NCBI GenBank assembly: GCA_030743815.1
Contig: JASLRT010000005.1
Coordinates: forward strand, 1 to 64,000
Length of the DNA stretch: 64,000 nt
Direction of reading: 5' to 3'
Source of the DNA: Candidatus Neomarinimicrobiota bacterium
GTDB lineage: Bacteria > Fidelibacterota > Marinisomatia > Marinisomatales > S15-B10
A model generated the notes under the pieces. That model did not search any database. It had not been told where the DNA came from and worked only from the letters and a program-made list of their open reading frames with translations. The translations under genes were made by a program, and so were the position numbers. This document shows positions 1-64,000 of the stretch, in pieces. The stretch's first letter is position 1. Each line of letters begins with the position of its first letter.

Positions 1-2
1 GG

Positions 3-1550
3 CCCTCCGGCCCCAACCCTGCCGGGAATGAATTTCATGAAATAACAAATACCCTTTTAGAAAAAGAGGCTACAGTTGCCTGGCGGGGTTCTTCTGACGG
101 GAATCTCTATGTAAAAACAATCTTTGTGAATACAGACGGGGATGTAGACAGCACAACGCCTAAAGTTCTCGTTCATGACAGAGCCGGTGGATCCGGTGGG
201 GAGGCGTGGAATTACGATCAACCGGGTTCTTATAGGTTGGCCCATGACGGAGTCGGTGGCGCTATTTTGACTTGGGAGCAGGATAGAAACATCGACACAG
301 CTGCGGATATTTATATTCAGCAGATTGGTAATGACGGTATGCTGGGAGCGAATAATTTCACTCTCGTTCCCAATCTCCACGGGAATTTCCGTTTCATCTG
401 GAACAGCCATGGTGAAATGACCCATTGGGACTTAAATGAAGGTACTCCACTTGGCCCTAATGGCGAGTGGCCGGCGGAATCTGGGGCCCATTATCTTTCT
501 TTTGGTGGTCTGTTGGTTATGGGATATGACGGTGAAGACCTGTTGCTGGGTGGCATAGGTAGAGATGAAGAGAGTTGGATTCCAAACTCCTGGGGCATTA
601 GTTCTCATATTGAAGAAGGCTTTGAATTTGTGTCCAGATACATGATTGATCAAACCACTGGTCTGAGAGCAAAAGAGCTCATTGTTACCATGGACGGCGA
701 AGATATGGTCTTGATTGGAACGAGCCTCAGTCACGATGGTCCTGATCCTTTAACGTTCGTCAGAGCCGGTTATGCTTTCGATTGGGACGTTTCTTATTCT
801 GGGGATGGTGATCTTCTATATGCTGATGACGATCTTTCAGGTTCGTTGAGCTTTAATCTGATAGATCCCATCTATGCCAGCACTATTCCTGTGAAGGTAA
901 GCTACATGTATGATGCTGACGGTTCTTCACCCGGTTATGTAGGTGCAGCCACCATTTTCGAAACGGAAACAGGTGCTGGTATGCACCTCTCATTTGACAT
1001 GGATGAAGATTTAGAGGATGAGGAGTTCGTCGAACGGTTGCAGTCAGGTACCGATTCTCCCGATGAGACAGATCCAGCCGATTACGCTGTAATACAGATG
1101 TCTGGAGCTGTCGATCTGGGTCCCGGGGATAAAATGAAGTTTATTACTGTTGTGATGGCAGCGGACTCTCCTGACGGTTTTCAGTCCATGTTGCAAAGTG
1201 CGCTGACCTACGCGGTGCTTGCTGATATGGGGGAGTTCAGTGCTGCTGTAGATGAGCCGGTTGTATTGCCGGAAGAGTACGCCCTGCACCAGAATCATCC
1301 CAATCCGTTCAATCCGGTAACGACGATCCGCTACGATTTGCCGCAGGCGGGTGACGTCAAACTGACCATTTATGACATGCTGGGACGGGAGATGAAGGTA
1401 CTGGTGAGTCAGGGTATGTCGCCGGGCAGCTATACCGCTGTGTGGGACGGTACTGACAGGTACGGCCAGCCGGCGGCAGCGGGAGTGTACATTTACCAGC
1501 TCAAGGCGGGTGATTTCAGCAACACAAAGAAGCTCGTCCTCTTGAAGTAA
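3..1550 (+). CDS. Secreted protein with C-terminal type IX (Por) sorting domain, 5'-partial
   Basis: The reading frame is open from the first bases of the window (frame of position 3), so the gene begins to the left; the in-frame GTG at 126 is probably internal. The visible part is about 515 residues of acidic, beta-rich sequence without a catalytic motif I recognise. The last ~90 residues (from about 1276) form a type A sorting domain: N-H-P-N-P-F-N-P, a beta-sandwich core with Y-D-M-L-G-R-E, an A-A-G-V-Y-I-Y segment and the terminal K-K-L-V-L-L-K. Proteins with this domain are exported to the periplasm by Sec and across the outer membrane by the type IX system, then anchored at the surface or released. 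The function of the body is unknown. The 3' end is duplicated almost exactly at 2214-2252. Confidence 0.85.
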   Translation, partial: PSGPNPAGNEFHEITNTLLEKEATVAWRGSSDGNLYVKTIFVNTDGDVDSTTPKVLVHDRAGGSGGEAWNYDQPGSYRLAHDGVGGAILTWEQDRNIDTAADIYIQQIGNDGMLGANNFTLVPNLHGNFRFIWNSHGEMTHWDLNEGTPLGPNGEWPAESGAHYLSFGGLLVMGYDGEDLLLGGIGRDEESWIPNSWGISSHIEEGFEFVSRYMIDQTTGLRAKELIVTMDGEDMVLIGTSLSHDGPDPLTFVRAGYAFDWDVSYSGDGDLLYADDDLSGSLSFNLIDPIYASTIPVKVSYMYDADGSSPGYVGAATIFETETGAGMHLSFDMDEDLEDEEFVERLQSGTDSPDETDPADYAVIQMSGAVDLGPGDKMKFITVVMAADSPDGFQSMLQSALTYAVLADMGEFSAAVDEPVVLPEEYALHQNHPNPFNPVTTIRYDLPQAGDVKLTIYDMLGREMKVLVSQGMSPGSYTAVWDGTDRYGQPAAAGVYIYQLKAGDFSNTKKLVLLK

Positions 1551-1553
1551 TCA
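1515..1553 (+). repeat. Direct repeat, copy A (sorting-domain tail)
   Basis: These 39 bp encode the last residues of the preceding gene (F-S-N-T-K-K-L-V-L-L-K-stop) and recur at 2214-2252 with two mismatches. Both copies are in the same reading frame. Confidence 0.9.
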
Positions 1554-1736
1554 CTCGCTGAAGCTCCCGATGGAGATGGCACGGTGGATGATGGGGAAAT
1601 TTCACTGTTAATCTTTCTTTACGAAAATGATTGCAACCAAGAAGAACCGTTAGTATTTTATTCAAAGTTAGCTCAATAGAGGCTATGGTTTGACGGATCT
1701 ATTTGAAGAGTTAAACAAAATAAAGGAGGGTAGCCC

Positions 1737-2207
1737 ATGAACAATGGTTTTGGTCAATTAATCGCATTTATTTTACTTTTAGTTCTTTCCATTGGCGGCC
1801 GTATCCACTTAATAGATCAAAAAGCCCAGAAAGAGCAAAGATATCGAGCCACTCAAGAGGCGTTGAAAGCTGAGGAAGCAGAGTTGCAGGCCATAGAAGA
1901 TGCTATCATCAAAAATGAAATCGAGCATGATGGCGATCCTGAGACAGCAAGTATGACCATCTCCCTGAATGGTGACGGCTTTGATAGTGATGGCGATAAG
2001 CTCACTTATAAATGGGAACAGATTGGCGGTAGCGAGGTTACAATTGACAATCCAGAATCTCCTTCTAACAGTTTTGAATCTGGTCCAGGTGAATATACAT
2101 TCCAACTAACTGTAACAGATCCTTACGGTGCAACATCAAGCAATCAACAAACTTACAGGATCAGCGTGGAGCCTAACTCAGGTCCTGAGGCCATTATTAG
2201 CGAATAA
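1737..2207 (+). CDS. Small membrane-anchored PKD/cadherin-like domain protein
   Basis: A 156-residue protein with a strong Shine-Dalgarno (aaaggaggg, ending about 8 bp before the ATG). Residues ~5-24 form one hydrophobic helix that could be an uncleaved signal anchor. Residues ~28-60 are charged and probably coiled-coil. Residues ~65-145 look like a PKD or Ig-type beta-sandwich: G-D-x-D-x-D-G-D-K-L-T-Y-K-W, then Y-T-F-Q-L-T-V-T-D-P-Y-G-A. Such domains usually mediate extracellular contacts and often bind calcium through Asp side chains. No enzymatic motif is visible. The frame ends at a TAA, after which the same frame continues into a fragment of a sorting-domain tail (next entry). It may once have been a longer secreted protein or have replaced one. 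Confidence 0.75.
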   Translation: MNNGFGQLIAFILLLVLSIGGRIHLIDQKAQKEQRYRATQEALKAEEAELQAIEDAIIKNEIEHDGDPETASMTISLNGDGFDSDGDKLTYKWEQIGGSEVTIDNPESPSNSFESGPGEYTFQLTVTDPYGATSSNQQTYRISVEPNSGPEAIISE

Positions 2208-2249
2208 TTCTCATTCAGTAACACAAAGAAGCTCGTCCTCTTGAAGTAG
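2208..2249 (+). pseudogene. Orphan remnant of a type IX sorting-domain C-terminus
   Basis: Immediately after the TAA of the PKD-like gene, and in the same frame, 13 codons read F-S-F-S-N-T-K-K-L-V-L-L-K then TAG. This is the extreme C-terminus of the sorting domain at 1515-1550, identical at 37 of 39 bases. The rest of the ~90-residue domain is absent, so it cannot work as a sorting signal even if the TAA were read through. The near identity suggests a recent duplication, gene conversion or deletion. Confidence 0.75.
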
Positions 2250-2279
2250 TCATGAAGTAGTTACCTGCTGAGCCGGTAC

Positions 2280-2411
2280 TATGACCGCGGCAAAGAAAAA
2301 ACGGAAGAAGCGCCCCGCAAAGGGGCGCTTTCGTAAATCGTTGCGCCAGTCCACCCATCCGATTCCCGGAGAGAAGGTGGAGGAATCTGAGAAGAAGTAT
2401 GACCGCGGCAA
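2280..2411 (+). repeat. Pair of 14-bp direct repeats encoding Y-D-R-G-K
   Basis: The 14-mer at 2280-2293 recurs exactly at 2398-2411. In the second copy it is read as Y-D-R-G-K in the small ORF 2281-2466. In the first copy the same residues appear in the frame that continues from the sorting-domain remnant, not in the frame of the ORF. This looks like a second small duplication scar next to the first. Confidence 0.55.
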
Positions 2412-2466
2412 GACTAAGAAAGAATCTCAGAAGGATATAGATGCTGAGCTGGACAAGGAGGAGTGA
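2281..2466 (+). CDS. Small highly charged hypothetical protein
   Basis: A 61-residue frame: a Lys/Arg-rich N-terminal third (A-A-K-K-K-R-K-K-R-P) followed by an acidic/lysine helix (K-K-Y-D-R-G-K-T-K-K-E through D-K-E-E). There is no signal peptide, membrane segment or recognisable domain. No clear Shine-Dalgarno precedes the ATG, and a strong hairpin lies inside the first third (2308-2330). The C-terminal helix looks protein-like, but the N-terminal part could be an artefact of the duplications here. Translation is uncertain. Confidence 0.4.
   Translation: MTAAKKKRKKRPAKGRFRKSLRQSTHPIPGEKVEESEKKYDRGKTKKESQKDIDAELDKEE
2308..2331 (+). terminator. Possible intrinsic terminator hairpin
   Basis: A perfect 9-bp GC-rich stem (2308-2316 with 2322-2330) closes a 5-nt loop and is followed by only three T. 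It lies downstream of the PKD-like gene and its remnant, so it may end that transcript. The weak T tract and its position inside a small ORF leave this uncertain. Confidence 0.4.
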
Positions 2467-2516
2467 GAGGCTGTTTCCAACCTGTCAGGACTGGTGCGAC
2501 TTGACAGGTTTCACTC
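2461..2516. terminator. Inverted repeat between convergent genes
   Basis: A perfect 9-bp inverted repeat (2479-2487 with 2502-2510, 14-nt loop) is flanked by a further matching hexamer pair, gagtga 2461-2466 and tcactc 2511-2516. It sits between the plus-strand small ORF and the end of the minus-strand PorV-like gene, where a bidirectional terminator would be expected. There is no long T run on either strand. Confidence 0.45.
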
Positions 2517-2518
2517 TG

Positions 2519-3616
2519 TCAGAATTTCAGTGAAAGGGTGAATCGCTGTACGCCTGAAAAGAACGGTATATTGGAATAAGAATAGTCCACAGTAACCACC
2601 GTATTGCTGAACGGAAGTTTCTGCTCCAGCCCAAAGCCAAACGTCATCAACTGTTCATAATCGCCCATCAGTGACGACGATGTTAAGATGTTCGAAATTC
2701 CCTCTGCTTCATCATATTCGAAGTTCCCCGAAAAGCGGTTTACGAGTCCTGCTCTCAGGGCTAGCACTTTGAAGACGACTGCCTCCGCTCCCACGTTCAG
2801 ATACGGATTGAAGTCCCGCGGATCGAAGTAGTCCGCGTTGACGGTGACGGTTGCTATGCCGGGATTCATAATGCCACTAGGGCCCACGGGCTGAAGAGAC
2901 ATACCGATGCGGATGGAAGTGGGCAGGGGCCACGACTTGGGTTCCAGCAGTGAGTTTATATTGGGGTTGGAGCCGATGTCGGGATAGGGATCAGTTTTCT
3001 TATAGATAAGGTCCGTGCCGCCCATGGTCATTTCTGTGCCAAAGTTGGAGATTGCCATCCCTATTTTAAGTCCAAGGAAGTCAGTAGTGTAACGCGTCCC
3101 CACATCGATGGCCATGGCCCGAGCTCTTGAAAAGGAGATGACTTCTTGAATCAGTTTCATGTGTAGGCCTACACCGAATCTATCGGAAATCTTGCGTGCA
3201 TATGCCACGCCGAACTGGAAATCACCCGCGGGGAATTTTCTGCCTGTCCCTTCTGGTTGCTGTTCGGTTGTCTCCTCCAGATCTTCCATACTCAGGGAAA
3301 CAATGCTTAGTCCGAGGGAGCCGAACTTGGGACTTACAGGCCAGGCAATGCCAAGGAAAACATGATTGATATCTGTGATCCAATTCGTCTGCGAGAACAT
3401 TACTTGGGGCGAAGCCATGACCGCCAGCCCGGCAGGATTCCAGTAGAGAGAACTTGCGTCGTCCGCCTGCGCCGTAAAGGCGCCTCCCATGGCTTCCGCC
3501 CTCCCGCCAACACCGATCTTCAGAAAGTGCGCCACCGAGGTGGCCACATTATCATTGGTTGCCGTCAATATGGTGGAGCAGATCAGCAAGGTGATTATTT
3601 TCCTGACTAATTTCAT
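2519..3616 (-). CDS. PorV/PorQ-family outer-membrane barrel protein (UPF0164-like), module A
   Basis: About 365 residues from an ATG at 3616, one base after the stop of the upstream gene; an in-frame ATG at 3700 would place 28 extra residues over that gene and before the signal peptide, so it is disfavoured. A signal peptide precedes V-A-H-F-L-K-I-G-V-G-G-R-A-E-A-M-G-G-A-F-T-A, then D-D-A-S-S-L-Y-W-N-P-A-G-L, the hallmark N-terminus of the PorV/PorQ family, followed by amphipathic strands ending in aromatic residues. PorV shuttles type IX cargo to the cell-surface attachment complex; other family members have unassigned roles. It is the last gene of a minus-strand operon (receptor, giant secreted protein, barrel) repeated in the same order at 15742-23086. 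A dedicated role in exporting or holding the neighbouring giant protein is an inference. Confidence 0.85.
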   Translation of the reverse strand: MKLVRKIITLLICSTILTATNDNVATSVAHFLKIGVGGRAEAMGGAFTAQADDASSLYWNPAGLAVMASPQVMFSQTNWITDINHVFLGIAWPVSPKFGSLGLSIVSLSMEDLEETTEQQPEGTGRKFPAGDFQFGVAYARKISDRFGVGLHMKLIQEVISFSRARAMAIDVGTRYTTDFLGLKIGMAISNFGTEMTMGGTDLIYKKTDPYPDIGSNPNINSLLEPKSWPLPTSIRIGMSLQPVGPSGIMNPGIATVTVNADYFDPRDFNPYLNVGAEAVVFKVLALRAGLVNRFSGNFEYDEAEGISNILTSSSLMGDYEQLMTFGFGLEQKLPFSNTVVTVDYSYSNIPFFSGVQRFTLSLKF

Positions 3617-3617
3617 T

Positions 3618-6600
3618 CTATCTGATAATGGCGAACTTACCTGTTTCGCTGAATGTCTCTCCGCCGCCGTCAGTCTCAACGTGGAAAATATAGACGCCAA
3701 ATGCCACCTCCTGATTGTTGTATGACCTCAGGTCCCACGCCTCCACTGCGGGACCGCGCCAGCCGAGACTCCCCTCCCGGTGCTCAATGACGCGCACCAG
3801 TTCACCGGCAACCGTGAAAATTCTGATAGTGCACTGCTGCGGCAGATAATGGAACTGCACTTCCTTTCTCTCAATATTTGTCTCAAAAACCGATGTCACC
3901 ACGTAAGGATTGGGAACCACCTTCACCTGTTTCAGCTGATCCTTGTCGGACACTTCAGCCTGGCTGGCCGAGGTACGAATGAGATAACTGTCCTCCGACG
4001 TGAGCGGTTTACTGGTTGCAATGTATCTCGCATCACCAATGATAGGAGCGATGGCAGTATCGCAGATGGCGGCAACCTCGGCGGTGAATTTCAGGCCGAT
4101 GAGGGTGTCGAAAGTAAAGGTGGATAAGTCATACTGGAAAACGTCAAGAATCTCGCCCGTGATGGTGGTATCCATTTGAGGCGTTGCACAGAGGGTGACG
4201 CTGTCGAGGAGCATCTGTGTCATATTAGCGATACCAATGTTGAGAGCCGATAGGGCGGTGGCTGAATCGAAATAACAGTCCATGAAAGATTCTCCCTCGT
4301 TCCACGTGCCGCTCGTGTCGAGGTCGGTGAACGGTTCCCCTTCGTCGTATATGCCGTTCCCCGCAAGGGTTGTATCGCACAGCACTGTCACATTCGTGTC
4401 CGCTGAAATTGTTGCGGGCTCAGGGGCTTGGAAAACAAAACTCCACGTGATGGCGCCCTGCTCCGCATTGTTAGGTACCTCTATGATTCTGACATCTGTC
4501 CCGCTGGTGATGACGCCGCCTTGGGGAGTTGGGGAGACAATGAGAGGTTCTATACGCAAGTTGTCTGAAGTGTTCCACAATTCGATGGGGACTTTTATCC
4601 CCGGCGGGGAGAGGATCTCTGTACTGTCGGTGGAGTAGCGGACTTCATAGTCGTCCGGATTCCCCGGGTCGATGAGGGATGTTGCCGTGATGAACCAGTT
4701 AGTGTTGGAAATATCGCCTTCGTTATCGGGGTTGTACCAATAGCTGGTGAGCGGGTCGGGCTGGATGGCGACCGGGTCGGTAATAGTGAGGCGTACCCCT
4801 TCAAAGCTGGGGTTGGACGTCTCGCCTGCCAAGAGTGTACTTTCATAAATGGGATAATACTTGTAAGAGATAGTGTATATGGTCCCTTTGACCAGTGCCC
4901 CCTCTTCTGCGGCGTAGATTATTCCGCTCTCATTCTCAACGGTAAAATCGGTGTTTTTATTGAATGTCACCTTTTCATCCCAGGCGCCGCTGGAGTTTAC
5001 GTCCGTAAACGGTTCGCCGAAATCGTACGCGTTTGAGTTGTTCAAATCCTCATACCCCTCAGGCCCGGAGACAGATAGCTTGCCCTTTACCAGATTGCGC
5101 CGTGAAAGTTTAGTACCCGTCGGCACGATTAGTGTCGCTTCGGTAAGTGTGGCGTTATTAAGGACAGTGTAACTCTTGGTGTTGTTATCCTCACTGTCAA
5201 GATCGTCAGAGACGGTGAGAACGTAATCGTAACCGGAGAGTCTATCATTATCGTAGACATCAAACACAATTTGAGCGGTAGAATTTCCGCTCTGATGCTC
5301 CACATCGATTATCCCCTCCTGATGTCCTGCCGGCTTAGCCTGGGGCACCAGGATGACAGTGTTGTTGCCTGGCGCGGAGGCGTCACTACGCGATTTCTTA
5401 GGTGGATTCTCAAGAGGCGGAACGATGCCGTCAGGGTGGTCGTAAGCGGAGACAGCGTACCAATACTCTACACCGTTGAGTACTGTCTTATCAGTGAATG
5501 AATACTTCAATCCTGAGCTGTTGCCGAGATCGTAGTAGAGGGATGGACTCCCGTAGGCGAACATCCCGGACCAGTCATTCGCCTTGTCATATACTGCTTG
5601 CGGAACGTAGAAGGCGGTGTTTCCCTGTCCGTCAGTGACTGGCTTGCCCCAGGTGGCTCCCTTATCGATGGACTTGTAGACGCGGTAACCTTCGAAAGCG
5701 TTGTTGCCAGTGTTGGGATCGATGCTGAATTCGCTGGGATAGGCGTCCCAGTAGAGCGTGATTTCCTTGTCTCCGGCCACGCCGTAAACCACAGGTTCCT
5801 TGGGAGGCTGAGCTGCCTTGAACCCCACGTTGAAGAGACGCTGGGCTGTTCTGGCGTTGGTTAAAAGATCCGTTTCGTTGACACCCAAGATGTCGGCAAA
5901 AACGAAGTCGACGCTCTGTCCGGGTGCCAAGGTAAAGGGTCCCGATGTCATAACGGTGGTGACATCCGGTCCATAAGCGTACGGTTTCTGATTGATGTCA
6001 TCGGCGTGGGGGGCTTCCTGGTATCCTGTGTAATCCGGATTATCGAAACCGAATCCGCCCCGGATCTGGGTGAAGTATGCTTCATTATCACTCTGTGCAT
6101 CCAAGTCGTACGGGTAGGCGAAATAGTTGGTGATGCCGATCTCTTCCTGTTCGTCTTCTTCGTCAATATCGCCATCGGCATCATTGTCCAGACCGTCAAA
6201 TCCTTCATCAATGAGTCCGTTGAGATCGTTATCTTCACCATCAGCTGTCTGGGTGTAGGGAGTCTTCAGTGCCTTGAGCCCGACCCAGCCGAGACCTGAA
6301 GATTTGAACCCTTCCGACTGATCGTCACCGTCCCAGATGATGCCGAGGTCCCACAGCAGATTAGATTCAGTTGTATCGGCCAGCTTCTCCGCCATGAGAG
6401 GGTCGTCCTTGTGGATGAAGAGTGAGTAGTCGTCTGTCCATTCGGCGCCGCCCTGCTCAGGTGTATCCGGATCGCCCACCAGCCCGACAAACACTTCGTA
6501 CAACGTATCCTTGCCGACGTTCGTAAATTTCTCCCAGTAGATGATAAAGTCTTGGTTAAGGATATCATCGTACTGCAATGCCCACATATCGACGCGCACG

Positions 6601-7328
6601 TTGAGTGGACCAATGCCGTTACTCTCCAGCGTATTTCCTTCCAGCGGATCATTGTCTGTCGCTACGAAGTAAGCTTCCCGGGGAGCCACTGAAACGCCAT
6701 CCAGGACGCCCGGGAATCTCAGACCGCTGCCGCCGGGCTGATCGATATCCAGTAAGCGCTCAATACCGCTCCACGATTTGTTGGTGACAGCGTCAGTATA
6801 GCTCCCCGTTGGATCTGTCTCGATAGGCCACGATGCTGGCCATGATGCCGGTTTGTCGTTGAAGGCGATGCCGATGTTGGCCTGTTCATCAACATAGTCG
6901 GCATCGTAGCCGGGAAGCGGTTCGAATTCCTCTTCGTGATCTCTCACGGCGCCGCGTACTCCCACGGCAACGGACGGCTGCCCTTTGATGAGTCCGCCAA
7001 TGATAGGAGCCAGGGTCCAGTAATAAGTGCAGCACTGGAAAGTACTCATACTTCCAGCAGGAAATTCATGGCTTAGTCCCCACCGATCGTAGCCGAGGAT
7101 AGCGGCATTGGAAAAGCGGAGCACGAGGTTACCAATGTCAAGGACACTTCGTTTTCTGTGCTCGTATCCAAACAGTCGGCTAAGAATGGGTGGACGCCCT
7201 TTCGACGGTGCGATCACCGTGTTGTAATATTCCAGTTTGTTCATTTTGTCCCGCTGTGGTAACAGAGTGCTGCAAAAGACAAGTAGCAGGAGAATGAGCG
7301 TCTTTTTGCCGGACATGAGATTACTCAT
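3618..7328 (-). CDS. Giant secreted FN3-like protein with C-terminal sorting-type domain, module A
   Basis: 1236 residues with an N-terminal hydrophobic signal segment (L-I-L-L-L-L-V-F). The N-terminal ~500 residues are acidic, with an E/D-rich insertion around residues 365-390 (D-N-D-A-D-G-D-I-D-E-E). An FN3-like domain follows: K-E-I-T-L-Y-W-D-A, then F-E-G-Y-R-V-Y-K-S and V-E-Y-W-Y-A-V-S-A-Y-D. Beta-rich sequence after it contains G-E-P-F-T-D-V-N-S-S-G-A-W-D-E-type calcium-motif repeats. The last ~95 residues (V-V-P-N-P-Y-V-V, I-R-I-F-T-V-A-G-E-L-V-R, A-F-G-V-Y-I-F-H-V) match the fold of a type IX sorting domain. It lies 15 bp after the TonB receptor stop and 1 bp before the PorV-like gene. 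The protein at 18776-22036 has the same architecture. Likely a surface partner of the receptor; its ligand is unknown. Confidence 0.75.
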   Translation of the reverse strand: MSNLMSGKKTLILLLLVFCSTLLPQRDKMNKLEYYNTVIAPSKGRPPILSRLFGYEHRKRSVLDIGNLVLRFSNAAILGYDRWGLSHEFPAGSMSTFQCCTYYWTLAPIIGGLIKGQPSVAVGVRGAVRDHEEEFEPLPGYDADYVDEQANIGIAFNDKPASWPASWPIETDPTGSYTDAVTNKSWSGIERLLDIDQPGGSGLRFPGVLDGVSVAPREAYFVATDNDPLEGNTLESNGIGPLNVRVDMWALQYDDILNQDFIIYWEKFTNVGKDTLYEVFVGLVGDPDTPEQGGAEWTDDYSLFIHKDDPLMAEKLADTTESNLLWDLGIIWDGDDQSEGFKSSGLGWVGLKALKTPYTQTADGEDNDLNGLIDEGFDGLDNDADGDIDEEDEQEEIGITNYFAYPYDLDAQSDNEAYFTQIRGGFGFDNPDYTGYQEAPHADDINQKPYAYGPDVTTVMTSGPFTLAPGQSVDFVFADILGVNETDLLTNARTAQRLFNVGFKAAQPPKEPVVYGVAGDKEITLYWDAYPSEFSIDPNTGNNAFEGYRVYKSIDKGATWGKPVTDGQGNTAFYVPQAVYDKANDWSGMFAYGSPSLYYDLGNSSGLKYSFTDKTVLNGVEYWYAVSAYDHPDGIVPPLENPPKKSRSDASAPGNNTVILVPQAKPAGHQEGIIDVEHQSGNSTAQIVFDVYDNDRLSGYDYVLTVSDDLDSEDNNTKSYTVLNNATLTEATLIVPTGTKLSRRNLVKGKLSVSGPEGYEDLNNSNAYDFGEPFTDVNSSGAWDEKVTFNKNTDFTVENESGIIYAAEEGALVKGTIYTISYKYYPIYESTLLAGETSNPSFEGVRLTITDPVAIQPDPLTSYWYNPDNEGDISNTNWFITATSLIDPGNPDDYEVRYSTDSTEILSPPGIKVPIELWNTSDNLRIEPLIVSPTPQGGVITSGTDVRIIEVPNNAEQGAITWSFVFQAPEPATISADTNVTVLCDTTLAGNGIYDEGEPFTDLDTSGTWNEGESFMDCYFDSATALSALNIGIANMTQMLLDSVTLCATPQMDTTITGEILDVFQYDLSTFTFDTLIGLKFTAEVAAICDTAIAPIIGDARYIATSKPLTSEDSYLIRTSASQAEVSDKDQLKQVKVVPNPYVVTSVFETNIERKEVQFHYLPQQCTIRIFTVAGELVRVIEHREGSLGWRGPAVEAWDLRSYNNQEVAFGVYIFHVETDGGGETFSETGKFAIIR

Positions 7329-7343
7329 CGTAAAGCATCGGGG

Positions 7344-10300
7344 CTACAGCCTGTCCTTCTTAAGGAATCCACTGAACAGATCTCCCGATTCCTTGAACAG
7401 GATTTCGATACCGATTTCAAGATGCCGCGGCGGGCCGAAATAGTGAGGTCTGTCTTCCCAGACCGGTGATGCATTAGGGTTAAGACTTTCATCCGGTTTG
7501 CCGGAATTGGAAAATACATTGTAGATGTTTCTTGTGTTGAGAGCATTCCTGACATCAAGGAAGAGGCGGGCGACCATGGACTTGAACTGGAAATCCTTGT
7601 AGGCCATGAAATCGATATATGCGTTTGACGGCATGCGGCCGCTGTTGCTTTCGCCGAGGTTGAGTCCGCGGACGTCTGTCGGCGTGTAGGGAAGACCGCT
7701 GCCGTAGTAGCCGATTAGGTTGAGACCGTATCTCTTTGGGTGTCTGTAGTCGAGGATGAAGTTGAGGGTGTGGGGTTGATCCCAGCTCATGGTTACCGTC
7801 TTCATGGAAGGATAAGTGCCGTAGACAGACGAGAGGTATTCTTCGTTCCAGTGGGAGTGTTCATTAGATGCGTTGCCGACAGCCTGTGAATATGTGTAGT
7901 TGATCGAGAACGAAAAGTTGCGGTTGAAAAGCTTCTGCAGATTGAGTTCAATGCCCCGGGAGTTGGCGTAGTCCTGATTCTCAAGGACAGCGTAATCCGT
8001 CGGGTCGACGTAGTAGTTAACGAAGGTTACATAATCGTATACGTCTTTGTAGTAAAGAGTTGTCTTAAGGAAGAAATTCTCGCTCAGATGCCACCGCAGT
8101 CCAAGCTCATAGAGAACAGTTGTCTCTGGCTTCATGTTCGGATTGCCGACGCGGGCAATGTACCAGTCATTGAGGGAGTACGGGAAGGGCCAGAGGGAAT
8201 TTTGGTAGATATTGGGATCAGCCATGTTCGCCAGCCTGTACATAAGGTTGTATTCGCGCCACTTGAAGAACTGAGCGTATGAAAAGTGAAATGCTACCCG
8301 GTCAGTGATGGGAAAACCGATGCCGATGCGAGGGCTGATTTTCCACTTCTTCTCCGCCCGGGGTGCCTCTACAAAATTGCCATCGTCGTCGAGGTAGCCG
8401 TACTTGGCGACCCTCCCCGTCCAGAGACCGTCACCGTTGCCGTCTACAAAGTATTCGTGGTCATCTTCGTTGTCGAAGAAGCCGTTAGGGGTGTCGCTAA
8501 AGTTCTCGCCGTCGTCGTATTGGCCGTTGCCGTTAGCGTCGCTGAACGATTCTCCTACATCCCACCTGCCGTTGGGAGTATCGGTCCAGTCCCATACGCC
8601 GTTGCCTGTGTCGGTGAAGATTTCACCATTATCGTACTGGCCGTTGCTGTTGACGTCTTCAAAGTATTCACCCGAGTCCCATGCGCCGTTACCTTGGTCA
8701 TAGAATATTTCTGGACCGGCGTTACCTGACGTAAAATTGCCGTTTTCATCTACCCATACGAGGGAACGCAGGGGATCGGGGAAACTGCTCTTGGGATCCA
8801 CATAGTCCCACCGCAGGCTGAGGTTAACAATCCAGTCCCGGTATTCGATTTTGTCCTTGATGTAGAGACTTTTCTCCTCCGGTTTGTTGTGCCAGTTGAC
8901 ATAGCTGGCGTCGCTGGCGAGGCCCCAGATGCCACCTCCATAACCGCTGATCTGGTAGTCCGACAGGTCGTGCTTCTTGATCTCACCTCCGATCTGCAGC
9001 TGGTGAACCGGTGTAATCTGGGAGACGAAGTTGGCTTGGAGCGTTGTCGTGTTGGAGGTAGAGTTAGTATAGGAGATGTCTTCTGACTCAGTCCATCTGA
9101 CGGAATCACCGTTCAGATCGTAGATGGGATAACTGCCGAAGAACTCGTAATTGGATGTCCCTTCGAAAGCTGATGTCCGGAACCAGGGGGTGGCGCCGTA
9201 GTTGTATTCCCCGTCGCCGTCCACATCGGTGAATTCTTCACCCTCGCGCCAGACACCGTCGCCGGCGATATCGATAAAGTAGTCGCCGTCTTGCGGATCA
9301 TAAACACCGTCTTCATTGGCATCATAGACCAGAATGTCTGTGCTGCCTGCACGGTAAACTCCGTCGGGTTCATCGACGAAAGGCTCGGCGTAAAAACTCC
9401 ACCACCGATCCATTACACCTTCTTCCCCCGGGGTCGGCAGGCCGTCCAGTTCGCCCTCATCCGGTCCCGTCCAGATACCGTCGCCATTCACGTCCACAAA
9501 CGCCTCGCCCGGATCCCAGGTGTAGTTACCGTTGTCATCAGAGAACGATTCGGAAAAAATGCCGTCCATGCCGGTATCATAAACGCCTATGTCCCACTGG
9601 CCGTCATCGTCTATATCCTGGAACGGTTCTCCCTCTGTGTAGGCACCGTTGCCGTCCACATCGGCGTACGGTTCGTACGACCGCCAGTATTGATTAATCT
9701 TGGTGGCATCTTCCGTGTACCACATTTCACGATTCTTCATATACTTATCAAGGCCCGATCGTGTATCCGTTACAAAACTTGAAAACTTGATGTTATAGAA
9801 CGTCTTCGGCGACAGTGTGTGACTCAGTGTCACATAGTAAAGATCGCTCTCATCCCAAGTGGGAGCCAGATTGTCCTGTACGAGACGAAAGCTCTGGCTG
9901 TATGATCTCCGCTTGATGCGGTTGAGAATGCTGGCGGTTGTAATCTTAATACCTGACAGAGGTCTGAACACCAGTTTGGCGTTAATCCTGATCTCGTTAC
10001 GGAAGGTGCCATTCTTAGAGACAAAGCCCTTCACCAGTGGCTCCTCCTTGTCACCGTCCATATCCATATCGTGAATATCACTGACATATTCGTCGCCATC
10101 TTCCTCGTCATAAACACCGTCGTCGTCCACGTCGGTCAGCAGGATCGGTTTGGGGAATTTGCTTCTGGAGAGATAGGTGTTGGTGTTGTACGAATCGCCG
10201 GAGATGAAGAAGGTGGCAAAATCTTTCTTCAGAAATGGAATGGGTATCGGTCCGCCGACAGACGCCTCGATTCTATGGCTGTCCCAGTCAAAATCAGGTG

Positions 10301-11063
10301 GCGCATCAGAGAAGAGGCGACCGAACTGATCGGTTGCGAACCTTATGGAACCGCTCAGCTTGTCCGTCCCTTCCTTGGTGAGGATATTGACCACACCGGA
10401 CATAGCGTTGCCGTATTCAGCGTCGAAAGCACCGGTGACGATGGAAAGTTCTGAAATACCGCTGCGCGTCACATCTGATGCGGTGCCTCCGAAGATGGGG
10501 TCCAGGACAAGGAATCCGTCAACAAGATAGGCGACCTCGCCGGTCCGGCTGCCGCGGATATGAATACCGGTGTTTGAATTGTGATTCTCTACTACACCGG
10601 CCACTGTCGTCATTATATCCTGATAAGAGTTGACCGGCATGTTTTGGATCTCCTCGGCAAGAACCGTGGATGTGGTGGCTGTCTCATCCTTTACGATCAC
10701 CGGTCGTTCAGCCGTGATGATGACCTCTTCCCCTTCAATTGCTGTCTGCTCCAGTTTAATATCGGCGGTAGTGGTATGATCGGCCAGGACTGTAACATCG
10801 ACCATTTCCACTGTTTTGAAACCGATCATACTGGCGATAACGGTGTATTTACCGCCGCGTACATTAAGGATTGTGTAGTTGCCGCTAGCATCGGTGGCGG
10901 CGCCCAGCGGTGTGTTCTTGAGTAAGACGTTGACACCTACGAGGGGTTCACCTGTGGCGGAGTTTACTACGATACCCGTGATCTTCCCGGTGACACCTGC
11001 CGTCAAAGGTACAGCGGTGGTAAAAATGAAAAGAGAGAGCAGGATAGCTTTAGTTGTCTTCAT
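7344..11063 (-). CDS. TonB-dependent receptor with calcium-motif-rich extracellular loops, module A
   Basis: 1239 residues. The signal peptide (~1-22) is followed by a carboxypeptidase-regulatory-like domain (G-K-I-T-G-I-V-V-N through ~residue 110), a plug domain (I-H-I-R-G-S-R-T-G-E-V-A-Y-L-V-D-G, then A-E-Y-G-N-A-M-S-G-V-V-N-I) and a ~900-residue barrel. It is about 240 residues longer than the paralogue at 15742-18741. The excess is largely in barrel segments packed with D-x-N-G-x-G-x-Y-D-x-G-E motifs, near residues 310-330, 465-550, 575-625 and 785-890. Such D-x-D/N-x-D/N-G loops bind calcium in EF-hand and dockerin-like proteins; here they fall between predicted strands, so they are probably extracellular. 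The substrate is unknown. It is the first gene of its operon, with GGAAGG 8 bp before the ATG and a promoter at 11104-11132. Confidence 0.88.
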   Translation of the reverse strand: MKTTKAILLSLFIFTTAVPLTAGVTGKITGIVVNSATGEPLVGVNVLLKNTPLGAATDASGNYTILNVRGGKYTVIASMIGFKTVEMVDVTVLADHTTTADIKLEQTAIEGEEVIITAERPVIVKDETATTSTVLAEEIQNMPVNSYQDIMTTVAGVVENHNSNTGIHIRGSRTGEVAYLVDGFLVLDPIFGGTASDVTRSGISELSIVTGAFDAEYGNAMSGVVNILTKEGTDKLSGSIRFATDQFGRLFSDAPPDFDWDSHRIEASVGGPIPIPFLKKDFATFFISGDSYNTNTYLSRSKFPKPILLTDVDDDGVYDEEDGDEYVSDIHDMDMDGDKEEPLVKGFVSKNGTFRNEIRINAKLVFRPLSGIKITTASILNRIKRRSYSQSFRLVQDNLAPTWDESDLYYVTLSHTLSPKTFYNIKFSSFVTDTRSGLDKYMKNREMWYTEDATKINQYWRSYEPYADVDGNGAYTEGEPFQDIDDDGQWDIGVYDTGMDGIFSESFSDDNGNYTWDPGEAFVDVNGDGIWTGPDEGELDGLPTPGEEGVMDRWWSFYAEPFVDEPDGVYRAGSTDILVYDANEDGVYDPQDGDYFIDIAGDGVWREGEEFTDVDGDGEYNYGATPWFRTSAFEGTSNYEFFGSYPIYDLNGDSVRWTESEDISYTNSTSNTTTLQANFVSQITPVHQLQIGGEIKKHDLSDYQISGYGGGIWGLASDASYVNWHNKPEEKSLYIKDKIEYRDWIVNLSLRWDYVDPKSSFPDPLRSLVWVDENGNFTSGNAGPEIFYDQGNGAWDSGEYFEDVNSNGQYDNGEIFTDTGNGVWDWTDTPNGRWDVGESFSDANGNGQYDDGENFSDTPNGFFDNEDDHEYFVDGNGDGLWTGRVAKYGYLDDDGNFVEAPRAEKKWKISPRIGIGFPITDRVAFHFSYAQFFKWREYNLMYRLANMADPNIYQNSLWPFPYSLNDWYIARVGNPNMKPETTVLYELGLRWHLSENFFLKTTLYYKDVYDYVTFVNYYVDPTDYAVLENQDYANSRGIELNLQKLFNRNFSFSINYTYSQAVGNASNEHSHWNEEYLSSVYGTYPSMKTVTMSWDQPHTLNFILDYRHPKRYGLNLIGYYGSGLPYTPTDVRGLNLGESNSGRMPSNAYIDFMAYKDFQFKSMVARLFLDVRNALNTRNIYNVFSNSGKPDESLNPNASPVWEDRPHYFGPPRHLEIGIEILFKESGDLFSGFLKKDRL

Positions 11064-11103
11064 GAAGATCCTTCCCGAGAAACAACGCAGTGGTATCTTC
11101 TTG

Positions 11104-11132
11104 AGTTTACATTGCCATTAGCTATCTGTCAA
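11104..11132 (-). promoter_or_regulatory. Sigma70-like promoter for module A
   Basis: On the minus strand TTGACA (11132-11127) is separated by exactly 17 bp from TAAACT (11109-11104), placing the start site about 30 bp before the receptor ATG at 11063. The -35 box is a perfect consensus and the -10 box matches at 4 of 6. Confidence 0.6.
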
Positions 11133-11216
11133 GGTTAAAAGGAAGTGTCCCGCTATTTACCACTTTAATAGGGAGTCAGCATTGGTTACATTCATGTCAG
11201 TAAATCAGGAAACTCT

Positions 11217-12596
11217 ATGCGGGGTCGAATCCTTTACTATCCATTATTGCTCTCTACGTTTTCCGTCTCCCTTTCGGCGGACGCCTTTAACGTGGATGTG
11301 GACTTAGCCCAGTTTCGCTACCAGGGCGATGCCAACTATCTAGAGATTTACTATGCGTTTGATGAAACCCAGATCAGCTACAGCCAGGGTGACGAAGCGT
11401 TTGAAGGGGGGATAATACTCCACGTTACTGTTCAAAAAGCGGAAGAGGAGTCCGCGGCTGTCGATAATGTCTGGCAGATTCCTCACACCGTCCCTGACAC
11501 TGTTTTCCGGAGCGGAGGTAATTCGGTGGTAGGTGTGGTGGGACTCACCATTCCAGTTGATGTGCAGACTTTAACTGTTGAAAGTATCGATATGAACCAG
11601 CACGCCAACCGCTCTGAAACCGCTCTTGAGATTGAGCGCAAGACTTTCCATTCCTCAGAGACAACCTTAAGCGATATCGAACTTTGTTCATCTGTGCGCC
11701 GTGCCGCCAGTCCTACGGGAAGCATCTTCTATAAGAATTCTCTTGAGGTAGTGCCAAATCCAGGCCGGGTCTATGGTGATGATCTTCCTTCCCTCAACTA
11801 TTACATTGAAGCGTACAATCTCCTGACTGACTCTCGCGGTGGTCTTTATCACACAAAAGCAGCGGTGATAGACAGACAGGGGAAAGAACTTCTCGTCAAA
11901 ACTCGGAAGAAACGCCGCACCAGCGAATCGAGCGTTGAGATCGGTTTTCTGAATGTTTCATCTCTCGCGCTAGGAATCTATAACTTTGAGTTCAGTATAA
12001 CCGACTCAGTTGGGAAAGTTGCTATATCAGCAAAGAAAGAGTTTTATATTCTTGGTGGAGGTCCGCTAGCCGGTCAAATAACGCTGCAAAGGCTGGCGCA
12101 ACTTATGGCTGAAGTGTACGGTACGATGACGCCAGATGAACTGAACAGGGAGTTCAGTATGGCAGAACACATCGCCAGCGATCAGGAACAGGACTATTAT
12201 GCTTCTCTCTCTTCAGCGGAAGAAAAGAGAAGATTCTTGTTTGAGTTCTGGGAACGCCGCGATCCGTCGCCCGGTACGTTCGAGAATGAGATGAAGCTGG
12301 AGTATCTGCGAAGGGCGGAATATGCCAGCCAAGCCTTTTCCACCGGCCGCAAGGAGGGGTGGCAAACCGATCGCGGCAGAGTCTATATAGTTTACGGTCC
12401 ACCCGATGAGTACGATCGCCATGCCGCTGACATGGCTATGAAGCCGTACGAGATCTGGCTATATCATGACCTTCAAGGCGGGGTTCAATTTGTGTTTGGC
12501 GATATTCTCGGATTTCGAGACTACATTCTGATTCATTCCACACACCGGGACGAGTTGCGGGACGACAACTGGAAGCTTCAGATCAAGGAGAATTAA
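11217..12596 (+). CDS. GWxTD domain-containing secreted protein
   Basis: 459 residues with a signal peptide (cleavage after ~residue 20, ...L-S-A-D-A). The middle part is beta-rich, similar to the Ig-like middle of GWxTD proteins. The C-terminal part (~residues 300-455) carries the family signature: a helical segment with F-L-F-E-F-W-E-R-R-D-P, then E-G-W-Q-T-D-R-G-R-V-Y-I-V-Y-G-P-P-D-E-Y (~residue 380) and an E-I-W-L-Y motif. The family is widespread in Acidobacteria and FCB-group bacteria and has no established biochemical role. It is divergent from module A across a 153-bp gap and precedes the multiheme cytochrome on the same strand. Confidence 0.85.
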   Translation: MRGRILYYPLLLSTFSVSLSADAFNVDVDLAQFRYQGDANYLEIYYAFDETQISYSQGDEAFEGGIILHVTVQKAEEESAAVDNVWQIPHTVPDTVFRSGGNSVVGVVGLTIPVDVQTLTVESIDMNQHANRSETALEIERKTFHSSETTLSDIELCSSVRRAASPTGSIFYKNSLEVVPNPGRVYGDDLPSLNYYIEAYNLLTDSRGGLYHTKAAVIDRQGKELLVKTRKKRRTSESSVEIGFLNVSSLALGIYNFEFSITDSVGKVAISAKKEFYILGGGPLAGQITLQRLAQLMAEVYGTMTPDELNREFSMAEHIASDQEQDYYASLSSAEEKRRFLFEFWERRDPSPGTFENEMKLEYLRRAEYASQAFSTGRKEGWQTDRGRVYIVYGPPDEYDRHAADMAMKPYEIWLYHDLQGGVQFVFGDILGFRDYILIHSTHRDELRDDNWKLQIKEN

Positions 12597-12617
12597 TCTA
12601 TCTTCAGACGCCAACTC

Positions 12618-12684
12618 AAAACCTTGAAGGTTCAAGACCGCTTGACTTTTCGAGTTCGTATGTGGATTGAAACCTTCAAGGTTT
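12618..12684. repeat. REP-like inverted repeat made of two near-palindromes
   Basis: Two 13-mers, aaccttgaaggtt (12620-12632) and aaccttcaaggtt (12671-12683), are each palindromic around one base and are reverse complements of each other. They can form two small hairpins or one long stem enclosing ~38 bp. They lie between the GWxTD gene and the cytochrome gene and could be a REP-type element or a weak terminator. No transposase is nearby. Confidence 0.5.
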
Positions 12685-12694
12685 GTAGCAAGTA

Positions 12695-14710
12695 GTGACT
12701 CTGTGGCGAACTATTTGTTTTAAGGAGTTTCCCCCGCTCGCTGTTGCCGGGCTGGCAGTTCTCTTTCTAGTTACCCTGTTTCTCGTCTTCTTCCTGAAAT
12801 CCGACAGCGAGGGGGAAACGCCACTGCAGCAGGAAACCAGCGCAAGTCTTGAAGAACTGGGCATAATCCCGTTTCCACCCGTTCGGAGCATAGAGGAGGA
12901 GAGCCGAATCACTTTCGACGATTTCGCCGGCGAGAATGAATGCAGGGAGTGTCATGAAGACGAATACAATTCGTGGCAGAAATCTACACACGGAAACGCC
13001 GGCGGAGAGCCGTCGCCGGAGCGAATCATCGGTCAATTCGATGGGAAGCCGCTCCAGTTCAAAGATGCGGAAGTTGTCCCTTCGGTAACAGGCGAAGGGG
13101 AGTACCGGTTTACCGTACGGCAGACCGGCCAGGCCGAAAAGGTCCTGACGGTGGATGCTGTTATCGGCGGCGGACACATGATCGGCGGCGGCACTCAGAG
13201 CTATTTCTCCAAGTTCCCTGATGGCACTCTGCGCATGCTGCCACTTGACTTTATCCGAGATGAAAACATCTGGTTTGTCCAGTTGAAAAAGGGGGATGTC
13301 TGGACTCATGTAAACAGAGAGATTGCTCTAAGTGACCTGACTCACTGGCCGCCGTTCAGAATCCTAGGTACCCATTCCGATTTCTCCAACTGCCAGAACT
13401 GCCACGGCAGTCAGATTCAGGTGGCATATGACGCCTCGGCAGCGAGAGTCGAGACGAGGTTCACTACGCTTGCCATCAATTGCGAATCGTGCCACGGCCC
13501 CGGAAGACGACACGTGGAACTGGCCCGGAGCGAAAATCTGCGGCAAGGAGATATTGGATTGCCCTCTCTTTCCGCGCTTAATAAGGATCAGTCACTGAAC
13601 GTCTGTTTTCAGTGTCATGCCGTGAAGGACGTTTTGAGAGACGGCTATCTCCCCGGGATGGAGCTGGAGCGCTACTACTCCCTGAAGCTGCCGATCCTGG
13701 GCAACAATCCCTATCTCCCTGATGGACGGGTAGCCTCATTTGCCTATCAGCAGAATCATCTCTTCAGCGACTGCTACCTGAGCGGCTCCATGACGTGCGT
13801 TGACTGTCACGATCCTCATTCGCAGGACTACCGCGACATCAATGGGAATCGGCTTGATGGAAGATTCGACGACCGTCAGTGCACAGGATGCCATGCGGGG
13901 AAGAGAGCGTCTCCCGAAGACCACAGCCATCACGCGCCCGATTCACCGGCGAGCCGTTGCACTTCGTGCCACATGCCTTTTTTGCAGCACCGCGGCATCG
14001 GCGGGCAGCTTAAATTTGCCCGTTCTGACCACACCATATCCATCCCGCGGCCGAAGTTTGATGCTATGCTCGGTATCCATAATGCGTGCGGACAGTGTCA
14101 TGCCGATAAGAGTGCCGACTGGCTGCAGGCGAAGATGGAGGCGTGGTACGGTGAACTGAAGCCTCGCAACAACAGCGTAGAAGGAATCCTGAAGGTGAGA
14201 ACAGAACATGACCGTAGCGAGGCGGCAGAACTGCTGCTGCACCACGACTCGCAACATCCTGCGGCACAGGTGATGGGGCTGGTTCTGTTCGTCAACAATT
14301 TCCTCTCCCCGGACTTGGAGTCCCTCGAACCGGAAATCATAGAAGAGTTGAAGATGCTCTCCACCAGCGGCGATCTCGACGTCAAAGCTCTTTCTCTCGC
14401 AACACTACACTACTGTTGCGGCGCAGATTCGTCCATCCGGCAGTTCCTTGAGGAAAAACTGGGAGGCGCGGCCGACGATGAACTTCCGCTGCGGATGCGG
14501 TGGACAATTGCTCTCGATGATCTCGGTTCACTCCACTCAGAGGCGGGAGAGACTGATTTCGCTATTACTGTTCACAGGAGGGCACTGGAAGTATCCTTGG
14601 ACGATCCAACCGCTTGGTTCCATCTCGGCAGAGATTATGAGCGTGAGGGGAGCTGGCGTCTGGCCGAAGCTTGTTACGGGAAAGCCAGTGAGACTAGAGC
14701 GACCGATTGA
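12695..14710 (+). CDS. Membrane-anchored octaheme cytochrome c with C-terminal TPR
   Basis: About 671 residues from a GTG at 12695; an in-frame TAG at 12686 excludes earlier starts. One N-terminal membrane helix (residues ~12-32) is followed by a periplasmic part with eight C-x-x-C-H heme sites: C-R-E-C-H (~residue 83), C-Q-N-C-H, C-E-S-C-H, C-F-Q-C-H, C-V-D-C-H, C-T-G-C-H, C-T-S-C-H and C-G-Q-C-H (~465). Spacing and surrounding residues (for example C-V-D-C-H-D-P-H) fit the cytochrome c554-like/doubled-CxxCH group. The last ~65 residues look like TPR helices (A-W-F-H-L-G-R-D-Y-E). Electron transfer at the outer face of the inner membrane is likely; donor, acceptor and any catalytic activity are not evident. 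A terminator follows at 14840. Confidence 0.88.
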   Translation: MTLWRTICFKEFPPLAVAGLAVLFLVTLFLVFFLKSDSEGETPLQQETSASLEELGIIPFPPVRSIEEESRITFDDFAGENECRECHEDEYNSWQKSTHGNAGGEPSPERIIGQFDGKPLQFKDAEVVPSVTGEGEYRFTVRQTGQAEKVLTVDAVIGGGHMIGGGTQSYFSKFPDGTLRMLPLDFIRDENIWFVQLKKGDVWTHVNREIALSDLTHWPPFRILGTHSDFSNCQNCHGSQIQVAYDASAARVETRFTTLAINCESCHGPGRRHVELARSENLRQGDIGLPSLSALNKDQSLNVCFQCHAVKDVLRDGYLPGMELERYYSLKLPILGNNPYLPDGRVASFAYQQNHLFSDCYLSGSMTCVDCHDPHSQDYRDINGNRLDGRFDDRQCTGCHAGKRASPEDHSHHAPDSPASRCTSCHMPFLQHRGIGGQLKFARSDHTISIPRPKFDAMLGIHNACGQCHADKSADWLQAKMEAWYGELKPRNNSVEGILKVRTEHDRSEAAELLLHHDSQHPAAQVMGLVLFVNNFLSPDLESLEPEIIEELKMLSTSGDLDVKALSLATLHYCCGADSSIRQFLEEKLGGAADDELPLRMRWTIALDDLGSLHSEAGETDFAITVHRRALEVSLDDPTAWFHLGRDYEREGSWRLAEACYGKASETRATD

Positions 14711-14839
14711 CAGGTTATACTCGGTTGGAGCTGGTTCTCATTGAACACGGACGCGGGACGGTTGCAAGTGGCGCAGTCAGAAACCACTGAAATATGACTC
14801 CGGGAATAGAGAGGTCAAACAGCTATTTGAAGCGTCAGA

Positions 14840-14879
14840 AAGGCCCGATAGACGCTATTTTTAGTGTCTTGGGTCTTTT
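14840..14879 (+). terminator. Intrinsic terminator after the cytochrome gene
   Basis: A two-part stem, 14840-14846 with 14871-14877 and 14850-14856 with 14863-14869 (one G-U pair in each), closes a 6-nt loop and ends in a short T run. It lies 130 bp after the cytochrome stop and abuts the -35 box of the next promoter. The remaining sequence from 14711 to 14839 shows nothing recognisable. Confidence 0.55.
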
Positions 14880-14880
14880 C

Positions 14881-14910
14881 TTGACATATATTAGTAGTAG
14901 GGTATATATT
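14881..14910 (+). promoter_or_regulatory. Sigma70-like promoter for the module B operon
   Basis: A perfect TTGACA (14881-14886) is followed after 16 bp by TATATA (14903-14908), or after 18 bp by TATATT (14905-14910). The start site would be near 14917, leaving a ~130-nt leader before the lipoprotein ATG at 15045. Confidence 0.65.
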
Positions 14911-15044
14911 CAACAACGGTATAGAAGTCCAACAGGTACCGAGGTAAGGGAGAAACTGTCATGTTTCCCTCACAGCGGATTTTGAAGATGAGGCATAGAG
15001 GTGCCCTGTTGTTTAGATCAGGGGTCAAAGGAGAAGAACTTGAA

Positions 15045-15704
15045 ATGAAGTTGAGAACACCAAGTTTTATTGCTATTGCTCTGGTTACATTTTTTTTCAG
15101 CGGCTGTATCGAGCTTGATAAGACACTGATTGAGCCTATAGATTATAAGGCTGAAGCGCGCTTTATCAATCTGTCGAGTCTCGGCTCGGCCACGGTAAAA
15201 CTGACCGATGTGGGCGCCTCTTTCGGTTCACTCGGAGCGGGTGAAGCCAGCACATATGAAGAAATTGATGCAGGCTCACGCACCCTGGAGATACAGTTTT
15301 CTGACAGCGGTGTTGACACAACCTTGCAGATGGTCTTTGTGACTGAAAAGAAGGGCACAGTTTTTATGCTTGGTGATACATCGTCAGGTTTAAAGTTAGC
15401 TAATGTTCAGGAGAGATACACTTTTGGTGACCCCACAAAAGCGGACACTGTTCTCGTGCGCGTTCTTAATGGGTCTGTCGCTTTTGCCGATCTTTCTGTG
15501 AGTGCTTCCGGCACCAGTTCGAGTTTCAGCGCCGCTGCCTCCTATGGCTCGGCGTCATCCTACAGCGCGGTTCTCCCCGGAGAGTACGCTTTTGACATCG
15601 CAGTGAGTGATTCCACGGTGATGACGGACACGCTCACTCTTTCCGGCAGCGCAAGATATACGGTTGCCATTTACAGTCAGGTGAAAGTATTTCAAGATGA
15701 TTAA
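15045..15704 (+). CDS. DUF4397-like surface lipoprotein
   Basis: 219 residues from the ATG at 15045, chosen because AAAGGAG lies 10 bp upstream and a lipoprotein signal follows at once (hydrophobic run, lipobox F-F-S-G-C, Cys at residue ~21); an ATG at 14961 would bury that signal. The mature part holds two similar beta-sandwich repeats beginning A-R-F-I-N-L-S-S and V-R-V-L-N-G-S, the pattern of DUF4397, with Ser/Ala-rich stretches in the second. DUF4397 proteins are extracytoplasmic and mostly uncharacterised. It is the first gene of the module B operon, 37 bp before the TonB receptor, so an accessory role in uptake or surface display is plausible. Module A has no counterpart. Confidence 0.75.
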   Translation: MKLRTPSFIAIALVTFFFSGCIELDKTLIEPIDYKAEARFINLSSLGSATVKLTDVGASFGSLGAGEASTYEEIDAGSRTLEIQFSDSGVDTTLQMVFVTEKKGTVFMLGDTSSGLKLANVQERYTFGDPTKADTVLVRVLNGSVAFADLSVSASGTSSSFSAAASYGSASSYSAVLPGEYAFDIAVSDSTVMTDTLTLSGSARYTVAIYSQVKVFQDD

Positions 15705-15741
15705 TCCTTGGGTGGAGACTAAAACAAGAAGGGGAAGTAAC

Positions 15742-18741
15742 ATGTTTAGAAAAATATTTCAGGTTGTTGCATTTGCGGCGATTATGATCTCGGCGGCGTT
15801 CGCTCAGTACGGCACTATTTCCGGTACGGTGGTGGATCGTGAAACCGGTGAAACTCTCATAGGAGCCAATGTAATAGTTATCGGGACGTCTCTTGGTGCA
15901 GCCACGAATCTTGACGGTAAGTTCAATATTGTGAACATTCCGGCAGGTTCGTACGCCGTAAAGGTAACCTATGTAGGTTACCAGGAGTTGACTGTCAGCA
16001 ACATCAGGGTGGTGGACGGTCTGACAGCGTACGTGGAAGACCTGGAGTTGGCGTCAGAGGCCCTCGAGACCGAGCCTATTCTGGTGGTGGCGGAGAGACC
16101 GCTTGTGGAGAAAAGCGCTACCAATGCTATCCGGATTCTTACCTCTGATGAAATGGAGAACATGCCCGTGCGGGGAGCTCAATCTTACTTCACTCTTCAG
16201 CCGGGAGTTGTCTTACAGAATAACAGGGTGCACATTCGCGGCAGCCGCGGCGACGAAGTGGGCTATATTATTGAAGGTGCATCGACAAAAAATATCTACA
16301 GCCGTGATGGAGGAAACTTGATCAATACGATTCCCGAAGCACTGGAAGAGGTACTGGTGCAGGCCGGCGGTTATGCGGCTGAGTTCGGCGAAGCCAACGC
16401 CGGTATCGTTCAGATGAACTTCAAGACGGGATCGGAGCAGTATCATTTCTCCCTGCAGGCCGAGACAGACAACTTCGGTAACTATCCCGGAGAAACTTTT
16501 CTGGACACCTATTCCTACGGCTATTCTGATGCCGTTTTTACCGTCAGTGGACCTCTCCTGCTTAAGAATGTAAAGTTCTTTCTCTCCGGCGAAAACTACT
16601 TCACCCGTGACTATGCACCCATGTTCTGGTACGGATCACCTGAATTATGGAGTGATGGCGATTCTATGGGCGTGGTATACGATACGGGTCTCAGAGGCGG
16701 TGATAAATCGGATTCTGAAACACTCCATTGGATGCCTGGCAATGTTAACGGCAGGCTCAGAAACCGTAACACTGTCAACGGTACCATTCTGTTCGATTTC
16801 AAAAGACTCCTCGTAAGAACGGCGGTTGCGTTTTCGGATCAGAAGTCAAAGAGCAACAGTCTGCCCCTTATGAATCTCTTTTCTCTGGACAGGTTCAGTC
16901 AGTCTGACGCAACCGAATTATTGGTGAATACGAAGGTCAGCTTTTTCCTTAATCCGCGCAGCTTTATTGAGTTAAATGTCAATTTCGTGGATGATCGTAG
17001 TAACTGGTACGACCCGCATTTTAAGGAAGACCTGCTTGCTTATGGGGACAGCCTGAAGGTGGCACAGTACGCTGAAGCGAACGGCTTGGATTGGGCTAAT
17101 TACATGAATTACACCAGCATCCCGCGCGACTACGATTTTTACGGTTTCCCGTTCAACCGCCCTGGAACTCCAATGTCAGGCTATGGCAAAACCCTGATGA
17201 CAAAGAATGCGGGATCCTTGGCTTTCACGACCCAGATGAAGAATCACGAGCTGAAGGTGGGCGGTGAAGTGAATAATTGGACCATGCGCCGATTTTCATA
17301 CGGCAGCGGCGGCCTGCGCGGTTTGCTCAGTTACTTTCGTCTGAATCCTGATAAAGCCAGGGAAAAGGAGGATGATCTCGTCAATATCATCCGGCAGCAG
17401 GCTACCCCCAACATTTACGGCTTTGATGAATTCGGCGGCCTCACTGATGAAGGTAGTGACGGCCCGAAACACCCGCAGACAATGGGGATCTATCTTCAAG
17501 ATAAGATTGAGTACAATGATATGATCATTAATGCCGGCGTGCGCTACGATTATCTCTATATGGACGACTTTGTTCATAATGATCCCACAAGACCGGAATT
17601 CGACAGGGATGAATACACCGTAACGAACATTGAAAAGAGCAAGCCGCACACGTATTTGTCGCCAAGATTGGGATTCTCCTTTCCTGTCACTGACAGGACG
17701 GTGTTTCACATGCAGTATGGGAAATTCGTCCAGACTCCCGGCCTCGACGTAGCTTATCGCGGTCTCGCCTATACCGCATTCGTGTTGACAGGCGGATACT
17801 ACTTTACGAATCCGGTGGCATACGGCCTTGAGCCGGTGAAGACGACACAGTATGAAATTGGCTTTACGCAGCAGTTCACCGACTTTGCCGCCTTTGATGC
17901 AACCGCTTTCTATAAGGATATCAAGGACCAGGTGCAGTACGACATAGTTCGGGCGGAGGCCGGTTGGGAGATTTCCTCCTATCCCATCTACTCAAACCAG
18001 GATTTTGCCACGACAAAGGGAATAGAGTTTCAACTCCGCCTGCGCAGAGTGAGCCGTATCATGGGAATGATTAACTACACGCTCCAGAGCGCCCGAGGGA
18101 CCAACTCGTTTTCGCAGAGTGCCGGCGGTGCTATCGAAGGCCCCGGTGGAATTCCATCGAAGATGACCATGCCGTTAGCGTATGAGCAGACTCATAAGGG
18201 GAATATAAATCTTGATTACCGCTTCGGTCGCGGAGAGGGCGGGCCCATCTTAGAAAGGTTCGGACTCAATATCTTGATGACCTTCAACAGCGGTCACCGC
18301 TTTACGCTGGCTAAGACGCCCGGCGGATTGGGGCAGGAAGACGCCTCTTCGGGCGGTATTCTGAATGACGGCGACGCCCGTCAGAGGGCACCTGTGGAAC
18401 CGATAAACTCGTCAACGACACCGTGGTTCTTCAATATTGACTTGCGTATGGACAAAACGGTGACTGTCGCGGGGCTGGACCTCAACATCTACACCTACGT
18501 GCAGAATCTGTTAAACATGCGGAATATCGTCAATGTTTATTACGCCACGGGCAACGCCTCCGATGACGGTTTTCTCACGAGCAAAGATGGTCAGCAGGTG
18601 GTAGCCGGGTATGGTGAACGATTTGGCGATCTCTACGAGACTGTCAACCTGCAGAACCGCCAGCACAATTTCTGGCTGAACGGTTTTGACCTCTATGGAT
18701 CACCGCGGCAGATTCGTTTTGGTGTGAGACTGGAACTCTAA
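15742..18741 (+). CDS. TonB-dependent receptor, module B
   Basis: 999 residues from the ATG at 15742 (AAGGGGAAG just upstream and a signal peptide ending A-F-A-Q immediately after; an ATG at 15697 would precede the signal). Order of parts: carboxypeptidase-regulatory-like domain (G-T-I-S-G-T-V-V-D, residues ~20-110), plug (V-H-I-R-G-S-R-G-D-E-V-G-Y-I-I-E-G, then A-E-F-G-E-A-N-A-G-I-V-Q-M), and a barrel ending in L-Y-G-S-P-R-Q-I-R-F-G-V-R-L-E-L with the usual hydrophobic last strand. It lacks the dense calcium-type repeats of the module A receptor. The ligand cannot be predicted. The giant secreted protein starts 34 bp downstream. Confidence 0.88.
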   Translation: MFRKIFQVVAFAAIMISAAFAQYGTISGTVVDRETGETLIGANVIVIGTSLGAATNLDGKFNIVNIPAGSYAVKVTYVGYQELTVSNIRVVDGLTAYVEDLELASEALETEPILVVAERPLVEKSATNAIRILTSDEMENMPVRGAQSYFTLQPGVVLQNNRVHIRGSRGDEVGYIIEGASTKNIYSRDGGNLINTIPEALEEVLVQAGGYAAEFGEANAGIVQMNFKTGSEQYHFSLQAETDNFGNYPGETFLDTYSYGYSDAVFTVSGPLLLKNVKFFLSGENYFTRDYAPMFWYGSPELWSDGDSMGVVYDTGLRGGDKSDSETLHWMPGNVNGRLRNRNTVNGTILFDFKRLLVRTAVAFSDQKSKSNSLPLMNLFSLDRFSQSDATELLVNTKVSFFLNPRSFIELNVNFVDDRSNWYDPHFKEDLLAYGDSLKVAQYAEANGLDWANYMNYTSIPRDYDFYGFPFNRPGTPMSGYGKTLMTKNAGSLAFTTQMKNHELKVGGEVNNWTMRRFSYGSGGLRGLLSYFRLNPDKAREKEDDLVNIIRQQATPNIYGFDEFGGLTDEGSDGPKHPQTMGIYLQDKIEYNDMIINAGVRYDYLYMDDFVHNDPTRPEFDRDEYTVTNIEKSKPHTYLSPRLGFSFPVTDRTVFHMQYGKFVQTPGLDVAYRGLAYTAFVLTGGYYFTNPVAYGLEPVKTTQYEIGFTQQFTDFAAFDATAFYKDIKDQVQYDIVRAEAGWEISSYPIYSNQDFATTKGIEFQLRLRRVSRIMGMINYTLQSARGTNSFSQSAGGAIEGPGGIPSKMTMPLAYEQTHKGNINLDYRFGRGEGGPILERFGLNILMTFNSGHRFTLAKTPGGLGQEDASSGGILNDGDARQRAPVEPINSSTTPWFFNIDLRMDKTVTVAGLDLNIYTYVQNLLNMRNIVNVYYATGNASDDGFLTSKDGQQVVAGYGERFGDLYETVNLQNRQHNFWLNGFDLYGSPRQIRFGVRLEL

Positions 18742-18775
18742 CTTTTCTGAATAAGATATCAGGAGAATAACAAGA

Positions 18776-21700
18776 ATGAAAAAGGTAACAACCTCCTTAT
18801 TGATCCTGCTTCTTCTCATCGTGCCGGGTTTGGCCAAGGAAGAACGGGAAAGCGGCCCACCAGCTCTTTACAGAGCAAATGAAGTTGACGGTCCTGCTCA
18901 GTCAGTAATTAACATCAATAATCTGACGGTCTGGGTGCGGGGCGATGGCTTTCATGACTGGGTAGTAGACGGTTCGTGGAACGGGACATTTCCCAAAGGA
19001 ACGGCCGGCGCCATTTTCTCGGAAGGGATTGTATGGGCCGGGAAAGTTCAAGACGGCGGAACTGTGGAGTTGAGGTCTGGCGGATCGACGTACAAGTCAG
19101 GCAATATAGCCGGAAGAATCCTTACCGACGCTTCCGGAGCGGTCACCGGCCGCGAGGATGACAGCGACCCCTCAGTACGCCCCTACCGCGTGCGTCCCGA
19201 TTTTCAATCAGTTGATTTGAGCGACGATGCGGCAAACTTCTTTCTGATTCCGGTGGGGAACGTTACAGACGCCGATATAGAAGTGATATATAACCAGTAT
19301 GATATTGACTGGGTGAACTGGCCTTGGGATAGAGGTGCACCTTATGACGATCGTGATGGAAATGGTGTCTATGAGGCGGATCCCGATGGCGACGGAGTCT
19401 ACGGTGAATTGGAGGTGAGTGAAATTGGTGATACCACCTACGCCGAAGACATCCCCGGAATAGGGGGAGCCAGTCAGACTCTCTGGACGGTCTATAACGA
19501 TCTTGACGAAGGTCAGAACATCGGCATCTATGGTGCCCCTTCCACTGGTCTTGAAGTGCAGGAGACTTACTGGGCGTATGCCCTGGCAAATCCCCTTGGC
19601 AGTACCGTTTTCAAACGGGTACGCCTGATATATAAGGGTACGCCCGATACTCCGAACGATGCCGTCGTAGAGGAGATGTACATCGCTCAATGGTCCGATC
19701 CTGATCTAGGCCAGTATACGGACGATTTTGCCGGTGGCGATTCTTCTCTCAGCCTGGGATACGTCTATAACGGCAGCAACAACGATGCGGTCTGGGATTC
19801 CTGGGGGATGGCACCCCCGGCGGCCGGATATGACTTTCTTCAGGGGCCGGTAGTGGCTAGCGAAGGCGATACGGCGTTATTTAATTTCAAACCTCTTCCG
19901 GGATATAGAAATTTGCCCATGACAACGTTTACATTCTTTGCTGCCGGTTCACCAAGATCAGACCCAGACCTGAATGACTATGCCGGGACGCAACAGTGGT
20001 ACAATCTGATGCGGGGGTGTGAGCCGCGACCTGAATATCCCACGTGCGATCCTCTCTACGATAATCTTGGTGACCAGACGAATTTTGAGCTTGCCGGCGA
20101 CCCGGTGCTCGCTTCCGGTGACCGGGACGGGATACCCACAGCTTTTAACGACAGAAGATTCCCTCCTGGGGACAGGCGGCTGGTGCTTGCCACAGGGCCG
20201 TTTACATTGGCCAAGGGGGACACTCAGGAAGTCGTTGTGGCGCTCATAGGTGCCGCGGGTGAAAATTTCCTCCAGAGTGTCGCTATCCTCAAGTTCAACG
20301 ACAACTTTGCGCAAGAAGCTTACGACAACGTCTTCGATCTGCCCAGCGGTCCACCAGCTCCCAACGTTAATGTTGTTGAGCTCGATCAGCAGATCGTCCT
20401 CGAATGGGAATCTGATGAAGAAGCTCGCATCAATACGGAGAGTAGTAATTTAAAGGGGTACAAGTTCGAGGGCTATAATGTCTATCAGCTTCCCAGCGCA
20501 ACGGCCACGAAGGAGGATGGTGTTCTATTGGCGACGTACGATCTGGAGTCCTCTCCCGGCTACATCTTCCAGGACGTCTTTGATCCCAGTGCCGGCGTGG
20601 CGGTCAATAAACCGGTACAGTTTGGCATCAACAGCGGTCTTACACGCTACTATAGCGTGTCGACTGACGCCTTCACCAACAAACCACTTGTCAACGGTAA
20701 AACATACTACTTTGTTGTGACAGCTTATAATCAGAACATGAGTGAGGATGTAAGCACTCATTCCCTTGAGAGTCCCGTCAGTCAGTCGTTGCGAGCGGTG
20801 ATTCCGCACGCGCCCAATCCACAGACGATCTATCCCTATTCGCTCGGTGATACAGTTGTTGTGGCGAACAAGGTAGGGATCAATGATGCCATAGTAGTTC
20901 CTGTGATCATGGATCCTGACGCGCCGGCTGGAGAGACTTTTGAAGTGAGGTTTACTGTTGATGAAGTGGCGGGAACCAAGATATGGGATCTCTTGCGGAC
21001 AGATACGTCTCCTGAAGATACACTTGTCGGACAGTCCTCGACTTTTGACTCAGCAACTGAACACCGGTTTCTCGGTAAAGGCGGTTTTGTGCTTGAGCTG
21101 GCGGATGCGCCGGCGGGCATTCGTTCTGTGAAGGACGGTGACGTCAGTGTAGCCGGTGAACCTTATGAGGATAGCGGTTACTACATTGCTGGTTCTGTCA
21201 CGACGCTGGCGGGGCCAGCTGTGGACGAAAGTGACTATGAGATCAGGTTTACTTCCGGCGGAAGCTGGGCCCTGACGGGCGCTCCGTTGCCGGCAACCTA
21301 TTTTGTGAACGTTCCATTCGAGGTGTGGGATCTCGGCATGCCGGACGACGCGTCCGACGATGTTCAGGTAATTGCATATTTTAATGACGCTGCTGAAGAC
21401 GGCGAGTGGAACACAGCCGGCAACGACCAGATCGGCGGATATCCCGTCTTTGACAAGTTTCACATTGCCAAGGTTGAGTATCAAAGCAACCCTGATGATG
21501 TCAGCGCGCCGGATAAGGCTGCCATTTTCTTCTCTAATCAGTATAAGCCGGTGGATAATATCTTGTTTGTGGACTTGACCGGTACCAGTTCGCCTCCTGC
21601 AACAGGGACTACCATCTATTTCAATACCTTTAAAGCCATTAAGGATGGTGATATCAAGAGCTTTACCGTGGGAACGGTGGACAGAACGAATACCGGTGAT

Positions 21701-22036
21701 GGGCCGAAGAGTCGCGTGCGACAGCAGGTGACAGTCTTTCCGAATCCTTATCTTGGTATGAATACTTGGGAGGCGAGTCGATTTGAGAAATTTGTCACAT
21801 TCTCACACCTGCCAAACAAGGCTACTATCAACATCTACTCCCTGACCGGTGTTCTGGTGAGAACGATTGATAAGGATAGTGAAAGTCAGTTTGTCCGCTG
21901 GGATATGACCAACGGATTTAACCTGCCGGTTGCCAGCGGCATCTATCTGGCTCACATTGAGATGCCCGATCTGGGCGAGGAACTGATCCTCAAACTGGCT
22001 ATTGTCCAGGAACAGCAAGTGTTGAGATCATATTAG
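18776..22036 (+). CDS. Giant secreted FN3-like protein with C-terminal sorting-type domain, module B
   Basis: 1086 residues; signal peptide with a leucine-rich core (L-L-I-L-L-L-L-I-V-P-G-L-A) and a Shine-Dalgarno aggag before the ATG. The architecture matches the protein at 3618-7328: an acidic N-terminal half with a calcium-type patch (D-D-R-D-G-N-G-V-Y-E-A-D-P-D-G-D-G-V-Y-G), an FN3-like domain (I-V-L-E-W-E-S-D, then F-E-G-Y-N-V-Y-Q and T-Y-Y-F-V-V-T-A-Y), further beta domains, and a C-terminal ~95-residue sorting-type domain (V-F-P-N-P-Y-L-G, I-N-I-Y-S-L-T-G-V-L-V-R, A-S-G-I-Y-L-A-H-I). It is probably displayed on the surface next to the receptor. No enzyme signature is seen. Confidence 0.75.
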   Translation: MKKVTTSLLILLLLIVPGLAKEERESGPPALYRANEVDGPAQSVININNLTVWVRGDGFHDWVVDGSWNGTFPKGTAGAIFSEGIVWAGKVQDGGTVELRSGGSTYKSGNIAGRILTDASGAVTGREDDSDPSVRPYRVRPDFQSVDLSDDAANFFLIPVGNVTDADIEVIYNQYDIDWVNWPWDRGAPYDDRDGNGVYEADPDGDGVYGELEVSEIGDTTYAEDIPGIGGASQTLWTVYNDLDEGQNIGIYGAPSTGLEVQETYWAYALANPLGSTVFKRVRLIYKGTPDTPNDAVVEEMYIAQWSDPDLGQYTDDFAGGDSSLSLGYVYNGSNNDAVWDSWGMAPPAAGYDFLQGPVVASEGDTALFNFKPLPGYRNLPMTTFTFFAAGSPRSDPDLNDYAGTQQWYNLMRGCEPRPEYPTCDPLYDNLGDQTNFELAGDPVLASGDRDGIPTAFNDRRFPPGDRRLVLATGPFTLAKGDTQEVVVALIGAAGENFLQSVAILKFNDNFAQEAYDNVFDLPSGPPAPNVNVVELDQQIVLEWESDEEARINTESSNLKGYKFEGYNVYQLPSATATKEDGVLLATYDLESSPGYIFQDVFDPSAGVAVNKPVQFGINSGLTRYYSVSTDAFTNKPLVNGKTYYFVVTAYNQNMSEDVSTHSLESPVSQSLRAVIPHAPNPQTIYPYSLGDTVVVANKVGINDAIVVPVIMDPDAPAGETFEVRFTVDEVAGTKIWDLLRTDTSPEDTLVGQSSTFDSATEHRFLGKGGFVLELADAPAGIRSVKDGDVSVAGEPYEDSGYYIAGSVTTLAGPAVDESDYEIRFTSGGSWALTGAPLPATYFVNVPFEVWDLGMPDDASDDVQVIAYFNDAAEDGEWNTAGNDQIGGYPVFDKFHIAKVEYQSNPDDVSAPDKAAIFFSNQYKPVDNILFVDLTGTSSPPATGTTIYFNTFKAIKDGDIKSFTVGTVDRTNTGDGPKSRVRQQVTVFPNPYLGMNTWEASRFEKFVTFSHLPNKATINIYSLTGVLVRTIDKDSESQFVRWDMTNGFNLPVASGIYLAHIEMPDLGEELILKLAIVQEQQVLRSY

Positions 22037-22066
22037 GATTCTTCCAGTGCGAAGGAGGCATAAAGA

Positions 22067-23086
22067 ATGAAGAAACTGGTTGTTTTAGTGGTATTTCTGG
22101 GAGTGATTTTTTCGCTCCATTCCCCAATCTGGGCCGGGAGTGAAAAGCGCGTAGGCACCAATGCCGGCGCCCAGCTCCTCATCCCCGTGGGCGCTAGGGA
22201 TGTAGCTATGGGCGGCTCGGCCGTCGCTTATAGCTCGGGAATCGAAGCGCTCTACTGGAACCCGGCGGGACTGGTTCGCTCTGAGCATAATGCTGACCTG
22301 ATGGTCTCGCGCATGGACTATATCGCTGATATCGGCGTCAACTATCTCGCCGTCGGCGGAAACTTCGCCGGTTTCGGCGCCCTCGGCTTCAGCCTGAAAT
22401 CACTTTCGTTCGGTGATATCCCGGTTACCACAGAGGAAGCTCCCGATGGAACCGGAGGCGTGTTTTCACCCACATTCATGACTGCAGGACTGACCTACGC
22501 CCGACAGCTGACGGATCGTGTCTTTGTCGGCGCCACCCTCAATCTGATTAACGAGGAGATTGAACGTGTTAAATCGTCCGGCGTAGCCATGAATATCGGT
22601 GTTCAATATCAGGATTTTGTCAATATCCCCGGCCTCAACATGGGTGTGGTCATCAAGGATGTAGGTACACAGATGAAATACGACGGCCCGGGTCTCATGC
22701 GCATTACGACTGTTGACGGTGTATTAAGATACACCAAACTGGAAGCCGCCTCTTTCGACCTCCCTTCGACCATGGAACTGGGGATGTCCTACACACTATC
22801 ACTCCCCGCCAACAGCGTGCTGCATCTGAACGGTGTTTTCCAGAATAATAACTACGCCAGCGATGAATACCGGCTGGGCGGTGAATACGCATTCAATAAT
22901 CTCGCCTTCGTACGGGTGGGATACGTCTCGGCTGATCAATCTTCGGACGAGTATCTATACGGCATGTCCTACGGCGGAGGTCTAAAGTTGAACATTGCGG
23001 GACTCGATCTCACCGTAGACTATGCATACCGGGATGTGCAAGTTTTTGCGGCAAATCACATTTTTGCGCTCAAATTCGGGTTTTAA
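22067..23086 (+). CDS. PorV/PorQ-family outer-membrane barrel protein, module B
   Basis: 339 residues with a signal peptide (~1-24) and a Shine-Dalgarno (gaaggagg). The family signature is clear: A-Q-L-L-I-P-V-G-A-R-D-V-A-M-G-G-S-A-V-A, then I-E-A-L-Y-W-N-P-A-G-L-V, followed by alternating barrel strands and a C-terminal F-A-L-K-F-G-F. It is homologous to the protein at 2519-3616 and occupies the same third position in its module. PorV-type proteins carry type IX cargo to the surface; cargo here could be the giant protein just upstream and the sorting-domain protein just downstream. Confidence 0.87.
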   Translation: MKKLVVLVVFLGVIFSLHSPIWAGSEKRVGTNAGAQLLIPVGARDVAMGGSAVAYSSGIEALYWNPAGLVRSEHNADLMVSRMDYIADIGVNYLAVGGNFAGFGALGFSLKSLSFGDIPVTTEEAPDGTGGVFSPTFMTAGLTYARQLTDRVFVGATLNLINEEIERVKSSGVAMNIGVQYQDFVNIPGLNMGVVIKDVGTQMKYDGPGLMRITTVDGVLRYTKLEAASFDLPSTMELGMSYTLSLPANSVLHLNGVFQNNNYASDEYRLGGEYAFNNLAFVRVGYVSADQSSDEYLYGMSYGGGLKLNIAGLDLTVDYAYRDVQVFAANHIFALKFGF

Positions 23087-23180
23087 ATAAAATTGTTGCA
23101 TTGAATCTGATTTGAGGATAAACTACACCAAATTGTGCAGAGGAGATCTGCGCATAACTTCAAACAAGGAGGAACAGCAA

Positions 23181-25436
23181 ATGAACAAGGTTAAGAGCAT
23201 AGTGCTTCTTTTCCTGATGGTGGGTGTGGCTGTCGGTTCCAACGATTTTTTCATTGGTTCTGACGGTAAGCACTATACCAACCAGGAAGTGAAAGCACTG
23301 GAGGCGAAGATGCAGAGTCGCATCGATGCGAGTAAGCCGACTGCTACTCTTCGCGCCGACGACTTTTTGCTCGAGTGGCCTGACGGCGGTTCCATCGTCA
23401 ATTTTGGTTTCGGCACACCCGGGGAAACCTGGGGCGATTCCATGGCGATCTGGATGCAGCCGCTGGCTAACGCAATCGTGAAGAAGATCGGTATCTTCAA
23501 TGTAAACTTTGAAGGTACTTTCGAGTTTTTTCTTCACAAGTCCAACTATGCTGGTGAAGTTACCACATCAGCTTGTGCCAATGCGGCCGGCTGGGTTGGT
23601 CACTATCTGGATGCTGATGGAAACCAGACAGCTCCCGGTGAAGGCGGTACATGGTCTGCTGGAACCAACGAGTGTTTCAGTGAGGCTCCCATCGGTGCAG
23701 AAATCTGGCCTGGATTGGGTATTGGCGGCTATTCCCATACGCTGGATTCAACCAGTTTCATGGTATACACAGAGCTCGATTTTGAGTCGACTCTGGGTGT
23801 GTCTGAAGAAATTACGGATGAGTCTTTCTTCATTGATGCCCATGCCGTATCAACGGAAGGCTGGGGAATTGGCGCCTTGAATACGCCTGTACCACCTTAC
23901 CACGGTTTTAAGTGGTATGTTGGATCTGGCACTGGCACCAGCGGTAATGGAGGCTGGCACATTCGTACCTACGGCTGGATGGTCTACGCCATGGTGGAAT
24001 ACACAGAAGATATCCCGCCCTTCATTAACTATGTGCAGGGTCTGCCGACAACACTGTCAACAGATGCCAGAACAGTGGAAGCCCACGTTGAGGATGCAAA
24101 TCCTACAGGGGGCGCTGCCGGTGTGGAATCCGTCTCGCTAGTATACAGTGTGGATGGTGGTACAGAAGCGACTGTGGCTATGACGGCTACGGATGATACT
24201 ACCTTCACTGGAAGTCTCCCAGGAGCATCTGCTGGAGAATCAGTTGCCTATTACGTTACAGCTACAGACGTTGGCGGTAATACAGCAACAAGCTCAGCGT
24301 TCACTTACAACATCTATGCCAAGGGCGCTACTGCAACCTACCTGATGCTCTTTGACGGTCTTTCCGGTGCTGGTTATCCCAGTCAGTACTACTTCTACGA
24401 TGCCTACGGGCAGTACAAGGAGTGGTGGGGTACTGGCGCTGGCGATATCTGGGCCTACGGGGCTGCCACAGCAGAGCTTCTCGATCTGTATGATACAATC
24501 ATCGAAATCACAGCACTTGGACCCATTGCCGGTAATGCAGTGGCAGTAAAGACGTGGCTGGATGCCGGCAGCAAGAACTACGTTCTGGCTGGCGACGAAG
24601 CCATGGGTGGCTATTACGGCTGGCCTGGAGCTCCGTATACAATAGGTTCGACAGCCGACGACGCTGATGCTTTCTTCACCTATCTTGGTGTTACCACCTA
24701 TAACGGTGACATCAATTATGCCGCTTCTGGTGATCAGAATCTGCCGTGGGGCGTGCAAGCTGTTGAAGGTGATCTCATCTCAGGCGACCTGTACGCTGCT
24801 TTGACGTCGATCCCCACCACCCATGCCACTCCACGTGCGCTGATGTACGACCCTTATTATGAGATAAGCGCGACGAACTGGCTTGACGGTTTTGGTGTGG
24901 ACGCCACAGTGACTACAGCCTTTACAGCAAGCGCCAGAGACACAGACACGTGGGGTACAGACGCGATGACTGTGGGTGCTTACAAAGCGGATGCAACCTT
25001 AAGCAACAAGGTGATGTTCCTCGGATTCGATCCACTATCACTCAACAGTGCGCCGTCGTACATCTGGTTTGGTGCAAGACCGGAAGGACCGCTATTCCAG
25101 GCAATGGAATGGTTTGGTGCCTTCTCATTGACAGTTGATGAAGAAGCGCAACTGCCAACCAGTTTTGCACTGCATCAGAACTATCCCAATCCGTTCAACC
25201 CTGTGACTACCATCAACTTCGAAATGCCGAAGGATGGTCAGGTGACTCTCTCGGTCTACAATATGCTGGGCCAGAAGGTGAGTACACTGGTGAATGGTGT
25301 CCGCAACGCCGGACAGCACTCAGTTACCTGGAACGGAATGGATGATAACGGTCAGGCTCTGGCCGCCGGTCTCTATATGTACAGAATCGATGCCGGTGAC
25401 TACACAGCCACCAAGAAGATGGTTCTGTTGAAGTAA
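23181..25436 (+). CDS. Secreted multidomain protein with type IX sorting domain
   Basis: 751 residues from the ATG at 23181 (aaggagg 10 bp upstream, signal peptide directly after; an ATG at 23112 would add 23 residues before the signal). The N-terminal ~270 residues are beta-rich and without a family I recognise. Residues ~275-380 form an Ig-like domain (Y-V-Q-G-L-P-T-T-L, then V-A-Y-Y-V-T-A-T-D-V-G-G-N-T). A glycine/tyrosine-rich region follows that may have a flavodoxin-like or glutamine-amidotransferase-like core, but I see no catalytic triad. The last ~90 residues are a canonical sorting domain: Q-N-Y-P-N-P-F-N-P-V-T-T-I, V-Y-N-M-L-G-Q-K-V, G-L-Y-M-Y-R-I and K-K-M-V-L-L-K. Likely cargo of the adjacent PorV-like system; function unknown. 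Confidence 0.82.
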   Translation: MNKVKSIVLLFLMVGVAVGSNDFFIGSDGKHYTNQEVKALEAKMQSRIDASKPTATLRADDFLLEWPDGGSIVNFGFGTPGETWGDSMAIWMQPLANAIVKKIGIFNVNFEGTFEFFLHKSNYAGEVTTSACANAAGWVGHYLDADGNQTAPGEGGTWSAGTNECFSEAPIGAEIWPGLGIGGYSHTLDSTSFMVYTELDFESTLGVSEEITDESFFIDAHAVSTEGWGIGALNTPVPPYHGFKWYVGSGTGTSGNGGWHIRTYGWMVYAMVEYTEDIPPFINYVQGLPTTLSTDARTVEAHVEDANPTGGAAGVESVSLVYSVDGGTEATVAMTATDDTTFTGSLPGASAGESVAYYVTATDVGGNTATSSAFTYNIYAKGATATYLMLFDGLSGAGYPSQYYFYDAYGQYKEWWGTGAGDIWAYGAATAELLDLYDTIIEITALGPIAGNAVAVKTWLDAGSKNYVLAGDEAMGGYYGWPGAPYTIGSTADDADAFFTYLGVTTYNGDINYAASGDQNLPWGVQAVEGDLISGDLYAALTSIPTTHATPRALMYDPYYEISATNWLDGFGVDATVTTAFTASARDTDTWGTDAMTVGAYKADATLSNKVMFLGFDPLSLNSAPSYIWFGARPEGPLFQAMEWFGAFSLTVDEEAQLPTSFALHQNYPNPFNPVTTINFEMPKDGQVTLSVYNMLGQKVSTLVNGVRNAGQHSVTWNGMDDNGQALAAGLYMYRIDAGDYTATKKMVLLK

Positions 25437-25461
25437 CATCATCTTCATCTGTTAGTTTGAT

Positions 25462-25494
25462 AAAAAAAGGCGGCTTTTCAGCCGCCTTTTTTTT
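25462..25494 (+). terminator. Strong intrinsic terminator
   Basis: A-rich flank and stem ggcggc (25469-25474) pair with gccgcc (25481-25486) and an eight-T run; the loop is 6 nt. It closes the module B operon 26 bp after its last stop codon. Confidence 0.92.
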
Positions 25495-25615
25495 ATCTTC
25501 AGCGCTGATTCTTTGATGGGAATCGGGTGACGATGGGCTTTCACAGGGTCGGGAGACTCCGTGAGACGGTTCATTGTTGAGAAATATGATCAAAGTAGAG
25601 GAGTGGTGTATCAAA

Positions 25616-26920
25616 ATGAGACGGTATAAGGATTTCGTTCGGATATTTAGTTTATCGGTTGTTACCACTTTTTTTGCTTGTACACCGAGGATGGGTGAAA
25701 AAGATGTTGTCTCAGTGGACAGACAGGTTTTTTCAGCGGCCGAATTCTTCACTGAAGAGAGTGAAACAGAATTCGGGGCTTTTCCTGATTCCAGCCGGCG
25801 CGAGGCTGTTGCAAGATTTGCCAAACGCAGGATCATCTTTCTTGAGAGTAAAAAGAGGGGTATTCCGTTAAAAGAAGCCGTGGCGGTACAACTTGCGGTG
25901 CTCGGAGATAATGCTGTCGTAGAAAAGATTCTTGAAGATGAAGTGTGGAGTCAGCTCATGTCCGATTCATCCCTCAGAATCCTTTATGATCGGCTAGGAC
26001 GGGAAATAGGGCTCCATCACGTTGTGCTGACTTATGAAGGTTCCAACCGTTCAGTCTCTGATCGTACCGAAGAAGAAGCCATGAACCTCATCAGGGAGAT
26101 CAGGGAGAAGGTTGTCAGCGGGGAGATGAAGTTCTTCGAAGCGGCAAAAGAGTACTCTGAAGATCCTGCACGGTTCAATGATGGTTATGTTGGCCAGATC
26201 AAATGGGGAGAGTTCTTTGAGCCCCTCCAAAGTGTCGCCTTTTCTCTAGATGCCGGGGAGATTTCCCATCCAGTCAGATCCAACGTTGGCTATCATATAG
26301 TGCGCGTTACCGGCGGAAAGAAGATTTCGCTCCCCGATTACGATGAGATGCTCCCCCAATTGCAGGGGTTCCTGCGCGGCGGCCGCGGACACGAATTCAA
26401 GCTTGAACTGGAACGATTTGAATCCAAGTTGCGCAAAATCTATGCTGTCAGATTCAATACAGATCACGTCCAGCAAGCCTACAGGGAACTGATAAAGATC
26501 CACGGTGACAGGGAAGGATCGCCCAAAGTAACCGAAATACCTGAGATGACGGCCAATGTGGTTATGTGCGTCGCTGGGGGGGTCCCTGTGGATTTGAACT
26601 GGTTTAAGGCACGGATTGTCCGTTTCAGCCCTTTCCTCACTTCTTCCATCATTTCCTCTGAAGAGACCCTTGTTATGAGCCTGGAGCACATCTTATTCCG
26701 TTTTCTGGCGCAAAAATACGCCGAAGATAACAGAGATGAGTCTTGGTTTCAAGATGCTGAACGTCTGAAGAAGCGCCGTGAATATGAGCTTCTTATGCAG
26801 AAACTGCTCGATGAACTTGGGCGGGATGATTCTGAATCGACACCAAAAGAGCTGCTCGATTCGGTTATTTCGCGCCACGCCATTCGCATCAATGAGGCAT
26901 TTCTGAAGCAGCCGCGCTGA
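25616..26920 (+). CDS. Parvulin-type peptidyl-prolyl isomerase lipoprotein
   Basis: 434 residues from the ATG at 25616, chosen because the hydrophobic signal and a lipobox-like F-F-A-C start there; an ATG at 25574 adds a non-hydrophobic leader. Residues ~125-235 form a PpiC/parvulin domain: G-L-H-H-V-V-L-T-Y, F-F-E-A-A-K-E-Y-S-E-D-P, G-Y-V-G-Q-I-K-W-G-E-F, A-G-E-I-S-H-P-V-R-S-N-V-G-Y-H-I-V-R-V. The flanking helical regions resemble SurA/PrsA chaperone arms. Such proteins assist folding of outer-membrane or secreted proteins in the periplasm, which fits the many barrels encoded upstream. It appears to be transcribed alone; the next gene is convergent. Confidence 0.87.
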   Translation: MRRYKDFVRIFSLSVVTTFFACTPRMGEKDVVSVDRQVFSAAEFFTEESETEFGAFPDSSRREAVARFAKRRIIFLESKKRGIPLKEAVAVQLAVLGDNAVVEKILEDEVWSQLMSDSSLRILYDRLGREIGLHHVVLTYEGSNRSVSDRTEEEAMNLIREIREKVVSGEMKFFEAAKEYSEDPARFNDGYVGQIKWGEFFEPLQSVAFSLDAGEISHPVRSNVGYHIVRVTGGKKISLPDYDEMLPQLQGFLRGGRGHEFKLELERFESKLRKIYAVRFNTDHVQQAYRELIKIHGDREGSPKVTEIPEMTANVVMCVAGGVPVDLNWFKARIVRFSPFLTSSIISSEETLVMSLEHILFRFLAQKYAEDNRDESWFQDAERLKKRREYELLMQKLLDELGRDDSESTPKELLDSVISRHAIRINEAFLKQPR

Positions 26921-27043
26921 AGAGGTGGTCTGAGCGTATGCGGAGGTTTGTGCATTAATAGAGAACTCGGAGTTCGATGAAGGCAGGAGAAAGAGAGGTA
27001 GTCTTTATTCTGTTTCCTCTCCTCAGATGGAGAATCACCGGCA

Positions 27044-28144
27044 CTATTCGCGGCTGAAGACTGTTCCCAATAGGTCTAGAAGTTTGGCGTGGGCAAATCC
27101 CTGACCGAGAAATCTTTCCCCATTTTCGTCTTGGATGATGATTTCGAAATGGAGATGAGCACCCTTCTTTGTCCCTTTAGCTCCATCGCTGGTGCCGCTG
27201 TTACCCACCAGGCCCAGTAATTGACCGCGCTTCACACTGTCACCTGCCCGGAGGTCGCCGTTGATCTCCGCAAGATGTGCGTAGATGGAAATAATCCGCT
27301 TACCGGGAACGATCTTCAGGCCGTGGTCGAGGAAGATACTCCGGCCGAGGAGAACATGCTCAAAGACGTCCGAAGGGGTTCGCTTGATGGTCGCCGCTTT
27401 ATCAAGTAGTGATTCACGGAATTCATTGGTGATTTCCTGGTATCCTTGGTCAGCTCGGATAACAATACCGTCAGCCACTGCCCGGCTCTCTTTGCCGTAT
27501 GGTGCTGGAAAGTCAATTCCGCGGTGAATGCCGCTGCGGTAGGAGCGGGGTGCGTTGGGCAGCAGGTTTGGCCGCTCTGGAACATCAACGCCGGCACAGG
27601 GGAGGAGGAACGTACCGGGAGAGAGGTAAGCAAAGTCGTCCCACAGTGGTGCCGATACCGCCATGGGAGCGTGGTCAGTTGCTTCAATCTTCATATATTC
27701 ACCGAGCAGTTCTTTTGCTAGCAGCGCCAATCGTAAGGAATCTTCAGCAAAAGTCACCGTGATGCTGGTGGCATCGGAGATCATCTCCCGCAATAGGTGG
27801 GCGTCAAGCTCTTCGCGGATAACAAGATTGTGCAGGCGCCCGGCTAATTCGCTGCGGAGTGAGTCATTTCCTATGCTCTCGAAATAGTCTTCATAAATAA
27901 TCCTTTCCCTGGCTGAGGTGACTATTTCGTCCATCTCATCTCCCGGAATAGTAGCGCCGTGAGGAACGGAGATAAGTATATTCTTGCCGTCGTCATCAAT
28001 TCTGTGGCTCATTTCCGGTGGAGGTAAGGGTTGTTCCTCAGCCGTGGGCGGTGGTGAAGATATCTCTTCAACGACGGGGGGCGGTGTCACCAGATGCGTA
28101 CACCCCATCAGAATGAACAGCGATGCGATAAACGGAAGTTTCAA
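27044..28144 (-). CDS. M23-family (LytM/Peptidase_M23) lipoprotein
   Basis: 366 residues. The N-terminus is a lipoprotein signal (I-L-M-G-C, Cys ~15) followed by a proline/glutamate-rich linker. The C-terminal half is an M23 domain with H-R-G-I-D-F-P-A-P-Y-G (~residue 206), H-G-L-K-I, and H-L-H-F-E-I (~329). The zinc ligands H-x(3)-D and H-x-H are present, so an active endopeptidase cleaving peptidoglycan cross-links is likely. An insertion of ~40 residues (K-A-A-T-I-K-R-T) sits in the middle of the domain. It is the third gene of a minus-strand operon with UXS and the AroQ-like protein, 26 bp after the latter. Confidence 0.87.
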   Translation of the reverse strand: MKLPFIASLFILMGCTHLVTPPPVVEEISSPPPTAEEQPLPPPEMSHRIDDDGKNILISVPHGATIPGDEMDEIVTSARERIIYEDYFESIGNDSLRSELAGRLHNLVIREELDAHLLREMISDATSITVTFAEDSLRLALLAKELLGEYMKIEATDHAPMAVSAPLWDDFAYLSPGTFLLPCAGVDVPERPNLLPNAPRSYRSGIHRGIDFPAPYGKESRAVADGIVIRADQGYQEITNEFRESLLDKAATIKRTPSDVFEHVLLGRSIFLDHGLKIVPGKRIISIYAHLAEINGDLRAGDSVKRGQLLGLVGNSGTSDGAKGTKKGAHLHFEIIIQDENGERFLGQGFAHAKLLDLLGTVFSRE

Positions 28145-28170
28145 AGCTTGTGGGAGATTACTTATTCGGA

Positions 28171-28608
28171 TTAGGTCGAAGAGAGGTGCTCTTTCAATTG
28201 AACAAGTGCTTCCTGATATACTGTTGGCGGGCGCCCTTTCTTGACGTCTATCGCCACCTCGTTAAAGATGGATCCGTCTCCGTAATCATCCACGAAGAAT
28301 TCAGTCGTGAAGTGAATCTCCACCGTGGGGATGTTGATCAGCTTTAGAGTGTCGAGAATGTCGTAGTGCGATTTTGCCCACGGTCCCGGCGTAAACAGCA
28401 GTCCATTGGCCCAGTTGCGATTGCGCTGCAAAAACGTGATCGCCTTTGTGGAATCATGCGTCTGAAGATTCTTTAGTGTTACGTTGAGTTCTCTCGCCTT
28501 CTCCCTCAGGGATCTATCGATTTTATCCAATGTCACCCGTTCACCGGTCACAGCCGAGCGGACGCCGATGAGGTTCAGGTTTGGACCGTGCAGCACAAGG
28601 ATGTTCAT
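28171..28608 (-). CDS. Divergent type II 3-dehydroquinate dehydratase-like protein
   Basis: 145 residues, the normal length for AroQ. The start (I-L-V-L-H-G-P-N-L-N-L-I-G) and the V-E-I-H segment identify the family. Many active-site residues are replaced: the loop tyrosine of V-Y-G is Thr (V-T-G), Q-S-N-x-E is Q-T-H-D-S, N-P-G-A-x-T-H is T-P-G-P-W-A-K, and the F-R-x-H-S arginines are absent. Glu and His of E-x-H and the Asn of G-P-N-L remain. Dehydroquinate dehydratase activity is therefore doubtful; it may have a changed substrate or a structural role. Its ATG shares one base with the stop of the UXS gene, so the two are translationally coupled. Confidence 0.7.
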   Translation of the reverse strand: MNILVLHGPNLNLIGVRSAVTGERVTLDKIDRSLREKARELNVTLKNLQTHDSTKAITFLQRNRNWANGLLFTPGPWAKSHYDILDTLKLINIPTVEIHFTTEFFVDDYGDGSIFNEVAIDVKKGRPPTVYQEALVQLKEHLSST

Positions 28609-29543
28609 TAGTTCTCTATGACATTCCTGAAGTAATCCACTGTCTGTTTAAGGCCTTCACTGCGGTCAGTTGTCGCTTCCCAGTTTAACCTTTCTTTTGC
28701 CAGGGAAATATCAGGTTGTCGCTGCGTAGGATCGTTCTCAGGCAGGGCTTCAGACGTCACCTCGCTGTCAGAGCCTGTCAACTGAATGATTTCATCAGCC
28801 AGTTTCTTGATGGTGATCTCATCAGGATTGCCTAGGTTTACCGGCCCGATTAAATCTTCCTGTTCCATCATGGTGATCAGTCCTTCTACCATATCGTCCA
28901 CGTAACAGAAGGAGCGGGTCTGGCTACCGTCGCCGTAGATTGAGATTGGTTCGTTCTTCAAAGCGGCCACTATAAAATTGGAAATGACGCGGCCGTCGTC
29001 CAGTGCCATGCGCGGGCCGAAGGTGTTGAATATCCTGACCACACGAATATCGAGACCGTGCTGACGGTGGTAATCGAAGAAAAGGGTCTCCGCCGCCCGC
29101 TTCCCTTCGTCGTAGCATGCCCGCGGTCCAGTTGGGTTCACGTGTCCCCAGTAGTCCTCTGGCTGAGGGTGAACTTGCGGCATGCCGTAGACTTCCGAGG
29201 TGGAGGCCTGCAGGATCCGTGCCTTTGTCCGCTTGGCCAGACCAAGCATATTGATACAGCCGTGGACACTTGTCTTGACGGTCTGAACAGGATCTCTCTG
29301 GTAGTGGATGGGACTGGCAGGGCAGGCGAGATTGTAGATCTGATCCACTTCAACGTACAGCGGGAATGTTATATCGTGGCGCAAAAATTCAAAATAATGA
29401 TGTTCCAGTAGGTGCTCGATGTTTTCCTTCCCGCCTGTGAACAGATTGTCGACACAGAGCACCTCATTGCTGCGCTCCAGAAGTTTTTCGCACAGGTGAG
29501 AGCCGATAAAGCCCGCTCCGCCTGTTACCAGGATACTATTCAT
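28608..29543 (-). CDS. uxs: UDP-glucuronate decarboxylase (UDP-xylose synthase)
   Basis: 311 residues of the extended short-chain dehydrogenase family. The nucleotide-binding T-G-G-A-G-F-I-G-S is at residues 7-15. The UXS-type stretch [10 protein letters not shown] is followed by S-T-S-E-V-Y-G, Y-W-G-H-V-N-P and Y-D-E-G-K (catalytic Tyr and Lys, ~residue 146-150). The enzyme converts UDP-glucuronate to UDP-xylose in the cytoplasm for surface glycans. First gene of a minus-strand operon with the AroQ-like and M23 genes; the 136-bp gap upstream shows no clear promoter by eye. Confidence 0.92.
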
Positions 29544-29679
29544 AGTTTAAGCCTTTTCTCATTCTGATTCTTGATGTTTCAGTGGTTAGAATCGTGTTAT
29601 CTCTCTGATGTATTATCATTCTGTGGCGGAAGTTACGAAAGCGGAGGTTTTTTAGTAAACATACCAAAATGGTCGCCTC

Positions 29680-31956
29680 TTACCACTGTAGATGGACTTT
29701 TACGCCCCGCAAAATCATCGCCTCTGTAATGCCTGAAAGTACTTTCTCCTGGCCATTATAGCGAATAGTGTATTTATTGACGTAAGATTTACCTGCTTCC
29801 TTACCGGTGAAATACGGGACGGTAAATGTGAGGCTTCCCATGGAATCGGCCCGCACAGCCTGCATGTATGGAAACCACCTCTCTCCGGGTGTGTGAACAA
29901 TTCCAGTAATGGAGGCTGCCTCTCCGGGAGACAGTCCCGACAGTTTAATCCCGGCCCCGGAAACATACTCGAACAGCTTAATCTGCGCTATCTCAGGTCC
30001 TGATGTAATCTGCTCATCTTCTGCCTCACTTTCTGCTACCAGGCGGAGTCTGTCGAGGGGCGGGGCGTAGTTCCCCTGTTGATCGGTCACCGCACTGCCG
30101 TAGCGCCGGGTCAGACGATAAAGGACTGTGGGATATATCCGCGGGGAGAAGACTATTTCGCTGGCTGATTGTCCGGCAGGGATCTGACCGGCCAGATAGG
30201 TCTCCTTCCCTTCGTCCATGAGAAGACTCTGGAATGTCCAGTATAGACCTCTGCATAACACATAGCGCACATTGTACCTGTCGAGAAGTTCGTAGGTACT
30301 TTGATTCTCTGTTGCCAGAAAAAACTCAGTCAGCCTCGACAGGTCACTAGCGTGTTCGCCGAAATTGTCTGCCAGTGCGGGGCGGCGTCCGTAGTACTGA
30401 ATGTAGTGGCCGAGTGACCATTCGGACAACACGCCGTATTCGGCGCTGGAATCGGGAAGGGGATAGTACGAAGTATCAGGGGTGTTTTCATCCAGCCACG
30501 TCAGAATAGGGTGAAGCTGAGTAAACGTGTCGTAGGTGATATGTTTGGTGCCAATTGCCTTCAGACACGGTATATAACCTGCCGCGACTAATAAGGGGAA
30601 TAGAATTGCTATGGCTCTCTTAGGGAGCTTTCGCGATAGCGACATGGCCGCGATGCCGAGTATGATTCCCATATAGAGAGACAGGAAAGGAAGATACCGT
30701 ATCTGAAGTCCACCCATCACCGCGAATACCGCTGTGGCGATGAACAAAACTCTATGCCCGGAGTCAGTTCTTTTCCAGGAGATAAGCATCAAGACCCACC
30801 CAACCGGAATCAGCACGGCTAACCACGACATTTGTAACCCGAGTTGACTGAGTGCGTCGGCAGGAGATAGCCTCAAGATGGATTGGAATTCGCCGATGTG
30901 CTCTTCCCACTCTGACCAGGTTCCGAGAATGAAGGTTGCACCCGCCATGATCTCTTGCAACAGGAATCCGCCAGCCAAGAGTGTCAGCGTGACACTGGTG
31001 ATAAGGATCAAAGAGTGGTACTTTCCCATTCGTGTCTTAGCCGCGGATGTGATAAGCCATAGAGTAAAGTAAAAAAGAGACGCTTCCATGACTATCAGCG
31101 GTTGGAATGCACCGAAGTGGGTGTGGGCAAAAGGGACGCCGTTCAAGTGGGCGTAGAGACCAAACGGAGCAGTCACCAGGAAAGCGACGGTGTTGACAGC
31201 GGCACCCACTGTCCAGACATTACTTCCACTCCTTGGATAGCACAAGATGAGTGACAGCAGGATGACTGCTTCCATGAACAAAAGCCCATGTTGGACAAGG
31301 AGTCCGAGGCCAAGAAACAGTCCCGTCATCCATCCAGTACGGAGTGTGGATCGTGTGGTGGAGTTGCGAGGAAGATTTTGAAGGGTTTTTACCAGTCCGT
31401 CGATAATGAGAGCAATGAACAGAAATTCAGCCGCATGGTGATCGAGCTGGCCGATGTAGCTGTAGAGGACGGTTGCCGGAAGCAAAGCGGGGGCCAGCGC
31501 GACGGTGCACGCCAGCCACTTCTTGCGCGGCCAGAGCCTTAGTCCGGTACGATAGACGACTCCGCAGACAGCCGCCATCAACAGCGGCGGCAGAAGCACA
31601 ATTACTGAAATTGGCGAAGATATACCGGGAATCAGTTTCAAGATAAGCCACACTGTAGCTAACACCAGATCGTAGAGGGGCGGCCAGATGACGTAAGCCC
31701 CGTCGGGATGATTAATGTAGGAATCATATACGGGGACGACGGGATAATTCTGAGTGGTTAACTCCGCCCGCCTAAGATGATAGACCGCATCGGGATCCCA
31801 GACGAGAGGACCGTCTTCAGAGAATACCAGGTTGTAATAGGGGAAGATGCGGATAGAGAGTATCACTCCTGTGAGAATGAGTATCTGGCGCCAGTGGGGA
31901 CGCAGTTGACGCCACCAGCTGCGCAGACCGCAACGATGTGTCCTGTTTGTATTCAA
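29680..31956 (-). CDS. STT3/AglB-like membrane glycosyltransferase (GT-C)
   Basis: 758 residues with about 11-13 membrane helices in the first ~470 residues and a soluble C-terminal part, the layout of oligosaccharyltransferase catalytic subunits. The first extracytoplasmic loop carries D-P-D-A-V-Y-H-L-R-R followed by N-H-P-D-G-A-Y-V-I-W-P-P-L-Y-D, as in STT3/AglB/PglB. The C-terminal part has E-W-S-L-G-H-Y-I in the position of the W-W-D-Y-G motif; the second W and the D are changed, so the signature is not canonical. It could transfer a lipid-linked glycan to exported proteins or another acceptor. Its ATG overlaps the end of the DPM1-like gene by 4 nt, so the two are coupled. Confidence 0.8.
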   Translation of the reverse strand: MNTNRTHRCGLRSWWRQLRPHWRQILILTGVILSIRIFPYYNLVFSEDGPLVWDPDAVYHLRRAELTTQNYPVVPVYDSYINHPDGAYVIWPPLYDLVLATVWLILKLIPGISSPISVIVLLPPLLMAAVCGVVYRTGLRLWPRKKWLACTVALAPALLPATVLYSYIGQLDHHAAEFLFIALIIDGLVKTLQNLPRNSTTRSTLRTGWMTGLFLGLGLLVQHGLLFMEAVILLSLILCYPRSGSNVWTVGAAVNTVAFLVTAPFGLYAHLNGVPFAHTHFGAFQPLIVMEASLFYFTLWLITSAAKTRMGKYHSLILITSVTLTLLAGGFLLQEIMAGATFILGTWSEWEEHIGEFQSILRLSPADALSQLGLQMSWLAVLIPVGWVLMLISWKRTDSGHRVLFIATAVFAVMGGLQIRYLPFLSLYMGIILGIAAMSLSRKLPKRAIAILFPLLVAAGYIPCLKAIGTKHITYDTFTQLHPILTWLDENTPDTSYYPLPDSSAEYGVLSEWSLGHYIQYYGRRPALADNFGEHASDLSRLTEFFLATENQSTYELLDRYNVRYVLCRGLYWTFQSLLMDEGKETYLAGQIPAGQSASEIVFSPRIYPTVLYRLTRRYGSAVTDQQGNYAPPLDRLRLVAESEAEDEQITSGPEIAQIKLFEYVSGAGIKLSGLSPGEAASITGIVHTPGERWFPYMQAVRADSMGSLTFTVPYFTGKEAGKSYVNKYTIRYNGQEKVLSGITEAMILRGVKVHLQW

Positions 31957-32645
31957 GTCTGTTTACTCCAGAAACGATTTTGAATTAACGTCCATAAACC
32001 CACGAGCCCGTCATGCCAGCGGATCTTCTTTCCTTCGGAAAAAGATCGGGGATAGTAAGAAATGGGAACCTCGGTGATCTCGATGTGTCTGTTGCTTAGC
32101 TTAGCTGTTACTTCGGGGCAGAATTCGAATCCTCTGCATTTCATATCGAGATCTTGAATTACGTCTGTTCGGAATACTTTATAACAGGTGTACAGATCTG
32201 TGAGTCCACTCGAAAAGAGGAGATTCGCCACACGCGTAAGGAACCAGCTCCCCCACAGATATCGTGAATAGGAGACGGGACTTTTGCTTAATCGCCGTGA
32301 GCCGTACACCACTGATGAACTTCCCTCTATAATTGGTCTGATCAGGGCGGGATAATCTTTTGGATCATACTCAAGATCAGCATCCTGGATGAGCACAATG
32401 TCGCCAGACACAAAACTGATACCTGTCCGGACAGCGCACCCTTTACCGCGATTTTCTGAGTGGTAATAGGTTCTGATATTACTCTCCTCTAAGTTCTCAA
32501 GAAGTTGCCGCGAACCGTCTGTCGAACCGTCATCCACGATGATAATCTCCTTCTCGAGACCGATATCAACATCCTGAAGATTCCTAATCACTTCAGGCAG
32601 GTTTTCCGCTTCGTTATATGTGGGGATGATAATTGAAAGTTTCAC
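31953..32645 (-). CDS. Dolichol-phosphate-mannose-synthase-like glycosyltransferase (GT2)
   Basis: 230 residues, a single GT-A domain: I-I-I-P-T-Y-N-E-A-E-N-L, V-D-D-G-S-T-D-G-S, E-N-R-G-K-G-C-A-V-R-T-G, Q-D-A-D-L-E-Y-D-P. There are no strong membrane helices. This is the DPM1/polyprenyl-phosphate sugar synthase group, which moves a sugar from a nucleotide donor onto a membrane polyprenyl phosphate. Coupling by a 4-nt overlap to the STT3-like enzyme suggests it makes the lipid-linked donor for it; this is inferred from context. Confidence 0.87.
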   Translation of the reverse strand: MKLSIIIPTYNEAENLPEVIRNLQDVDIGLEKEIIIVDDGSTDGSRQLLENLEESNIRTYYHSENRGKGCAVRTGISFVSGDIVLIQDADLEYDPKDYPALIRPIIEGSSSVVYGSRRLSKSPVSYSRYLWGSWFLTRVANLLFSSGLTDLYTCYKVFRTDVIQDLDMKCRGFEFCPEVTAKLSNRHIEITEVPISYYPRSFSEGKKIRWHDGLVGLWTLIQNRFWSKQT

Positions 32646-32717
32646 GGCATTATTGCTATTTGAATGACCCGTAAGTTAGAACAATTTAGGTTAATCAATT
32701 GATGAGCTTGTTTTCGG

Positions 32718-32746
32718 TTGCCGACCTTCTGGAGAGAAACTAAATT
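32718..32746 (+). promoter_or_regulatory. Possible promoter of the quinone/carbamoyl-phosphate operon
   Basis: TTGCCG (32718-32723), a 17-bp spacer and TAAATT (32741-32746), each matching consensus at 4 of 6, in the divergent gap between the DPM1-like gene and the PPOX-UbiA gene. Confidence 0.35.
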
Positions 32747-32787
32747 CCGATCCGATAATTTAGGTGGAATTATATTAAGGAGTAAAG

Positions 32788-34296
32788 ATGAACAGTAAAT
32801 TGGACGAAAAAATCCTAAACATGTTGGATGAGGCAAACTTTCTCACCCTTGGGACATCCGTAGGGGGAAACTCGTCCGCGGCGAATGTTTTCTTTGCTAA
32901 CGATGGATTTGACATTTACTGTTTCACATTTAATCCCACCCGCAAGGCGGAGCAGATGCGCGTCAATCCCCGGGTGCAGTGCGTGGTGCGACCTGACGGC
33001 ACAGAGGGGATCAAAGAACTGCAGATAGAGGGGAAGGCCTCTCAGATCAAAGATTCAGCGGAGATCGAGAAGGCCTACAACATGATCTTGGAAGTGACAG
33101 ACGCATTCAAGACTTACATGGAGGACGAATTCCTCAAGAAGAATAAGGTCATAGGATACTACAAGATCGAACCGACGGTTGTAAAGTACGTGGATTTTTA
33201 TGCTGAGGATCAATTCGAGTGGCGTGAGTTCCCGGAAAATCGGGAATCGTTAGGTGCGGCCATACTCAAAGGGATGCTTCGTAAGGTGGGTCTCTACCTG
33301 CGGGCGGTTCGGGCGCCGTTTTTTACGGCCTCAATTGCACCGGTAGCGTTGGGAGGGGCGGTAGCCTACTTTAACTTTGGCGCCTTCGACTGGAGCCTCT
33401 TCTGGTGGACGTTTCTCGGTGCGATTCTTGCCCATGCCGGCACCAATACAGCCAACGACTACTCGGATCATGTCACCCGCAATGATGAAGTGAATAAGCT
33501 GTTCAGTCCCTTCAACGGTGGTTCGCGGATGATCCAGGCGGGACTCATGTCGCCGGCTAAGGTGTTTATCCTCTCTCTCACGGCATTCGCGGGAGCCATC
33601 GCCATCGGCCTGAAGCTGAATGCCCAACTCCACGGCGCACCGTTTGCTCTCAGCCCACTTTTATGGTTTGGCGTGGCCGGCGTGGCTCTCGGAATCTTCT
33701 ACACGGGAGCACCGCTGCGTTTCAGCTACAACGGCTTTGGCGATCTGGGCGTTATGCTCGGTTTTGGGCCGGTTATGGCCCTCGGCGCCCACTATGTGCA
33801 GAAGCAGGCTCTTCTGCCTGCGGTGGAATGGAACTATTTGCCCATTCTGGCAGCGTCCGTTCCTGTGGCCATCTTGGTTGGATTGATCCTCTTTATTAAT
33901 GGATTTCAGGATTACAGGGCCGACCGGGAGGTGGGGAAGCGTACGTGGATTGTCCGGACGGCGGACGGCGGTGACGTGGCTGACTATGCCCGACCGTTCG
34001 CCATCTACAAGGCATCTCTTTATCTCACGTTTATTTACATCTTAGCTTTGGGAGTGGCAGGAGCTGTTAATGCCGATTTTTCCACACCGTGGGTCGTGAT
34101 CGCTCTGGCTCCTTTTCTGCTGGCACGAAAGGCCATCAAGATGGGAGAGGCGTGGCTCATGCGGTGGGCCGAGCGAGACGCAGATAGGGAGAAGCTCCCA
34201 TACGAACTACTGTTAGTCAATGTCGCTACCATTGGAACCCATTTCTCCGTTGGACTGCTGATGACACTAGGATACTGGCTGGGATCGGTTCTCTGA
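32788..34296 (+). CDS. Fusion of PPOX-like flavin-binding domain and UbiA prenyltransferase
   Basis: 502 residues; AAGGAG lies 6 bp before the ATG. Residues 1-~150 resemble the pyridoxamine-5'-phosphate-oxidase split barrel (T-L-G-T-S-V-G-G-N-S-S-A-A-N-V-F-F, then C-V-V-R-P-D-G). Residues ~165-500 are a UbiA-family prenyltransferase with ~8 membrane helices: N-T-A-N-D-Y-S-D-H (~220) gives the first Asp-rich motif and F-Q-D-Y-R-A-D-R-E-V-G-K the second. With the UbiE/MenG gene directly downstream, a MenA-type role (prenylation of 1,4-dihydroxy-2-naphthoate) is the best guess. The fusion is unusual; the flavin domain might bind or protect the quinol, but that is speculation. Confidence 0.82.
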   Translation: MNSKLDEKILNMLDEANFLTLGTSVGGNSSAANVFFANDGFDIYCFTFNPTRKAEQMRVNPRVQCVVRPDGTEGIKELQIEGKASQIKDSAEIEKAYNMILEVTDAFKTYMEDEFLKKNKVIGYYKIEPTVVKYVDFYAEDQFEWREFPENRESLGAAILKGMLRKVGLYLRAVRAPFFTASIAPVALGGAVAYFNFGAFDWSLFWWTFLGAILAHAGTNTANDYSDHVTRNDEVNKLFSPFNGGSRMIQAGLMSPAKVFILSLTAFAGAIAIGLKLNAQLHGAPFALSPLLWFGVAGVALGIFYTGAPLRFSYNGFGDLGVMLGFGPVMALGAHYVQKQALLPAVEWNYLPILAASVPVAILVGLILFINGFQDYRADREVGKRTWIVRTADGGDVADYARPFAIYKASLYLTFIYILALGVAGAVNADFSTPWVVIALAPFLLARKAIKMGEAWLMRWAERDADREKLPYELLLVNVATIGTHFSVGLLMTLGYWLGSVL

Positions 34297-34300
34297 GGTT

Positions 34301-35044
34301 TTGGGAAGTAAGAATACAGTTGAGCGAGAGCCTCACTATAGGGGCTCTTTTCTTATAGAATCGAAGCACGACATGGCGCGGATGTTCCGGCATGTGAGCC
34401 CTCGCTATGATCTGCTGAATCATCTCTTCAGTCTGGGTAGTGACATCCGCTGGCGCCGCAAGTCAGCGAGAGCTCTTAACTTCAGAACCGGCGATAAGAT
34501 TCTGGATTTTGGTGCGGGGACGGGCGAATTTGGACTGGCTGTGAGGAACGAAGCTGATGTTGAAGTTGTTGCTCTCGATCTCGTTCCGGAAATGCTGGAG
34601 AAGATGAGATTGAAAGCGGGCGCAACCGCCGATTGGCTGTCATTTGTTGTGGCGGATGGCGAAGATATCCTATTCAGCGATAACTGTTTCGACGGCGCGG
34701 TAGCGGGATTCGTTGGGAGAAATCTGTTTGATTTGCGCCGAGGACTAAGCGAGATCCGCCGCGTCTTAAAATCAGAAGGACGGCTTGGATTTCTTGAGTT
34801 CTGTCGCCCGGACAGCGTTTTCATGCAAAGGATGAGTTGGCTCTACTTCCGCCTTATCGTCACCCCGTTGGGAAATCTCATTGTTTCGAAAAAGCTTCCG
34901 TCCTATCGTTATCTAATTGATACTATCGAAGCATTCTACTCGGCAGCGCAAATGAGGGATCTCTTTCGGGATGTCGGCTTCAGGGATGTACATACCATCA
35001 GCTTAAATCTGGGGACTGTCGCCTTGACGGTGGGTAAGAAGTGA
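34301..35044 (+). CDS. UbiE/MenG-family quinone C-methyltransferase
   Basis: Up to 247 residues. The SAM-binding core is clear: F-R-H-V-S-P-R-Y-D-L-L-N, I-L-D-F-G-A-G-T-G-E-F, V-A-L-D-L-V-P-E-M-L and R-R-V-L-K-S-E-G-R-L-G-F-L-E-F, with C-terminal Y-R-Y-L-I-D-T-I-E-A-F. The family methylates demethylmenaquinone or a similar quinol at the membrane. Start uncertain: the TTG at 34301 gives the usual ~25 residues before the core but lacks a well-placed Shine-Dalgarno; an ATG at 34373 lies just before it. A hairpin (34327-34332 with 34343-34348, then T-rich) lies between the two candidates. The stop overlaps the carA GTG. Confidence 0.85.
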   Translation: MGSKNTVEREPHYRGSFLIESKHDMARMFRHVSPRYDLLNHLFSLGSDIRWRRKSARALNFRTGDKILDFGAGTGEFGLAVRNEADVEVVALDLVPEMLEKMRLKAGATADWLSFVVADGEDILFSDNCFDGAVAGFVGRNLFDLRRGLSEIRRVLKSEGRLGFLEFCRPDSVFMQRMSWLYFRLIVTPLGNLIVSKKLPSYRYLIDTIEAFYSAAQMRDLFRDVGFRDVHTISLNLGTVALTVGKK

Positions 35045-36144
35045 CTGACAAGAATTCTGCAGTTCTGCTATTGGATGACGGCCGCTCTTTTCAGGGATGG
35101 AGCTTTGGCGCCAAGGGAGAAACTGTCGGCGAAGTCTGCTTCAACACGGGTATGACCGGCTACCAGGAGATTCTCACCGACCCGTCTTACTGTGGTCAGA
35201 TCGTCACCATGACCTCTCCTCACATCGGCAACTACGGCGTCAATCCTGAAGATGTAGAATCTGATCGCATCCAAGTTGCCGGCTTTGTAGTCAAGGAAGA
35301 GACAGAAAACCCGTCCAACTGGCGGGCGACCCAGTCAATTGGAGATTATCTTCGTGAACACGATATCGTCGGAATTCAGGGGATCGACACCCGGGCCCTT
35401 ACCCGCCACATCCGGACGGAAGGGGCCATGAATGGAATCATCTCTTCGGCGGATCAGAATCTTGATAGCCTGAAAGAAAAACTGTCTGCAGTACCTTCCA
35501 TGGCTGGCTTGGACTTAGCCAGAAATGTGACCACTGCAGAAAGGTATGAGTGGTCCGGGAACGGGAAAGGAAAGTTAAAAGTTGCCGCTATTGATTATGG
35601 GATAAAACTAAATATTCTCCGCTTACTGGAAAACAACGGCTGTGATGTGACTGTATTCCCAGCGCAGACATCTGCTGAAGAGTTACTTGAGTTCAAGCCA
35701 AACGGAATTTTCCTCTCCAACGGTCCCGGCGATCCGGCAGCGGTGGACTATGCCATCAAGACGGTGAAGAATCTGTTAGGGAAGACACCGATCTTCGGCA
35801 TCTGTCTGGGACACCAGATTCTGGCGCTGGCGTTAGGAGCGGAAACCTTCAAGCTGAAGTTTGGCCACCGGGGCATCAATCATCCCGTGAAAAACCTGGA
35901 AACGGGCATTGTGGAAATCACCAGCCAGAACCACGGTTTTGCGGTGGATCTGGACAGTCTGCCGGCAAATGTGATTCCAACTCACGTGAATCTGAACGAT
36001 AATACATCGGAAGGAATCCGGTGCAAGGATATTCCGGCGTTTTCAGTGCAGTACCACCCGGAAGCGAGCCCGGGACCCCACGACAGCCGATATTTGTTTA
36101 GACAGTACATTGACATGATGGCGAAGAAGGTGGGGATTACCTGA
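35041..36144 (+). CDS. carA: Carbamoyl-phosphate synthase small (glutaminase) subunit
   Basis: 367 residues from a GTG overlapping the previous stop (GTGA). The CarA N-terminal domain (F-N-T-G-M-T-G-Y-Q-E-I-L-T-D-P-S-Y) is followed by a class I amidotransferase domain with G-I-C-L-G-H-Q (nucleophile Cys ~254) and Q-Y-H-P-E-A-S-P-G-P (His, Glu). It hydrolyses glutamine and channels ammonia to CarB for carbamoyl phosphate, a precursor of arginine and pyrimidines. carB lies 3.6 kb downstream on the same strand with an ABC exporter, a LolA-like protein and a UbiA in between, an uncommon separation. Confidence 0.95.
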   Translation: MTDKNSAVLLLDDGRSFQGWSFGAKGETVGEVCFNTGMTGYQEILTDPSYCGQIVTMTSPHIGNYGVNPEDVESDRIQVAGFVVKEETENPSNWRATQSIGDYLREHDIVGIQGIDTRALTRHIRTEGAMNGIISSADQNLDSLKEKLSAVPSMAGLDLARNVTTAERYEWSGNGKGKLKVAAIDYGIKLNILRLLENNGCDVTVFPAQTSAEELLEFKPNGIFLSNGPGDPAAVDYAIKTVKNLLGKTPIFGICLGHQILALALGAETFKLKFGHRGINHPVKNLETGIVEITSQNHGFAVDLDSLPANVIPTHVNLNDNTSEGIRCKDIPAFSVQYHPEASPGPHDSRYLFRQYIDMMAKKVGIT

Positions 36145-36152
36145 ATCGGGAC

Positions 36153-37058
36153 ATGATTCTGCGAACTGAACACCTGAGCAAATCTTTCGGTCCCCGGAAG
36201 GCGGTTGATGATCTATCGCTGGAAATCTCTGAGGGAGCCATTTTCGGTTTTCTGGGTCCCAACGGTAGCGGCAAGTCCACTACCATCCGGATGATGACTA
36301 CCCTCATCAAGCCTGATGCTGGTGAAGTGTTTATCAACGGGCAATCAGTCCAGAGAGCAAAGCACGGAGCGATGGAGGGCGTGGGAGCGCTCATCGAGAG
36401 ACCGGACTTCTACAGGCACCTGTCGGCGGAGACCAATCTGCAGATGCTGGCGCGCATGGACGGGATATCTTTTCAGTTAATACCAGCTGCTCTGGAACGG
36501 GTCGGCCTGCTGGATAGAGCGCACGATCGCATCAAACACTATTCTCAGGGAATGCGCCAGAGGCTCGGCATCGCGCAGGCGCTTCTCGCCAGTCCGAGGC
36601 TTCTCATCCTTGATGAGCCGACCAACGGACTTGATCCTCAGGGGATGAAGGAGGTGCGGGACCTCATTCGTGAGCTGAGCGAAGAAGGGATTACCATCTT
36701 CCTGTCATCCCACCTGCTTGATGAAGTGCAGAAGGTCTGCAGTCATGTGGGCATCGTTCACTTGGGCCGGCTGATCACCAGCGGCACCATGGATGAACTG
36801 TTGTCTGGCTCTGACTTCTTTGTGACGGAGGTGAGGGTTTCACCTCTGGAGGAGACGAAAGCTCTTCTCGATAGACAGGACTGGATTCATCGATGTGATG
36901 TTGAACATGACGTACTGAAGGTTAATTTGGCGCCGGATCGAAACGGGGAGATGGTACGACTGCTGGTAGAAAACGGCTGCGCGGTGGAAGCAGTAATTCC
37001 AAGGACGTCTCTGGAAGATGTGTTTCTCTCCAAGACAGGTACAGAAAGCACGATATGA
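36153..37058 (+). CDS. ABC transporter ATP-binding protein
   Basis: 301 residues. Walker A G-P-N-G-S-G-K-S-T-T (~32-41), signature Y-S-Q-G-M-R-Q-R-L-G-I-A-Q (~131), Walker B L-L-I-L-D-E-P-T-N-G-L-D-P (~150) and the switch His in L-S-S-H-L-L-D-E. The C-terminal ~90 residues match the accessory domain of CcmA/NodI-type drug or lipid exporters. It overlaps the permease gene by 4 nt (ATGA), so the two form one exporter. The substrate is unknown. Confidence 0.92.
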   Translation: MILRTEHLSKSFGPRKAVDDLSLEISEGAIFGFLGPNGSGKSTTIRMMTTLIKPDAGEVFINGQSVQRAKHGAMEGVGALIERPDFYRHLSAETNLQMLARMDGISFQLIPAALERVGLLDRAHDRIKHYSQGMRQRLGIAQALLASPRLLILDEPTNGLDPQGMKEVRDLIRELSEEGITIFLSSHLLDEVQKVCSHVGIVHLGRLITSGTMDELLSGSDFFVTEVRVSPLEETKALLDRQDWIHRCDVEHDVLKVNLAPDRNGEMVRLLVENGCAVEAVIPRTSLEDVFLSKTGTESTI

Positions 37059-37891
37059 TCGGATTAATCTATAACGAACTTCTGAAGATTGTCGGCCGGT
37101 GGCGAAGCTACATCGGCTTTATCGGTATTGCAGTTACGATGCCGCTCATTCTGTGGGGATTTTCCATCGGCGGCGAGAGTATCCATCGGGATTATGCCCG
37201 CGAACTGGATGATACGTTTATCATAGTAGGCACCGTATTCAATGCGTTCCTGGCAACCTACATTGTGATGAATTCTCTCTGGATCCATGTGCCGTTTTTG
37301 GTGGCGCTGGCCGCCGGTGACTCGGTTGCGTCAGAGGGGGCAGCGGGGACCTTCCGCATCGTGCTCACAAGGTCTGTCAGCAGGCTGAAAATTATGGTGG
37401 CAAAACTGTTGGCTACCTACATCTATACTGCCGCACTGATCATATTTCTTGCGCTGATGAGTCTCGGCCTGGGGGCGGTATGGCTCGGCACCGGCGATCT
37501 GATCGTTTTCGACAAGGGAATTCTGATCCTGTCCCAGGAAGAGGCGTGGCTCAGGATGGGTCTCTCTTTCGGATTGGCAATCCTCGTGATGTTTGTGGTC
37601 GCCACCCTCTGCTTCATGTTCTCCGCCATGGTCAATAACGGCATAGGTCCCATCATCGGCGCCATGTTTATCATCGTCATCGGTTACATTATCACGGCCA
37701 TACCGCTCGATCTGTTGGAGAGCATCGAACCCTACTCTTTTGTCTCCTATTTCGATGTGTGGCAGCAAGCGTTCAAAGAACCGATTCCGTGGTGGCAGAT
37801 TGGCAAGAGTCTAAGTGTGCTGGGACTCTATACGGCAAGCTTCATTGCGGTCGGTGTAGTTATGTTCTTGCGCAGGGACATCAAGACGTGA
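37055..37891 (+). CDS. ABC-2 type transporter permease
   Basis: 278 residues with six predicted membrane helices (N-terminal G-F-I-G-I-A-V-T-M-P-L-I-L-W-G, C-terminal V-G-V-V-M-F-L-R-R) and a large extracytoplasmic loop after the first helix. It contains the ABC-2 feature A-S-E-G-A-A-G-T-F-R-I-V-L-T-R-S-V-S-R, the coupling segment after helix two. It partners the ATPase directly upstream. A GTG of the next frame overlaps its stop, but a better start lies downstream. Confidence 0.88.
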   Translation: MIGLIYNELLKIVGRWRSYIGFIGIAVTMPLILWGFSIGGESIHRDYARELDDTFIIVGTVFNAFLATYIVMNSLWIHVPFLVALAAGDSVASEGAAGTFRIVLTRSVSRLKIMVAKLLATYIYTAALIIFLALMSLGLGAVWLGTGDLIVFDKGILILSQEEAWLRMGLSFGLAILVMFVVATLCFMFSAMVNNGIGPIIGAMFIIVIGYIITAIPLDLLESIEPYSFVSYFDVWQQAFKEPIPWWQIGKSLSVLGLYTASFIAVGVVMFLRRDIKT

Positions 37892-37938
37892 TCTCGGGAA
37901 CGAAACACGAACAGTCGTTCGGATTGAAAGGGAAACCT

Positions 37939-38739
37939 GTGCCAAACAGTAGGCCGTCCAGACTTTGGATCACGATTCTAATTCGCCGATGGATCCCAGG
38001 TTTACTACTGGTTGTCACAGCCCACGGGCAGAGCCCCACAGTCGAAATGGTAAAAGATAGCTTGCTCGCCCGTTTCAACCGCATCGAGGATTACACAGTC
38101 AATGTGAAGATTTCTGTGGATATGACAGGGTTGCGCATGCCGCGCAAGAAGATCAAGCTTTACTACAAAGCACCAGACAAAATAAAGGTGGAAGCAGACG
38201 GTTTTGCTATTGTCCCCAAGACGGGATTGGGCGGTTCGCCGATGCAATTCCTGAGGATGATGGATTCCGTTTATGTGATCGGCAGGGAAACGGTGGGGCA
38301 GCGTGATCACTGGAAGCTGTCCGGGACTGTAATACCCGATTCACTGAAGCTTCCTGTGAGTGACTCGGATGATTTACCGGGTATCGACATGTTCACCTGG
38401 GTTGATGTGGAATGGTGGGTTATTTCAAGAGTAGAGACAATGCTGGACAATCAGAAGGTCTTCACCGTGGAGAATGAGTTCATGGAGATTGACCACTTTC
38501 ATCTGCCGCAGGAGACATTAGTCAGAATAGGGTTCAAAGGTCTCAAGGATTGGTCCCTGCGTGATCCTATGGGTGGTCCCGCTGTTGACAGGAAAGATTT
38601 TGGCGAAATAGTGGAGGAGGCCGGTAATGAGCAGGAAGAGAAGGAGTTTGCCGGTACTGTCACCATGGATTTCAGCGGGTACAAAATCAATAGAGGTCTC
38701 GAGGATAAGGTTTTTGAGGAATCAGGTTCTTCCAAGTGA
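37939..38739 (+). CDS. LolA-like outer-membrane lipoprotein-sorting protein
   Basis: 266 residues from the GTG at 37939, preferred for its AAAGGGA Shine-Dalgarno and the signal peptide that follows (W-I-P-G-L-L-L-V-V-T-A-H-G); a GTG at 37888 overlapping the permease stop is the alternative. The mature protein has the LolA/LolB-type half-barrel pattern: S-L-L-A-R-F-N-R-I-E-D-Y-T-V-N-V, K-I-K-L-Y-Y-K-A-P-D-K-I-K-V-E-A, then F-T-W-V-D-V-E-W-W-V-I. Such proteins carry lipoproteins or lipids across the periplasm. Position after the ABC-2 exporter suggests they handle the same hydrophobic substrate; this is inferred. Confidence 0.75.
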   Translation: MPNSRPSRLWITILIRRWIPGLLLVVTAHGQSPTVEMVKDSLLARFNRIEDYTVNVKISVDMTGLRMPRKKIKLYYKAPDKIKVEADGFAIVPKTGLGGSPMQFLRMMDSVYVIGRETVGQRDHWKLSGTVIPDSLKLPVSDSDDLPGIDMFTWVDVEWWVISRVETMLDNQKVFTVENEFMEIDHFHLPQETLVRIGFKGLKDWSLRDPMGGPAVDRKDFGEIVEEAGNEQEEKEFAGTVTMDFSGYKINRGLEDKVFEESGSSK

Positions 38740-38764
38740 AGCAATCAACAAAAGTGGAGCGGTG

Positions 38765-39760
38765 ATGGTAAATGTAGCCATGTGGGGTCAGGCGCTGCGC
38801 ATTATTCCCAGGATTACCCATGAGGAGTGGGAGGAGCTGGATATTATCTCGCGCTGGTTGGTCGCCAGCCGGGCGGCCGTATTCGTTATGACGTTCATTT
38901 CGGCAGCATTGGCGGGGCTCTTTGCCCAGCTGCACGGTCAGTTTACCTGGTTGCCGTGGGTTCTTGTCACAATGGGGCTGATTATGGCGCATGCGTCTAA
39001 CAACCTCATCAACGATTTTATTGACTTTGTGAAGGGGGTTGACAGGGATAATTACTCCCGGACACAGTACGGACCGCAAACAGTGGAAAGCGGTCTATTG
39101 AGCAAAGGTCAAATTTTGACCTATATTGCAGTGACTGGTATCTTGGCTGTTATCCCGGGGATTGTTCTCGCCATCAGTGGCGGCAGGGATGTCTGGCTAC
39201 TCATGTTTGTCGGCGCCTTTTTTGTTCTGTTCTACACTTGGCCGCTGAAATATATCGGTATGGGTGAAATGGCTGTGATGCTGGTGTGGGGACCGCTTAT
39301 GATTGGCGGCGGCTATTTAGTGATTACAGGAGTGTGGGACTGGAACGTCGTGATAGCTTCTTTACCCTACGCCATTAGCGTCACAACAGTCCTGTTCGGT
39401 AAACACATCGACAAGATCGAGGACGATCGGGAAAGAGGTATTCACACATTGCCGGTGATCATTGGCGAAAAGGCGGCACGGTATGCGGTGCTGTTGATGA
39501 TGGCCTCCCAATATGCCCTGATAGTATATCTGGTGGTGGTAGGATTCCTTTCGCCGATCATGCTGGTTGTACTGCTAGGCTTGACGAGATTCTGGAATAT
39601 CCAGTCTCTCTTTCGCCAGCCGAAGCCTGACTCTCCGCCAGACGAATACGAGGGGAACTGGCCGCTATGGTTCGTTTCTCTCGCTTTCTGGCACAACCGC
39701 CGTTATGGAGCACTTTTCATGTTTGGTTTGCTTACGGAAGTATTTATTCGGGCGCTATAG
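38765..39760 (+). CDS. UbiA-family prenyltransferase
   Basis: 331 residues from the ATG at 38765; the frame is open further upstream (ATG at 38627) but that part overlaps the LolA-like gene. About eight to nine membrane helices. The first Asp-rich motif [15 protein letters not shown] is at ~79-93 and the second is [13 protein letters not shown]. It attaches a prenyl chain to an aromatic acceptor, probably in quinone synthesis. It is only distantly similar to the UbiA half of the fusion at 32788. It overlaps the carB GTG by one base (TAGTG). Confidence 0.87.
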
Positions 39761-42700
39761 TGCCAAAACGAACTGACATAGAATCGATTTTAATCATCGG
39801 CGCCGGACCTATCGTCATTGGGCAGGCGTGCGAGTTTGACTATTCCGGTACGCAGGCTACTCGGGCGCTGAAAGAAGAGGGCTATCGCGTCATTCTGGTG
39901 AATTCCAATCCCGCCACCATCATGACTGATCCGAATCTGGCGCACCGAACCTACATCGAACCGATTACCACGGAATATGTTGCCGCTATCATCGAGAAGG
40001 AAAAACCGGACGCCATCCTTCCGACAGTTGGCGGTCAGACAGCGCTGAATCTGGCCATGGATTTGCATCGAGAGGGCGTCTTACAAAATCACAACGTGCA
40101 ATTGATTGGTGCTCAGGTGGAGGCCATTGAGAAGGCGGAAAACAGGGAGCGCTTCAAGGAGACCATGGATGCGACCGGGATTGAGACGGCAAGGGGCGGA
40201 TTCGTTTATTCGTGGCAGGAGGCGGAAACACTCATAAAGAAGATGGAGTTTCCTGTCATTATACGGCCCAGCTTTACGCTGGGCGGCACCGGCGGTTCTG
40301 TGGCTTACAACAGCGATGAGTTCCGGAAACTGGTGGAAAACGGTCTCAACGCCAGCCCTATCACGGAAGTGCTCATCGAAGAGTCCCTCTTGGGATGGAA
40401 AGAGTTTGAGTTAGAGGTGATCCGGGACAAGGCCGATAACGCCATCATCATCTGTTCTATTGAGAATGTCGATCCCATGGGTGTACACACCGGCGACTCT
40501 GTAACTGTAGCGCCGGCCATGACGCTCACGGACAAGGAATTCCAGCAGATGCGGAACTGGGCCATCCAGTGCCTACGTACCATCGGCGTGGAGACGGGTG
40601 GGTCGAACGTACAGTTTGCCGTGAATCCTGACACGGGGCGCATGATCATAATCGAGATGAATCCGCGCGTGAGCCGCTCATCGGCGCTGGCTTCAAAAGC
40701 GACAGGATTCCCCATTGCCAAGGTGGCGGCAAAACTGGCTGTCGGTTATACGCTGGACGAATTGCCCAACGATATTACGGGCAAGACGCTGGCGGCATTT
40801 GAGCCCACTATCGATTATATCGTTACGAAAGTGCCCCGGTTCGATTTTGAGAAATTCCCGTCGGCGTCTGGACACTTAGGTGTCCAGATGCAAAGTGTGG
40901 GAGAGGTGATGGCTATTGGGCGCACATTTCGCGAGTCGTTACAGAAAGCTTTCCGATCGCTGGAGGTGGGCCTTGACGGGCTGGAACCGAAACTTCCGGC
41001 AGCGGGCGATCCAGACGTAAGCCGCGCCCGCACTCTTGACATGACCACCCTGCGGTTCGCCTCCGCATTCCGACTGCTCAAAGTGCGGCAGGCATTCCTG
41101 GATGGGCAGTCGATAGAGGATGTCTTCAGCGAAACCAAGATCGATCCATGGTTCTTGCAGCAGATTCAGCAACTGGTGGAGGCGCAGGATTCCGATCGGC
41201 CGGAAGCGACCTTGCGTAGATTGAAGCATGATGGATTTTCCGACAAGCAGATTGGCCGCATGACAGGTGAGACAGAATCAGAGATTCGCCATAAGCGGAA
41301 GAAGGAGAAGGTTCTACCCATCTACAAAGTGGTGGATACGTGCGCAGCCGAATTCGAAGCAAGGACGCCATACTGTTATTCCACCTATGATGAGGAAAAT
41401 GAGATCACACCTCTGGAATGCGAGTCCGAAGGAAGTTGTGGTAAAGTGATGATTCTGGGCGGCGGACCGAACAGGATCGGTCAGGGCATTGAATTCGATT
41501 ACTGCTGTGTCCAGGCCGTCTTCGGGCTGAAAGAGATCGGCTACAAAACAATCATGGTCAACTGTAATCCCGAAACAGTCAGCACAGATTTCGATCTCGT
41601 GGATCGCCTTTATTTTGAGCCGGTCACCTACGAGGACGTGCTGAACATTGTAGAATTTGAAAAGCCGGACGGAGTGCTCGTGCAGTTCGGTGGACAGACA
41701 CCGCTGAAGATCGCCAACGCCTTGGCTGATGCAGGCGTCCCCATCATCGGCACGTCGCCAGAGAACATCGACATGGCGGAGGACAGGGAAAAGTTTGGCG
41801 GCGTCGTGGATAGACTTGACGTGGTCTGCCCCAAATACGGAACGGGCCGGACGCTGGAAGAAGTGGTAGAGGTGGCAGAGCGGATTGGATTTCCGGTACT
41901 GGCCCGGCCAAGTTATGTCTTGGGCGGCCGCGCCATGGAGATTGTCTATTCAAAGGAGCAGCTCATTGACTATATTGCCCGGTCCGCTGACGTGACGGAA
42001 GGACATCCTATCCTGATTGATGAATTCTTAGAGGATGCCTTTGAATTTGATGTGGACGCACTCTGTGATGGAAAATCGGTTCATATTGGCGGCATCATGC
42101 AGCACATCGAAGAGGCGGGTATTCATTCTGGCGATTCAGCCTGTGTCCTGCCGCCATACAAGATTACCACAGCGGCTATGGAGGAGATCATCCGCATCAC
42201 TGAGTCGCTCGCTCTGGAACTAAGAGTAGTGGGGTTGATAAACCTCCAGTTTGCCTACAAGGACGGACAGGTGTATGTGCTGGAAGTGAATCCCCGCGCC
42301 AGCCGCACGGTGCCGTTTGTGAGTAAAGCCACCAACGTTCCTCTGGCACGGATCGCAGCACAACTGGCCACGGGCAAGAGGTTGAATGAGTACGATCTGA
42401 AACCGTGGGATGACAATCATCATATAGCTGTTAAGGAAGCGGTGCTGCCGTTCAATAAATTTCCTGATGAGTCCATCTTTCTCAGTCCGGAGATGAAATC
42501 GACCGGAGAAGTTATGGGGATTTCCGGCACGTTCGGGCAGTCATTCAGGCGGGCGACCATCAGCGCCGGTAACGCTATTCCGCAAGAGGGGACGGTGTTC
42601 ATCTCTGTGAACGACCGGGATAAGATGAACGTTATCCCCATTGCCAGAGATTTACACGAGATGGAGTTTACAGTCGTTGCCACATCAGGGACTGCGAAGG

Positions 42701-42987
42701 AACTGAACCGCAACGGCATCCCCGCCGAATCCATCTATAAGGTAGGCGAAGGAAGACCGAATGTGGTTGACGGGGTCAAGAATAGTGATATTCAGATGGT
42801 GATCAATACGCCCCTTGGACAGCAGTCGCGCTATGATGAGGAATCCATCGGCCGGGCGTGTATTCAGAAGGGCATCATGGTCATCACGACACTTTCTGGA
42901 GCGGCGGCGGCTGTGCGGGGAATCAGGACGTTACAGAGGGGGAAACTGACGGTGCGAAGCCTGCAAGAGTACTTCCCCTCCGACTGA
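39760..42987 (+). CDS. carB: Carbamoyl-phosphate synthase large subunit
   Basis: 1075 residues from the GTG at 39760, which gives the normal CarB start ([21 protein letters not shown]) and length; an ATG at 39667 lies inside the UbiA gene. Two homologous ATP-grasp halves are visible (second begins [14 protein letters not shown]), joined by an oligomerisation domain, and a C-terminal MGS-like allosteric domain ([10 protein letters not shown]). It phosphorylates bicarbonate and carbamate to make carbamoyl phosphate. The aminotransferase follows after 16 bp. Confidence 0.96.
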
Positions 42988-43003
42988 GGAAGGAGCGAGC
43001 AAT

Positions 43004-44260
43004 ATGAAAAATCATGCCATTCCCGGATTCAGACCGGTCCCCAAGACAGGCGTTATCTATGTAATGGAAAAGGCCAAGGAAGTGGGCTACAGTTCGGACG
43101 ATGCGGAGTGGGCGAATTTAGGTCAGGGAGCGCCGGAGACATCGGCATTCCCCGATGCTCCTGAAAGAGAGGGTTACGTGAAAACCGATTCCGGTAATCA
43201 GGAATATTCACCCGTTCCCGGTCTGAGAGCGCTCAGACAGAAGGTGGCGGATTTCTACAATCACTTCTACCGCCGGGGGAAATCGTCGAAGTACACATAT
43301 CAAAATGTCAGCATCTCCGGTGGAGGACGGGCAGCTCTTACACGGCTGGCGGCATCGTTGGGGAATATCAACATGGGGCACTTCATTCCGGACTACACTG
43401 CCTATGAAGAACTTCTGAGCATCTTTAAGGCGTTTACCCCGCTGCCGATCCTCCTGAGTCCGGAATCGGCCTACAGGATATCAGATGAGAGCCTGACGGA
43501 GGAGATTACGGGCCGGGGCCTCAGTGCGATCCTGATCAGCAATCCGTGCAATCCTACGGGTCAGCTCATTGAAGGTGAAAACCTCCGTGAATGGGTCCGG
43601 CTGGCGAGGGACTACCGGTGCACCTTTATCATGGACGAGTTTTATTCCCATTACATTTATACCCATGCGGTCCAGGATGGCATGAAGATAGTTTCAGCAG
43701 CGGAATATGTAGAGGACGTGAATACTGATCCCGTGATCATCGTAGACGGACTGACCAAGAATTGGCGGTTCCCGGGATGGCGCATCAGTTGGACGGTGGC
43801 CCCTGAGGAAGTGATTGAGCGGGTGGCGAGTGCAGGATCATTTCTTGACGGTGGCGCTAACAATCCATTTCAGGAGGAAGCTGTGCGCCTGTTGGAGCCT
43901 GACTACACCGAGAGGGAGACGAAAGCCCTCCAGCGGGTCTTCCTGGAGAAAAGAGATTATCTTCTCAGCCGCCTAAGTAAACTTGATATTGACGTGGAGA
44001 TGGAACCCGCTGGGGCGTTCTACGTGTGGGCGAATCTTTCTAAGTTGCCGCCTCCCCTCGATGACGGGATGAACTTCTTCAAGGAAGGATTGAAAGAGAA
44101 GGTAATCACGGTGCCGGGAATCTTCTTCGATGTGAATCCAGGCAAGAGACGATCTTATGCCCGCTATCAGGCGTATACGCGGATCAGCTTTGGCCCGGAG
44201 ATGGAAGAGCTTGCAACAGGGCTCGATTCCGTTGAGAGAATGATCGACGAATACACTTGA
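43004..44260 (+). CDS. Class I/II aminotransferase (PLP fold type I)
   Basis: 418 residues. Motifs include N-L-G-Q-G-A-P-E, Y-S-P-V-P-G-L-R-A-L-R, I-S-N-P-C-N-P-T-G-Q, I-M-D-E-F-Y-S-H-Y and the PLP lysine in D-G-L-T-K-N-W-R-F-P-G-W-R (~252). C-terminal F-G-P-E follows the substrate-carboxylate Arg in Y-T-R-I-S-F. It belongs to the aspartate/aromatic aminotransferase superfamily; the substrate cannot be set from sequence. Last gene of the long plus-strand run; the 94-bp gap to convergent deoC shows only weak hairpins. Confidence 0.87.
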   Translation: MKNHAIPGFRPVPKTGVIYVMEKAKEVGYSSDDAEWANLGQGAPETSAFPDAPEREGYVKTDSGNQEYSPVPGLRALRQKVADFYNHFYRRGKSSKYTYQNVSISGGGRAALTRLAASLGNINMGHFIPDYTAYEELLSIFKAFTPLPILLSPESAYRISDESLTEEITGRGLSAILISNPCNPTGQLIEGENLREWVRLARDYRCTFIMDEFYSHYIYTHAVQDGMKIVSAAEYVEDVNTDPVIIVDGLTKNWRFPGWRISWTVAPEEVIERVASAGSFLDGGANNPFQEEAVRLLEPDYTERETKALQRVFLEKRDYLLSRLSKLDIDVEMEPAGAFYVWANLSKLPPPLDDGMNFFKEGLKEKVITVPGIFFDVNPGKRRSYARYQAYTRISFGPEMEELATGLDSVERMIDEYT

Positions 44261-44354
44261 TCACCCAAATGAGACCTGCGGCGACACAGGTCGCGGCGCT
44301 CGCGAGGAGCAGGGAGGGAGTTAGGTATTTTATGAATTGTAAGAACTTTTACGA

Positions 44355-45152
44355 TCAATAGCCGCCGGTTCCGAGTTCTCCGTCGTTTTTTGGGGACTCC
44401 CCGGCCGTTTCGCGTTGGCGATAATCATCGAGTATCTCCGCCGTGGCGGTCGCTCCGCAGCGGGTGCCGCCTAAGTCGCGCACCTTGATGAGGCCGTCGA
44501 GGTCGCGCACACCGCCGGCCGCCTTGACCTGGACTTTTTCGGAGCAACTGGAGCGCATCAGGGCGAGGTCGTGCTCAGTGGCTCCCTTGTAGGAGTAGTT
44601 GCCGTCCGCTTGCTTGACGAAACCGTATCCGGTGGAGGTCTTCACCCAATCCGCCCCGGCTCGTTCGCAGATTTGGCAAAGCTTCTTCTTGAAGTCGTCG
44701 CTGTCCAGTCCGGCGCCGCCCTCGGTTAGGAAATCGTTCTCAAAAATCGCCTTCACTTTAGCCCCGTGTTGGTGGGCCTCGTCGCAGACGGTTTTGACGT
44801 CTTGCTCCACGTATTCCCAGTTTCCGCTGAGGGCCTTGCCGAGGTTGACCACCATGTCGATCTCGTCGGCTCCGTCCCGGCAGGCCAGCTCGGTCTCGTA
44901 TCGCTTGGACTCGGTGCAGGAGTTGCCGTGGGGAAACCCGATGACGCATCCCACGTAGACACCGCTACCCTCGAGCAGTTCCTTGGCCCGCTTGACGGCG
45001 TAGGGCTTTATGCAGACGGAGGCGACTTCGTACTTGGCGGCGAGGCGGCAACCGTCTTCCAGATCCTGATCCGTCATCGTCGGGTGCAGGAGGGAGTGGT
45101 CGATCATCTTGGCGAGTTCTTGGTAGCTATATTTCATCTTGGGGCTACTCAT
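44355..45152 (-). CDS. deoC: Deoxyribose-phosphate aldolase
   Basis: 265 residues from the ATG at 45152, which has AGGAGG just upstream; the ATG at 45137 is next best and an earlier one at 45224 is unlikely. Family motifs: I-D-H-S-L-L-H-P-T, V-G-C-V-I-G-F-P-H-G, V-K-A-I-F-E-N-D-F-L, the Schiff-base lysine in W-V-K-T-S-T-G-Y, and V-K-A-A-G-G-V-R. It cleaves 2-deoxyribose-5-phosphate to glyceraldehyde-3-phosphate and acetaldehyde in deoxynucleoside breakdown. By eye the gene is richer in G and C at third positions than its neighbours, hinting at acquisition by transfer, but I have not measured it. Confidence 0.94.
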   Translation of the reverse strand: MSSPKMKYSYQELAKMIDHSLLHPTMTDQDLEDGCRLAAKYEVASVCIKPYAVKRAKELLEGSGVYVGCVIGFPHGNSCTESKRYETELACRDGADEIDMVVNLGKALSGNWEYVEQDVKTVCDEAHQHGAKVKAIFENDFLTEGGAGLDSDDFKKKLCQICERAGADWVKTSTGYGFVKQADGNYSYKGATEHDLALMRSSCSEKVQVKAAGGVRDLDGLIKVRDLGGTRCGATATAEILDDYRQRETAGESPKNDGELGTGGY

Positions 45153-45314
45153 TCTCCTCCTGAAAACCGGCTTGCACACCTGTTTCTCTGGAGACTTCAT
45201 TAATCGCCTCCAATTCCCGGTCAATGCGTTTCTTCAGAATGCTTAAGCCAGTTCTTGTCTATATTCCCTTCGTCTCATTCGAAGCCTTCACAATTGCTGA
45301 TTTGGATGGGCATC

Positions 45315-45343
45315 TTGAGAGGTATATTACACAAATATACACT
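45315..45343 (+). promoter_or_regulatory. Predicted his-arg operon promoter with spacer palindrome
   Basis: TTGAGA (45315-45320, 5 of 6) is followed after 17 bp by TACACT (45338-45343, 4 of 6). The spacer holds a perfect inverted repeat, gtatatt (45322-45328), 5 bp, aatatac (45334-45340), where a repressor could bind and block RNA polymerase. A start near 45350 would give a transcript leader of about 310 nt before hisG. The rest of 45153-45314 shows nothing I can name; it should hold the deoC promoter on the minus strand. Confidence 0.45.
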
Positions 45344-45511
45344 TATTCTGAAAGAGATTGGGATATCCTCTTGTGATGAATCAAAAGATCTTTCATTCAT
45401 TCAAAGAAATCAATGTGGGGCGGTATTCCTTCCGCGACATTTTTCTCCTTCAAGGTTGACCCACAAATTCCTTGTATTCCAATCTGGCCAGTCGTTAACT
45501 TCGCTACTGAT

Positions 45512-45589
45512 ATGGCACAGCGACGACGAATGCATCATCACCATCATTGTATCCTTCTTTCCTATGAGAGGACAGGCGGCGCTGCGTAG
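45512..45589 (+). CDS. Leader peptide with consecutive Arg and His codons
   Basis: A 25-codon frame: ATG, Ala, Gln, three CGA Arg codons (45521-45529), ATG, then five His codons (CAT CAT CAC CAT CAT, 45533-45547), Cys-Ile-Leu-Leu-Ser-Tyr-Glu-Arg-Thr-Gly-Gly-Ala-Ala and TAG. The start is uncertain: the ATG at 45530 would drop the Arg codons, and an in-frame ATG at 45413 would make it 58 residues; none has a good Shine-Dalgarno. Five His codons in a row directly before a terminator and hisG are the hallmark of his-operon leader peptides such as enterobacterial HisL, where ribosome stalling controls termination. The Arg codons are notable because argG and argH lie in the same operon. Confidence 0.75.
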   Translation: MAQRRRMHHHHHCILLSYERTGGAA

Positions 45590-45614
45590 TTCGTAGAGAG
45601 ATATCATAAGACTT

Positions 45615-45645
45615 AAAAGCCCCTGGACTCCCAGGGGCTTTTTTT
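45615..45645 (+). terminator. Attenuator terminator before hisG
   Basis: An 8-bp G/C-rich stem gcccctgg/ccaggggc (45619-45626 with 45631-45638, 4-nt loop), extended by A/U pairs and ending in a seven-T run, lies 18 bp before the hisG ATG and 25 bp after the leader stop. An alternative pairing can be drawn: 45573-45583 (cagg, bulged c, gg, bulged cg, ct) with 45618-45625. It would break the terminator. Its left arm overlaps the last leader codons, so a ribosome reaching the stop would hide it, while one stalled at the Arg/His codons would leave it free. Confidence 0.85.
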
Positions 45646-45663
45646 ATTGATGAAAGGAGAACA

Positions 45664-46539
45664 ATGAATCAGGTATTGAATTTGGGTTTGCCGAAGGGGA
45701 GTCTTCAGGAGAGTACATTTAGTCTGCTGAAGCGGGCGGGCTGGAACTTCGTCGTTTCTGCCCGGGCGTACAAACCGTATTGCGACGATCCAGAGATGGA
45801 AGCCCTTCTCATCCGGGCGCAGGAGATGTCGGCTTACGTGGAACAGGGCATTTTTGATGTGGGTATTACCGGTCTGGACTGGGTTGTTGAAAACGGGTCT
45901 GATGTGGTAGAGGTGTGCGAGCTTGTTTACGCCAAATCCTACATGAGGACTGTGCGGTGGGTGCTTGCGGTTCCGGAAGATTCCGCAGTGAAGACAGTAC
46001 ACGATCTTCACGGCAAGCACATCAGCACCGAAGTGGTCAACATTACGAAAGACTATCTTGCGCACTACGACGTCACCGCCGAGGTGGAATTTTCCTGGGG
46101 CGCCACAGAGGTGAAGCCGGGGCTCTTGACGGATGCGATTGTTGAAGTGACGGAGACCGGTACCTCACTGAGGGCGAACAAGCTCCGTGTCGTAGATACC
46201 GTCATGGAGTCGTCCACCCGCCTCATCGCCAACAAGGAAGCATATGAAGATCAGTGGAAGAAAGGCAAGATTGATAATATTGCCCGCCTGCTCCAGAGTT
46301 CTATCGTCGCGGCCTCCCGGGTGGGATTGAAGATGAATGTGACGAACGAAAACTTGCAGGCAATCATAGATGTGCTCCCCGCCATGAAGACTCCCACGGT
46401 AAGTCCACTCTATAACGGTTCCGGTGCCGCGGTGGAGGTCATTGTTGAGGAAGAGACAGTGCGGGACATTATACCATGTCTTGTTGAGATGGGCGCCACA
46501 GACATCATAGAGTATCCTCTCAATAAGGTAATTCCGTGA
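45664..46539 (+). CDS. hisG: ATP phosphoribosyltransferase, long form
   Basis: 291 residues; Shine-Dalgarno aaaggaga. N-terminal [14 protein letters not shown], then D-V-G-I-T-G-L-D-W and the PRPP-site region [13 protein letters not shown]. The length and the C-terminal domain ([20 protein letters not shown]) make it the long, hexameric type with its own histidine-sensing domain, so no HisZ is needed. It catalyses the first step, ATP plus PRPP to phosphoribosyl-ATP. First gene of the operon, just after the attenuator. Confidence 0.95.
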
Positions 46540-47813
46540 TGCTGCCTATCGTTCGGACAGAGGAAGACCTGGAGCAGCGGCTTCAAACTCGCCGGCGGAT
46601 GTTTGCGGGTCAGTGTGTTGCAGTTGATGATATCCTGTCCCGCGTCCGTGAGAATGGGGACGAAGCGGTGAGAAATCTGACACAACAGTACGATGGTATC
46701 TCTGTTGACACACTGCGGGTATCCAGGGAGCGGAGCACTTCCGCCGCAGACTCCCTCAGTCCAGAGTTGCACTCAGCGATCTCGGCGGCGAGTGATAATA
46801 TTAGGCGATTTCACGAGAAACAGTTGCCGGAGAGTTATTCCATTGCCCAGCCCGATGGTACTCGAGTATCATTCCGATGGCGTCCGGTAGAGCGTGCGGG
46901 TGTCTATACACCGAGCGGGCGGTTTCCCCTTTTCTCCTCTGTCCTCATGAACGTTATTCCAGCGCAAGTGGCGGGTGTTCGAGAGATTGCCCTCTGTTCG
47001 CCACCCGGCGCGTCCGGCTATCCCAGTGATTTCATCTTAGCTGTCTGTGGTCTGCTCGGGGTGCCGGAGGTCTACAGGGTGGGCGGAGCGCAGGCCGTCG
47101 CCGCTCTGGCTTACGGCACGGAGAGCATTCCGGCGGTGGACAAGATCACAGGACCGGGGAATGTTTACGTGGCGGCGGCTAAACAGGCGGTAAGCGCCTC
47201 AGTGGGCATCGACGTTCTTGCGGGGCCTACTGAATTGGTGGTCATGGCGGATGAATCTGCCGATCCTGTCAGGGTGGCTACTGACCTCGTCTCACAGGCG
47301 GAACACGACCCGCAGGTATGGTCCGTTCTGTTGACTATCAGTGAAGAGACAGCTTCGGAAGTTAATTGCCGTCTGGAGGACGCTCTGGGCGAGTTGCCGA
47401 CGCGCGCAGCCACCGAAGCAGCGTTGGTGAACAACGGATTCGTCTATGTGGCAGATTCGATTGACAGCTGCATCGCAATGGTGAACAGGATCGCTCCCGA
47501 GCACCTGTCGTTACAGGTGGAAAATCCGGGGCGGTGGGTGGACGCTGTCACCGCGGGGGCTGTCTTTGTCGGCTCAGATACGCCTGTGGCGTGGGGGGAC
47601 TACTGGGCAGGAGCCAACCACACACTACCGACGACTGGTCAGGCGCGATTCAGAGGTCCCCTGTCTGTTTACGATTTTCTGGTTCCCTTCTCGGTCATCG
47701 AATCCCCGCAGTCGGCCGTGAAAGCAAGCGGCAGGTCGGTTGTAGCTCTGGCGGATGCGGAAGGACTTTCGGCACATGCCCGCTCGATTGAATTGAGGAT
47801 GGAAGATGGCTGA
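46539..47813 (+). CDS. hisD: Histidinol dehydrogenase
   Basis: 424 residues from the ATG at 46539, overlapping the hisG stop (TGATG); a GTG one codon earlier is also possible. Motifs: Y-T-P-S-G-R-F-P-L-F-S-S-V-L-M-N, G-P-G-N-V-Y-V-A-A-A-K, A-G-P-T-E-L-V-V-M-A-D, Q-A-E-H-D-P and N-R-I-A-P-E-H-L-S-L. It oxidises histidinol to histidine with two NAD, using a bound zinc. It overlaps hisC by 8 nt. Confidence 0.95.
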   Translation: MLPIVRTEEDLEQRLQTRRRMFAGQCVAVDDILSRVRENGDEAVRNLTQQYDGISVDTLRVSRERSTSAADSLSPELHSAISAASDNIRRFHEKQLPESYSIAQPDGTRVSFRWRPVERAGVYTPSGRFPLFSSVLMNVIPAQVAGVREIALCSPPGASGYPSDFILAVCGLLGVPEVYRVGGAQAVAALAYGTESIPAVDKITGPGNVYVAAAKQAVSASVGIDVLAGPTELVVMADESADPVRVATDLVSQAEHDPQVWSVLLTISEETASEVNCRLEDALGELPTRAATEAALVNNGFVYVADSIDSCIAMVNRIAPEHLSLQVENPGRWVDAVTAGAVFVGSDTPVAWGDYWAGANHTLPTTGQARFRGPLSVYDFLVPFSVIESPQSAVKASGRSVVALADAEGLSAHARSIELRMEDG

Positions 47814-48870
47814 TCCCGGGGTGACACAGTGGATCAGGGAAGAAGTACGCCGCCAGCCAGCCTACCGGGTAAAGAGCGCCGACTACAGTGTGAAGCTGAA
47901 TCAGAACGAGAGTCCCTGGGACTGGACTGAAGATCTGAAGAAAGAGATTTCATCCAGAATCATCAGCTCTCCGTGGAACCGATATCCGGAGCTGATCCCT
48001 TTGCAACTCAGGACAAAGCTGGCCCAATCTCTCAATATTGAGCTGACGCAAATTGTGATCGGCAAGGGGTCGAATGAAGTTCTTCAGGCATTGGCCACAG
48101 CGACTCTCACTAAGGGAGATACTGTCTGTACACTTTCACCTACTTTTGCTGTCTATGACATGGTGGCTGAGCAGCGGGGAGCGGTGGTTCTGGCATCACT
48201 GCTCAGTGACAGATTCGAGCCGAACGAAGTAGATCTGAAGAAAAAGGCCGTACAAGCCAAAGTGATCATCCTGTGCAATCCCAATTCACCCACCGGTACG
48301 CTGATACCGGTCGAGGTTGTCGAGGAGGTGGCCGAGGCAAGTCCAGGGCTGGTGGTGGTGGACGAGGCGTATATTGATTTCTCCGGTGTGACGGCTCTGC
48401 CTCTCGTGAGTGATCATGCCAATCTCGTGGTGACGAGAACTTTCTCCAAAGCATTTGCGCTGGCGGGGTTCCGTCTCGGCTACGCCGTCATGAGTGTGGA
48501 CTTGGCGACGGAAGTTCAGAAATGCCTCCTCCCGTTCAACATAGATATGCCGTCCGCTGTTGCCGGGGAAGTTCTACTAGATCACGCTGACTTTGTGGCT
48601 GAGCGTGCCCGAACGGTCGTGCGGGAACGGGATTGGTTGATTGACAGCTTGAATGACCTGCCGCGAGTCAAAGCCTGGCCGTCTCACGCTAACTTCTTCC
48701 TGCTGGAAACGTCTGCTCGTTCCGCCGCCACGTTCGACGGACTCACTCGACGAGGCATCCTCGTGAGGGATGTTTCCTCCTATCCACTGTGCGGGAACGT
48801 GGTGAGAGTAACGGTGGGAACGCCTGAGGAGAATCAGAAACTTCTGGAAGGAGTTCGAGCTCTGCTGTGA
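47806..48870 (+). CDS. hisC: Histidinol-phosphate aminotransferase
   Basis: 354 residues; fold type I PLP enzyme with K-L-N-Q-N-E-S-P, I-G-K-G-S-N-E-V-L, L-C-N-P-N-S-P-T-G-T, V-V-D-E-A-Y-I-D-F and the PLP lysine in T-F-S-K-A-F-A-L-A-G-F-R-L-G-Y. It converts imidazole-acetol phosphate to histidinol phosphate. It overlaps both hisD (8 nt) and the HAD gene (GTGA, 4 nt). Confidence 0.94.
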   Translation: MADPGVTQWIREEVRRQPAYRVKSADYSVKLNQNESPWDWTEDLKKEISSRIISSPWNRYPELIPLQLRTKLAQSLNIELTQIVIGKGSNEVLQALATATLTKGDTVCTLSPTFAVYDMVAEQRGAVVLASLLSDRFEPNEVDLKKKAVQAKVIILCNPNSPTGTLIPVEVVEEVAEASPGLVVVDEAYIDFSGVTALPLVSDHANLVVTRTFSKAFALAGFRLGYAVMSVDLATEVQKCLLPFNIDMPSAVAGEVLLDHADFVAERARTVVRERDWLIDSLNDLPRVKAWPSHANFFLLETSARSAATFDGLTRRGILVRDVSSYPLCGNVVRVTVGTPEENQKLLEGVRALL

Positions 48871-49673
48871 GATACGACGGTTACATATTCGACATTGACG
48901 GTGTTCTTCTCGATACCAGCCGCTCTTTCATTGCGGCGGTGGTGGAAGCGGTGTCGTACGCCACCTCGTCCGCCGCCTTCACGTTTGATGAGGTGCGACA
49001 GTTGAAGTCCATCCGCGGCTTCAACAACGACTGGAACGCGGCCATCGCCGGCGCATCCTGGGTCGCGTACAGACAGGAGGTAGACTTCCCATCTTTTGCG
49101 CAAGAGGTCGACAGGCACGGCGGCGGAATGTCTGGTTTGAGAGCTTCAGTGAATGAACTCACCCCGCAGTTTGAGTATCATCTCACAAGGCTGGTACAGG
49201 AAGCTTACGGTGGCACCTCAGCGTGCCGGAAGCTTTACGGCTTCGATCCGGAGTTCATAAGAATCCCTGGGCTGTGGCAGACTGAGGTCCCCATGGTGAT
49301 CACTGAGACGATCCGACCTGTCCTCCCCCAATCTGGTATTGTGACAGGACGAAATCGCCGTGAGGCGGAGCAGGCGTTCGAACTCCTGGGCTGGCGTTTG
49401 CCGGACGGCGTTGTGGCTGTATCGGATGATCCTCTCCTTGACAAACCCAATCCGGCAAAGCTGAAGTGTGTCATTAAGAATCTGCAGCGTGAATATCCGC
49501 TGTATGTAGGTGATGTGAGGGACGATCTTGAGCTCGTGAAGAACTATCGTCAGGAGACCGGTCGCCCCCTCAGCTTTTGTCTGGTGGGACGTAATCATTT
49601 AATAGGGGAGTACGACATGAAAGTAGCATCGGTTGGAGAGCTGCTGAAAAGAATGGAACGGAGCGATGCCTGA
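48867..49673 (+). CDS. HAD-family phosphatase in the his operon, candidate histidinol-phosphatase
   Basis: 268 residues from a GTG overlapping the hisC stop. HAD motifs are complete: F-D-I-D-G-V-L-L-D-T (nucleophile and acid/base Asp), S-G-I-V-T-G-R-N, the lysine in D-K-P-N-P-A-K, and Y-V-G-D-V-R-D-D-L. The cap domain is large. The operon otherwise lacks a histidinol-phosphatase, and enterobacterial HisB is a HAD phosphatase fused to the dehydratase encoded by the next gene here. This protein is therefore the best candidate for dephosphorylating histidinol phosphate, though it is not closely similar to the HisB N-terminal domain. It overlaps hisB by 8 nt. Confidence 0.8.
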   Translation: MRYDGYIFDIDGVLLDTSRSFIAAVVEAVSYATSSAAFTFDEVRQLKSIRGFNNDWNAAIAGASWVAYRQEVDFPSFAQEVDRHGGGMSGLRASVNELTPQFEYHLTRLVQEAYGGTSACRKLYGFDPEFIRIPGLWQTEVPMVITETIRPVLPQSGIVTGRNRREAEQAFELLGWRLPDGVVAVSDDPLLDKPNPAKLKCVIKNLQREYPLYVGDVRDDLELVKNYRQETGRPLSFCLVGRNHLIGEYDMKVASVGELLKRMERSDA

Positions 49674-50238
49674 GATCACTCGGACGACGGCGGAGACGAA
49701 TACTCATGTTTCCCTGGATATTCACGGAAAGGGAGAGAGTGAAATTCAGACAGGAATAGGTTTCTTTGACCACATGCTGACCCTGTTAGCTTTCTGGGCG
49801 CGCTGGGACCTGAAGCTGACTTGCGAGGGAGATCTTCACGTGGACACGCACCATACGGTGGAAGACACGGGACTGGCTCTTGGGGAAGTGTTCAAAAAAA
49901 CATGGATTGACAACACGGCCATTGAGCGGATCGTCTATGCGTTCTGTCCGTTGGATGAGGCGTTGAGCAGGGTGGTGGTGGACCTCTGCAACCGCGCCTA
50001 CTGTACATTTGATGCTGATTTCAATGTAGAGAGGGTAGGCGATTACGAAACAGCCATGACCGGTCACTTTTTCAGATCCTTCGCCCAGGAAGCGAGTATC
50101 ACTATGCATATTCATTCCCTCTTCGGCGAAAATGCTCACCATATCATTGAGACCATGTTCAAGGGACTGGGGCTGGCTCTTAGGCGGGCGCTGACGCCCC
50201 GGGAGGGAGGCACAGCTTCCACAAAGGGGAAATTGTGA
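49666..50238 (+). CDS. hisB: Imidazoleglycerol-phosphate dehydratase
   Basis: 190 residues, the single-domain form. Manganese-binding motifs G-F-F-D-H-M-L, H-H-T-V-E-D-T-G and N-A-H-H-I-I-E-T-M-F-K are present, with an N-terminal R-x-T-x-E-T segment. It dehydrates imidazole-glycerol phosphate to imidazole-acetol phosphate. It overlaps hisH by 4 nt. Confidence 0.95.
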   Translation: MPEITRTTAETNTHVSLDIHGKGESEIQTGIGFFDHMLTLLAFWARWDLKLTCEGDLHVDTHHTVEDTGLALGEVFKKTWIDNTAIERIVYAFCPLDEALSRVVVDLCNRAYCTFDADFNVERVGDYETAMTGHFFRSFAQEASITMHIHSLFGENAHHIIETMFKGLGLALRRALTPREGGTASTKGKL

Positions 50239-50831
50239 TCGGCATTGTGGACTATAGCGTGGGCAACATCGGCAGTCTGCGTAATGCTCTGACATATATG
50301 AACATCCCGTGCGTAGTGAAGGGAGATGTTGATGAACTGTCTTATTGCAAGGGACTTATCCTCCCTGGCGTGGGAGCGTTTCAGCCGGCCATGGAAAGGC
50401 TTGACGCTCTTGACCTCGCAACCTTCCTCCAAGAGTGGGCGAACAGCCACCGGCCGCTCATGGGAATCTGCCTCGGGATGCAGTTACTGCTCGACCAGAG
50501 CGAGGAAGATGGTCTGCACAAAGGTCTGGGGCTGATTCGTGGTAATGTCACCAAACTTCAGAATGCGCCAAGGGCGATCCATATCGGATGGAATCAGGTT
50601 GTCCCAGCAAAGACATCTGGCCCATCGTTTGAAAAAGGATATGCCTATTTTGTCCATTCTTATGTCTGTCAGCCGACTGACCAAGACGCCGTAATCGGAA
50701 AAACTTCGTATGGTGATAGTTTTGTCTCCATGCTGCAGTTAGGGAATATCATGGGTGTTCAGTTTCATCCGGAGAAGTCACAAGAATTTGGCCTCGCCAT
50801 TCTGAGGGAGTTCAGTGATGGATGCGTTTAG
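50235..50831 (+). CDS. hisH: Imidazole glycerol phosphate synthase, glutaminase subunit
   Basis: 198 residues from a GTG overlapping the hisB stop. Class I amidotransferase with G-V-G-A-F, G-I-C-L-G-M-Q-L-L (nucleophile Cys ~80), V-H-S-Y and Q-F-H-P-E-K-S. It supplies ammonia to HisF. It overlaps hisA by 14 nt. Confidence 0.94.
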   Translation: MIGIVDYSVGNIGSLRNALTYMNIPCVVKGDVDELSYCKGLILPGVGAFQPAMERLDALDLATFLQEWANSHRPLMGICLGMQLLLDQSEEDGLHKGLGLIRGNVTKLQNAPRAIHIGWNQVVPAKTSGPSFEKGYAYFVHSYVCQPTDQDAVIGKTSYGDSFVSMLQLGNIMGVQFHPEKSQEFGLAILREFSDGCV

Positions 50832-51540
50832 AGTAATCCCGGCCATCGACCTCATTGACGGAAAGTGCGTCCGTCTGACGCAAGGAGACTATGAAACAAG
50901 GCGTGTTTACAGCGATGATCCAGTCGCATTGTCAAGGAAGTTTCTTGAGGTTGGACTTGATCTGGTTCATTTAGTGGATCTGGACGGGGCGAGGAGTGGG
51001 CATCCTATGAACCTGCCGGTGGTGGAGGCTGTCGCAGCCACAGGGATTACTGTAGAGCTCGGAGGCGGGCTGCGTACCATCCACCATCTCCGGCAGGCTA
51101 CGGAAAGTGGGGTGGAGTATCTGATCCTCGGTTCGCGCCTGCTGTCAGACATCACTGTCCTCCGGGAGTGGACTGAACACTTTCCCCACCGGTTTGTGGC
51201 AGCCATTGATGCCCGGGACGGAAAGCTATCCACTCACGGATGGGAGTTCACTACAACAGTTGATGTGACGGAGGTCGTAGAGAAGGTCGAATCTCTGGGA
51301 TTCTCCCGCATCATCTACACTGACATACAGCGTGACGGGATGTTGTCCGGCCTAAACCTGCTACAGCTAAGATCCGTGGCTCGGAGCACAACCCTTCCTG
51401 TTGTAGCCTCAGGTGGAGTAGCTGGTGTGGAGGACATAACTTCCGTGAAGAAACTCCACGCCGCGGGCGTCACCGGTGTGATTGTGGGCAAAGCGTTTTA
51501 CGAGGGGAAGATCACACTGGAGGAGATGAGCCAGTGCTGA
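50818..51540 (+). CDS. hisA: Phosphoribosylformimino-AICAR-phosphate isomerase
   Basis: 240 residues from the ATG at 50818, 7 nt after a gaggga Shine-Dalgarno; a GTG one codon earlier is possible. (beta/alpha)8 barrel with A-I-D-L-I-D-G-K-C-V-R-L (catalytic Asp), L-G-G-G-L-R-T, Y-T-D-I-Q-R-D-G-M-L-S-G (second Asp) and A-S-G-G-V-A. It isomerises ProFAR to PRFAR. It overlaps hisF by 7 nt. Confidence 0.94.
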   Translation: MDAFRVIPAIDLIDGKCVRLTQGDYETRRVYSDDPVALSRKFLEVGLDLVHLVDLDGARSGHPMNLPVVEAVAATGITVELGGGLRTIHHLRQATESGVEYLILGSRLLSDITVLREWTEHFPHRFVAAIDARDGKLSTHGWEFTTTVDVTEVVEKVESLGFSRIIYTDIQRDGMLSGLNLLQLRSVARSTTLPVVASGGVAGVEDITSVKKLHAAGVTGVIVGKAFYEGKITLEEMSQC

Positions 51541-52310
51541 CGCGGCGGATCATACCTTGCCTCGATGTGAAAGACGGTCAGGTGGTGAAGGGGGTAAAGT
51601 TTGTGAACCTGGTCAACGAAGGGAATCCGGTGGAGTTGGCGGCGCGCTATTCTGACTCCGGTGCCGATGAACTTGTGTTTCTTGATATTACGGCGACTTT
51701 GGAATCCCGCCGGCATGTGGTGGATCTGTTGAGGGAAGTGGCGAAGCGGGTGTTCATCCCGTTCACCGTGGGGGGAGGAATCAGAACCACCGACGACATA
51801 GGTGAGATTCTTCACGCCGGTGCCGACAAAGTTTCTATCAATTCAGCCGCCCTTAAGAACCCGGGCCTACTGACGGAAGGGGCGAGGCGGTTCGGTTCCC
51901 AGTGCATCGTTCTGGCTATGGACGTGAAGCGGAATGCCAGCGGCTGGCGGGTTCATTCTCATGGGGGGACGAAACCGACGAAAAGGGAGGCCATCCAGTG
52001 GGCGATGGAAGCGGTGGAGAAAAGTGCCGGAGAAATCTTGCTGACCAGCATGGATGCTGACGGAACACAGAACGGAGTGGACGTAGAACTGACACGCCGG
52101 ATCAGCCGCTCTGTGAATATCCCCGTTATTGCATCAGGGGGGATTGGGACTGTTGACCATTTCAGGGAGGCTATCGAGACGGGAGAGGCGGACGCTGTTC
52201 TGGCGGCATCCGTTTTCCATCGCGGTATCTTCACCGTGCGGGAGGTGAAGGAATCTCTGGCAGCGCATAAGATCCCCATGAGATTGACAGGAGAAGAAAA
52301 TGAACTTTAA
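51534..52310 (+). CDS. hisF: Imidazole glycerol phosphate synthase, cyclase subunit
   Basis: 258 residues from a GTG inside the end of hisA. Barrel motifs [32 protein letters not shown] and A-S-G-G-I-G. With HisH it makes imidazole-glycerol phosphate and AICAR. It overlaps hisI by 11 nt. Confidence 0.95.
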
Positions 52311-52698
52311 TGAAGCGAAAACCCTTGTTCAAGAGATGAATCTGAGATTAGATCACAACGGTCTGGTGCCAGCCATCATACAAGATAGTGCCAGTGGCGA
52401 CGTGCTCATGCTTGGGTACATGAGCACGGAAAGTCTCGCCATCTCTCTCGCCGAAGGGAGGACATGCTTCTGGTCCCGAGGCCGCCAGATTCTCTGGCGA
52501 AAGGGAGAAACAAGCGGACATAAACAGGTCGTCTCTTCCATTGCTCTCGATTGTGACCGGGATACCGTGCTGGTGAGTGTGGAACAGACTGGCGCCGCGT
52601 GTCACAATGGTAGCCGTTCGTGTTTTGAAGAGACAATTGAACTTGCGACAGATGAAACTGAGAGCAACGATCAACCTAATAAGGAGGTACAGAAGTGA
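52300..52698 (+). CDS. hisI: Phosphoribosyl-AMP cyclohydrolase
   Basis: 132 residues. HisI motifs V-L-M-L-G-Y-M-S, R-T-C-F-W-S-R-G-R-Q-I-L-W-R-K-G-E-T-S-G-H, and the metal cysteines in D-C-D-R-D and G-A-A-C-H-N-G-S-R-S-C-F. It opens the purine ring of phosphoribosyl-AMP. There is no fused HisE domain, and no hisE gene elsewhere in the window, so the phosphoribosyl-ATP pyrophosphatase must be encoded elsewhere. The stop overlaps the GTG of the pseudogene that follows. Confidence 0.94.
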   Translation: MNFNEAKTLVQEMNLRLDHNGLVPAIIQDSASGDVLMLGYMSTESLAISLAEGRTCFWSRGRQILWRKGETSGHKQVVSSIALDCDRDTVLVSVEQTGAACHNGSRSCFEETIELATDETESNDQPNKEVQK

Positions 52699-53240
52699 AA
52701 AGCATTGCTGACCACCGACGTAGAGTTTACGACTGCATAACCAATCTCATCGGGAGTTCTGATAATCCCACGCCAATCGTGATGTTGAACCGCAGGATGA
52801 ATCCGTATCCCGAGTTTCAGATCGGTGTGAAGTTATAACGATTCAATATTTTCGGTTCCATAAAGGATCGTGTTGCCTTGAGCATGATTCGTGAAACAGA
52901 GGTGGGAACCGGGCAGACTCTCCTGGAAGCCTCTTCCAGGAATACCGGCCTGGCTCTGGCGGCCATTGCCAACGCTATCGGTCTGCCGGCGGAAGTGGCC
53001 GTCCCGGAAAGAATACCAGAGGAAAAAAGGTGCTATTGAGATTGCTGGGAATAGATACATTGGGGGAGGCGGAAGACGAGCTATACCCTCTGTTCCCCAA
53101 TGAGGGGGCACGGCAGTCACTATCTCAGCGGACGATGTTTTCAAGTATACGAGCTTTTATCAGCCGTACTTGGCGGATGCAAACGAACCTTAAAATGGGG
53201 AACAAGGCGATCCTGACCGGACTGGAATGGAATGCTTGAC
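52695..53240 (+). pseudogene. Decayed cysteine-synthase-family (PLP fold type II) gene
   Basis: A GTG overlapping the hisI stop, with a strong aaggaggt upstream, opens a frame reading I-G-S-S-D-N-P-T-P-I-V-M-L-N-R, like the start of CysK. A TAA interrupts it at 52836 where the family has Glu (K-L-E), but the same frame continues as F-N-I-F-G-S-I-K-D-R-V-A-L (PLP-lysine motif) and L-E-A-S-S-R-N-T-G (normally S-G-N-T-G). At the A6 run 53023-53028 a one-base loss shifts the frame; the +1 frame then reads V-L-L-R-L-L-G-I-D-T-L-G-E. Further shifts follow (Y-Q-P-Y-L-A-D-A-N in another frame). About 180 codons remain of ~300, so the 3' part is deleted as well. It was once an operon gene and is now dead. 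Confidence 0.8.
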
Positions 53241-53252
53241 GAAGGAGAAGAT

Positions 53253-54503
53253 ATGAGCAAGAAGAAAGTAGTATTAGCATACAGCGGAGGGCTCGATACG
53301 TCGGTCATTCTCAAATGGCTGCAGAACAAAGGGTATGCAGTCATTTGTTTTGTCGGCAATGTGGGTCAGCGGGAGGATTTTGCAGCCGTAGAGGAGAAGG
53401 CCCTGAAAACAGGCGCCTCAAAAGTCTTCGTGGAGGATCTGCGGCGTGAGTTTATCACCGACTTCATTTTTCCTGCGCTTCAGGGTAATGCGCTGTATGA
53501 AGGGAGGTATCTGTTAGGCACGTCTCTGGCCCGGCCGGTCTTGGCGAAAAGGCAGATCGAGATTGCCCGGAGCGAGGGGGCGAACTTCGTGGCTCACGGA
53601 GCCACCGGCAAGGGGAATGATCAGGTGAGGTTTGAACTGACCTACTACGCACTGAATCCGGATATTCAGGTAATCTCGCCCTGGAAGGACAGCGAGTTTC
53701 TCGCTGAGTTCAAGGGACGGACCGATCTATTGGCCTCTGCTGAAGCGTGGGAGATTCCTGTGAGCGCCACAAAGAAGCACCCGTACAGTGAGGATGAGAA
53801 TCTGATGCACATCAGCCACGAGGCGGGCATCCTGGAAGACCCAGCTCTGCGGCCTGCCGAATCGGTTTTCAGCCATACTGCCGGCATAGATCAGACGCCG
53901 GGCAAGGAAACGATTATCGATATTTACTTTGAGAACGGATTACCGACAAAGGTCGTGAACCTGGATGATGGAACCGAGCAGAGTGATCCTCTGGATCTTT
54001 TTCTCTACCTTAACGGTCTTGCGGGAGAACACGGCATAGGGCGGCTCGACATGGTTGAGAACCGGTTCATCGGTATTAAGTCGAGAGGAATTTACGAGAC
54101 GCCCGGCGCTACCGTATTGTGGGCTGCCCACCGCGACCTCGAAGGGATGGCCATGGACAAGGAGGTAATGCACCTCCGCGACATGCTGATCCCGAAATTC
54201 TCGGAACTCATCTACAACGGCCTCTGGTACTCGCCCGAAATGGACTTCATAATGAGCGCATTCAAAAAGAGTCAGGAGGCCATCGATGGCAAGGTGACTG
54301 TGGCTCTCTACAAGGGGAATGTGACGGTGGTCGGAAGAGAATCCCATACGTCCCTTTACGATCAGGACTTCTCCAGCATGGAGGTTGAGGGCGGTTTTGA
54401 CGCTGAAGACAGCCGCGGCTTCATCAATATTCACTCTATCAGACTCAAGGCCCACAATCTTGTGTTGCACAAGCGGCGGCCTTACAACTGGAGAAAGGAG
54501 TAG
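53253..54503 (+). CDS. argG: Argininosuccinate synthase
   Basis: 416 residues from the ATG at 53253 (aaggag 5 bp upstream); an ATG at 53232 is in frame but lacks that spacing. N-terminal ATP-pyrophosphatase loop [11 protein letters not shown], then [11 protein letters not shown] and Y-S-E-D-E-N-L. It joins citrulline and aspartate using ATP. No promoter or terminator separates it from hisI and the pseudogene, so it appears to belong to the his transcript. argH follows after 5 bp. Confidence 0.95.
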
Positions 54504-54508
54504 CGTTT

Positions 54509-55699
54509 ATGGGGAAGCTATGGCAAAAAGGATACGACCTGAATAAAGAAATTGAGTCGTTTACCGTGGGCGATGATCCTGAACTCGATCAGCGGTTGGT
54601 CCCCTACGATTGCGTCGCTTCCATGGCACATGCAAAGATGCTGGGCAAGATCGGGATTCTTGACGGTAACGAAGTTAGACAGCTCGTTGCGGAACTGGAG
54701 AACATCATCGAACTCCACAAGGGCGGGCAGTTCCCCATAACTCTTGATCAGGAGGACTGCCACACGGCTATCGAGAATCATCTCACAGAAAAGCTGGGCG
54801 ATCTGGGGAAGAAAATCCACACAGCCCGCTCACGGAATGATCAGGTGTTGACGGCATTGCGTCTGTTCTACAAAGATCAGATCAATGAATGTGAGGAGTT
54901 GATTGACGGTCTCATCGAGTCAATGGAAAGCTTCATCAAAAGAAGTGGAGAGACGCCGTTGCCGGGCTATACGCACATGCGGAAAGCCATGCCTTCATCT
55001 GTCGCTATGTGGGGCGGTGCGTTGGTCGATTCCATGAAGGACAATCGGAAACTGCTCCACGTGGTCCTTGTATTGATTGATCAGTCACCGCTGGGTACTG
55101 CCGCCGGCTATGGAGTACCGCTGAAGATCGATAGGGAATTCACAGCGAAAGAGCTGGGGTTTGATACAGTGCAGCAGAACCCAATCTATGTCCAGAACAG
55201 CAGGGGGAAATTTGAGATATCGCTGCTGCACGCACTGAGCCAGATTATTCTCGACCTCAACAGAATCGCATCGGATTTGATTTTGTTCAGCATGCCCGAG
55301 TTTGGCTTCTTTGAACTGCCTGATGAGTTTTGTACCGGCAGCTCAATCATGCCGCAGAAAAAGAATCCCGATGTGCTGGAAATTCTGAGGGCTAAGTACC
55401 ATGTGGTGAGGTCGTGCCAGCACGAAGTGGAGTCTATTGTGGGGAATCTGATATCAGGATTCAGTCGAGACCTCCAACTCACCAAGGAGCCCACTCTCAG
55501 GGGTATCGACACGACCCTGGAGTGTCTCTCCGTGGCGGCACTGATTTTCAGTGAACTGAGCTTGAACAAGGAGCGGTGTGAGAAGGCGATGACGGACGAA
55601 CTGTTTGCCACGGAGGAGGTTTATCAGCTGGTGGAACAGGGAATCCCATTCCGGGAAGCATACGGGCGGGTGGCGCTGAAGCATAAAGATTCGTCATAA
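54509..55699 (+). CDS. argH: Argininosuccinate lyase, short C-terminus
   Basis: 396 residues. Family motifs H-T-A-R-S-R-N-D-Q (~107), G-Y-T-H-M-R-K-A-M-P-S-S and the catalytic loop G-S-S-I-M-P-Q-K-K-N-P (~277). It cleaves argininosuccinate to arginine and fumarate. It stops soon after P-F-R-E-A-Y-G-R-V-A, about 50-60 residues short of the usual 450-470, so the last helices of the C-terminal domain are missing; the active site is intact. The sequence after the stop does not continue the family. Last gene of the operon; a bulged hairpin without a T run follows at about 55703-55725. Confidence 0.9.
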   Translation: MGKLWQKGYDLNKEIESFTVGDDPELDQRLVPYDCVASMAHAKMLGKIGILDGNEVRQLVAELENIIELHKGGQFPITLDQEDCHTAIENHLTEKLGDLGKKIHTARSRNDQVLTALRLFYKDQINECEELIDGLIESMESFIKRSGETPLPGYTHMRKAMPSSVAMWGGALVDSMKDNRKLLHVVLVLIDQSPLGTAAGYGVPLKIDREFTAKELGFDTVQQNPIYVQNSRGKFEISLLHALSQIILDLNRIASDLILFSMPEFGFFELPDEFCTGSSIMPQKKNPDVLEILRAKYHVVRSCQHEVESIVGNLISGFSRDLQLTKEPTLRGIDTTLECLSVAALIFSELSLNKERCEKAMTDELFATEEVYQLVEQGIPFREAYGRVALKHKDSS

Positions 55700-55805
55700 T
55701 CTGAGGCAGGAGAATCTGCTCTGCCTGGCTACCTACCAGCAAAGAGATGTTGAATGTCACCTCTAAAATGTATAGCTTCCTCTCTCACTTGAGGAGTATC
55801 AAACG

Positions 55806-56942
55806 ATGGTCTCGCCTCCTGTCCGTACGTTAGCCATTTCCCCGCTGGTTCTTGCCGCTATTCTGAAGGTTTGTACGCCTATTCAGGTGGACGGTAACGG
55901 TGACCTTCCTTTGGATGAAATTGTTCTTCCCCCGGGGTTCGAGATTCAACTGTATGCCAGCGACGTCCCCAATGCCCGGTCGATGACGCTGAGCTCCAGT
56001 GGAGTCCTGTTCGTAGGTACTCGTCGTGAAGGGAATGTCTACGCCATCCGGGACGAAGATGGGGACTTTCATGCCGATGAAGTTATTGTCATCGATGAAG
56101 GTCTCAACATGCCCAACGGCGTTGCTTTCAGAGATGATGACCTTTACGTGATGGAGGTAAATCGGCTGTTGCGATATAACGACATAGAAGATCACCTTGA
56201 TGCCCCGCCCGATCCTGTGGTGGTTTATGATCGCTATCCAACAGACAGTCACCACGGCTGGAAATTCATCCGCTTCGGCCCAGACGGGATGCTCTACATT
56301 CCGGTGGGTGCTCCCTGCAACATCTGCGACGAGGAAGACGACCGCTATGCCTCTATTACAAGGATCAACCACGATGGTAACGGTTTCGAGATCTTCTCAC
56401 ATGGAGTGCGAAACACGGTAGGCTTTGACTGGCATCCCGTGACAGAGGAATTGTGGTTCACCGATAACGGCCGCGACTGGCTGGGCGATGACATGCCTCC
56501 AGATGAACTGAACCGCGCCCCGGAAAAGGGAGTGCACTTTGGATTTCCGTACTGCCATGGAGAAGATATTCTCGATCCCGAATTCGGAGAAGGGCAAGAT
56601 TGTGCTGATTATGTGTCGCCGGCTCAGGAACTGGATCCACATGTGGCTGCTCTGGGGATGCGCTTCTACACCGGGGATATGTTCTCCGAGAATTACCGCG
56701 ATCAGATCCTCATCGCTGAGCACGGCTCTTGGAACCGGAGCATCCCCATCGGCTATCGGCTGATGCTGGTAGAATTGAATGGGGATGACGTCGTCGGCTA
56801 CAAGGTTTTCGCCGAGGGGTGGCTTCAGGGGATGACGGCTTGGGGGCGGCCGGTAGATGTTCTCGTGATGCCGGATGGGAGTCTACTGGTGTCAGATGAC
56901 TTTGCTGGCGTTATCTACCGGATCACCTATACGGGTCGGTAG
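55806..56942 (+). CDS. PQQ-dependent sugar dehydrogenase / sorbosone dehydrogenase-like protein
   Basis: 378 residues with a hydrophobic N-terminal signal and GAGGAG 8 bp before the ATG. Six-bladed beta-propeller of the glucose/sorbosone dehydrogenase family: L-P-P-G-F-E-I, H-H-G-W-K-F-I-R-F-G-P-D-G-M-L-Y, H-G-V-R-N-T-V-G-F-D-W, W-F-T-D-N-G-R-D-W-L-G-D-D, A-E-H-G-S-W-N-R-S. It probably oxidises an aldose or related sugar in the periplasm with PQQ and calcium; the substrate and PQQ dependence are untested. It seems to be a single gene with the next cluster convergent. Confidence 0.85.
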   Translation: MVSPPVRTLAISPLVLAAILKVCTPIQVDGNGDLPLDEIVLPPGFEIQLYASDVPNARSMTLSSSGVLFVGTRREGNVYAIRDEDGDFHADEVIVIDEGLNMPNGVAFRDDDLYVMEVNRLLRYNDIEDHLDAPPDPVVVYDRYPTDSHHGWKFIRFGPDGMLYIPVGAPCNICDEEDDRYASITRINHDGNGFEIFSHGVRNTVGFDWHPVTEELWFTDNGRDWLGDDMPPDELNRAPEKGVHFGFPYCHGEDILDPEFGEGQDCADYVSPAQELDPHVAALGMRFYTGDMFSENYRDQILIAEHGSWNRSIPIGYRLMLVELNGDDVVGYKVFAEGWLQGMTAWGRPVDVLVMPDGSLLVSDDFAGVIYRITYTGR

Positions 56943-56969
56943 CGAGCAAGAGGAAAAGAGTGACGAGAC

Positions 56970-57371
56970 TTACCTTATGGGTAGCAGATGACCGAGGATG
57001 TAGCCGATGAGTATCCCAACAAGCAGCGCCAGAGTTAGAACGCGGGAGCGAACCATCTCTTTGGTGTAGCCTTTCTTGATGGCTATGACAGAGACGATGT
57101 AGCCGAGGCCATTCACGAGCCAGAAGAACGGCAGAGCAAAAACTTTCACGATCAGAGGACCCACCACGGGAATGAGTGTAACTACAGCCCCCAATCCCGC
57201 AAACGCCTTTGTGAACAGACTGAGTACGATCGTTAAGATGGCAATGATTTCTTTAGGAACGTCGAATGCGAGGAGGACCAGAATGCCGGCCACGATTCCG
57301 CCCCACAGAAAAACACTCTTTCCGTATTGCTGCCAGAATGGTTTTCGTTCTGCTTCGGTGTTGTCAGTCAT
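56970..57371 (-). CDS. Small multi-pass membrane protein, unknown function
   Basis: 133 residues with about four hydrophobic helices (F-L-W-G-G-I-V-A-G-I-L-V-L-L, I-I-A-I-L-T-I-V-L-S-L-F, the P-V-V-G-P-L-I-V-K-V region, and C-terminal L-A-L-L-V-G-I-L-I-G-Y-I-L-G). I do not recognise a family. It is the last gene of the minus-strand run 62610-56970 and overlaps the DUF3108 gene by 8 nt. Confidence 0.7.
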   Translation of the reverse strand: MTDNTEAERKPFWQQYGKSVFLWGGIVAGILVLLAFDVPKEIIAILTIVLSLFTKAFAGLGAVVTLIPVVGPLIVKVFALPFFWLVNGLGYIVSVIAIKKGYTKEMVRSRVLTLALLVGILIGYILGHLLPIR

Positions 57372-58107
57372 CCTCTATCTCTGCGGTGAGGGTGATCCCT
57401 CGAACAGTCACTTCTGCCTGTAATATACGTCTTTCCCCGCCCCTTTCAATCCAGATTTGCCGCACACAGTTGCTAAGCGCAATCCCCCATGTGAAGACGT
57501 CTGTTGTTTCCACAAGCTCTGTTTTCGTACCCTTCGTTTTGCGTATATCAAAACGGTAGTGATCAGACAGGTACGATTCTCCATTCACATCGATTTCAGT
57601 AGAATCGACCCAAAGAAATCGCCCTTGAAATAGTTGCCCTTCGTGATCTAATTGCCACCATTTGGTATCGAGATTGCTCCAATCTGTCGTTCGACTTCTC
57701 ATAAGGAGAGAGAATAGGTTGTGTATGTCTGAAGGGCGCTCGTAGTGTGAATCCTCGTAGCGATAAGCCCCTGCGTCACTGTCCCACTTTAGGATGAGCT
57801 TCTGATCAATGTTCGGTTGCTTGATCCTCTTTTCATATCTGAGCATCTGGAATGTCTGCCCATCGTAGACGGTTGTATAGCTGTTGTCCACTTCAAAGAC
57901 ATATGCAAAAACATTGGTTGTTTCCGCGGTAAATTCCAGTTTCCTCTCATTAATGCCTGATCCTTCGCTCAGTGACATGGTGATATCCACGCATGGGATT
58001 TTCCAGAAATAAACGGTGTAGTTGAATTTGTCGCTTGCGAGTAGAGAAGAGGCGGTGGCAAGCAGCGTCAATCCGATTCCGCAGTGCTTTATTGGTCGCT
58101 TTATCAT
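57364..58107 (-). CDS. DUF3108-like periplasmic protein
   Basis: 247 residues from the ATG at 58107, which overlaps the stop of the glycosyltransferase upstream (ATGA); a longer frame to 58212 would precede the signal peptide (L-L-A-T-A-S-S-L-L-A-S). The mature part matches DUF3108: F-N-Y-T-V-Y-F-W-K-I-P, then a beta-rich body with V-F-E-V-D-N-S-Y-T-T-V-Y-D and a second half with L-F-Q-G-R-F-L-W-V-D. DUF3108 proteins are predicted periplasmic beta-sheet proteins of unknown role. The overlap with the glycosyltransferases suggests a shared envelope function. Confidence 0.72.
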   Translation of the reverse strand: MIKRPIKHCGIGLTLLATASSLLASDKFNYTVYFWKIPCVDITMSLSEGSGINERKLEFTAETTNVFAYVFEVDNSYTTVYDGQTFQMLRYEKRIKQPNIDQKLILKWDSDAGAYRYEDSHYERPSDIHNLFSLLMRSRTTDWSNLDTKWWQLDHEGQLFQGRFLWVDSTEIDVNGESYLSDHYRFDIRKTKGTKTELVETTDVFTWGIALSNCVRQIWIERGGERRILQAEVTVRGITLTAEIEDD

Positions 58108-59261
58108 AAGTTGATTTGATGTGAAACTGTTGATTTCTGCTTTCGCCCCTTCCATGAGAGGGGTACAAAGGAACCTAACGTCCCCAAAATAACAACGTAT
58201 AAGCTGTGCCACAGTTCATCTGCGAAAAAGAACCATGCATCGAAAGGTCGTTCAACCAGCGCCGTATAGCGTGAGATGAGGATACCGTCGCCCATCATCT
58301 TAATAAACCACGGCAAAAGCCAGCCGGACTGCCAAGTCGCAAGAAAAAGTATCTGGCTTGCCAGAACGGAAATATTCGTCAGGTAGATAAGTATCAGAGC
58401 CCATTTGAAATTGCTATTGACGAAAGGGAGACGGAAGTATGAAGCACCTTTTGATGCAAACCGGAGACGTTGCATTATGAATGATTGCCAGTCAGGTGGA
58501 GGGGTACTTGTCACTTCCGCCGCTTTGGAAGTAGCGAATGCCAGGTGCCAGCCCCGGCTGGAAATCTTGTGCATCATGAGATCATCATCGCCTGAAAAGA
58601 ACGACTCAATCTCATCGTATCCGCCCACGTGTTCGTAGGTTGACCGCCTGACAGCCAAATTTCTACCGCTAAGCGTCAACGGTAGATTTTGTGCAAGGCC
58701 GCCCGCCGCCAAAGCATCCAGCCCGATGGAATCCATCAGCAGCATTCTGTTCCATAGTATCTCATTGCTAACCAGAGATGCGGGTCCCGCCGCCATTCCC
58801 AGATTCTCATTGGTGAAGAGGGAACTGATTGATCTCGCCCATCCGGGTGACATAACGCAGTCGGCATCGGTAAAGAGAAGTAACTCTCCGGAAGACTCTT
58901 GTATACCTCTTGCCAGTGCCCATTTCTTGGGAGACCAGGTTTCTGGTGTATTGTCTACAAACAGCTGTCTGATACGCGAATCGGTGAATACCGCTTGATC
59001 GATGATTTCACCCGTTGAATCAATGGAGCCGTCATTGACGATGACTATTTCGATTTTTTCATTCGGGTAATCCTGAGCTTGCAGGTGCTCAAGAAGTTGA
59101 CCAATATGTTGCTCCTCATTACGTGCCGCCACAATAATGGAGAGGTTGGGAAGATCTGTATCTTTCCGGTCGTTTCCATTTGATACAGTTTTAAGGCCGT
59201 TTCTGAGCCAGGTGAGAAAAAGAAAGTATGTGAAAGCGAGAAGCGAAAGGATAGCGATCAT
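58104..59261 (-). CDS. Membrane glycosyltransferase, GT2 family (second of a tandem pair)
   Basis: 385 residues from the ATG at 59261, overlapping the stop of the neighbouring paralogue; an ATG at 59348 lies within that gene. One N-terminal membrane helix, a cytoplasmic GT-A domain (S-I-I-V-A-A-R-N-E-E-Q-H-I, V-N-D-G-S-I-D-S-T, F-T-D-A-D-C-V, F-S-G-D-D-D-L, I-M-Q-R-L-R-F) and three to four C-terminal helices. The Q-x-x-R-W-type motif ends in Phe here. Such enzymes add sugars to lipids or start surface polymers. Acceptor unknown. Confidence 0.82.
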   Translation of the reverse strand: MIAILSLLAFTYFLFLTWLRNGLKTVSNGNDRKDTDLPNLSIIVAARNEEQHIGQLLEHLQAQDYPNEKIEIVIVNDGSIDSTGEIIDQAVFTDSRIRQLFVDNTPETWSPKKWALARGIQESSGELLLFTDADCVMSPGWARSISSLFTNENLGMAAGPASLVSNEILWNRMLLMDSIGLDALAAGGLAQNLPLTLSGRNLAVRRSTYEHVGGYDEIESFFSGDDDLMMHKISSRGWHLAFATSKAAEVTSTPPPDWQSFIMQRLRFASKGASYFRLPFVNSNFKWALILIYLTNISVLASQILFLATWQSGWLLPWFIKMMGDGILISRYTALVERPFDAWFFFADELWHSLYVVILGTLGSFVPLSWKGRKQKSTVSHQINL

Positions 59262-60379
59262 TTCTGGCGCCCTCCCCATCCAGTTGGAATCGGCAACAGG
59301 GTAACAATCCCCATCACCACGACGTATGGGATCTGGGAAAAGAACCATATGGGGAAGGACCGCCGCATATCAAATCTTTCAAAGAGTGAGGTCGTTCTGA
59401 GCATAAGAAGACCTTCGACAATAAACTTTAAACCCAAAGCGAGTATGAAAGGAAAGAACCATTTCAGTGAGAACAGCAGACTAGCGGCCAGTAAAAGAAT
59501 AAGAAGATTGGCGAGGAAAGTAACAATAATGACGAAGAAGAAAAACATGTCAGTTTGCCTGACGGAAAGGGAATCAGCCGCCCATCTGATGCGCTGAGAG
59601 ATAAATGGCCGCAGATTGGGTAACGGCGGCGTGCTGACATAACTGGCGCGGTCGAATGCGGTAGTGATAGTCCACTCTTTGTGCTGCTTGATATTCTGTA
59701 AGAGGAGATTATCATCACCTCCGGCAGCATCAGCGAAAGAAGAAAAGCCGCCAGCTTGTTCAAAAACTTCTTTGCGGTAGGCGAGATTCTGGCCTGTGCA
59801 GGCAAAGGGAAACCCGAGCGATGCTGTACCACGGGCGGCGCCCATTAACAGGAGAAAATCCAGCGCCTCTATCTGCTGCATAGCGGTCTCCGGGTGATCG
59901 ATCTCCGCATGTCCAATAACCAGCCCGGTGTCAGGCGTGAAACAGGAGACCATCGATTCAATCCACTGACTGGAGATGTGACAGTCCGCATCGGTCAACA
60001 GAATGATTTCGCCTCTGGCGCTGCGGATGCCGATGTCGAGGGGACGCTTCTTGTTTCTTAAAGGTGATGCCGATCCTTCTGTTGAGAGGAAGTGTACGTT
60101 ATCGTACTTCTCCATAAAGGCGTGAGTAACGTTTGGCGTGATATCTGTCGATTCATCATCGACGACGATCACTTCGTATTTTTCTTTGGGATATGTCTGA
60201 TGAACAACTTCTCTCAGGATACGGTGAATGTGATCCCTCTCATTTTTTGCCGGGAGAACTACGGTGATGAAAGGCTGGGTGCTGGAATGATTCTTCTCTT
60301 CCAGAAAGAGGCCAATAAGGAAGAATGAGACGGCTAAGAAGTAGAGTCCAATGACCGCATAGAAGAGAGTGATGAACAA
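59258..60379 (-). CDS. Membrane glycosyltransferase, GT2 family (first of a tandem pair)
   Basis: 373 residues with the same layout as the next gene: one N-terminal helix (Y-A-V-I-G-L-Y-F-L-A-V-S-F-F-L-I), GT-A motifs T-V-V-L-P-A-K-N-E-R, V-D-D-E-S-T-D-I-T, L-T-D-A-D-C-H, G-G-D-D-N-L-L and a canonical Q-R-I-R-W, then three to four helices. The pair probably arose by duplication and acts on the same glycolipid pathway. 9 bp separate it from mgtE. Confidence 0.84.
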   Translation of the reverse strand: MFITLFYAVIGLYFLAVSFFLIGLFLEEKNHSSTQPFITVVLPAKNERDHIHRILREVVHQTYPKEKYEVIVVDDESTDITPNVTHAFMEKYDNVHFLSTEGSASPLRNKKRPLDIGIRSARGEIILLTDADCHISSQWIESMVSCFTPDTGLVIGHAEIDHPETAMQQIEALDFLLLMGAARGTASLGFPFACTGQNLAYRKEVFEQAGGFSSFADAAGGDDNLLLQNIKQHKEWTITTAFDRASYVSTPPLPNLRPFISQRIRWAADSLSVRQTDMFFFFVIIVTFLANLLILLLAASLLFSLKWFFPFILALGLKFIVEGLLMLRTTSLFERFDMRRSFPIWFFSQIPYVVVMGIVTLLPIPTGWGGRQK

Positions 60380-60388
60380 AGTTCTACT

Positions 60389-61783
60389 CTAGATACTGGA
60401 GAACAGTGACGCGGCGATAAGGAAATAGACAAGGATTCCAAGCACATCTATTGATGTTGTTACAAAAGGTCCCGAGGCAATAGCTGGATCGACATCGAGT
60501 TTTCTCAACACTATAGGTACGAGGGTACCGATTGATGTGGCAATCACCATAGATGCGCAGATGGCCAGCCCCACTACCAGTCCAAGTCTCGGCGGGGCGT
60601 CAATGAATTTCATAGACGCCACGGCTCCCAGCAGGATGCCGTAGAAGATTCCCAGCACAAGGCCGACGCGCATCTCTTTCCAGATCACTTTACCCATCTG
60701 CATCAGCTGTACTCGCCCTGTGGCGAAACCTCTGACAATGATAGTGGAAGACTGTGTCCCCACATTACCTCCCATACCGACGATAACAGGGATGAAAGCT
60801 GCTAGTGCGATGATACTTTGTAGTACCGTTTCGAATAGTCCGATGATGTAGACGGCAATCGTACCACCGATCCAGCTTGCGAAGAGCCACGGCAGGCGCA
60901 GCTTCACATTCTCGAATGTTGATTTCATAAGGATTTCCCGGTCTCTGCCGATCCCGGCCATCTGTAGAAAATCTTCTGTCGCCTCTTCGCGAATAACATC
61001 AACTACGTCATCCACCGTTACGATGCCAAGCAGAACACCACTGCTGTCTATTACCGGGATTGCCAGCAGATTGTAGCGTGACACCTGACGAGCTACCTCT
61101 TCCTGATCAGTCTCTGGCGTCACTGAAACCACGTCTTTTACCATTATGGTCTTGAGTTCCGTCAGCGGCGAAACTGTAACAAGATCACGGAGTGAGACGA
61201 CTCCGGTGAGTCGCTTGGCTTCATCAGTGATGTAGAGGTAGAAGACCATCTCCGCCTCTTCAGATGATTGAATAGATTTGATGGCTTCTCCGGCCTGAGT
61301 GCTCTCCGGCAGAGAGAATACGTCCACCGACATTATACCCCCAGCAGTATCCTCGGGGTAGGCCATCAGTTCCTCCAGCTCTTCCGATTCTTCTTTTCTC
61401 AGCGTTTCGAGGATTGCGTTGGCTTTCTCTTCGGGAAGCAGATTCAGAATGTCGGCGGTATCGTCCGAACCAACTTCTTCCAGTAACTGTGCCACCTCCT
61501 GTGCATCGAGCGGTTGGAGCAGTGTTTCGATGACAGTGCTGTCCAGTTCACTCAAGAACTCGCCAATACGGTCTGTCTGTCTGATCAGGTTGAAGATAGA
61601 GATGCGCTCAATATCCGTGAACTGACGGAAAAGGAGGGCGAGGTCAGCCGGGTGTGTCTTATTGATTAGTTTCAGCAGATTAGCTTTGGCCCGCCGCCGG
61701 CTGAGCCGTCGGAATGTATCCAGCAGCACAGCCACCTCCGTCTGAAGCATAGGTGTTCTTTTCACTGTTTCAACTGTTGCCAT
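60389..61783 (-). CDS. mgtE: MgtE-family magnesium transporter
   Basis: 464 residues: N-terminal superhelical MgtE_N domain (~20-130, A-D-L-A-L-L-F-R-Q, L-D-A-Q-E-V-A-Q-L-L-E-E), two CBS domains (~135-260) with the loop M-A-Y-P-E-D-T-A-G-G-I-M, and a C-terminal five-helix channel with V-G-M-G-G-N-V-G-T-Q-S-S-T-I-I-V-R-G. The cytosolic domains sense magnesium and close the channel when it is plentiful. No magnesium riboswitch is seen; the gene starts 8 bp after the CPBP stop, so it is probably co-transcribed. Confidence 0.94.
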   Translation of the reverse strand: MATVETVKRTPMLQTEVAVLLDTFRRLSRRRAKANLLKLINKTHPADLALLFRQFTDIERISIFNLIRQTDRIGEFLSELDSTVIETLLQPLDAQEVAQLLEEVGSDDTADILNLLPEEKANAILETLRKEESEELEELMAYPEDTAGGIMSVDVFSLPESTQAGEAIKSIQSSEEAEMVFYLYITDEAKRLTGVVSLRDLVTVSPLTELKTIMVKDVVSVTPETDQEEVARQVSRYNLLAIPVIDSSGVLLGIVTVDDVVDVIREEATEDFLQMAGIGRDREILMKSTFENVKLRLPWLFASWIGGTIAVYIIGLFETVLQSIIALAAFIPVIVGMGGNVGTQSSTIIVRGFATGRVQLMQMGKVIWKEMRVGLVLGIFYGILLGAVASMKFIDAPPRLGLVVGLAICASMVIATSIGTLVPIVLRKLDVDPAIASGPFVTTSIDVLGILVYFLIAASLFSSI

Positions 61784-61791
61784 TGGTCCTG

Positions 61792-62610
61792 TCAGATCAC
61801 CTCTTTTTCAACTGCTTCATAGTTGATTGCCGGAAGATGTGCCATGTTCCTGAATCCGATGTACGTGAGGGCCGCGCCCCCAGTGAGGATAAAGGGGGAG
61901 ACATGACCCCGCCAGACGTACCACGATTCGAAATACTCACCCCAGTTTACGAACAGAAAGGCGAGACCGTTGTTGAGTCCGTGCAGGATCATGCTGGGAA
62001 AAACAGAATTGCTCCTCCATGCTAGATAGCCCATAACCAGTGCAAGAAGGTATATCTGTATTACCCAAGAGGGGCTCATGTGAATGAAAGCGAAGAAGAG
62101 GCTGGTGATCAGGACCGCACGGGTGACATCCTTCCAATACTTCTCCAGCACGTTCTGCAAGAATCCGCGAAAGAGGATCTCTTCTGTAACCGCCGCCACA
62201 ACGACCGATCCGCAAAAGAGCAGCAGCAGCGATAAAAGGTCGTCGCCACGCAGAAATCCGAGGAATTGCTCTGTCCAGTCGGGCGTTGGTAAGAAGCGGA
62301 CCAGCAGTCGATCCAGTTCATCCGTCCAGACGACCACACCCAGAGAGACAATCGTGCTGAGACCGAGCATACGACGCGGTACGCGGTTCAGACGAAGGGC
62401 ACTGCGAACGTCGTTCGTTCTTCTGCTGATGAAGATGAGAAGAGGTAATATGAGGAGGAATTCGCCCAGGATCAGGACGCCCGGCCAGAATGATAAATCT
62501 GCAGAACTATCCTGAAGGAGCAGTATGACAACAGATGTCAACAGTGTCGACAGAAGAAGCGACAGGATGACGATCCCGAATGCTGTGCGGGGAGTGAACG
62601 GATTGTTCAT
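61792..62610 (-). CDS. CPBP-family intramembrane metalloprotease
   Basis: 272 residues with about seven or eight membrane helices. The CPBP (Abi/CAAX) motifs are E-E-I-L-F-R-G-F-L-Q (~165) and F-A-F-I-H-M (~205), providing the Glu and His of the active site. Bacterial members are implicated in processing membrane proteins or peptides; no substrate can be named. First gene of the minus-strand run. The 210-bp gap to the divergent TonB receptor must hold promoters for both, but I see no strong match. Confidence 0.88.
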   Translation of the reverse strand: MNNPFTPRTAFGIVILSLLLSTLLTSVVILLLQDSSADLSFWPGVLILGEFLLILPLLIFISRRTNDVRSALRLNRVPRRMLGLSTIVSLGVVVWTDELDRLLVRFLPTPDWTEQFLGFLRGDDLLSLLLLFCGSVVVAAVTEEILFRGFLQNVLEKYWKDVTRAVLITSLFFAFIHMSPSWVIQIYLLALVMGYLAWRSNSVFPSMILHGLNNGLAFLFVNWGEYFESWYVWRGHVSPFILTGGAALTYIGFRNMAHLPAINYEAVEKEVI

Positions 62611-62820
62611 CTGGTTCTGACTCCTGTGTCATACTTAACGGTTTCCCGGTCATGGTTCTGGCGAAGTTACAGAATCCAATTGCGAAAACCAAATAATGAG
62701 CCGAGTGAGGAGTCACCCGTTTCCCGAACATCTGGCAAATTGGTAAATCACTGCCCTTTTTCGCATTTCGGATAGGTTGTTGTAAATTGACAAATGCTGT
62801 TTATGCAAAGGTTGAGTCGC

Positions 62821-64000
62821 ATGACGATCTCAAAAATCACTATTGTTTGTCTGTTAACCCTCGTATTGGCCACTCCCGGTGTCTGTGAAAAAGTGGTTCT
62901 GACAGGTTCGGTATATGACGTTAATACACACAGGGAGATCGGCGGGGTTAATATCTATATCAAGAATACCGAGATAGGTACAATCAGCGATTTTTCCGGT
63001 CGTTATTCGCTAGAGCTCCCGGAAGCCTCAGAAGGGATGCTGGTTGTGTTTCAACATATAGGTTACGAGATGAAGGAAATGCCTTTGGCGGAAGTAAAAT
63101 CCACTGCGCGAATTTTCCTTCAACCCCGTGTGATTCCGTTGCGAGAGTTGGAGGTGGAAGCTCAAGGGACGCGACTTGGTATAGAGAAAGATCTGCCACA
63201 GCGCGTGGCTGTATTTGAGGCTCAAGAGTTCGAGATCCGGGGGTATGTAGACGCTGCTGACCTTCTTCGAAGTGATCACAGTATTCAGGTTGAAGAGCAG
63301 TTGAGCGGTAAGAAGACAGTGGCCATCCGCGCAGGCAATCCCGATGATGTGGTGGTTCTCTACAACGGCGCCAAGATGAACAGCACTTATAACAACATCT
63401 TCGATCTCTCCCTTATTAATCTTGAGGATGTGGACCGCATCGAGATCGTTAAGGGGAGTAACACGGCACTCTACGGTTCGGAAGCGTTCTCCGGTATTAT
63501 CAATATCGTCCCGAGGATCAGACAAGACTACAATGTGAGATTTCAGCAGAGGTTTGGTACGTATGATTCAGGCAATTGGGGTCTAAATCTTTACCAAGGT
63601 TATAAGGGACTGAACGCTACATACGGTTTCATTGAAGGTGCCTCGAGGCGACGCTTCATGGATGATGCTATTCTTGAGAACAAGGGCACTCACCACAGTG
63701 CTAATATATTCTTCGATTTTTCTTCACGTCGTTCAGAGACAATGACCAATCGTCTCTCGGCCTCGTTTGTCAGATCTCTTCAGGAATACTCAGATTTCAG
63801 GGATGACGAGACGCTGGTGAACTTTAATCAGATAGAGATGGTACGCTACAATGGCAACCTTGGCCCTCTGAGCCAGATGAACCTGTCACTATCTCACCAC
63901 TCTTTGGACGAGTCTCAGTCACTACTGAACAGTTCCGGTACCATAGACCGTCTTTTTCAGGACAGGTCAATGCAGTATAGCATTGAAAAGGGATTCGAGA
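62821..64000 (+). CDS. TonB-dependent receptor, 3'-partial
   Basis: Open to the end of the window (393 residues visible). Signal peptide, then a carboxypeptidase-regulatory-like domain (V-L-T-G-S-V-Y-D-V-N-T, G-V-N-I-Y-I-K-N-T, F-S-G-R-Y-S-L), a plug domain (A-I-R-A-G-N-P-D-D-V-V-V-L-Y-N-G, then V-D-R-I-E-I-V-K-G-S-N-T-A-L-Y-G-S-E-A-F-S-G-I-I-N-I) and the first barrel strands. In-frame ATGs at 62794 and 62803 are alternative starts. The plug is closer to siderophore/cobalamin-type TonB receptors than to the two module receptors. Ligand unknown. Confidence 0.87.
   Translation, partial: MTISKITIVCLLTLVLATPGVCEKVVLTGSVYDVNTHREIGGVNIYIKNTEIGTISDFSGRYSLELPEASEGMLVVFQHIGYEMKEMPLAEVKSTARIFLQPRVIPLRELEVEAQGTRLGIEKDLPQRVAVFEAQEFEIRGYVDAADLLRSDHSIQVEEQLSGKKTVAIRAGNPDDVVVLYNGAKMNSTYNNIFDLSLINLEDVDRIEIVKGSNTALYGSEAFSGIINIVPRIRQDYNVRFQQRFGTYDSGNWGLNLYQGYKGLNATYGFIEGASRRRFMDDAILENKGTHHSANIFFDFSSRRSETMTNRLSASFVRSLQEYSDFRDDETLVNFNQIEMVRYNGNLGPLSQMNLSLSHHSLDESQSLLNSSGTIDRLFQDRSMQYSIEKGFE

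Follow-up and report, generated by a model that had tools for sequence, protein, structure and literature searches.

The his-argGH operon and its leader

The window, i.e. the whole stretch of 64,000 nucleotides analyzed here, comes from a Candidatus Neomarinimicrobiota genome (G000) of 2.1 Mb in 123 contigs. It contains an operon with the gene order hisG-hisD-hisC-HAD-hisB-hisH-hisA-hisF-hisI-argG-argH, upstream of whose leader deoC lies in the opposite orientation. NCBIfam models score over their cut-offs for hisG, hisD, hisC, hisB, hisH, hisF, hisI, argG, and argH, and hisA was assigned from homology and gene order. An initial annotation had likewise placed argG and argH in one operon with the his genes. 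Between hisI and argG, positions 52713-53187 hold a decayed PALP-family (cysteine-synthase-like) gene, of which an intact copy follows hisI in another genome (G097, L191:1105-2097). The features of the locus, all on the forward strand, are as follows.

45472-45474, + strand: TTG of a putative -33 element like that of Bacteroidetes; the -7 element follows after 21 nt
45496-45503, + strand: candidate -7 element TAACTTCG; G001, from the same genus, has this element equally far upstream of its Arg leader
45512-45589, + strand: leader peptide ORF, 25 codons, MAQRRRMHHHHHCILLSYERTGGAA; counterparts in 27 further hisG leaders
45521-45529, + strand: three putative Arg control codons (CGA x3); across genomes, Arg-Arg goes with the presence of argGH in the operon
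45533-45547, + strand: five putative His control codons; clustered His codons in 28/28 hisG leaders analyzed
45568-45580, + strand: predicted antiterminator 5' arm, in the final leader codons; duplex of -18.3 kcal/mol, shuffle p = 0.010, own terminator arm favored over swapped arms
45615-45646, + strand: intrinsic terminator with U tract (-21.2 kcal/mol); hairpin 45615-45642, U tract to 45646
45619-45630, + strand: predicted antiterminator 3' arm, overlapping the left arm and loop of the terminator
45664-46539, + strand: hisG (TIGR00070, 170 bits; TIGR03455, 99 bits; both above cut-off)
46536-52698, + strand: hisD, hisC, HAD-type hydrolase, hisB, hisH, hisA, hisF, and hisI
53256-55699, + strand: argG and argH, the last genes of the operon (NF001770, 536 bits; TIGR00838, 314 bits)

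Checked base by base, the leader ORF begins ATG GCA CAG, continues with the three CGA codons, an in-frame ATG (45530-45532), the His codons CAT CAT CAC CAT CAT, and TGT, and ends with GCG and the stop codon TAG (45587-45589). This agrees with the initial annotation, as does the strong terminator that begins 25 nt past the stop codon; the end of its U tract lies 17 nt before hisG. All three Arg codons of the leader are CGA, which is among the two rarest Arg codons in ten window genes sampled.

Leaders, terminators, and antiterminators across the phylum

We searched 245 phylum genomes and a species-level collection of genomes for hisG; the evidence throughout is inference from sequence. Upstream of hisG, a terminator and a short ORF in which His codons cluster are present at 23 loci with a window-type HisG and at four with a divergent HisG. 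These 27 Neomarinimicrobiota leaders and one from Zixibacteria are the 28 hisG leaders analyzed, within a set of 45 leaders of all kinds. One genome with a window-type HisG (G063) has its His-rich ORF further upstream and was left out of the leader analysis. Comparison of the relatives, which the initial annotation had put forward as a check, shows that the His run, the stop position, and the terminator are kept while the remainder drifts. Among other phyla, a His leader with a terminator was found at 1 of 70 hisG upstream regions, the Zixibacteria locus; another region (L027) also passed the crude filter, although its ORF has only 9 codons and is more than 400 nt distant. His-rich short ORFs before terminators are rare in other phyla (4/301). 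Arg-rich ones precede 28/301 terminators, about 9%, so a single Arg run alone means little.

Two observations concern the distribution of hisG itself. It was found in only 66/245 phylum genomes (30/94 of those of good quality), which suggests widespread histidine auxotrophy or assembly gaps. The Zixibacteria metagenome-assembled genome (L014), with its His-run leader and terminator before hisG, encodes a HisG on a long branch within the clade of the window HisG, perhaps acquired by horizontal transfer.

Close before the leader start, the motif TTG, 18-24 nt, TAnnTT is present in 30/45 leaders (2.0 expected, maximum 8 in 500 shuffles), and we take it to resemble the -33/-7 promoter of Bacteroidetes. 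For the window, this places the predicted 5' end of the transcript at about 45507-45510, only a few bases ahead of codon 1, and translation should then include the Arg codons; a start downstream of 45547, a possibility raised in the initial annotation, is thus not what the motif predicts. Because the promoter-like motif sits just before the start codons and a Shine-Dalgarno (SD)-like motif is almost absent (4/45 leaders), the leader peptides are probably translated from nearly leaderless RNA, from a start before the Arg codons.

A terminator follows the stop codon in 45/45 leaders of every kind, and the predicted antiterminator 5' arm starts before the stop codon in 44/45. The bulged antiterminator of the window, with its left arm in the last leader codons, exists and is slightly larger than initially drawn, pairing 45568-45570 with 45628-45630, 45573-45576 with 45622-45625, and 45578-45580 with 45619-45621; its duplex energy is reached by about 1% of shuffles. 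Antiterminator pairing beats 95% of shuffles individually in 26/45 leaders, and the combined p over the 45, in which related rows are not independent, is about 1e-25. The mean energy of pairing with the own terminator is -16.0 kcal/mol, a value reached by 0/5000 permutations of the arms between species, for which the mean is about -11.5 kcal/mol; for the 12 order-level his leaders alone, the permutation p is 0.0002. As judged from these permutations, antiterminator complementarity co-evolves with its own terminator arm.

We also modeled the leaders with a ribosome at different positions. In Arg+His leaders, the left arm of the terminator is sequestered at 0.56 on average when the ribosome sits on the Arg or the His codons and at 0.01 when it sits at the stop codon. 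Sequestration over all 45 leaders is 0.64 versus 0.39 for shuffled sequences (40/45 above; Wilcoxon p = 5e-11). The corresponding values for the window, with assumed footprints of 6-15 nt, are 0.59 on the control codons versus 0.02-0.06 at the stop codon, and on its own the former is not significant against shuffles (0.59 versus 0.49, p = 0.23). Because the window ensemble is only slightly above its shuffles, the argument is carried by the duplex energy of the window (p = 0.010) together with the phylum-wide comparison. The full-leader equilibrium fold favors the terminator in most ribosome positions, and the case therefore rests on folding before the right arm of the terminator is made. In known attenuators, it is folding before that arm exists that decides the outcome. 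In silico, the predicted antiterminator and the terminator are mutually exclusive, and a ribosome at the stop codon masks the former. Since clustered His codons and a terminator occur in all 28 hisG leaders and the pairing exceeds that of shuffled or swapped arms, His attenuation before hisG is close to certain in silico.

Arginine codons and the position of argGH

Seven genomes have argG(H) fused to the his operon (G000, G030, G098, G133, G136, G034, and G151). In G034, hisI-argG-argH is on a contig other than that of hisG, and in G151 hisI is followed by argG. Arg-Arg precedes His in 6/7 his leaders where argG(H) is intact and fused, versus 0/12 in genomes whose argG(H) is missing, decayed to a pseudogene, or located elsewhere (Fisher p = 2.6e-4; Mann-Whitney p = 3.7e-4); G018 and G150 were excluded from this count because their argG linkage was unreadable. 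Mapped on the HisG tree, each trait changes four times and there are three well-supported independent pairs, the shifts being nearly always as expected. Only 3-4 independent argGH transitions are available, too few for the sign test to reach significance (3/3 as expected, p = 0.25).

A sister pair in genus g28 illustrates this co-variation. The control codons read CGA CGC CGA CAT AAC CAT TAT CAT CGT in G098, in which argGH is present, and CAA CGC CAA CAT CAC CAT CAT CAT TGT in G097, in which argG was not found. Going from G098 to G097, the first 12 codons change at five places (CGA/CAA, CGA/CAA, CGT/TGT, AAC/CAC, and TAT/CAT); three of the changes remove Arg and the other two create His. In genus g7, G024 and G011 have argG pseudogenes and one Arg codon in the leader control region; behind their his operons (G011:C29, L115; G024:C146, L114), argG carries in-frame stops, and argH fragments are also found in G011. 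Two members of the window's family (G007 and G004) have a his leader without an Arg run, and their argGH genes form a separate operon. The leader before that separate argG is weak in Arg, the one in G004 having one Arg and several Lys codons. In the genomes compared, Arg codons in his leaders are associated with argGH in the operon, as in a multi-amino-acid attenuator, through few transitions.

Where argGH lies apart from the his genes, it is often preceded by an Arg-codon leader with its own terminator, and 17 such leaders were analyzed. One is found in the window's genus, the stand-alone argG leader MVERRRQVRRSRTPRQNWRFRGIL of G001 (75% complete), a genome in which hisG was not found. Other examples are MMNVRRNNREDRRRSNLLEGLR (G106), MKNMTRHMNLTIIRRRRPSLEGTGV (G229), and MRSALRRSNNRFRATSADSRSRPDRV (G185). 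G185 and G186 each have a His-only leader at hisG plus an Arg leader at argG. The repressor ArgR is encoded in 23/245 phylum genomes, only in families f23, f27, and f29; its gene typically lies just ahead of argG, and it was found in no genome with an Arg leader. A search of G000 for the ArgR domains PF02863 and PF01316, with positive control genomes included, gave no match, so membership of the window operon in an ArgR regulon is not indicated. Six genomes (G002, G063, G116, G190, G194, and G200) have argG loci with neither ArgR nor a leader directly before. No leader lies directly before argC, which is inside an operon in most genomes checked, or before argF of the window genome. Taken together, the co-variation with argGH, the Arg-only leaders at stand-alone argGH, and the absence of ArgR support the initial proposal that Arg codons let one leader sense both amino acids.

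As for arginine synthesis as a whole, G000 has argG, argH, and argF, with no above-cut-off argC and no LysW, and may therefore make arginine from imported ornithine or citrulline.

A probable attenuator for two amino acids

We consider it very likely that the leader works as a ribosome-mediated transcription attenuator responding to histidine as well as to arginine. Transcription would begin just before the leader AUG and give a nearly leaderless RNA. When both amino acids are plentiful, the ribosome would reach the stop codon and cover 45568-45580, the terminator would form, and transcription would end before hisG. A shortage of charged tRNA-His or tRNA-Arg would stall the ribosome on the His or Arg codons, and the last leader codons, left exposed, would pair with the left arm of the terminator and allow RNA polymerase to continue into the his-argGH genes. 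Because the terminator arm is sequestered in the model with the ribosome on Arg as well as His codons, a stall at either codon type should permit readthrough, which would extend to argGH.

His attenuators are classic in enterobacteria, and the conserved His leaders, the terminators, and the antiterminator pairing support the enterobacterial type of logic for the window leader. As in the enterobacterial his leader (hisL, Rfam RF00514), a His run lies in a short ORF, a terminator precedes hisG, and the position of the ribosome would select between terminator and antiterminator. The window leader differs in its added Arg codons, its apparently SD-less and nearly leaderless start, and its phylum. 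Its RF00514 score of 26.9 bits is below the gathering score of 49, and it is therefore not a member of that family. No Rfam family reaches its gathering score anywhere in the window, which applies also to the T-box, for which the leader region has no match at E up to 10. The thr, ilvGMEDA, and ilvBN leaders of enterobacteria likewise have codons for more than one amino acid in one leader. The amino acids sensed by these leaders belong to one branched pathway family, whereas the pathways to His and Arg are unrelated and have had their genes joined here in one operon.

Attenuators have been listed for trp, his, leu, thr, ilv, and pheA operons (PMC1183508), and His attenuators with a short leader, 3-5 His codons, a terminator, and an antiterminator have been predicted by comparison in Firmicutes (PMC9413887), a different phylum, with no Arg codons or arg genes described. 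A survey of Actinobacteria notes arginine control by T-boxes elsewhere and has no arginine element in its own set (PMC1262725). In Salmonella speF orf34 (PMC6386406) and in S. aureus rbfL (PMC13009471), the supply of arginine is read out through ribosomes that pause on Arg codons, a role that the Arg codons of the window leader would share. Those systems, on the other hand, use mRNA stability/Rho or a block of translation initiation, and arginine biosynthesis genes are not their targets. Our literature search, outside which most subscription journals lie so that absence is not proof, found no attenuator for arginine biosynthesis or combining His and Arg, and no leader attenuator in Marinimicrobia.

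Other readings of the leader were weighed against dual sensing. An attenuator for histidine only is unlikely. Its Arg codons would then be accidental or would form a hairpin, as its left arm, with the last part of the leader ORF. When the complete leader is folded to minimum energy, the CGA region does pair with GGCGGCGCUGCG; moreover, G151 is fused yet has a single Arg codon before His. However, Arg codons track argGH and are fewer in G097, which lacks a detected argGH, and separate argGH genes are preceded by Arg-codon leaders of their own. Sequestration of the window's terminator arm is 0.59 with the Arg region free and equally 0.59 with it not free, which reveals no structural requirement for the Arg codons. 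This result and the codon changes between G098 and G097 reduced our confidence in the variant in which these codons are retained purely as a hairpin arm. It is improbable, too, that the leader is dual in origin while argGH is now expressed from its own promoter in the hisI-argG gap, the Arg codons being a relic or raising his expression alone. This gap is about 560 nt long in the window and is occupied by the decayed PALP-family gene, a pseudogene of about 0.5 kb, whereas the genes are adjacent, with a spacing of about 30-45 nt, in most other fused genomes. Against this, no sigma-70-type promoter, terminator, or Arg leader was found in the gap, and CGA x3 is retained.

That translation starts at the in-frame ATG at 45530, between the Arg and His codons, so that His codons alone are read, is very improbable. 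No SD-like motif precedes this ATG, and by the promoter-like motif the AUG at 45512 is the first of the transcript. Furthermore, in the other six fused genomes no start codon separates Arg from His codons, and in most relatives with Arg codons these must therefore be translated. As for a plain terminator preceded by a chance ORF, terminators behind an Arg-rich short ORF are not uncommon, as seen above, but those behind a His-rich one are rare, and yet His-rich ORFs are found in all hisG leaders analyzed, with co-evolving antiterminators. Conservation already contradicts this reading, to which we attach almost no probability.

Dual sensing may belong to a wider code. Lys-rich or Lys+Arg-rich leader ORFs with a terminator, such as MKLFTSKSNDKKAKKAGSP and MSKKNNRPLARNKNIARRAKMLSVGVTV, precede LysW operons (L228-L230 and L234-L237) in G098, G030, G151, G117, G188, G002, and G063. 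These leaders have Lys and Arg where two LysX-type ligases follow (G030 and G002) and mainly Lys where one follows (G098, G151, G188, and G063); G117, with one ligase found, is an exception to this pattern. The LysW leaders fit a general scheme that we regard as likely, in which leader attenuators of Neomarinimicrobiota form a modular code, with His at hisG, Arg at argGH (replacing ArgR), Lys at the LysW operon, and composites (His+Arg, Lys+Arg) where functions are joined. A few point changes would then rewrite the leaders when operons fuse or split.

If dual sensing is true, genes of arginine biosynthesis would in the window be under a ribosome-mediated attenuator, and a single leader would sense two amino acids from unrelated pathways. 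Because leader codons change with operon content, relatives gaining or losing leader Arg codons together with the arginine genes, the phylum would be a natural record of the re-specification of a regulatory RNA upon gene movement. It also suggests how mostly uncultured ocean bacteria may control their arginine genes without ArgR.
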